A stretch of 22,397 nucleotides of DNA from positions 1 through 22,397 of IMG/VR virus record IMGVR_UViG_3300020468_000083; one strand, 5' to 3'. The notes under the pieces were generated by a model. That model was not told the DNA's origin and ran no database searches. It was given only the letters and a program-made list of their open reading frames with translations. Source of the stretch: a virus. Of this stretch, positions 1 through 22,397 are shown piece after piece (within the stretch, counting starts at the first letter, position 1; each line of letters starts with the position of its first letter). The position numbers and the translations under genes were made by a program.

Positions 1-1140
1 TACACCAGTAACAGTAACACCAGTTCCAGTAACCTCTAATTTTGTACTTCCTGCTTGTTGTAGAACAAGACTTCCATCTCCATTATCATTAATTACACTT
101 TTATTTCCATCATGCACAAGTTGTAAATCATCATTTGAACCTAGGAACAAGGATGTGCTGTCGGGAAGTCTTGTAGTCTGAAGAGTGGTTACACCTACAA
201 CGATCAATCCACCATCGAGAGTTCTAAGTCCTTTTCTTGCTGTAACAATTCCAATAGAATCTATATTAGTTACGTCTTCAGTTGTTACAACACCTTCAAC
301 AAAGACATTTCCCACAAACGTGGTGACTCCAGTAACCTCTAAATTACCAGTAAATTTAGACTCACCTAAAACATCTAATAATTTAGTTGGTTGTGTTGAT
401 CCAATACCAACGCGATCATTACTATAATCAAATACAAAATTAGATGCACCATCTATTTTTCCATTAGCAGCATGAAATTGAACTTGTGTTGGATCACCAC
501 CAGCATCTGGAACTCCAGATATTGATTGATCTGCCCACTCTAATCCTCCAGTTGCAGATTTTATTAAAACTTGATTTGTAGTTCCAGTATCATTATCTTT
601 ATCATATACATTTCCAGTAATTTTAAGGTTACCTGATAAATCAAGATCTTGTTCTGGTTGTGTGCTTCCAATACCAACCTTATTGGAATTATTGTCATAT
701 GTCAATCGACTTGCAGCACCAAAATCACCATTGTCATTGAAGAGAACTTGATGGTCTAATCCTGGTGGTGCAACTGTAATTGTTACTGCTGCTCCTGGTG
801 TTCCGTCTTGTTTTAAAAAACCTGTAACATTGACAGCAGATCCTTTAAAATCAAGATCAGATATACTACTTGATGCAGAAACATTTGGAACAATATTACC
901 TTCATCTCTAACAGTAATTGAACCAGGAGTTACTCCACCACCAAGAGGAATCCAAAATCTTTTACCAGGTGCATCCTCAACTGAAACTATTTGATATCTT
1001 TGTCCTGCTGGAATATTTTCAAGCTCTGGTGGATCTCCTAGATTTGGTTCTGTCTGATCCAATCCAATATACTGATATCTGTCAGTTGTTAATGATCCTT
1101 GCGGAGTTCTTTTTACTCTACCACTAAAATACTTTGGCAT
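1..1140 (-). CDS. Tail fibre-like structural protein, 3' end beyond the window
   Basis: The minus strand is open without a stop from an ATG at 1138-1140 to the left edge, giving 380 codons of a longer protein. The visible part starts MPKYFSGRVKRTPQGSL. It contains two copies of the VGIGSTQP motif, each followed by a 'leucine-aspartate' segment (QDLDLSGNL and KLLDVLGESKFTGN), and ends in Gly/Thr/Val-rich beta-type sequence. This style is common in cyanomyovirus fibre and adhesin-like proteins, so a role in the distal tail or host adsorption is likely. The start codon lies one base after the TGA of the upstream 448-residue gene, so the two are probably co-translated. It was read by hand; no catalytic motif is visible. 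The exact fibre type (long, short or whisker) cannot be told. Confidence 0.75.
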   Translation of the reverse strand, partial: MPKYFSGRVKRTPQGSLTTDRYQYIGLDQTEPNLGDPPELENIPAGQRYQIVSVEDAPGKRFWIPLGGGVTPGSITVRDEGNIVPNVSASSSISDLDFKGSAVNVTGFLKQDGTPGAAVTITVAPPGLDHQVLFNDNGDFGAASRLTYDNNSNKVGIGSTQPEQDLDLSGNLKITGNVYDKDNDTGTTNQVLIKSATGGLEWADQSISGVPDAGGDPTQVQFHAANGKIDGASNFVFDYSNDRVGIGSTQPTKLLDVLGESKFTGNLEVTGVTTFVGNVFVEGVVTTEDVTNIDSIGIVTARKGLRTLDGGLIVVGVTTLQTTRLPDSTSLFLGSNDDLQLVHDGNKSVINDNGDGSLVLQQAGSTKLEVTGTGVTVTGV

Positions 1141-1141
1141 A

Positions 1142-2488
1142 TCATGAAGCAGTTGAATTTTCTAGAATACTACAAATAAATTCCATTTGCAGAGGACCGA
1201 CTAATCCACCAGAGGTAGATACACCTGCATATACTGAAAATGTTTTTGATGTTCCAACAGCATCAACAATATCTACACCCAATTCATCACTTGCACTTCC
1301 CCAATTAGATGGGTCAGTCGCACGAGGATATTTGTGTTCTGTTAGATAATTATCTTGAGAACATTTCCAAACTGTTTTTTCTGTTCCAAGACCAACTCTT
1401 GATCTTGCTCTTTTAATTCCGTCTGCTACTGCTGATTGATAAGTATGATGATTTGAATTATTGGCAGGACCTACATTTATTTCAAACGTGTCATCATCGA
1501 CTCTTGTAATTGGCACAAATCTACTACTTATCGGATCGGTGGATCTTGGATATGATTTAGTTCCTCCTGATTCATAATCACAAGAAAATGAAATTGAATT
1601 ATCTTCAAAACAAACTAGATCTCCTGTCTGCCATCCACCTGAAGGAGCAACAGTTGTATTCGTTGTCATGATTCCTGAAATTGGATCATATCCTGTTCCA
1701 GTTGTTGCAGTATAAGTTTCAGGAGCATCTAATCCATGTACCACTGGAGATGTAAAACTTACAATTCCTGAAATTGGATCATATTCTGCAGAATTAAATG
1801 TTACAGAATATCCTACGTTTGTCGTATCATTGAAAGTTGCAACGACAGCACCAGATTGTGCTCTAACAAATTGATGAAATGCTGGTCGATATACATGTGG
1901 TAGTTCGTTTACAAGTCCTGTATTTGTAACAAAAGTCTTGGATGTTCCAACATCTCCAATTAAATTTGTAATTGTAAATGCTGCCTGTGGTTCTGGGAAA
2001 ATAGATGTGGTCAGACCATAAGTTCCTGAACAAGTAAAAGCAATTCCTGCCATTGTTATTTGTTCACCAATATCTAATCCATGTGGATCTAATGTTGTGA
2101 CTGTTGTTACACCTGAAGAACCATCATACTTTACATCAAATACTGTTCCGATTCCTGTTTGAATACCTGTTAAAACAATTGAATCTGATACTACAGATGT
2201 TCTTTCTAATACTAATCTTCCATCAACCAAAACTAATGCATCGTTTGGTGGTACTTCACCATCTTTAATAATTCTATTATTTCTTACATTTCCTGCTGTT
2301 CTTGTTGCAACACTTGTTCTACGATGTGTGAATGTAACTGTGGGATATGATTGCCCAATTCCAACATTAGATACTTGTGCATAAAGCAAAATTGCGGATG
2401 TTCCTGTCGGTGCAGTATAAATTGTCTGTTCTCCTGGTGCCACAGGAACAGCTATTGTCAAAAATTTATTTAACGGTGCGACTGCCAT
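1142..2488 (-). CDS. Fibre-associated structural protein with duplicated beta modules (448 aa)
   Basis: The protein opens with MAVAPLNKFL and a beta-rich domain (residues about 1-115) followed by repeated short modules. HGL motifs lie at 136 and 251, YDPISGI at 236 and 267, YPR(S/A)TDP at 313 and 387, and VGTSKTF at 181 and 411. There is no signal peptide or membrane segment. Comparable HGL/TFxV-type modules are familiar from cyanophage virion proteins of unknown function encoded next to tail fibres; this is recollection, not a search. It sits between the 1198-residue fibre (2-nt gap to its start) and the partial fibre gene, so it is probably a fibre, collar or adhesion component expressed late. 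The ATG at 2488 is the natural start because the preceding stop codon is adjacent. The molecular function is unknown. Confidence 0.7.
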   Translation of the reverse strand: MAVAPLNKFLTIAVPVAPGEQTIYTAPTGTSAILLYAQVSNVGIGQSYPTVTFTHRRTSVATRTAGNVRNNRIIKDGEVPPNDALVLVDGRLVLERTSVVSDSIVLTGIQTGIGTVFDVKYDGSSGVTTVTTLDPHGLDIGEQITMAGIAFTCSGTYGLTTSIFPEPQAAFTITNLIGDVGTSKTFVTNTGLVNELPHVYRPAFHQFVRAQSGAVVATFNDTTNVGYSVTFNSAEYDPISGIVSFTSPVVHGLDAPETYTATTGTGYDPISGIMTTNTTVAPSGGWQTGDLVCFEDNSISFSCDYESGGTKSYPRSTDPISSRFVPITRVDDDTFEINVGPANNSNHHTYQSAVADGIKRARSRVGLGTEKTVWKCSQDNYLTEHKYPRATDPSNWGSASDELGVDIVDAVGTSKTFSVYAGVSTSGGLVGPLQMEFICSILENSTAS

Positions 2489-2489
2489 A

Positions 2490-5400
2490 TTATCTCAATG
2501 CTAGTATTAATGGTGTAACTTCTGCTTGAATTGCCCGACTGAAATCTCTACCTCTAATTGTTGAAGTTGTTTGATCAATTTGAATTCCTTCACCAATGTC
2601 AAAATTACCTTTCTGGTCAGTAGAAGTAAATGGTATTTGTGCCCCTTCCGAAGCGACAATTTCATTTGCTTTTATGGGTATTGCACCCTGCAGGGGTGTC
2701 GATCTATTTATGTCTGTACCCGTGCCAACATATTCAAAGGAGTGAGAACTTGTTAGTATTCGACTAATTCTTTGTAATGAGAATTGATCACCAGGAAATA
2801 ATTCATATGGTATAAATTCATTGAATGTAATAGTGCTCAAACCAACTTTCTCTTGTCCAACTCCAACTACATCTGTTGCAGATTCAACAGTAAAGAATAT
2901 TGGTGACATAACAGCAGTTGCTATTCCAGTGTTACCCTCAACAGAAACAACAATATTTTGTGTTGGAAGATAGTTTCTTCCTTGTGCGATAACATCAATT
3001 GATGTTAATGTACCAGTAGCATCAACTGTTGCGGTTGCTTCTGCAATAATTGACTGTGGTCCTTTTGGTTGTTGAGTTCCATCAGCATCTATGATTAAAA
3101 CACTTGGAGGATTGATCGCACTAAATCCTGTAAGATCTGCGCCTTCAATAAATTTAATTGATTCTAATTGTTTTAGAGGTTCTTGAAGAACACCAGTTCC
3201 ACTAACATCTGGATAATTATCTAAATCTATTTTAAAGAATAATGCCTGACCATCAAATGCTCTTCTTGGATTACTCTGATCATCAAGAACATTAGCACAA
3301 ACGACAGTATCTTGTTCTCCAGCACTGGTGCTACTAACAAGATCTCCTGCAGGATTTGTGTTACTTACAATACCTGTAAATTGTGTAGATCCTAATCCTA
3401 CTGCAACTAAACCAAAGTTACCGAATGATGAGTTTGAGTTAGTCAAGTCACATTGTGCACCTGTATCTGCATAAATTCCAATGTCACAGTTAATTGTAAA
3501 GATAGAAACTAATTGTGCATACGCATCATTTGTAAGTGAAACTCCAATTCCATTCTCATTATATTGTGTAAATGAATCGCAAACCATTGATTTCAGATCT
3601 GCACCAATTGATGATGCAGTCGCATTATTACCATCAATCTTCATTCCAATACTACCCGTCATAAAGTTGGTACAGTTTCTTACATATGGTGATCTCCATC
3701 TTCCACTCAGACCTTCAGTTGCAGGACCAGGATCAGTAAATCCACTAACTGCACTTTCAGATCCAGCAGGTGGAGGGAATGCCACACAAGCAGCATTTGT
3801 ATGATCTACTCCAACATTCGTTCCACCAAAGTTTAAGTTTTCAACCAAACATCCTCTTCTTACATGGAAAATATCTTTATTAGGATTACCTGCCTGAATA
3901 ATAACTAATCTTAGATCCTCTCCTGTAACTGTAACATCTGTTCTCAAACCAATTGGATTGTTTTCAATATAAATTCCTGGTCTTACTTTTATTGTATCAG
4001 TTTCGATTGCAACTGCAGCTGCTCCTCCAATGGTTGCCTTTGCATCACCTTCAAGTAATCCACTATTATTATCATTACCATTTTTAGATACCCATATTGT
4101 TCTCTTTGTTTGTACACCAGATGGTCTCCAAGATACACCAGCACCGACTGATGCAAGTCTATAATCTGTTTGTGCAGCACCTACACCAATATTTCCATTT
4201 ACGTCTATTAAATTTGAATCTAATTCAACTGTTCCTACAAATTTAGAATCTTGACCAACATTTAAATTTTTCTCAATTCCAACACCACCATCAACTACTA
4301 ATGCACCAGTGTCTTTATTCGTACTATCTGTTGTTCCTAAAATTTTAGTATCATCACCGACAAATAATTTTTTAGCAATACCAACACCACCATCTATGAC
4401 TGCAGCACCAGAAGTAGTATCTGTTGATTGTGTTGTATCATCTACATCCAATCTTCCTGCAACTGTTGCATCTCCTCCGATGTTTGTATTCTTCTCAATA
4501 CCAACCCCACCCTCAACAATCAAAGCACCACCATCTTTATTATTTGATTGAGTAGTTGCTTCTATCTTTGTTTGTCCGCCAACAAAAAGTTTTTTACCAA
4601 TAGCAACACCACCAACTACCTGTAAAGCTGCTACAGCATTAGAAGCAGTTGCTTCAGTATCTTTTTCTACCTTAGTATCACCACCAACAAATAATTTCTT
4701 GACAATTCCAACACCACCATCAATTTGAACAGAAGCAGTTGCATTAGAAGAAGTTGCTTCTGTAGTATCATTAAATGTTGCTTTACCATCTACATCTAAT
4801 GTATTATTAAGTGTTGTAGCACCATCTACATCTAATGTTAAATTAAGTGTTGTGGCACCATCTACGTCAAGTGTATTGTTGAGTGTTGTGGCACCATCTA
4901 CGTCAAGTGTATTGTTGAGTGTTGTGGCACCATCTACATCAAGTGTGTTGTTGAGTGTTGTGGCATCATTTACATTTAACGTTCCGTTTACATCTAAATC
5001 AAATTGTGGATTATTATTATTAATACCAACCTTGGTCATTCTATAGATCGATGCATTTGCACCACTTCCATTAAATCCCCATAAATCATTTGTAAATATG
5101 GTTGACAAACCAGTGCCTGGAAAAGTTGAATCAGCAGCAGTCGGTCTTAAAGTATCAGTTCCCAGTCCAAGACTATTTCTTTGAACAAAATTTATGGTTG
5201 AAAACGATTGTGCAGCACCAACAGTATTATGATTTTCATCGGTTGGAAGAAATTGTCCTTCATCTTGTATAAAGATACCTTCATCAAAACCTGGTGTAAG
5301 TGCTACCCATTTGATTCCTAATTCATCTCTTCTCAACCAATAATTGTTTGCACCAGGTGAACCTGAAGAGTCATAAATGTTTCTTGATATTGCAATACTA

Positions 5401-6086
5401 CCATCAATGCCAAGTCTTAATATTCCTTCTGCATTATCATTAACATTTAATATTCCAGATGCTAGTGGTATCGAATCTGGTTGTGATGTTCCAATACCAA
5501 CTCTTAATGTGTCAGTGCCAAGGCCACTAATTATATTAAAAGATGTATTATTTCCTATCTGTTCAAAAGATGTTCTTGGTTGTGTGGTTCCAATACCAAT
5601 TCTTCCAGAATGAGTTACGTTCAGTGATGTAGTAGTTCCAATACCTACTTGAAATAATGTACTTGGTGAAGTTGTTCCAACACCAACTCTACATGGATCG
5701 ACATGAATTGTTAAACAATCATCACCAACCTGAAATAATGAAGCTGGTTGTGTAGTTCCAATACCAATACGACCAGCATAAGTTCCTGAATTAATTCCCG
5801 AAAGAACATTTCCACCTACACCAATATTCAGTCTGCCATCTAAAAAATCAACATTATTAAAAAATGTACTTACTCCAGTTGATTCGGTGACACCAGTTAT
5901 CTTAAGTCGATTTAAATTAGATTGATTACTTACTGTTAAATTTTTTACAACTAAATTATCAAAGTTTATATTTGCATCAAGATTATCGATTATAAGTTTT
6001 CCAGCAACTTCTATATCCTTTAAAAAAAGAACTTTTTCATTAAATTGTGCTTCGTTACCTGTAACAGTTCTTTCGAAAGGATTCAT
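2490..6086 (-). CDS. Large repeat-rich tail fibre protein with beta-helix domain (1198 aa)
   Basis: Domains in order: an N-terminal region (1-100) with KNLTV/LKITGV beta segments; four (V/I)G(V/I)GT(T/S)xP motifs (about 107-203); a linker domain (210-365); five contiguous 12-residue repeats ATTLNNTLDVDG (375-434); five diverged repeats of about 35 residues built around GGVGIxKxLFVGG (about 441-618); then the motif WVSKNGNDNNSG (665-676), which typically opens a right-handed pectin-lyase-like beta-helix and here leads into a long Asn/Gly/Thr-rich helix (to about 930). The C-terminal region (930-1198) ends with FDIGEGIQIDQTTSTIRGR and a short hydrophobic tail. The architecture indicates a trimeric fibre or receptor-binding protein; the beta-helix may contact or process a surface glycan, but no catalytic residues can be assigned. 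It lies two bases after the small spike gene, as expected of a hub-to-fibre operon. Confidence 0.8.
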   Translation of the reverse strand: MNPFERTVTGNEAQFNEKVLFLKDIEVAGKLIIDNLDANINFDNLVVKNLTVSNQSNLNRLKITGVTESTGVSTFFNNVDFLDGRLNIGVGGNVLSGINSGTYAGRIGIGTTQPASLFQVGDDCLTIHVDPCRVGVGTTSPSTLFQVGIGTTTSLNVTHSGRIGIGTTQPRTSFEQIGNNTSFNIISGLGTDTLRVGIGTSQPDSIPLASGILNVNDNAEGILRLGIDGSIAISRNIYDSSGSPGANNYWLRRDELGIKWVALTPGFDEGIFIQDEGQFLPTDENHNTVGAAQSFSTINFVQRNSLGLGTDTLRPTAADSTFPGTGLSTIFTNDLWGFNGSGANASIYRMTKVGINNNNPQFDLDVNGTLNVNDATTLNNTLDVDGATTLNNTLDVDGATTLNNTLDVDGATTLNLTLDVDGATTLNNTLDVDGKATFNDTTEATSSNATASVQIDGGVGIVKKLFVGGDTKVEKDTEATASNAVAALQVVGGVAIGKKLFVGGQTKIEATTQSNNKDGGALIVEGGVGIEKNTNIGGDATVAGRLDVDDTTQSTDTTSGAAVIDGGVGIAKKLFVGDDTKILGTTDSTNKDTGALVVDGGVGIEKNLNVGQDSKFVGTVELDSNLIDVNGNIGVGAAQTDYRLASVGAGVSWRPSGVQTKRTIWVSKNGNDNNSGLLEGDAKATIGGAAAVAIETDTIKVRPGIYIENNPIGLRTDVTVTGEDLRLVIIQAGNPNKDIFHVRRGCLVENLNFGGTNVGVDHTNAACVAFPPPAGSESAVSGFTDPGPATEGLSGRWRSPYVRNCTNFMTGSIGMKIDGNNATASSIGADLKSMVCDSFTQYNENGIGVSLTNDAYAQLVSIFTINCDIGIYADTGAQCDLTNSNSSFGNFGLVAVGLGSTQFTGIVSNTNPAGDLVSSTSAGEQDTVVCANVLDDQSNPRRAFDGQALFFKIDLDNYPDVSGTGVLQEPLKQLESIKFIEGADLTGFSAINPPSVLIIDADGTQQPKGPQSIIAEATATVDATGTLTSIDVIAQGRNYLPTQNIVVSVEGNTGIATAVMSPIFFTVESATDVVGVGQEKVGLSTITFNEFIPYELFPGDQFSLQRISRILTSSHSFEYVGTGTDINRSTPLQGAIPIKANEIVASEGAQIPFTSTDQKGNFDIGEGIQIDQTTSTIRGRDFSRAIQAEVTPLILALR
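4233..4766 (-). repeat. Five diverged ~35-residue coding repeats in the fibre gene
   Basis: This part of the 1198-residue fibre encodes five successive units with the core GGV(G/A)IxKxLFVGGxTK. The cores sit near residues 457, 492, 526, 566 and 600, separated by Thr/Ser/Asn/Asp-rich linkers. The copies differ at many positions, so this is an old duplication compared with the 12-residue repeats next to it. Confidence 0.75.
4785..4964 (-). repeat. Five tandem 36-bp coding repeats (12-aa fibre repeat)
   Basis: Units begin at 4785, 4821, 4857, 4893 and 4929, and a sixth diverged half-unit begins at 4965. Each encodes ATTLNNTLDVDG in the fibre. The units at 4857-4892 and 4893-4928 are identical base for base and the others differ by a few bases, so copy number has probably changed recently by slippage or unequal recombination. 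Each unit is 36 bp, so gain or loss keeps the reading frame. Confidence 0.9.
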
Positions 6087-6088
6087 TT

Positions 6089-6691
6089 CTACTGTTCCTG
6101 ATTACTAATATTTGGTTCATCACCAAGACCAGGCACTACTCCTTTTTGTAAAAATGGATCACCAGCAGGTGGACTCTGAAGATAATCAGAACCAACTTGA
6201 GTTGGTTTATAAATTCTTTCAATCCATGAACCTATACTATGAACTAAATTTCCCAGAAGTGCACTTGCATCTGCCTTAATTGCTTTTAATAATATTCTTT
6301 GTCCAGCAGTTATAGTTACGTTTCTACCAGCTTTAATGTTAATATCTTCATCTGCCTGAATCGAAACATTATTACCTCTAATTTTTATCTGACCATTTTC
6401 TAAGACTGTAATTGTAATATTACCTTTCGCAGATTCTATTTTTATTGTGTCATCTGTCTGTGTATTTTTTGATCCTGCAACAACTTCTATACCTTTTTCA
6501 TTATGAAGTCGATATAAACCAGATTCACTTAGTGCTGAAAACTGTCTATCTTCATTATCAGTGACACCATACATGATGTACGCATTGTAACCATCATCTC
6601 CCATTTGAGGATTATTGACATCGATTCTAAATTTAGAACCTCGACTATCAATATCTCTTGCTTCCCAATTTTGATTAGGTCTGTCAGCCAT
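6089..6691 (-). CDS. Small baseplate spike-like protein with short beta-helix (200 aa)
   Basis: Residues 1-75 form a compact domain (MADRPNQNWEARDIDSRG start). Residues about 90-140 are a run of 8-9-residue strands (NITITVLENG, QIKIRGNNV, SIQADEDI, NIKAGRNV, TITAGQRI). This period resembles the triplex beta-helix of T4 gp5 C-terminus and VgrG spikes. The last 60 residues are Pro/Gly-rich and probably extended. The gene starts inside the stop codon of the gp5-like gene (TAATG overlap), so the two are likely made together. I infer that it supplies the needle that gp5 carries as its own C-terminal domain in T4, or caps that needle. A PAAR-type tip is another possibility, but I do not see the Pro-Ala-Ala-Arg repeats. 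Confidence 0.65.
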   Translation of the reverse strand: MADRPNQNWEARDIDSRGSKFRIDVNNPQMGDDGYNAYIMYGVTDNEDRQFSALSESGLYRLHNEKGIEVVAGSKNTQTDDTIKIESAKGNITITVLENGQIKIRGNNVSIQADEDINIKAGRNVTITAGQRILLKAIKADASALLGNLVHSIGSWIERIYKPTQVGSDYLQSPPAGDPFLQKGVVPGLGDEPNISNQEQ

Positions 6692-9018
6692 TAGTAACCT
6701 CCTCCATATCCCCCACCTCCAGATGGTGGACTACTTGGTGGACTACTTGGTGGAGTTGATGATGAATTATCAGGCATTTGAGTTGGTGTTGTGGTAGGAG
6801 TAATTGTTGGTTGATTTTGTACTGTAGGTGAACTTGTTGTGATTCCAGTTTTGATTGTAGAACTTGTCTGCAAACTTTCATCTAAAGTATCATATATTAT
6901 TTCATGTGGATAATCTACATGAACTGCACCAACCATTTTAACTCTCTTAGTAGGGTGTATATGGAAAGGTCCGTAGTATGGTTTTCCATTTACATATCCA
7001 ATTATGTTTGTATCTGGACCGACACAATCAATAATTTGAATAATTTCTCCTTGTGGTGTGGTTGGCAATCTACCAATTATTGGTTTTATAAATGCACCTG
7101 TTCCAGTAGAAGAAGTCACACTAATCTTAGGTAGATCAGTTATTTCAATACTATTTATTGGGATTGCAGATATTATTACTCCATTATCAATTGTTAAACT
7201 ATATTCAGTGTTTCCATCAGTTGCAACAGCATCTACATAATTACTACCACCACTAACTATTTCAGTCGCAATGACTCCCATCGAAATTTGATCGGCATTA
7301 ATTGCATCTTCATTATTACTTACAACAGGATAATTTTCACCCTCAGAAATCATAGATACTCCAGTTATTTGTCCATATGTATTTGATAATGGGTTCCAAT
7401 CAATTATTGCTCTTCCAACAGCACCATATCCATTTGAACAAGGATCATCAAAAGAAACAGCAGGTGGGTAGTAAAAATAATCAGATCCTGGATCTTCAAT
7501 CTCAACACCAATTATACTTGCTGTTCTTGAGACATCAGCAGTTACTTCAGATAATCCTTCTGTATTATCTACAAACTTACCAAGTATAGCTCTACCAAAT
7601 CCTCCACTTCCACTTCCACCAAAGAAACTCACAGTTGGAGGACCACAGAAAGCAGGTGTTGAACAATCTGGTCTGGGGAAAGATGAAGTATTTTCATTTA
7701 TATTCTTAGTCACATTATCATACGTTTCTTGGAAATTAAATTGTTTTGTTAAACCTTTTCCAATAGTCCATTTTTTAACTTGACCAACACAATTTGAATT
7801 TGATTGATTACAATCAAGAAGATTACCAACAGATTTGAACGTATCGGAGGATGCACTCAAAATATCTTTCACAACAGTTCCAGCAGAAACTAAATTATTA
7901 ACTGCTGCTAATGGTGCATCCAATCCCTCTGATATTTTGTTATTAATACTACTTAAAAGAGATCCAGCAAATTGTTCTGTAATACATGCTCCTGTATTAA
8001 CAACTTCTGTAAGAGCTTCTTCTATCAGACCTCGAACTGTATCAGTTAGTCCACTTGCAATTTTTGATCCTAAACAATCTAATTCATTTTGAAGTCCTTT
8101 GATAGGATTTATTTGACCTTTTTGTGCATTAATTCCTTTTATTGTAGCAAGGGAATTAGCAATTGATGCACTCTTTCCTTGTGCTATTTGAAGAGCAAAC
8201 TCTTTAGCATATTCTGTTTGATATAGTCTTTCTAATCCTCCTTGTAAATTAGGAATCAAAGTTGTATATAAAGATTCCATTGATGCTGTAATCGGAGCAT
8301 TTGATAGTTTCTTTATCTTTTCAGTTGCACTCGCTATGTTTTGTAGTAAATTAGTTCCGTCTCCAACTGTTGCAAATAAATTATCCAAAGTTCCAGACAC
8401 ACTTCCCATAAAATTATCTGCACAAGCATCTGCTGGTATTTCAACTAAACCGAAAGTACTTGATATTGGAATTTCTTTTAATTTATCTTCTGATTTACTT
8501 TGATTAATTTTATCAATTGTTTTTTTACTAGTTGTTCTTGGAGATTTTTGTGCATCTTCTTCCGATTCATTTGCTTCTGATGCTGCAACAGTATTATTTG
8601 GAACTGGAATATTATCTGTATATCCTGTAAATGGAACAAATGAATCTGATGCAGAATTTTGTGGAACTTGTTTTGTTCTACCAAAAGATCCCATTATAAC
8701 TGGGATTTGACCATTATCTCCATCCAAGAAGAATCCCATTACAACATCACCAGGTCTTATCTTTACACTTGTAGCAAAGTTTGCACCTCCAGTTCCTGAG
8801 GTTGGTGGAATAAGCACACTTGCCCATGGTAGTTCTGCATCGGGAAGATCACCTTTACTATATGGATGATATCCCAAAATTCTAACTTTAAATCTATTTC
8901 CCCATCCTTTTTTATTGGCTTGATCAAACCATGATGTTACTGGTGGAATTTGACCAATCCACCACCTAAAACCATCTCTTCCTATAAAATTACTTTTTAA
9001 CAGTGACTCTTCTATCAT
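6691..9018 (-). CDS. 5: gp5-like baseplate hub protein, OB-fold without visible lysozyme domain (775 aa)
   Basis: Residues 17-115 match the N-terminal OB-fold of T4 gp5: WWIGQIPP, a loop of aromatic residues, KIRPGDVVMGFFLDGDNGQ, then PVIMGSFGR. In T4 this domain binds the gp27 trimer. A charged linker (about 125-190) and a helical, Ala/Leu-rich region (about 190-430) follow. Next comes a Gly/Ser-rich beta region (about 450-670), then a segment with YVNGKPYYGPFHIHP and VHVDYPHEIIYDT (674-712), and a Thr/Pro/Ser tail ending SSPPSSPPSGGGGYGGGY. I cannot find the T4 gp5 lysozyme domain. The gene follows the gp27-like gene by 2 nt and overlaps the spike gene by one base, which is the expected hub order. 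The gp5 assignment rests on the OB-fold and context; the function of the middle and C-terminal regions is unknown. Confidence 0.75.
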   Translation of the reverse strand: MIEESLLKSNFIGRDGFRWWIGQIPPVTSWFDQANKKGWGNRFKVRILGYHPYSKGDLPDAELPWASVLIPPTSGTGGANFATSVKIRPGDVVMGFFLDGDNGQIPVIMGSFGRTKQVPQNSASDSFVPFTGYTDNIPVPNNTVAASEANESEEDAQKSPRTTSKKTIDKINQSKSEDKLKEIPISSTFGLVEIPADACADNFMGSVSGTLDNLFATVGDGTNLLQNIASATEKIKKLSNAPITASMESLYTTLIPNLQGGLERLYQTEYAKEFALQIAQGKSASIANSLATIKGINAQKGQINPIKGLQNELDCLGSKIASGLTDTVRGLIEEALTEVVNTGACITEQFAGSLLSSINNKISEGLDAPLAAVNNLVSAGTVVKDILSASSDTFKSVGNLLDCNQSNSNCVGQVKKWTIGKGLTKQFNFQETYDNVTKNINENTSSFPRPDCSTPAFCGPPTVSFFGGSGSGGFGRAILGKFVDNTEGLSEVTADVSRTASIIGVEIEDPGSDYFYYPPAVSFDDPCSNGYGAVGRAIIDWNPLSNTYGQITGVSMISEGENYPVVSNNEDAINADQISMGVIATEIVSGGSNYVDAVATDGNTEYSLTIDNGVIISAIPINSIEITDLPKISVTSSTGTGAFIKPIIGRLPTTPQGEIIQIIDCVGPDTNIIGYVNGKPYYGPFHIHPTKRVKMVGAVHVDYPHEIIYDTLDESLQTSSTIKTGITTSSPTVQNQPTITPTTTPTQMPDNSSSTPPSSPPSSPPSGGGGYGGGY

Positions 9019-9020
9019 TT

Positions 9021-10367
9021 TTAACCGCCGTAAAACCCAAATGAATCTCTAACTATCTTCATAGAAGTATATGAACCATCTGGATCAAAATGATGGCACA
9101 ATTCCTTTATTATATATTTACCACTGATATCAGGATCTAATTCACTCGAATCTTCTCTTGATACTTTTGGGAATTCACAAGTAATTACGTTACCAGCTCT
9201 CAGATCAGTATTACATGGAATTGTCATACTTATAGTTTGAGTAAGTAAAATATTATATCTCATTGTAGATTGAGACTGATATTTACTAGCATCAGCATTG
9301 ATATCTCTTGATATTCCTCGATCAAGTGTCCCAACATCTAAAATGCCAGTAAATATACGAGTCGGAAGATTATCCAAAGTTCTTTCTGCTTCATCTGATA
9401 CCTTAGGAAGTTCAATTTCTTTTGAACCAAGTTTTTTAACATTAGATTTTTCAAATTTAAATTTACCCTCTTCAGGTGTAGTAAATCTAAAATTTAATGG
9501 ATTAAAAAAGAGTTGTTGACTTGAATAAGTTCCTAATCTTAATTTTTTTAATAAATCTTGATTCTTATCTACAGAGTACTTTAATATTCTATAATCATTA
9601 TCACGATCAACTGAACTTTTATTCACCTCTGTATAAACGTATGTTGCTACAGATTCTTGCTCAATCATATCATCAATTGATCTGAATTGAAATCCATCTT
9701 GAGTTTGATAAAATAAAAATCCTGCAGTCTTATCTCCAGATTTTGATGGTACTGATTTAGATGCTAACCATACAAGAACAGAAAATGGTTTTTTAAGATT
9801 GCCAATAAAATTATATTTGTTACTTGTAGTATCAACCTTGATACGAAGTGGGTCAATTTTTAGTATATCTTTTAAAATTTTATTTACCGATGTTGATATA
9901 GCACCTGTATATTTTCGAACTACTCTGGCAGTTTCGTTTGTAATTGCCTCTCTTGAAACTAAATTAAGTAGAAAACTTTCTCTTTGAGTTTCTGAAAGAA
10001 CATCAGTAATACTTGAAACGTAAAGATATTTCATTGGATCACTGGAAAAGTTTATTCCTTTTTTGTCTTCACCATTATATGATTTACCTCTATCAAGTAT
10101 TTTTAAAACAAGTCTTTCACCACCTCTTAAAGGGAGACCACCATATATTGATTGCTTTGCCCCATCAGATTTAGTTGAATCTGTTTTATCTTTTGGTGCC
10201 ATTGAATCACCAGTGTTGATGACTCTAATTTTAGCAGTGATTGTAGGTGAAAATATATCTTCATAATAATCAACAGAAACCGTACCTAATCGAAGATCAG
10301 CAGTTCTTTCCTGATCGTTTGACTCTACCGTTAGTATTTCATATAGTGATGGATTTGTTGCTGACAT
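9021..10367 (-). CDS. 27: gp27-like baseplate hub protein (448 aa)
   Basis: The protein starts MSATNPSLYEILTVESNDQE and has alternating beta strands throughout. An early segment reads DYYEDIFSPTITAKIRVINTG, followed by GGLPLRGGERLVLKI, a layout seen in gp27/gpD-type hub proteins that form the ring between tail tube and spike. The C-terminus has ISGKYIIKELCHHFDPDG, resembling the end of hub domains that describe attachment to the spike. No membrane segments are present. The length is a little above T4 gp27 (391 residues). Its neighbours support the call: tape-measure-like proteins upstream and the gp5-like OB-fold protein downstream. The start overlaps the stop of the 451-residue gene (TAATG). 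Sequence identity to T4 gp27 itself is not obvious by eye, so the name is a positional and architectural homology call. Confidence 0.65.
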   Translation of the reverse strand: MSATNPSLYEILTVESNDQERTADLRLGTVSVDYYEDIFSPTITAKIRVINTGDSMAPKDKTDSTKSDGAKQSIYGGLPLRGGERLVLKILDRGKSYNGEDKKGINFSSDPMKYLYVSSITDVLSETQRESFLLNLVSREAITNETARVVRKYTGAISTSVNKILKDILKIDPLRIKVDTTSNKYNFIGNLKKPFSVLVWLASKSVPSKSGDKTAGFLFYQTQDGFQFRSIDDMIEQESVATYVYTEVNKSSVDRDNDYRILKYSVDKNQDLLKKLRLGTYSSQQLFFNPLNFRFTTPEEGKFKFEKSNVKKLGSKEIELPKVSDEAERTLDNLPTRIFTGILDVGTLDRGISRDINADASKYQSQSTMRYNILLTQTISMTIPCNTDLRAGNVITCEFPKVSREDSSELDPDISGKYIIKELCHHFDPDGSYTSMKIVRDSFGFYGG

Positions 10368-11722
10368 TATGTGTACGCTAGATTTGATAAAAATTGCTGT
10401 TCTATCATAGTATTTAATGAATCACTCTTTATCATCATTATCTTAGTACCTCCACCTGATTCTGATGATACCATAGAATTATCTTCATCAATAACTACAA
10501 TTTGTTTTTTCTTCCGAGAAGGAGTCAATTTAGATATTGGTTGATCCATTGATATATTTGATACCTTTGGAGTTTCTTTTTTTGAAGAAGATGTTTTTGC
10601 CATAGGTTCAAGAGAACCAGTATATGTAGAATTATCGGATTGAACTGGTGATTTGTAAGAGTTCGTTTCAGACCCAACTTTTTCTGATTGTGTTATCTCA
10701 GGAACATCTTTTTCATCCTTTACTTTCATTGGTGTTTTTGGTGCCGATCCACTCTTAATATCAATAACTTTTTCTTTTTTCCCTATTGGTATTTTTTGCT
10801 CTGTCGGAGTAGAGACTCCTGTTCCTTCAGATCCAACTTTTGCAATTTCTTTTTTAGCTTTATCTATCGCAACATCAAAAGTTTCTTTTCCTTTTGAAAT
10901 TTCAGATCCAACTTTATCTAAAGTTCCTTTAATACCTTTTACATCAGTTGGTTCCTCTGGTTTTTGTGGTTTACCCTCTTCTAACTTACCATCTTTTGCA
11001 ATTTTCTTTGGATCCTCTTGTTTTTTCTTTTTAATTAATCCAAGACCACCCTTAATTTTCTTTAATATATTTCCAAATGCATTCTTAATACTATCAAAAG
11101 CACCTCTAACTACATCACCAATTTTTGAAATATCAAATGATTTTAGTGTATTAAATGCATTGGATATGGCACCTCCTATCTTTTTAAAGAAATCACCAAT
11201 ACCAGTGAAAAAATCTTTTATTGACTGACCTATATTTTGAATTGATTTAATAACTTTCTTAATAAAGTTGACAAGTTTTAATCCAGTATTTACTAACCAC
11301 CCAATCAAAATAGTTGAAAGAAAATTAATTATTTTACCTAAAATTCCTCCTGGTTTTTTAAGTCCTTTCTGTGCGTCTGGTTTTTGCTTTGAATCTTTAT
11401 TTTGTTCTAATAATTTTTCTCTTTCATTTCTTCTCTTCTGTTCTGCCTCCTTTGCACGTCTTTTCTTATCCTTCATAAACTTGTCTTTATCAATCTTTTT
11501 ACTTTTCGTTGTATTTGATTTCACTTTTTTCATAGTCACTCTTGATTTTTTTAATACCATCCCTCCTTTCTTAACAACTGAACCACCAGACTTTACACCT
11601 GCTTTAGCAATAGATCCACCCATTTTCAAACTACTTTTTACGGCAACTTTTGCCCCTACTTTGGCAGTAGCTAATGCCCCCTTTAAGAATCCGCCTGCGA
11701 TAGCTGCTAATGGTGCTGGCAT
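10367..11722 (-). CDS. Lysine-rich tail protein, tape-measure candidate B (451 aa)
   Basis: The N-terminus (1-60) is Ala/Gly/Lys-rich and amphipathic. Residues 60-122 are extremely basic with coiled-coil character. A strongly hydrophobic segment spans about 124-155 (GGILGKIINFLSTILIGWLV). A series of short amphipathic helices with Phe/Ile/Lys follows (155-232), then a long charged, disordered-looking region. The C-terminus is SLNTMIEQQFLSNLAYT. The hydrophobic segment aligns with that of the upstream 492-residue protein, so the two look paralogous. Basic coiled coil plus hydrophobic helices between a tail chaperone and the hub is the usual character of tape-measure proteins, which fill the tube and contact the host membrane. 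I therefore infer a tape-measure or hub-core role (T4 gp29-like), but no family motif proves it. Confidence 0.5.
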   Translation of the reverse strand: MPAPLAAIAGGFLKGALATAKVGAKVAVKSSLKMGGSIAKAGVKSGGSVVKKGGMVLKKSRVTMKKVKSNTTKSKKIDKDKFMKDKKRRAKEAEQKRRNEREKLLEQNKDSKQKPDAQKGLKKPGGILGKIINFLSTILIGWLVNTGLKLVNFIKKVIKSIQNIGQSIKDFFTGIGDFFKKIGGAISNAFNTLKSFDISKIGDVVRGAFDSIKNAFGNILKKIKGGLGLIKKKKQEDPKKIAKDGKLEEGKPQKPEEPTDVKGIKGTLDKVGSEISKGKETFDVAIDKAKKEIAKVGSEGTGVSTPTEQKIPIGKKEKVIDIKSGSAPKTPMKVKDEKDVPEITQSEKVGSETNSYKSPVQSDNSTYTGSLEPMAKTSSSKKETPKVSNISMDQPISKLTPSRKKKQIVVIDEDNSMVSSESGGGTKIMMIKSDSLNTMIEQQFLSNLAYT

Positions 11723-11723
11723 T

Positions 11724-13202
11724 CTAGGTCACCGTATTATAATTCATTTGTGAATATAATGTAAGAAAATTACTAGGATTTGAAGATGCAATAGATGGTA
11801 CTTCAGTTTGATTCGAATCTGCTCCTGGTGCTTTTCCACCACCTTGTTGTGATGAGGTTTTTTTGTAAATTATTTCTGGTTGAGAATCTGCAACTGGATC
11901 TAAATTTTTTTGAGAAGTAACTTTAGATATTTTAGTATCATTTTTTGGTGATATTTGAACACTTGAATCACTAACTTCAGATACAGATTTTGGTGCTGAA
12001 CTAGATTGACCACCAGTTATTTTTGCCTCATACTTTGCTCTAATATTTTCTTTTGTTTCTGCCCATTTTACCCTCGCATCTGCCCAATGTTGTTTTCTTG
12101 CAATACCCCTCTTTGGAGATGTTTCTTTAACTTGTTTCCACCATTTATCATGTGTTTCGTTTATTTCTTTATTCATTGAATCTCGAACATTATCTAATCT
12201 ATCTCTTTCTTTTTTAAATTCCATATATGCTGCTTTTTGTTCCTCAGTTCCATGTTCCATTACATCAACATTTTTACCATCTATTTCAATTTTTCCACCA
12301 GAAGTAACACCCATATCTTTTAAATTTTTCAATCTTTCATTATTCTTTTTATGTGCATCTCTAAATTCTTTACCTCCTGCCATTGCGGTTCTTATTGCAT
12401 TAGCACCCATGACAGCACCACCAATACCAGCTATTACAGCTAATGTAATTAATCCTGGCGGTGATAGTAAAAATCCTATGATTGCAGTTCCAACAGTTGC
12501 AAGCATGCTGGCAATCGGAGTAATTAAAGCAGGTATGGCACCAAGTCCACCACTCAATGCTAACATGATACCTCCAGCTATACCAAGTGTTGAAACTATT
12601 GATAGTGCAAAACCAGCAAATGCTTTGTAATCTCCAGCCATGAATGATTTTATTGCCTTCAAACCTTTATCAAACAAAAATCCTCCAAAGATTAACATAA
12701 AGGCATCTTTTAACTTTGATAATATACCACCCATTGCCTTACCAGCAGATTTCATTGGAGATAGTAATTTATTTTTTAAAGAATCTGGAGTCTTTTCTAA
12801 TAATTTTTCTTCTTCACCTGCTTTATCTTTTTCGTCTGCTATTTTAGCGTCTCTTTTTTGTTTATCTTCTTGTTCTTGTTTTTTCTTTTTTTCTTCAAGT
12901 AAGGAATCTGATATTTTTCTTACAGTTTCTTGAAGATTGGATAATGATTTTTGAATATTTTCAACAGTAGAAGCTAAGTTAGAACCAGCAGCAGTTTTTG
13001 ATGTTCCAGTAAGACTACTTTTAGAAATTTTTGATTTTTTTATCTTGAGTGCTTCTTTTGCATCTATGGATGATTTAACATCAGAAAAACTTTTCCCTTT
13101 GTATATTCTTCCAGAAGATGATCTTCTAATTTTTCCAACATTAGGATCCACTCCAGTGATTGCTGGACTTAGTGTTGGTTTTAGAGAAATGTTAGATGCC
13201 AC
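11724..13202 (-). CDS. Tail protein with coiled coil and hydrophobic helices, tape-measure candidate A (492 aa)
   Basis: A basic N-terminus is followed by a predicted coiled coil (about 75-137, very rich in Lys/Glu/Gln). A first hydrophobic segment lies at 158-188 and a long Gly/Ala/Leu/Ile-rich stretch at 195-271 could form about three membrane-spanning helices. A charged helical region follows (275-400) and then a Ser/Lys/Asn-rich tail ending FLTLYSQMNYNTVT. This combination fits a tape-measure or DNA-ejection protein. The start is a GTG at 13200-13202, overlapping the end of the 59-residue ORF by 11 bases with no good ribosome binding site, so translation is probably coupled to the upstream frame. 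It shares a related hydrophobic segment with the next gene. An alternative is a structural hub protein with no tape-measure function. Confidence 0.5.
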   Translation of the reverse strand: MASNISLKPTLSPAITGVDPNVGKIRRSSSGRIYKGKSFSDVKSSIDAKEALKIKKSKISKSSLTGTSKTAAGSNLASTVENIQKSLSNLQETVRKISDSLLEEKKKKQEQEDKQKRDAKIADEKDKAGEEEKLLEKTPDSLKNKLLSPMKSAGKAMGGILSKLKDAFMLIFGGFLFDKGLKAIKSFMAGDYKAFAGFALSIVSTLGIAGGIMLALSGGLGAIPALITPIASMLATVGTAIIGFLLSPPGLITLAVIAGIGGAVMGANAIRTAMAGGKEFRDAHKKNNERLKNLKDMGVTSGGKIEIDGKNVDVMEHGTEEQKAAYMEFKKERDRLDNVRDSMNKEINETHDKWWKQVKETSPKRGIARKQHWADARVKWAETKENIRAKYEAKITGGQSSSAPKSVSEVSDSSVQISPKNDTKISKVTSQKNLDPVADSQPEIIYKKTSSQQGGGKAPGADSNQTEVPSIASSNPSNFLTLYSQMNYNTVT

Positions 13203-13371
13203 TTTGTTGTTGTTGTTTTAAATTTTCTTCTTCAATATATTGTTCCAAAAGAGCAATATATACATCCTTTTCCCACGGAATCATATTTTCAATTTCAGTT
13301 AATGAGTATTTATGATGTTGCATCAAGGCAAAGTTGATTTTAAAGTATGACGCTAAATCAATGTGCGCCAT
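13192..13371 (-). CDS. Small ORF in the -1 frame of gp26, likely frameshift extension (59 aa)
   Basis: Read by hand: MAHIDLASYFKINFALMQHH at the start, a helical middle with ENMIPWEKDVYIALLEQYI, then a Glu/Gln-rich end. It is 59 residues. The ATG lies two bases after the gp26 stop codon, and the AGG before it is only one base from the ATG, too close for a good Shine-Dalgarno. Its frame is the -1 frame of the gp26 gene and stays open back through the slippery heptamer there. I infer that it is expressed at least partly as the C-terminal extension of gp26 (fusion of about 300 residues), in the way gpT extends gpG in lambda. Independent translation by coupling is the alternative. It occupies the position where cyanophage maps have a small hub-assembly gene, but resemblance to T4 gp51 is not evident. 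Confidence 0.7.
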   Translation of the reverse strand: MAHIDLASYFKINFALMQHHKYSLTEIENMIPWEKDVYIALLEQYIEEENLKQQQQSGI

Positions 13372-13386
13372 ACCTACTCGAAAAAA
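13334..13386 (-). promoter_or_regulatory. Candidate -1 programmed ribosomal frameshift signal
   Basis: On the minus strand the gp26 gene ends AGT TTT TTC GAG TAG. The heptamer T TTT TTC (13386-13380) is in the correct X XXY YYZ phase, two codons before the stop. After a 6-nt spacer (GAGTAG), GTATGGCGC (13373-13365) pairs with GCGTCATAC (13353-13345): 9 pairs with one G-U and an 11-nt loop. Within the loop TTGATTT (13361-13355) is fully complementary to AAATCAA (13340-13334), so an H-type pseudoknot is possible, although the 4-nt third loop is short. The -1 frame leads through CGA GTA GGT into the ATG of the 59-residue ORF. Confidence 0.7.
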
Positions 13387-14093
13387 CTTGACAATCCCTC
13401 CAATACTACTTCAGATTCCACTTTTGTTTCTGGATTTTTAATCTTAAGTGTATGAGATAACTTAGGCATTGTCTCAAAGAAAGTTTCAATTTCTTTGAAT
13501 TGTTTTGAACTTAGTTGTTCAATAAAATCATTAAGTTCTTTCTTTGTACAGTCAGATGCATTCCAAGATTCTTCTTCATTATATACTTGATCAATACATG
13601 AAGTAATCATATTGAATGATTGGGAAACATTAATTCCTTCTTCAACACTAAAATTATTTGAAATAAATTCAGACAAAGATGGATATTTCATTCTTAATAT
13701 TAAATTCTCATCTAATTTAATATCTCTACTATGTTTTGGGTTTTTATGAACTTTGATTTCATCAAGAGCAATTGTAACTGGAACCTGAGTTGTTTCATCA
13801 TCAGGACAGGTGATTATAACATCAACGTTTTCACCTACAGATTTTCCACGAATATTTAAGAACAAATACTCTATATCAAATGTTGATAATTTTTCAACTT
13901 TAGTTCCTCTAGTTAAAATACAATTTCCAATTACAGTTTTAATTGCATTGGTAATTTGCTTTTGATCCTCTGATTCCATTGCGATAATCAGAAGTTTTTC
14001 CTCTTTTACTAAAAATGGTCGATATTTAATTTTTCGATCACTCGATGGTAGTACCATCTCATAGGTTGGAGTTGCAATTTTTGGTAATGGCAT
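13374..14093 (-). CDS. 26: gp26-like baseplate hub / tail assembly protein (239 aa)
   Basis: The N-terminus MPLPKIATPTYEMVLPSSDR followed by YRPFLVKEEKLLIIAMES is characteristic of the T4 gp26 family (T4-type baseplate protein) as found throughout cyanomyoviruses. A beta-rich first half contains an ENVDVIITCPDDE stretch; the second half is helical and acidic (NDFIEQLSSKQFKEIETFFE). The last residues are GLSSFFE, encoded by the slippery run. T4 gp26 is 208 residues and is needed for hub assembly. The gene sits between a tube-fold protein and tape-measure-like genes, the place of tail assembly chaperones in lambda, Mu and P2. I therefore infer a chaperone-type role with two products, gp26 and a frameshifted form. 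A T4-type late box starts 33 bases upstream of the ATG. Confidence 0.8.
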   Translation of the reverse strand: MPLPKIATPTYEMVLPSSDRKIKYRPFLVKEEKLLIIAMESEDQKQITNAIKTVIGNCILTRGTKVEKLSTFDIEYLFLNIRGKSVGENVDVIITCPDDETTQVPVTIALDEIKVHKNPKHSRDIKLDENLILRMKYPSLSEFISNNFSVEEGINVSQSFNMITSCIDQVYNEEESWNASDCTKKELNDFIEQLSSKQFKEIETFFETMPKLSHTLKIKNPETKVESEVVLEGLSSFFE

Positions 14094-14118
14094 AATGTTT
14101 ACAGCACTTCATTATTTT

Positions 14119-14126
14119 TATTTATA
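14119..14126 (-). promoter_or_regulatory. T4-type late promoter box TATAAATA
   Basis: The minus strand carries an exact TATAAATA, the T4 late consensus recognised by gp55 sigma with gp33 and the clamp. It lies 6 bases after the gp54-like stop codon and 25 bases before the gp26 ATG. Transcription from here would begin about 14112 and serve gp26 and the hub, spike and fibre genes downstream. It is the only exact copy I found in an intergenic position in the window. Confidence 0.7.
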
Positions 14127-14132
14127 GTGGTT

Positions 14133-14798
14133 TTAGAAGAGTCTAAAATTCTCGTTATCACCTCTTTGTACATTCAAACTAAAATCTTTTCCTGCAACGT
14201 ATCTCTCATAATTAAATGTACAATTAACCTGTAAAGTATCAGAATTTCCATATTGTACAGGTGTTGAAGATAAACTAATCGGAAACATTCCTATAAATGA
14301 ATATTCAAGTTCCTGATCATAATCACGTTCAAATTTTACAATTTTAACTCTATCACATTTATATCCACTAGCACCTCTTGGATACCTCATGCGATAAAAG
14401 TATGCAGGGGATGATTTTGAGAAGAATGAATTTTTACTTATTTCTGAACCACTTGAAATATATTCAATCCAGTGTTCTAAGAATTTAATCATCTTGTAAT
14501 CCGAATCAACATAAAAAGATAACACTAATTCTGTAAAAATTCTAGTATGTGCAAATTTTTCCTGAACTCCAGTAAAATTACCAAATATATCACTTGTTCC
14601 TAGAGTGCTGCCTGGTATTGAAGCACTATTACATAATAATCCAGCATTTTCTATTATAAATCTTCGGTCAACACCCTTACTTGCAAGATAATTAAATAAA
14701 TTTCTTGATAATCCATCAAAAAATACTTGATAGTGTGAAGTTTGTGCCGTGTTTGCAAGTTTATTTCTAAACTCACCTATTTTCTTAGGACGAACCAT
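14133..14798 (-). CDS. 54: gp54-like baseplate tail-tube initiator (221 aa)
   Basis: The protein has the tail-tube fold pattern. LVLSFYVDSDYKMIKFLEHW aligns with the T4 gp54 segment around LVISFRMDSE, and FIGMFPISLSSTPVQYGNSD, followed by a beta strand and YVAGKD, aligns with the gp54 end around FTGCIPISVSAPELSYDGD. It is shorter than T4 gp54 (320 residues), mostly by loss of N-terminal sequence. In T4, gp54 sits on the hub and gp48 caps it to start tube polymerisation; a gp48 gene lies divergently just downstream on the plus strand. The main tube protein gp19 shares the fold and is the alternative, but gp19 normally sits next to the sheath gene gp18, which is not here. The start ATG lies in the shared 37-bp divergent spacer. 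Confidence 0.7.
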   Translation of the reverse strand: MVRPKKIGEFRNKLANTAQTSHYQVFFDGLSRNLFNYLASKGVDRRFIIENAGLLCNSASIPGSTLGTSDIFGNFTGVQEKFAHTRIFTELVLSFYVDSDYKMIKFLEHWIEYISSGSEISKNSFFSKSSPAYFYRMRYPRGASGYKCDRVKIVKFERDYDQELEYSFIGMFPISLSSTPVQYGNSDTLQVNCTFNYERYVAGKDFSLNVQRGDNENFRLF

Positions 14799-14838
14799 CT
14801 AAATACTCTATATCTCTATATAATAAACTATTTAGATG
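14796..14838. promoter_or_regulatory. Divergent spacer with inverted repeat holding both start codons
   Basis: The spacer between the gp54-like (minus) and gp4-like (plus) genes is only 37 bases. CATCTAAATA (14796-14805) and TATTTAGATG (14829-14838) are a perfect 10-base inverted repeat, each arm ending with one of the two start codons. Between them is the AT-rich direct repeat CTCTATATCTCTATATA and a TATAAT at 14819-14824 (plus). No clear Shine-Dalgarno is present on either side. Possible late-type boxes match TATAAATA at no more than about 6 of 8 positions, so promoter placement is uncertain. Confidence 0.5.
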
Positions 14839-15276
14839 TCTTATAAAGGAAAATATTATCCATCCTTTCCTAAGAAGTATAAAGGTGATCCAACAAACAT
14901 AATTTACAGGTCACTTTGGGAAAGAAAATTCATGGTCTGGTGTGATAAAAATGAAAATATAATAAAATGGGCAAGTGAAGAGATAGCAATTCCATATCGA
15001 TCTCCAATTGATGGAAGACTGCATAGATATTTTCCAGATTTTTATATTAAAGTTAGAGAGAACAGTGGAAAAATTGTTGAAAAATTAATTGAAGTTAAAC
15101 CTTTAAAACAAACTACACCACCCACAAAACCAAAAAGAAAAACAAAAGGTTACATCTATGAAGTTCGTGAATATGCAAAAAATATGGCAAAATGGGAGGC
15201 AGGAACTGACTTTTGTAAGGATAGATCATGGAAATTTCAAGTATTAACAGAAAAAGAACTAGGAATTAAAAAATGA
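14836..15276 (+). CDS. 4: gp4-like head completion protein with TnsA-type nuclease motif (146 aa)
   Basis: It matches the T4 gp4 (head completion, genes 50/65) layout: YRSLWERKF near residue 24, WASEEIAIPY near 45, HRYFPDFYI near 63, LIEVKP near 84, YIYEVREYAKN, then WKFQVLTEKELGI at the end. T4 gp4 is about 150 residues and prepares the filled head for tail joining. The motif set E29 (WERKF), D68 (FPDF), E86 and K88 (IEVKP) has the spacing of the PD-(D/E)XK active site in the TnsA N-terminal nuclease fold, so an endonuclease activity is plausible. It opens a four-gene plus-strand cluster and overlaps the next gene by an ATGA. Confidence 0.85.
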   Translation: MSYKGKYYPSFPKKYKGDPTNIIYRSLWERKFMVWCDKNENIIKWASEEIAIPYRSPIDGRLHRYFPDFYIKVRENSGKIVEKLIEVKPLKQTTPPTKPKRKTKGYIYEVREYAKNMAKWEAGTDFCKDRSWKFQVLTEKELGIKK

Positions 15277-15653
15277 CAAACAGTTATCCAACTGATGATA
15301 AAGATAATCGAGTTAGATCTGTAGTCTATGGAATGATTGGTACAGAGGATCCTGATGATTTAATGATTGAATTAATGGAAGCTTTAGGTGATACAGTAAC
15401 TCCTGTTCCAGACGTTGGTAAATATTATGTTTTTGTATATAATCCTAAAACATCAGGTATTCAATATGATCAAAATCCTTTAGTTGCAGTCACTGATGTA
15501 TTCAGATGGGGATTTCGTGGTATCAATTTTCATTGGAATGGATACCGACAATATACATGGAATGAAGTTGCTGGACAACTCTATGAAGTGAGGTCTGAAG
15601 AGTTGGCTGATGTAAGAGAATTACCTTTTGCAAAAATCCTGCTAAATAGTTAA
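15273..15653 (+). CDS. Conserved-looking T4-like phage protein of unknown function (126 aa)
   Basis: I do not recognise a functional family. The protein is acidic at the N-terminus (TDDKDNRVRSVVYGMIG) and aromatic-rich in the middle: YYVFVYNPKT near 51, DVFRWGFRGINFHWNGYRQY near 75, then WNEVAGQLYEV. This suggests a compact beta-sandwich or small alpha/beta fold without membrane segments or signal peptide. Its ATG overlaps the gp4 stop (ATGA), and it precedes gp48 and gp53, so it is probably expressed late and structural or assembly-related. The ordered aromatic residues and coupling to gp4 suggest a conserved gene rather than a chance ORF. Confidence 0.75.
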   Translation: MTNSYPTDDKDNRVRSVVYGMIGTEDPDDLMIELMEALGDTVTPVPDVGKYYVFVYNPKTSGIQYDQNPLVAVTDVFRWGFRGINFHWNGYRQYTWNEVAGQLYEVRSEELADVRELPFAKILLNS

Positions 15654-15668
15654 AAAATAGGGTCGATA

Positions 15669-16781
15669 ATGGTAAGAGGAACTAGAGGTAGTGGAATGAA
15701 AGATAGGGGTCAAAGAACTCCTTATGTGAATCCTAACCCAAATAAAAATCAAAGAGGTATTGGTGCAAGAGGAAATAGAGGTAGAACTGAGACAAGACAG
15801 CAAGAATTTAATGGTGCTACAGGTTCAACAACGGAAATAAATTCAAAAGTTGATGTAAAGAGTAATACAAAAAGCAGAGCTGCCGTTTTCAACTACAGAT
15901 ATCCCAATTCACAACTAGAAAGAGATAGTGATTTTTTAGAAATTAAAGTTGTAGAATATAAACCACCTGGTTTAAAAAGAGATCAGAATCAAAAATTTAA
16001 ATTAAGCACATCAACAGAAGCTGTTCAAAAAAATATAGAAAATCCATTGGGTTATATATTTTTACCAATGCCTGAGAACATTCAAGATAGTAATGATGTA
16101 GAATGGGGTGAGGATAGTATTAATGGATTAGCTGCCAGGGGTATGGATATTGCAACAAAAGCAATCAAGTCAGGGAATCCTGTTTCTGCAGTAGGAGAAC
16201 TTATAACAGGAACTGGAGGGATGATTGGTGATTTTGCAGGTGATAAAAGTGCTCAAGGATTAGCACAAAGTTTCTTTGCATCAAAAGCAGTTAAAGTTTT
16301 AGGTGGAAATACCACTCTTGATGGAGTATTAGCAAGAACACAAGGTCAGGTTTTAAATCCAAACATGGAACTTTTATTTAAGGGAGTTAAACTCAGAGGA
16401 TTTAGTTTTGATTTTGACCTCGCACCTAGAGATACTAGAGAAGGACAAACAATTAAAAATATAATTCGAACATTTAAGGTAAATATGAATGCAAGAAATT
16501 CATCATCAGGAGATTCAAATACATCAGGATTATTCATCAAATCACCAAACATATTTCAACTGACATATAAAACTGGAAACAGAAATCATAATTTCTTACA
16601 TAAATTTAAACCAATGGCACTCACCAATATGGGTGTTAATTACACTGGTGCAGGAACATATGCCACATATGATGATACAACACCAGTGCATATGAAGTTG
16701 ACATTAACATTCCAAGAGTTGAATCCAGTTTATGCAGAAGATTATGAAGCAGATCAAGGATTAGAGGGAGTTGGATTCTAA
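15669..16781 (+). CDS. 48: gp48 baseplate tail tube cap protein (370 aa)
   Basis: The length equals that of T4 gp48 (364 residues). A disordered Arg/Gly/Asn-rich N-terminus (1-60, RGTRGSGMKDRGQRTP) is followed by IFLPMPENIQDSNDVEWGED (about 130-149). A Gly/Ala-rich helical linker comes next, then the tube-fold half with LRGFSFDFDLAPRDTREGQT, the gp48/gp54 counterpart of the T4 sequence around FTWDLTPRSTED. The last strand ends in LTLTFQELNPVYAEDYEADQ. In T4 gp48 sits on gp54 and begins tube and sheath polymerisation. The gene overlaps gp53 by one base (TAATG). Confidence 0.85.
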   Translation: MVRGTRGSGMKDRGQRTPYVNPNPNKNQRGIGARGNRGRTETRQQEFNGATGSTTEINSKVDVKSNTKSRAAVFNYRYPNSQLERDSDFLEIKVVEYKPPGLKRDQNQKFKLSTSTEAVQKNIENPLGYIFLPMPENIQDSNDVEWGEDSINGLAARGMDIATKAIKSGNPVSAVGELITGTGGMIGDFAGDKSAQGLAQSFFASKAVKVLGGNTTLDGVLARTQGQVLNPNMELLFKGVKLRGFSFDFDLAPRDTREGQTIKNIIRTFKVNMNARNSSSGDSNTSGLFIKSPNIFQLTYKTGNRNHNFLHKFKPMALTNMGVNYTGAGTYATYDDTTPVHMKLTLTFQELNPVYAEDYEADQGLEGVGF

Positions 16782-17476
16782 TGGGATACTTTAGAGAAAT
16801 ACCAAATATTGAATATCAGTCACCATTTCAAAATAGAATATCAAATTCGAGTTATGTGACTGCAAAGAATCTATTCAGAAGAATGAAGATTCGTGATGAT
16901 TTACAAAATATTTTTACAGTTTTTGACAAGTATGAAATTAAAGATGGATTTAGACCAGATAATGTTGCAGAAGAAATTTATGGAAAATCTAATTTAGATT
17001 GGGTGGTTATTTTATCATCTGGTATTACAAATATTCGAAATCAATGGCCACTATCCAGTAGAGATTTGTATAAATTTGTTGAAAATAAGTATGGATCGAA
17101 AGAAATAAATGAAATTCATCACTGTGAAACAAAAGAAATTAAAGACAGAGAAGATAAATTAATTCTTCCTGCAGGGCAAGTAGTAGATTCCAATTTTTCT
17201 ATTTCATATAGGGAAGTTATTGGTTATGATAGTGATAATGATGTTCCTATCTACTCAAATCCAATAACACCTAGTTCATCAGATATAGTAACAAAAATTT
17301 CTAATTATGAATACGAAACTACAGTAAATCATGAAAAAGCATCAATATATATTTTAAAAAGATCTTTCTTACAACAATTTTTAACAGACATAAGAAATGA
17401 GATGACCTATAAGAGATCATCTCAATATGTGAACGATAATTTAATTCGAACTGAAAATACTAGAACCAGAACTTAA
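16781..17476 (+). CDS. 53: gp53 baseplate wedge protein (231 aa)
   Basis: The N-terminal half matches T4 gp53: a YxxPF opening, LFRRMKIRDDLQNIFTVFDK, then the signature RPDNVAEEIYGKSNLDWVVI, corresponding to T4 RPEELANAIYGNPQLYWVLL. A later segment (YRE, GYDSDNDVP, YSNPITPS) and a helical C-terminus (LKRSFLQQFLTDIRNEM) agree with the family. In T4 gp53 clamps wedges together around the hub as the last wedge protein. It is a little longer than T4 gp53 (196 residues). Its stop codon abuts that of gp32 on the other strand with no base between, inside a hairpin. Confidence 0.85.
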   Translation: MGYFREIPNIEYQSPFQNRISNSSYVTAKNLFRRMKIRDDLQNIFTVFDKYEIKDGFRPDNVAEEIYGKSNLDWVVILSSGITNIRNQWPLSSRDLYKFVENKYGSKEINEIHHCETKEIKDREDKLILPAGQVVDSNFSISYREVIGYDSDNDVPIYSNPITPSSSDIVTKISNYEYETTVNHEKASIYILKRSFLQQFLTDIRNEMTYKRSSQYVNDNLIRTENTRTRT

Positions 17477-17489
17477 TTATTCTGCTAGT
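17459..17489. terminator. Convergent stop-codon hairpin between gp53 and gp32 genes
   Basis: ACTAG and CAGAA (17459-17463, 17467-17471) pair with TTCTG and CTAGT (17480-17489), leaving a 3-nt bulge and an 8-base loop CTTAATTA that contains both stop codons back to back. The structure works on either strand. Neither side has a long U tract, so it may be a weak bidirectional terminator or an mRNA 3'-end stabiliser. Confidence 0.5.
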
Positions 17490-18367
17490 TTAGCAAAGTA
17501 AGATAGTGCATCATCTTCGTCTTCATTAACACTCGATGGTGTTGTTGAAACAGCAGCAGTTACTAACTCTTCTGCTTCACCACGATCATTATCTTCTTCA
17601 AAAGTTTCTACATCTTGACGAGCAGTGGATGTATTACCAAGAACATAACCAAGACGTTTTTTCAATTCATCATAAGTTTTAAATTGATCTGGTGCAACAA
17701 ATTCAGATAATGATGATTCTTTCTTCCAGATTCCTTCGAGTGCGTCATCATCATCAAGTAAAGGAGTAACTGCAGTAAATTCAGAACTATCATAGTTTCT
17801 GTATCCTGCTACATTCTTTGCCTTCAACTTGAAGTTAGCACCTTGCCAGAAATCAAATGGATCAATTGCTTCTTCATCTTCGAACTCAGGTTGCATTGCT
17901 GCAGTGAGTTTATCAAATATCTTTTTACCGTACTTGAATAAGAATACTTTACCCTCATTCTCAGGATTTGTTGGATCTTTTACAACATAAATGTTGCTGA
18001 TGTAAGTTAACTTACGTTTCTGCTTTCTTGCAGCATCTTTACCTGCATCTGTTCCATTGTTCCATAATTGAGTATTGTACTCAGAAACAGGATCTTTCTG
18101 ACCTAATGTGGTCAAAGAGTTTTCAATGTACCAACCGCCAGTACCTTGAAAGGCATGACTGTATAGTTTTATAAATGGAAGATCTTCTCCATTTGGTGCA
18201 GGTAGAAATCGAATAACGGCATAACCATTACCAGATTTATCACATTCTAATTTCCAAAGACGATCATCACCTGATGCGCCATTGTTATTCATTTTTTCCA
18301 CTTCCTTAACTAACTTTGCAGTTAAAGAACCTAATTTAGATTGCTTTTTTAGATTAGCAAACGACAT
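17477..18367 (-). CDS. 32: gp32 single-stranded DNA-binding protein (296 aa)
   Basis: Clear T4 gp32 relative. The N-terminal basic LKKQSKLGSLT segment serves cooperative binding. The OB-fold core begins WKLECDKSGNGYAVIRFLPA (38-57), with GGWYIENS (77-84), and VVKDPTNPENEGKVFLFKYG (128-147) matches T4 almost word for word, as does QGANFKLKAKNVAGYRNYD. The C-terminus (about 254-296) is strongly acidic and in T4 recruits partner proteins including gp59 and polymerase. The Cys and His ligands of the T4 zinc subdomain are missing; the protein has one cysteine (C42). It binds replication and recombination ssDNA. It has its own host-type promoter and a distinctive repeat leader with a GAGG Shine-Dalgarno, after the DUF1825-like gene. 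Confidence 0.95.
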   Translation of the reverse strand: MSFANLKKQSKLGSLTAKLVKEVEKMNNNGASGDDRLWKLECDKSGNGYAVIRFLPAPNGEDLPFIKLYSHAFQGTGGWYIENSLTTLGQKDPVSEYNTQLWNNGTDAGKDAARKQKRKLTYISNIYVVKDPTNPENEGKVFLFKYGKKIFDKLTAAMQPEFEDEEAIDPFDFWQGANFKLKAKNVAGYRNYDSSEFTAVTPLLDDDDALEGIWKKESSLSEFVAPDQFKTYDELKKRLGYVLGNTSTARQDVETFEEDNDRGEAEELVTAAVSTTPSSVNEDEDDALSYFAKLAE

Positions 18368-18375
18368 TTTGGATA

Positions 18376-18401
18376 CCTCGGATTAATTGGATTAATTGGA
18401 T
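18376..18401 (-). promoter_or_regulatory. gp32 leader: tandem repeat next to the Shine-Dalgarno
   Basis: On the minus strand AATTAATCC occurs twice in tandem (18380-18397), flanked by a further partial copy, and is followed directly by GAGG (18376-18379), 8 bases before the ATG. In T4, gp32 represses its own mRNA by binding unstructured A/U-rich sequence around its ribosome binding site. This leader has the features such an operator needs, but autoregulation here is inference. Confidence 0.5.
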
Positions 18402-18407
18402 GTTTAA

Positions 18408-18436
18408 ATTATAACAAAAAATTATATATTCGTCAA
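18408..18436 (-). promoter_or_regulatory. Sigma70-type promoter for gp32
   Basis: The minus strand carries TTGACG (18436-18431), a 17-base spacer and TATAAT (18413-18408), a near-consensus vegetative promoter. Transcription would start about 18401, giving a leader of about 35 bases. The -35 box overlaps the TGA stop of the DUF1825-like gene. This would give gp32 expression by host RNA polymerase before or beyond the upstream operon. Confidence 0.75.
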
Positions 18437-18759
18437 GTACTGTTTTTCATTTTTTCAATTGTATCTTCCATTGCACTGAATAATATATTCATATCAGTCC
18501 CTTCTGGGAATCCCATGATTTTGACTGATTTACGTAAATTTTTAATCATTTCATTCGCTTCTGGATCATCTGAAAGAGATAATCTAGTATACATTATTTT
18601 TTGTTTTTCTAATAAAATTTCAAGATTTTCAATATGATTTTTAAAATCTTCACGTTCCATATCTCTCATATTCAATCCATTAGTATAAACTTCTTTTTGA
18701 AGTTCATGAATTTCTTGAATTGATTCTCTAATAATATCAGAATCGAAAAATTTACTCAT
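18433..18759 (-). CDS. DUF1825-like protein (108 aa)
   Basis: The sequence starts SKFFDSDIIRESIQEIHELQ and continues with a long helical region (MEREDFKNHIENLEILLEKQ), YTRLSLSDDPEA and a C-terminal amphipathic helix. The opening FFDS, the central M..RE..FxxxIExLExLxE heptads and the RLxLSDDxEA turn agree with DUF1825, a small all-helical family of cyanobacteria with phage members. This is from memory of the family and supports a cyanobacterial host. The function is unknown. It has a good GAGGA ribosome binding site and overlaps the gp59 stop by 8 bases, so it belongs to the replication operon. It might be taken for gp33 by position, but the better gp33 match is upstream. Confidence 0.7.
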   Translation of the reverse strand: MSKFFDSDIIRESIQEIHELQKEVYTNGLNMRDMEREDFKNHIENLEILLEKQKIMYTRLSLSDDPEANEMIKNLRKSVKIMGFPEGTDMNILFSAMEDTIEKMKNST

Positions 18760-19351
18760 TTATAATTTTCCTCAATATTTGCTTAAATGAAAATACATTA
18801 ATATTTAGGAAAGATTTGTATTTTTTTATCTTTAAACTGACGGATTCCCACACTGGATCATCTAAATCTTGGTCAAATTTTTTCCCAAAAGAAAATATTT
18901 TTTCGAAAATTACTAAAGTTTCTAAATTTACTTCTCCTCTCAAATACTTTTTGAGAACTATTGGGTGTCCTTTCGAACAATTGAATACTTCTTCTAATTT
19001 TTTTTCCGATAGCAATTCCTTTGATTGTTCTTTGAACAAGTAAGTCAAACTCTGCTGTCGTTTCATCCAGTCTGTGTACGTTCTTTCTCCAGAATTTATT
19101 ATTTCTCCAATCCATAGATTTTGTGGTGTATCTGTAGTTACAAAGTTTGCTAGTAGAAAATTAGTAATTTCCTGATCAGAATATTTTCTAGATGTTTTTT
19201 CAAACCAATACTTATCCTTTCTTTTGTTGAAGGATGTCATTGTTGCTCTAGACTTACCTCCATATTTGAAAAAATCATACTTTTTATTTGTAAAATGACT
19301 TTTCATTGAAAGATAAGTCTGATAAGTTTCAAATGGTGTCACTTTCATCAT
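18752..19351 (-). CDS. 59: gp59 loader of the replicative helicase (about 200 aa)
   Basis: T4 gp59 loads the gp41 helicase onto gp32-coated forks. The match is visible along most of the length: YQTYLSMKSHFTNKKYDFFK corresponds to T4 YKLYLMIKQHMNGKYDVIK, KRKDKYWFEKTSRKY to T4 KRRDKYFFQKLSEKY, ITNFLLANFV to IFISNLV, and DQDLDDPVWESVSLKIKKYK to the T4 end DEQTDNLVWNNYSIKLKAYR. Length is close to the T4 217 residues. I placed the start at ATG 19351 (a second ATG follows at 19348) instead of the GTG 12 bases earlier, because homology starts after it. The gene overlaps the end of the 70-residue gene by about 23 bases. Confidence 0.85.
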   Translation of the reverse strand: MMKVTPFETYQTYLSMKSHFTNKKYDFFKYGGKSRATMTSFNKRKDKYWFEKTSRKYSDQEITNFLLANFVTTDTPQNLWIGEIINSGERTYTDWMKRQQSLTYLFKEQSKELLSEKKLEEVFNCSKGHPIVLKKYLRGEVNLETLVIFEKIFSFGKKFDQDLDDPVWESVSLKIKKYKSFLNINVFSFKQILRKIINE

Positions 19352-19541
19352 CTGTTTCTTCACTTTCTAATTCTGTAATAGCATCAACAGGGACTTCTTC
19401 GTCTCCAATACGATACCAATGTTGGGGAATCCCTATACTGTCAGATCTGACACCCAAATACTCCAAATCGGAAAAACTATGCTCTCTTAGCATAGCTTGC
19501 AGTCGATAATGGACTAATTGGGATTGAGATACTTTCATCAT
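19329..19541 (-). CDS. Conserved-looking small acidic protein of unknown function (70 aa)
   Basis: I do not recognise the family. Residues 4-50 (VSQSQLVHYRLQAMLREHSF and DLEYLGVRSDSIGIPQHWYR) look well ordered with one helix and a short beta region. The last 20 residues are Glu/Asp-rich. The start is ATGATG, overlapping the gp33 stop by 4 bases (ATGA), and its end overlaps gp59, so the three are translationally linked. Its position inside the gp33-gp59-gp32 module suggests a role in replication or late transcription. Confidence 0.7.
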   Translation of the reverse strand: MMKVSQSQLVHYRLQAMLREHSFSDLEYLGVRSDSIGIPQHWYRIGDEEVPVDAITELESEETDDESDTI

Positions 19542-19798
19542 AATGGTAGTTTAGCTCTAGATGTTTTTTTCATAAAGTTTAAACTAATTGCGTCGTACTT
19601 TAATCTTTCTTTTAAAGACTTTGAAATTAACTTAGAAACTGATTCTACCTCAATTTCATTCATTTCGCAATACTGACAGATCGCATCAATATGATTAAGT
19701 TTTTCTTCAACAACTATTTTTTCTATTTCCATAGAAAACTTAGCAGCTGTTAAAAACTTTTTCTCTATCTCTTTTTCTAATTCTTTACTATGTTCCAT
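19538..19798 (-). CDS. 33: gp33 late-transcription co-activator (86 aa)
   Basis: T4 gp33 (112 residues) bridges RNA polymerase to the gp45 clamp for late transcription. Here MEIEKIVVEEKLNHIDAICQ corresponds to T4 IIEKMVEEFGMSYLEATTAF, and the following NEIEVESVSKLISKSLKERL to T4 NSIPETQFAKFIPSGIIEKI. The C-terminus ends KLPL, a hydrophobic tail in the place of the T4 clamp-binding motif. I chose ATG 19798 (MEHSKELEKEI) because the homology and helical start lie there; the longer frame upstream (to 19903) runs over the nuclease gene and looks random. It overlaps the nuclease stop by 11 bases. The TATAAATA box at 14119 would be its target promoter type. Confidence 0.75.
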   Translation of the reverse strand: MEHSKELEKEIEKKFLTAAKFSMEIEKIVVEEKLNHIDAICQYCEMNEIEVESVSKLISKSLKERLKYDAISLNFMKKTSRAKLPL

Positions 19799-20465
19799 AG
19801 AGTTTAAGTTTATCTTTAATAAATTTGGTAATATATTGTTGAAGCAATTTGATGTATTTTGCTTTGTCATATTCTTCATAAACGATGCATTCTCCATTTT
19901 CACATGCCATAATAATGACTAATTTTTTGACTGTAATACCAGTCATTTCATATAACATACAACCGTATGCCATACATTGTACAAAGTAGTGATCGACCCA
20001 CTTCCTTGGTTTAGGTTTTTTAGATGTTTTAAAATCAATTATTGATAGTTCTCCATCATACTCTGCAATACAGTCAACTGTACCTGCTACCCCTAGATGT
20101 GTGCTATACATTGGTCCTTCCAGAGCATGTATATTATTTATCTTGTTAAGTTCCTTTTTTGATATTTTAAATAAAAAATCAGATATCGGAGGAACCTTTG
20201 GAAGATCATCATTTTTCAGATAATATTCGGTAAGAGTATGCATGTCTGTTCCACGGGTCGTGGCAGCTTTTGTGACACGATCTGCTTCTTCATTTCCAAC
20301 TCTTTTTCTCCAATCAAGAAAAATTTGTTTATTGAAATGACTTGTAACAGATGTAATGGATACTAATTTAAGTAATTCATCATCATCTGGAACAGAATAA
20401 TAACGAACTCCATCTATTGTCTCCCTGTGTAATTTTGGAAGATTGATGTTGATATGATTGAACAT
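19788..20465 (-). CDS. RecB-like PD-(D/E)XK exonuclease (225 aa)
   Basis: Active-site pattern of the RecB/Cas4-type nuclease family: H76 in RGTDMH, E116 in ALEGPMY, D131 in GTVDCIAEYDG, D144 and K146 in SIIDFKTSKK, and the Q163 motif in YFVQCMAYG (QxxxY). The first 60 residues contain SVTSVTSHF-like helices common to the family (SITSVTSHFNKQIFLDWRKR). Length (225) is typical of the single-domain phage versions. No iron-sulfur cysteines are evident. It lies between phoH and gp33 and overlaps phoH by one base (TAATG), so it probably serves DNA end processing in replication or recombination, or degradation of host DNA. Confidence 0.85.
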   Translation of the reverse strand: MFNHININLPKLHRETIDGVRYYSVPDDDELLKLVSITSVTSHFNKQIFLDWRKRVGNEEADRVTKAATTRGTDMHTLTEYYLKNDDLPKVPPISDFLFKISKKELNKINNIHALEGPMYSTHLGVAGTVDCIAEYDGELSIIDFKTSKKPKPRKWVDHYFVQCMAYGCMLYEMTGITVKKLVIIMACENGECIVYEEYDKAKYIKLLQQYITKFIKDKLKLYGT

Positions 20466-21223
20466 TATATACCCATTTCAATTTTAGCAGTAAGATATTC
20501 TTTGACTAATCCAGAACGAACTATATCATCGATACCAAACTCTATTATATCAAAAGATGGCATTTTACGCAAGATGTTCATAAAATCAACAATACCATTA
20601 CGATCATTTGTTTTAATCAAATCGGATTGACTCGCATCACCACAGAACATGATTTTACTATTTTCACCCACACGAGTTATTATACTGTCTAATTCATGAA
20701 AATTTAAATTTTGAAATTCATCTACAATTATAATCGCATTGTCAAGAGTTGTTCCTCTTAAAAATGAAGTGCTCCAAAATTTAATAGTATCTTGAGATCT
20801 TAGATTTCCATACAACATTTCAAAATCTGCATCAGATGGCATTTGAAACATATATTTTACCATATGTTTGTAAGGAACCTGATAAATGTCAGATTTATCA
20901 TCATGATCACCAGGTAAAAATCCTATCTCACGAGTTGCAACTAGTGATCTAACAATGTATATTCTTTCATACGGTTTACTCTCATCTAACACATTTTTCA
21001 AAGCATTAAAAAGTGCAATAAACGTTTTTCCTGTACCTGCACATCCATAACTAACAATATGCTTTCCTTCATTATATGAAGAAAATAATTTTTTTTGGTT
21101 TTCAGTGATTGGTTCAATATCAATTAAATAAGAAGAATTAAGAGGTTTCTTCTTTTTCATTTGTTTTGCAGTCAAACCAACTCCGATTGGTTGATCACCA
21201 TTACTTCTTTTTCTTCTTGGCAT
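20465..21223 (-). CDS. phoH: PhoH-like P-loop ATPase (252 aa)
   Basis: The PhoH ATPase domain follows a basic N-terminal tail. A conserved PITENQKKLF lead-in (38-47) precedes Walker A GCAGTGKT (60-67); RSLVATREIGFLPGD (92-106) is a family signature; Walker B IIIVDEFQN is at 164-172, and GDASQ at 195-199. The family is related to the N-terminal half of superfamily 1 helicases and is found in nearly all marine cyanophages. Its role in infection is unsettled; links to phosphate starvation or RNA metabolism have been proposed. It follows the small 87-residue gene by one base and overlaps the nuclease gene. No PHO box was sought with confidence. Confidence 0.95.
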   Translation of the reverse strand: MPRRKRSNGDQPIGVGLTAKQMKKKKPLNSSYLIDIEPITENQKKLFSSYNEGKHIVSYGCAGTGKTFIALFNALKNVLDESKPYERIYIVRSLVATREIGFLPGDHDDKSDIYQVPYKHMVKYMFQMPSDADFEMLYGNLRSQDTIKFWSTSFLRGTTLDNAIIIVDEFQNLNFHELDSIITRVGENSKIMFCGDASQSDLIKTNDRNGIVDFMNILRKMPSFDIIEFGIDDIVRSGLVKEYLTAKIEMGI

Positions 21224-21224
21224 A

Positions 21225-21488
21225 TTAAGTAATACCTCTTTTTGCTAATCTTCCTTGTATCCCACCAGATTTTTCAGATTTATCCAAAATGTGTTTCCAA
21301 CCAGGATGTTTATTGTTCAATTTATCTCTCCATTCTCCAACTTCACCAACACCAGGACATGTTGTAGGATCTGAAAAATCTCTCTCCCAATCAGGATTAC
21401 TAGATTTCCACTGATCCCATTCATGAACACTCATCACAACTTCTTTTTGTTCACCAGTTTCTTTATTTTTTACAGGATATGTTGCCAT
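21225..21488 (-). CDS. Small conserved-looking phage protein (87 aa)
   Basis: Starts MATYPVKNKETGEQKEVVMS, a beta-hairpin-like opening that recalls FmdB-type zinc ribbon proteins, but the paired cysteines are absent (one Cys at 44). The middle is Trp/Asp-rich (HEWDQWKSSNPDWERDFSDP) and the end GWKHILDKSEKSGGIQGRLA is basic. Small proteins of this type next to phoH are familiar in cyanophages. The function is unknown. It may be a degenerate zinc-ribbon regulator, though this rests on a weak resemblance. Confidence 0.75.
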   Translation of the reverse strand: MATYPVKNKETGEQKEVVMSVHEWDQWKSSNPDWERDFSDPTTCPGVGEVGEWRDKLNNKHPGWKHILDKSEKSGGIQGRLAKRGIT

Positions 21489-21512
21489 AATTATAGATTA
21501 TTGTAAAATTAT

Positions 21513-22145
21513 TTAGACCCACTCTAGAGCTTCTGATACTGCAGGGAATTGTTCGGTAAATACCTTACGACATGCCTCTGCAATCTCCATATGCTCCTTC
21601 TGTGTTCCGTGTGCAGACCTTAGATTGATATAGTGTATCCATGAACGACAAGAACCTGTCATGTAGATCTTAGTGGGAGTACAGAGTGGTAATACCATTC
21701 TAGCACACTCCTTCGCAACACCTTCTTCAATCATTTGATTATAAAGACTCTGTGCAGAACTAAACAGAGTAATCATCTGACGATTCAGTTTATCAACAAC
21801 TTTCTCATCTAAATCATCAATACTATTCTGACGATTCTTTTGATCTTGTCTACGTAATTCTGGTAATTCAATCTCACCTAATTCATTACTCTTTGCATAT
21901 CGTTGAGAAAATTCTTGAAATGTAAAACTACGATGTCTTAGTATCTGTGCTGCAATTGCTCTTGTAGTTTCAATTTCAAGTGTCATTGTAGATTGCTCAA
22001 ACACAGACCAATGATTATGTTTGATGCAATATTTTAATAATCCTGCGTAGTTTGGATTATCTTGATTATCTGGATTGGATACTCTGGCAATATGAGCCAT
22101 CATTTTTTCAGCATCAGGTGTGATGCTTATTAAATTAACTGTCAT
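21513..22145 (-). CDS. thyX: ThyX flavin-dependent thymidylate synthase (210 aa)
   Basis: ThyX converts dUMP to dTMP using methylene-tetrahydrofolate, NADPH and FAD. The signature RHRx7SxR is present as R70-H71-R72, S80 and R82 (RHRSFTFQEFSQRY). The C-terminal substrate-binding set includes R149 (ECARMVLP), R167 (SCRSWIHY), H171 and R176. Length fits the phage and bacterial enzymes. AAGGA lies a suitable distance upstream of the ATG. It supports viral DNA synthesis and is common in cyanophages. The gene follows a terminator and its own promoter. Confidence 0.95.
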   Translation of the reverse strand: MTVNLISITPDAEKMMAHIARVSNPDNQDNPNYAGLLKYCIKHNHWSVFEQSTMTLEIETTRAIAAQILRHRSFTFQEFSQRYAKSNELGEIELPELRRQDQKNRQNSIDDLDEKVVDKLNRQMITLFSSAQSLYNQMIEEGVAKECARMVLPLCTPTKIYMTGSCRSWIHYINLRSAHGTQKEHMEIAEACRKVFTEQFPAVSEALEWV

Positions 22146-22188
22146 TTCCAGATCCTTTTAAGTTTTATAGATTTATATATCAAAATTT

Positions 22189-22216
22189 ATTATAGCATAA
22201 AAAAAGAGGGAATCAA
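22189..22216 (-). promoter_or_regulatory. Sigma70-type promoter for thyX, -35 in a terminator loop
   Basis: The minus strand carries TTGATT (22216-22211), a 16-base spacer and TATAAT (22194-22189), with TATGC just before the -10. It would start a transcript about 22182 that reads thyX, phoH, the nuclease, gp33 and gp59. The -35 box is the loop of the terminator hairpin at 22203-22224. Confidence 0.65.
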
Positions 22217-22224
22217 CCCCCTTT
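22203..22224 (-). terminator. Rho-independent terminator upstream of thyX
   Basis: On the minus strand AAAGGGGG pairs with CCCTCTTT around the loop TTGATT, giving 8 pairs with one G-U and then four more U residues. The wobble works only on this strand, so it ends the DUF4278-like transcript. Confidence 0.75.
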
Positions 22225-22227
22225 GTT

Positions 22228-22314
22228 TTATTTTCCGTATAGAAACTGAATTTCAGCATTTATGATTGTGAGAAAGATAGCAGATGCTACCAAAATCTCA
22301 AAAGTTACAATCAC
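22228..22314 (-). CDS. Possible small membrane peptide (28 aa)
   Basis: A GTG at 22312-22314 overlaps the TGA of the upstream gene (GTGA). The frame encodes 28 residues (core TFEILVASAIFLTIINAEIQ) and stops just before the terminator. Residues 2-20 are hydrophobic enough for one membrane helix. Coupling and position favour a real gene, but length and lack of recognised homology keep confidence low. Confidence 0.35.
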   Translation of the reverse strand: MIVTFEILVASAIFLTIINAEIQFLYGK

Positions 22315-22397
22315 TTAGCAGTGTGAGCGATACCACGATATGTGAGTTCGACCTCTTTTGCTTGCTGAGCTTTGTTTCTGTTGGTGTCATACTTAAC
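22311..22397 (-). CDS. DUF4278-like small protein, 5' end beyond the window
   Basis: The last 28 residues of a minus-strand gene are visible, from VKYDTNRNKA to the C-terminus VELTYRGIAHTAK. The final ELTYRGI motif is the core of DUF4278, a short family of cyanobacteria and their phages, seen here at the C-terminus. The function is unknown. It is the first gene before the possible 28-residue peptide and the terminator, so these form the end of an operon entering from the right. Confidence 0.55.
   Translation of the reverse strand, partial: VKYDTNRNKAQQAKEVELTYRGIAHTAK

Follow-up and report, generated by a model that had tools for sequence, protein, structure and literature searches.

The window analysed here, a 22,397-base IMG/VR virus fragment, is the tail region of a marine T4-like cyanophage. 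Judging from comparison of many related loci, it very probably uses programmed −1 frameshifting to make a short and a long tail assembly chaperone, as lambda does with G/GT. The earlier note on this DNA had proposed such a frameshift, joining gp26 to a small downstream ORF (gp51), as a T4-like counterpart of lambda G/GT, and comparative sequence evidence strongly supports the proposal. In the envisaged mechanism, a ribosome translating gp26 would reach the heptamer T TTT TTC, where a stem 4–6 nt downstream would assist; a fraction of ribosomes would slip back one base, avoid the TAG codon and read on through gp51. The two predicted products are gp26 (239 aa) and gp26–gp51 (about 300 aa), and homology and gene position suggest that these short and long chaperones would escort tape measure and hub proteins in tail building. 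The features concerned are as follows.

14133–14798, minus strand: tail-tube-like gene, upstream of gp26 (PF23849, phrog_45).
13374–14093, minus strand: gp26 gene, 239 aa, putative short chaperone form (TAC-N; PF12322, 1.3e-74; phrog_150).
13380–13386, minus strand: slippery heptamer T TTT TTC, in gp26 phase.
13374–13376, minus strand: gp26 stop codon TAG, bypassed by the proposed −1 shift.
13365–13375, minus strand: 5′ arm of the stem, 11 bp when extended, with a 9-bp core at 13365–13373; contains the gp51 ATG (13369–13371).
13343–13353, minus strand: 3′ arm of the stem; compensatory changes at the pair 13366/13352 (alignment columns 21/35).
13334–13361, minus strand: candidate pseudoknot (13355–13361 with 13334–13340), not conserved.
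13192–13371, minus strand: gp51, 59 codons, putative C-terminal extension of the long form (phrog_634, 'baseplate hub assembly catalyst', 7.3e-28).
11724–13202, minus strand: 492-aa ORF downstream, overlapping the end of gp51; sits where a tape-measure-type gene would.
10367–11722, minus strand: 451-aa ORF, second downstream of gp51, with a weak tape-measure profile match (phrog_58, 1.4e-5).

The 3′ end of gp26 reads AGT TTT TTC GAG TAG and is followed by GT and the ATG of the 59-codon ORF. The heptamer that the earlier note had placed near the stop codon is indeed found at 13386–13380, in gp26 phase and of the X XXY YYZ form expected of a −1 frameshift site. Read in the −1 frame, the sequence is TTT TTT CGA GTA GGT ATG GCG (FFRVGMA...), which continues as FFRVGMAHID... 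through gp51. This frame is open and coding, its phase is conserved, and the predicted fusion has 300 residues, in line with the anticipated size. The first sign that both ORFs form one protein in some phages is a profile match: gp26 itself stops at column 233 of phrog_150, a gp26 profile of 282 columns, and the 59-codon ORF also matches that profile just beyond, at columns 242–278 (1.9e-5).

On the minus strand, the gene order is tail-tube-like gene, gp26, 59-codon ORF, 492-aa ORF, 451-aa ORF, a phrog_350 tail protein and a hub/lysozyme gene. For a chaperone pair, the upstream neighbor is thus a tube-like gene, and the PF23849 match agrees with the 'tube-fold protein' suggested from sequence alone. 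The downstream genes, previously described as tape-measure-like, deserve that name only weakly, through the phrog_58 match of the second ORF; in the profile search, the 492-aa ORF directly downstream of gp51 had no tail profile match. Elsewhere in the window, a 1198-aa ORF (2490–6086, minus strand) contains near-identical tandem stretches, LDVDGATTLNNT, and is probably a tail fibre or baseplate-associated protein.

For comparison we used the first 80 IMG/VR relatives (76–99% identity), relatives of P-SSM7, HTVC008M, S-PM2 and ValKK3, and named phages, in all 261 loci that fall into 99 gp26 clusters at 85% amino acid identity. In all 80 of the first relatives, T TTT TT is retained at this site and the −1 frame encodes gp51. 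An in-phase T TTT TTN occupies the same place in 258 of the 261 loci and 97 of the 99 clusters, counts that are not independent trials because clusters share descent. The exceptions among the 261 loci are RB69 (T-even type), Cygsa01 (C ATT TTC) and L172, a metagenome virus contig. Phages bearing the heptamer infect Synechococcus, Prochlorococcus, Pelagibacter, Sinorhizobium, Rhizobium, Aeromonas, Vibrio, Stenotrophomonas, Desulfovibrio and other hosts. By comparison with the 97 of 99 gp26 clusters, such a T6 heptamer near the stop codon occurs just once among 167 ends of other ORFs in these loci. Thus, in the alignment of gp26 3′ ends that the earlier note had recommended as a check, relatives keep the heptamer, the phase and the locus, and the attempt at refutation from sequence failed.

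The constraint extends to silent positions. The codon preceding the heptamer ends in T in all 97 clusters (TCT 41, AGT 32, AAT 11, GCT 8, GAT 5), so that four amino acids are encoded there, always by T-ending codons; elsewhere in gp26 such codons account for 63% of Ser, 82% of Asp and 78% of Asn. Within the heptamer, TTC rather than TTT is kept in 91 of the 97 clusters. We also surveyed synonymous sites in 51 window-type sequences, in which 162 codon columns are both conserved and degenerate. Codon variation is near zero in eight of these columns. Six of them lie at or past the junction: two are the heptamer Phe codons, whose TTT TTC hardly varies at its synonymous positions, another is a TCA codon for Ser within the stem's 3′ arm, and the remaining three are deeper in gp51. 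On this pattern of conservation, the heptamer signal is real and old.

A separate motif, CATAAATA, lies inside gp51 (window 13307–13314, minus strand; codons CAT AAA TAY). Its CAT AAA codons are invariant at silent sites in window-type sequences, and the motif occurs in 76 of 97 clusters. The T4 late promoter is TATAAATA, which CATAAATA resembles, and the motif may be an internal late promoter for downstream genes.

Six nucleotides past the heptamer begins the 9-bp hairpin core described in the earlier note, in which GTATGGCGC (13373–13365) pairs with GCGTCATAC (13353–13345). One G·U and one A–U pair extend it to 11 bp, so that the stem starts 4–6 nt past the heptamer. In 51 window-type cluster representatives, 86% of the stem cells are paired, compared with 28–43% when the partner is slid. 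Moreover, alignment columns 21 and 35 covary, with U–A in 25 of the 51 sequences, G–C in 19, A–U in four, G–U in one and no pairing in two. Column 21 corresponds to the third position of an Ala codon; at column 35, a second codon position switches between Ala, Glu and Val. Silent changes thus follow amino-acid changes. Folding downstream of the heptamer has a mean z of −2.7 relative to synonymous-codon shuffles, against −0.24 for a control stretch of gp51; 71 of 97 clusters lie below −2 and 26 do not reach that value. At this position other lineages have strong stems of unrelated sequence; that of S-PM2, for example, has 14 bp without a mismatch. A conserved stem with compensatory changes is what would be expected of the stimulatory structure of a −1 frameshift site. 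No Rfam match above the gathering score was found in 12800–14200.

The possible pseudoknot fared differently from the stem. The 7-bp complementarity between loop and downstream sequence exists, yet its conservation is absent: 54.6% of cells are paired, compared with 53.5% in shuffles and 49.6% after a one-column slide. It is probably non-functional.

In the window lineage, the gp51 ATG lies just past the gp26 stop codon, so coupled reinitiation could be envisaged, with ribosomes stopping at TAG and restarting at the ATG two bases on to make gp51 as a separate small protein. An ATG is present within the first nine codons past the slip in the window and in 63 of 97 clusters, and TAATG or TGATG overlaps occur in many T4-like phages. 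However, in 29 of the 97 clusters, including those of P-SSM7, HTVC008M, Aeromonas phage 65 and Desulfovibrio phage 7757, the gp51 domain is conserved but this stretch offers none of ATG, GTG and TTG, leaving frameshifting as the sole evident route to the domain. The earlier observation that the 59-residue ORF lacks a proper ribosome binding site also generalizes, since none of 58 ATG-bearing clusters has a Shine–Dalgarno-like core ahead of the gp51 ATG, and in window-type sequences this ATG is paired inside the stem. Finally, coupling leaves both T TTT TTC and the T before it unexplained, and gp51 of T-even phages is the fused form. We consider it very unlikely that gp51 is made in this way alone. 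Free gp51 might instead be made by reinitiation alongside the frameshift fusion in ATG-bearing lineages, an arrangement compatible with frameshifting as the main explanation. All 51 aligned window-type sequences keep the ATG unchanged (each was chosen for having one), and the fusion does not require this Met. On the other hand, the ATG is also required for stem pairing (columns 16–18), which could explain its conservation, and other lineages manage without it; such dual use seems to us rather unlikely.

The mixture of frames could also arise in the mRNA, by transcriptional slippage on the T run and with no slipping of the ribosome. There are six T on the coding strand and polyT can slip in principle, although six is short for polymerase slippage. 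This mechanism fits poorly with the retention of TTC in 91 of 97 clusters where TTT would lengthen the run, and with a covarying stem at the distance typical of ribosomal frameshifting; we find it scarcely credible. Programmed −1 ribosomal frameshifting remains our preferred explanation. The heptamer, its phase, the stem, their conservation and the homology of the fusion to T-even gp51 can be read directly from the sequences, and we infer that slipping occurs, at some rate, and that the products have a chaperone role.

Frameshifting also bears on how gp51 has been described. Sullivan et al. (2010, PMC3037559) noted a similarity between cyanophage gp51 and the C-terminus of other gp51 proteins, with about 200 residues absent from its N-terminal side. 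The frameshift accounts for this stump, as the missing part would be gp26. The annotated gp51 of P-SSM7 (L082:2301–2396) begins at an internal Met in the middle of the conserved domain, and under many cyanophage matches gp51 is unannotated ('none'). In many annotated genomes, gp51 is thus truncated or missed.

In RB69, Ursula, Thanatos and Aes012, gp26 and a 250-aa gp51 are separate divergent genes, and no heptamer is found at the end of RB69 gp26. T-even gp51 consists of a full PF12322 domain (1.2e-57 in RB69) plus the gp51 extension, and when a profile was built exclusively from predicted frameshift products, its alignment with RB69 gp51 ran across the junction. Short and long forms with a common N-terminal part are therefore present as coding capacity in the window and as separate genes in T-even phages. 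A phylogenetic tree places frameshift-type gp26 proteins apart from both gp26 and gp51 of T-even phages (96/93 support). A single duplication on the T-even branch would fit this pattern, but the tree is only suggestive owing to long end branches. In L172 (1501–2391), on a 236-kb metagenome virus contig, gp26 and gp51 are in one continuous frame because the slip region is shorter. It may be a natural fusion or, as this is a single metagenome contig, possibly an assembly error. The model of the L172 fusion has much the same order of elements as that of T-even gp51 and the same four final helices.

The Ackermannviruses Det7, phiMAM1 and Ds23CZ, together with Vibrio K397 and Cygsa01 (loci L268, L269, L270, L273 and L094), keep the −1 phase without the heptamer. 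They read ATT TTC, GTT TTC or CTT TTC, so the T TTC tetramer remains and might allow weaker, single-tRNA slipping. In Det7 and phiMAM1, gp51 is also without a near start. On balance, we lean slightly towards a scenario in which the gp26–gp51 frameshift is ancestral in the T4 superfamily. T-even phages would have replaced it by a gene duplication in which the first copy stops at the shift site while the second is fused through it, and the Ackermannvirus-type group would use the weaker T TTC or another route. The stem would have been reinvented with unrelated sequences while the overlapping code was preserved.

A chaperone identity of gp26 is suggested by structure. In sequence, PF12322 is the sole family above threshold for gp26, Pfam Phage_TAC models gave no match, and aligning gp26 against PDB sequences revealed no convincing relative. 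The model of the gp26 domain (pLDDT about 93 over most of the domain) has as its best PDB match the HK97 tail assembly chaperone 2OB9 (Z 7.4, below the tool's safe level; rmsd 3.9, 84 aligned residues). Next are 3FGX (Z 7.2) and 3KLU (Z 6.7), before a drop to 4.6. Both are structural-genomics proteins; 3KLU is prophage YqbN, which we take to be a member of the prophage tail-chaperone family. Foldseek with the model on PDB alone returned nothing with E < 0.001. The T-even gp51 model matched nothing in PDB above Z 4.8 and did not recover chaperones, a result that excludes nothing. In our assessment, gp26 would work like a lambda G-type chaperone but is not a member of that family by sequence. 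PMC3004832 counts T4 gp26 and gp51 among the hub assembly chaperones and describes gp51 as absent from the final particle and as essential, with function unknown. In the GenBank record of Konradin, gp26 and gp51 each carry the name tape measure protein assembly chaperone, and a protein of Citrobacter phage Moon is called a tape measure chaperone. With the proposed frameshift, the T4 gp26/gp51 pair gains a function-level reading.

The earlier note had held that this arrangement was undescribed for gp26 of T4-like cyanophages, which was too strong. According to later citations, Vladimirov et al. identified these chaperones in T4-like phages in 2022. As that work is summarized elsewhere, some T4-like phages use a short gene and a longer fusion gene instead of frameshifting (PMC10885494), and in T4-like phages the short chaperone gene contains polyT slippery sequences (PMC12846349). 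From these summaries, the core idea is most likely already public. Our literature searches, in which the 2022 paper is represented by papers citing it, found no direct report of a gp26/gp51 frameshift. Novelty here is limited to breadth, stem covariation, startless gp51 and the Ackermannvirus-type group without the heptamer; given the 2022 publication, the gain is in detail, breadth and a conserved RNA signal, not a new kind of system.

Judged from its title and from papers citing it, the 2022 work concerns the same kind of gene pair in T4-like phages. With lambda G/GT, the window shares two frames downstream of a tube or tube-like gene (in lambda followed by the tape measure gene, here by tape-measure candidates), a −1 shift, here predicted, close to where the first frame ends, and a short and a long chaperone, again predicted here. 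It differs in its heptamer, which is T TTT TTC here and G GGA AAG in lambda. Furthermore, gp26 has no Pfam tail chaperone match, and the gene 26/51 proteins are named for hub assembly. T4 and RB69 differ in having gp26 and gp51 as separate divergent genes, without the heptamer at the end of RB69 gp26, but are alike in that gp26 matches the short form and gp51 the fused form. In P2, Mu and the chaperone locus of Vandenendeviridae/Andersonviridae (PMC12846349), the tails are likewise contractile and the shift likewise lies near the end of the short chaperone gene; in the Vandenendeviridae/Andersonviridae locus it occurs, as proposed here, at a polyT motif.

Follow-up and report, generated by a model that had tools for sequence, protein, structure and literature searches.

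Does a single short stretch of phage DNA both end the transcription of one gene set and begin that of the next? The question is raised by minus-strand positions 22224 to 22189 of the window, i.e. the whole 22,397-base virus record analyzed here, whose named relatives are T4-like cyanophages. Read on that strand, the site is 5′ AAAGGGGG-TTGATT-CCCTCTTT-TTTTATGC-TATAAT 3′. The initial annotation placed TTGATT in the loop of a minus-strand hairpin, 16 bases before TATAAT, and this reading of the sequence is correct, coordinates included. Its promoter hexamers are right as well, although it overlooked the TG that makes the –10 an extended one. As argued below, the site is very probably an intrinsic terminator fused with a host-σ70-type promoter, the two forming one ∼36-bp module where two gene sets of a T4-like cyanophage meet. 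The features considered are listed in Table 1.

Table 1. Positions of the fused element and of neighboring genes in the window
Feature	Position	Strand	Basis or remark
phrog_5049 gene, 3′ end, cut by contig end	22312..22397	–	PHROG; end coordinate from sequence; upstream gene
28-aa ORF, GTG start, end of upstream gene set	22228..22314	–	stop codon ends 3 nt before hairpin
Terminator stem, 5′ arm (AAAGGGGG)	22217..22224	–	sequence, fold, covariation in relatives
Loop TTGATT, –35-like hexamer, 4/6 to TTGACA	22211..22216	–	sequence; relatives' loops
Terminator stem, 3′ arm (CCCTCTTT)	22203..22210	–	sequence, fold
Seven-T tract, putative terminator U-tract and promoter spacer at once	22199..22205	–	sequence; alignment
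Extended –10 (TGCTATAAT)	22189..22197	–	TG at 22197–22196; hexamer TATAAT at 22194–22189
Expected transcription start, ∼7 nt past –10	22182	–	predicted from spacing only
thyX, first gene after promoter	21513..22145	–	start codon 49 nt past first –10 base
phrog_385 'transcriptional regulator', within thyX gene set	21225..21488	–	PHROG
phoH	20465..21223	–
Exonuclease (PD-(D/E)XK)	19788..20465	–
gp59 helicase loader	18752..19363	–
gp32 ssDNA-binding protein	17477..18367	–	own promoter possible at 18436–18408

Downstream of the element lie thyX, the phrog_385 gene, phoH, the exonuclease gene, gp59 and gp32, in this order and all on the same strand. The possible promoter directly before gp32 is a strong match (TTGACG-17-TATAAT with TG, 11/12) and has no listed terminator. 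On the other side, the 28-aa ORF is hydrophobic, overlaps the stop of the phrog_5049 gene, and falls below the 50-aa threshold of the ORF list.

The eight pairs of the stem comprise four G-C, one G·U and three A-U pairs. RNA corresponding to 22232–22196 folds with a predicted energy of –13.1 kcal/mol (z = –3.1), a value reached by 1 of 200 shuffled sequences. The window thus contains what defines an intrinsic terminator, a G+C-rich RNA hairpin with a U-tract immediately after it. The same bases also have the form of a σ70-type promoter (–35 and –10 at 16–18 nt, or an extended –10), with a spacer of 16 between TTGATT and TATAAT. In the 10 kb of the window that we scanned, terminator-like sites number 10, compared to 3.4 expected from shuffles, while promoter-like sites are no more common than in shuffles (48 versus 51.1), and hence a promoter match by itself proves nothing. 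An Rfam search of 21900–22397 gave no match.

The initial annotation called for a conservation check in other phages. We collected 80 loci through a ThyX search of IMG/VR; 56 of them have the fusion before thyX, with the hairpin center 19–21.5 nt before the –10. In all 56, a promoter hexamer lies in or at the loop (TTGxxx in 51, TTTACA in 5). Among the 52 distinct elements, TTGACA is the commonest hexamer (17); spacers measure 17 nt in 44 elements and 16 nt in the other 8. A co-oriented ORF ends within –17 to +33 nt of the hairpin in 56 of 56 cases, compared to 447 of 1120 random positions. Of the 24 loci without the element, two have no upstream DNA, five have 203–482 nt, and 17 have 950 nt or more. 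L033 and L076, although they count among these 17 under the strict rule, have imperfect forms. One caveat here is that the thyX loci are related sequences rather than independent samples.

Conservation had first seemed absent when the 150 nt just before thyX were compared. This reading was dropped, as the element lies further upstream in the relatives and other small genes occupy those 150 nt. The distance from –10 to thyX is 161–1047 nt in these phages and 49 nt in the window. This variation suggests gain and loss of small genes between the boundary and thyX. The slot itself holds differing small genes across the relatives (L002–L081) and none in the window. Within 34 nt of the start of the –10, ATAAATA, which resembles the T4 late promoter core, occurs in 8 of 50 distinct elements versus 149 of 20000 AT-matched stretches, an excess that comes from a rough test and is partly due to the –10 itself. 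In the eight carriers (L002, L008, L011, L018, L031, L042, L062 and L065), it lies just past the –10.

Stem letters vary among the relatives, and complementarity does not. For the 52 distinct elements, the two arms of each stem pair at 347 of 354 positions (98%), whereas arms swapped between elements in the same register pair at 78.7% (s.d. 2.0), with a maximum of 86.7% in 2000 trials. As these elements were picked partly for their hairpin, we repeated the selection hairpin-blind, using only the promoter hexamers and a T6 spacer. At least six of seven pairs were then found in 54 of 55 distinct sites, a number that never exceeded 46 when arms were swapped or 30 when the 5′ arms were shuffled. 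Two of the sites counted as paired (L073 and L081) are yet probably false promoter picks, and L033 scored low on account of a loop exceeding the size that the rule permits. A gap-free alignment of 23 elements in one register, the window included, retains the T tract and shows double changes at all seven pairs. Standard pairs make up 100% of its stem positions versus 83.2% after shuffling, and none of 500 shuffles scored as high on any of five measures. When one arm was slid, pairing ranged from 54.7 to 95.0% and covariation was lower. Thus, the stem letters change in pairs and complementarity is kept. Where stem positions are imperfect, G·U outnumbers A·C by 17 to 2 (P = 7 × 10⁻⁴; 52 of the 55 sites, three being left out for weak pairing). 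Such a bias fits pairing in RNA read in this direction, and is not predicted for an operator or a cruciform.

The loop was analyzed in 299 IMG/VR loci that had not been chosen by their loops, 80 of them from the thyX set and 219 from T-tract/extended –10 patterns. These contain 507 distinct terminators, of which 214 have a –10 at 17–22.5 nt and 293 do not. TTG is present in the loops of 110 of the former and 37 of the latter (P = 1.9 × 10⁻²¹). For TTGA[CT] the counts are 69 of 214 versus 3 of 293, and for loops agreeing with TTGACA at five or six positions they are 87 of 214 versus 8 of 293. Distances from loop to –10 in this sample peak at 19–21 nt. In σ70 promoters, the –35 and the extended –10 substitute for each other, and a corresponding trade-off is seen among the 52 distinct thyX-site elements: five or six matches to TTGACA occur in 24 of 25 elements lacking the TG, versus 10 of 27 that have it (P = 6 × 10⁻⁶). 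In mirroring this substitution, the hexamer in the loop shows the behavior of a functional –35.

A loop –35 is nonetheless not the rule. In one sample that was not selected by loop, a simple hairpin is present at 78 of 121 sites, with TTG in the loop at 36, absent at 41 and outside the loop at 1. P-SSM2, of which 250 of 252 kb were scanned, has a –10 at 18–20.5 nt from 9 of its 25 strong terminators, and six of these nine fused elements lack TTG in the loop. Loops of GCAA, GAAA, TTTC, GTAA and other sequences also exist. The loop –35 is therefore a frequent part of the element, strongly kept at thyX and not obligatory, with the terminator and the –10 forming the common core. The initial annotation had proposed that one element both ends the upstream operon and starts the thyX operon. 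Its dual build is borne out by the 56 loci of 80, the compensatory stem changes, the consistently co-oriented ORF ends, and the trade-off between loop and extended –10; what needs amending is the loop –35 as a general feature. Its further suggestion, that read-through and initiation could be linked, is a hypothesis.

These exceptions are what give some appeal to a simpler account, in which a terminator hairpin adjoins a plain extended –10 promoter and the TTGxxx of the loop adds little, persisting by descent or through a loop preference. TGnTATAAT is common, the TTG-less loops of P-SSM2 and of the unselected hairpin sites would be expected, as would the GCAA loop of S-SKS1, and the window itself combines a TG with a loop that matches TTGACA at only four of six positions. 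Under this account, however, it is hard to see why TTGA[CT] should be so concentrated in the fused terminators, why all 56 thyX elements should have held on to TTGxxx or TTTACA as the stem around the hexamer was rewritten, or why the loop –35 should be strong in nearly every element that lacks a TG. We consider this account unlikely. In the window, a large share of promoter strength may come from the –10, which may even dominate, given the TG and the imperfect loop.

Other explanations fare worse. The palindrome is centered on the –35, and the same gene set encodes a PHROG 'transcriptional regulator', so that one could imagine an operator for a dimeric regulator, with no terminator at all. But an operator would keep its letters, and here complementarity is kept while letters are not; moreover, a T tract on one side only and a location past the end of an ORF are what one would expect of a terminator. 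We thus regard an operator as highly improbable. N4 virion RNA polymerase recognizes a DNA hairpin as its promoter, and a conserved hairpin inside a promoter recalls this arrangement. The excess of G·U over A·C, which fits RNA pairing, and the presence of a standard –10 make a cruciform of this type less probable still. Fortuitous overlap in an AT-rich, compact genome would accord with the shuffle counts for promoter-like matches in the window. At the thyX site, though, chance is excluded because the combination is conserved in relatives (conservation, covariation, spacing and trade-off together); the element in the window is not a chance overlap, and we give this explanation almost no weight.

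Fusion of an intrinsic terminator with a σ70-type promoter is thus the reading we prefer, with termination, initiation, the sigma factor used and timing all inferred from sequence. RNA polymerase completing the upstream small genes would produce an RNA with the hairpin and U-tract, and would halt in the T tract. The same DNA would serve as promoter of thyX-phoH-exonuclease-gp59-gp32, with the loop as –35, the T tract as spacer and TGCTATAAT as extended –10, host σ70 polymerase starting at ∼22182. The hairpin would form only in RNA arriving from upstream, because the new transcript is expected to start downstream of it. Such a module would likely shield the promoter against transcription arriving from upstream while taking up minimal space, and would mark a boundary beside which small gene cassettes can be exchanged.

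Judging by standard footprints, polymerases cannot be present at the T tract and on the promoter simultaneously. Some interference between termination and initiation, positive or negative, is therefore likely. One form of coupling would be a hand-off, in which a polymerase terminated in the T tract, already lying on the next –35 to –10, is kept on the DNA and re-initiates with sigma. Polymerase kept on DNA after intrinsic termination can restart at nearby promoters in vitro, according to PMC6978380. Restart near the stopping point would be the shared feature; that work concerns other templates and an in vitro system. It makes a hand-off a reasonable idea, albeit an unlikely one. If it were true, upstream transcription would feed the thyX genes rather than occlude them. 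In any case, whether a terminated polymerase starts anew from a promoter located where it stops could be studied on these elements as natural templates.

How does this layout relate to known ones? PeSLs (promoter-early stem-loops) of T4-like phages are reportedly composite promoter and terminator cassettes, said to be defined by a stem-loop terminator and a σ70-like promoter in one short cassette. The window element has this composition. Further similarities are the closeness of the promoter behind the stem-loop, the occurrence at gene-set boundaries and the neighborhood of variable small genes. Several copies per genome, as in P-SSM2 with its nine, may be another. As regards the swapping of genes by recombination between PeSL copies, the pertinent observation here is the varying distance from –10 to thyX, with differing small genes in between. 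Spacing is where they differ. In RB49 (150 of 164 kb, as three 50-kb pieces), eight terminators lie with their loops 49–50.5 nt from a –10, and in seven of the eight a matched –35 follows the T tract; loop and –10 are 19 nt apart in the window and 18–20.5 nt apart in P-SSM2. The RB49 order of a terminator followed by separate –35 and –10 is not that of the window element, and at the spacing of P-SSM2 the hairpin takes the place of the –35. There is a discrete difference between the two layouts, ∼49 nt in RB49 versus ∼20 nt here. These comparisons suggest that the window element works like a PeSL whose terminator has been moved onto the –35, and extend the PeSL idea to a fused layout. PMC4503421 contrasts S-PM2 with other T4-likes, in which PeSLs are far denser.

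Extended –10 σ70 promoters resemble the element in the TGnTATAAT of the window and many relatives, and differ in that here a –35-like hexamer is usually kept too, inside the terminator loop. Tandem arrangements of a terminator and then a promoter occur in compact phage genomes, and likewise insulate one gene set from the next. What distinguishes the present case is the sharing of bases, with the T tract as both U-tract and spacer and the loop as both terminator loop and –35. Among the titles and beginnings of abstracts searched, none describes a –35 within a terminator loop, and on this basis alone the fused layout is called undescribed. Across widely divergent relatives, evolution has left promoter and terminator superimposed: the stem has been rewritten pairwise, while the –35-like hexamer of the loop has stayed at a constant spacing from the –10 and is at its strongest in elements that lack the extended –10. 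The element also provides an easily recognized mark of gene-set boundaries in uncultured cyanophages.

Among named phages, 9 of 15 have the element before thyX. TTG is at the loop in P-SSM2, P-TIM68 (element at 194244–194277), S-SRM01, AG-345-F15, AG-345-E02, AG-345-L05, S-CAM1 and ACG-2014i, while in S-SKS1 the same hairpin recurs around a GCAA loop, again with T tract and TGCTATAAT. For S-SSM7, S-CAM9, S-WAM1, S-B05, DSL-LC02 and Syn9, no co-oriented element was found in the stretch examined before thyX. In the last 47 kb of Syn9, the rule used for P-SSM2 and RB49 detected none, and a looser rule detected one co-oriented element. It lies just upstream of cobS (L213, ∼405), where an ATTC-loop hairpin is followed by TGCTATAAT, with the loop center 17 nt before the –10. 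The window fragment contains one fused element, and P-SSM2 and MED4-213 carry further copies after regA and the major capsid gene.

BLAST with the 61-bp element returned 217 records. Many were low-quality matches to phages that are not related (e.g. 66 Klebsiella records), and only cyanophage matches were taken further. Scanning for TTGATTCCC-N-TATAAT gave 120 stretches, most of them unrelated; by eye, simple fusions were seen only in L087, L100 and L102, and L156 was of a nested type. This second layout consists of an inner hairpin (CTGGCAAAATCCAG), TTGAC or a similar sequence in a bulge, an outer terminator stem, a T tract and a –10. We observed it at 26 sites, namely L156, L217 and 24 further IMG/VR sites, and by BLAST in 281 cyanophage records, at one place in each. 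In S-WHM1 (L448, position 237) it lies before ORF1-psbA-psbD, and in S-SM2 (L449, position 1513) before the genes preceding gp43.
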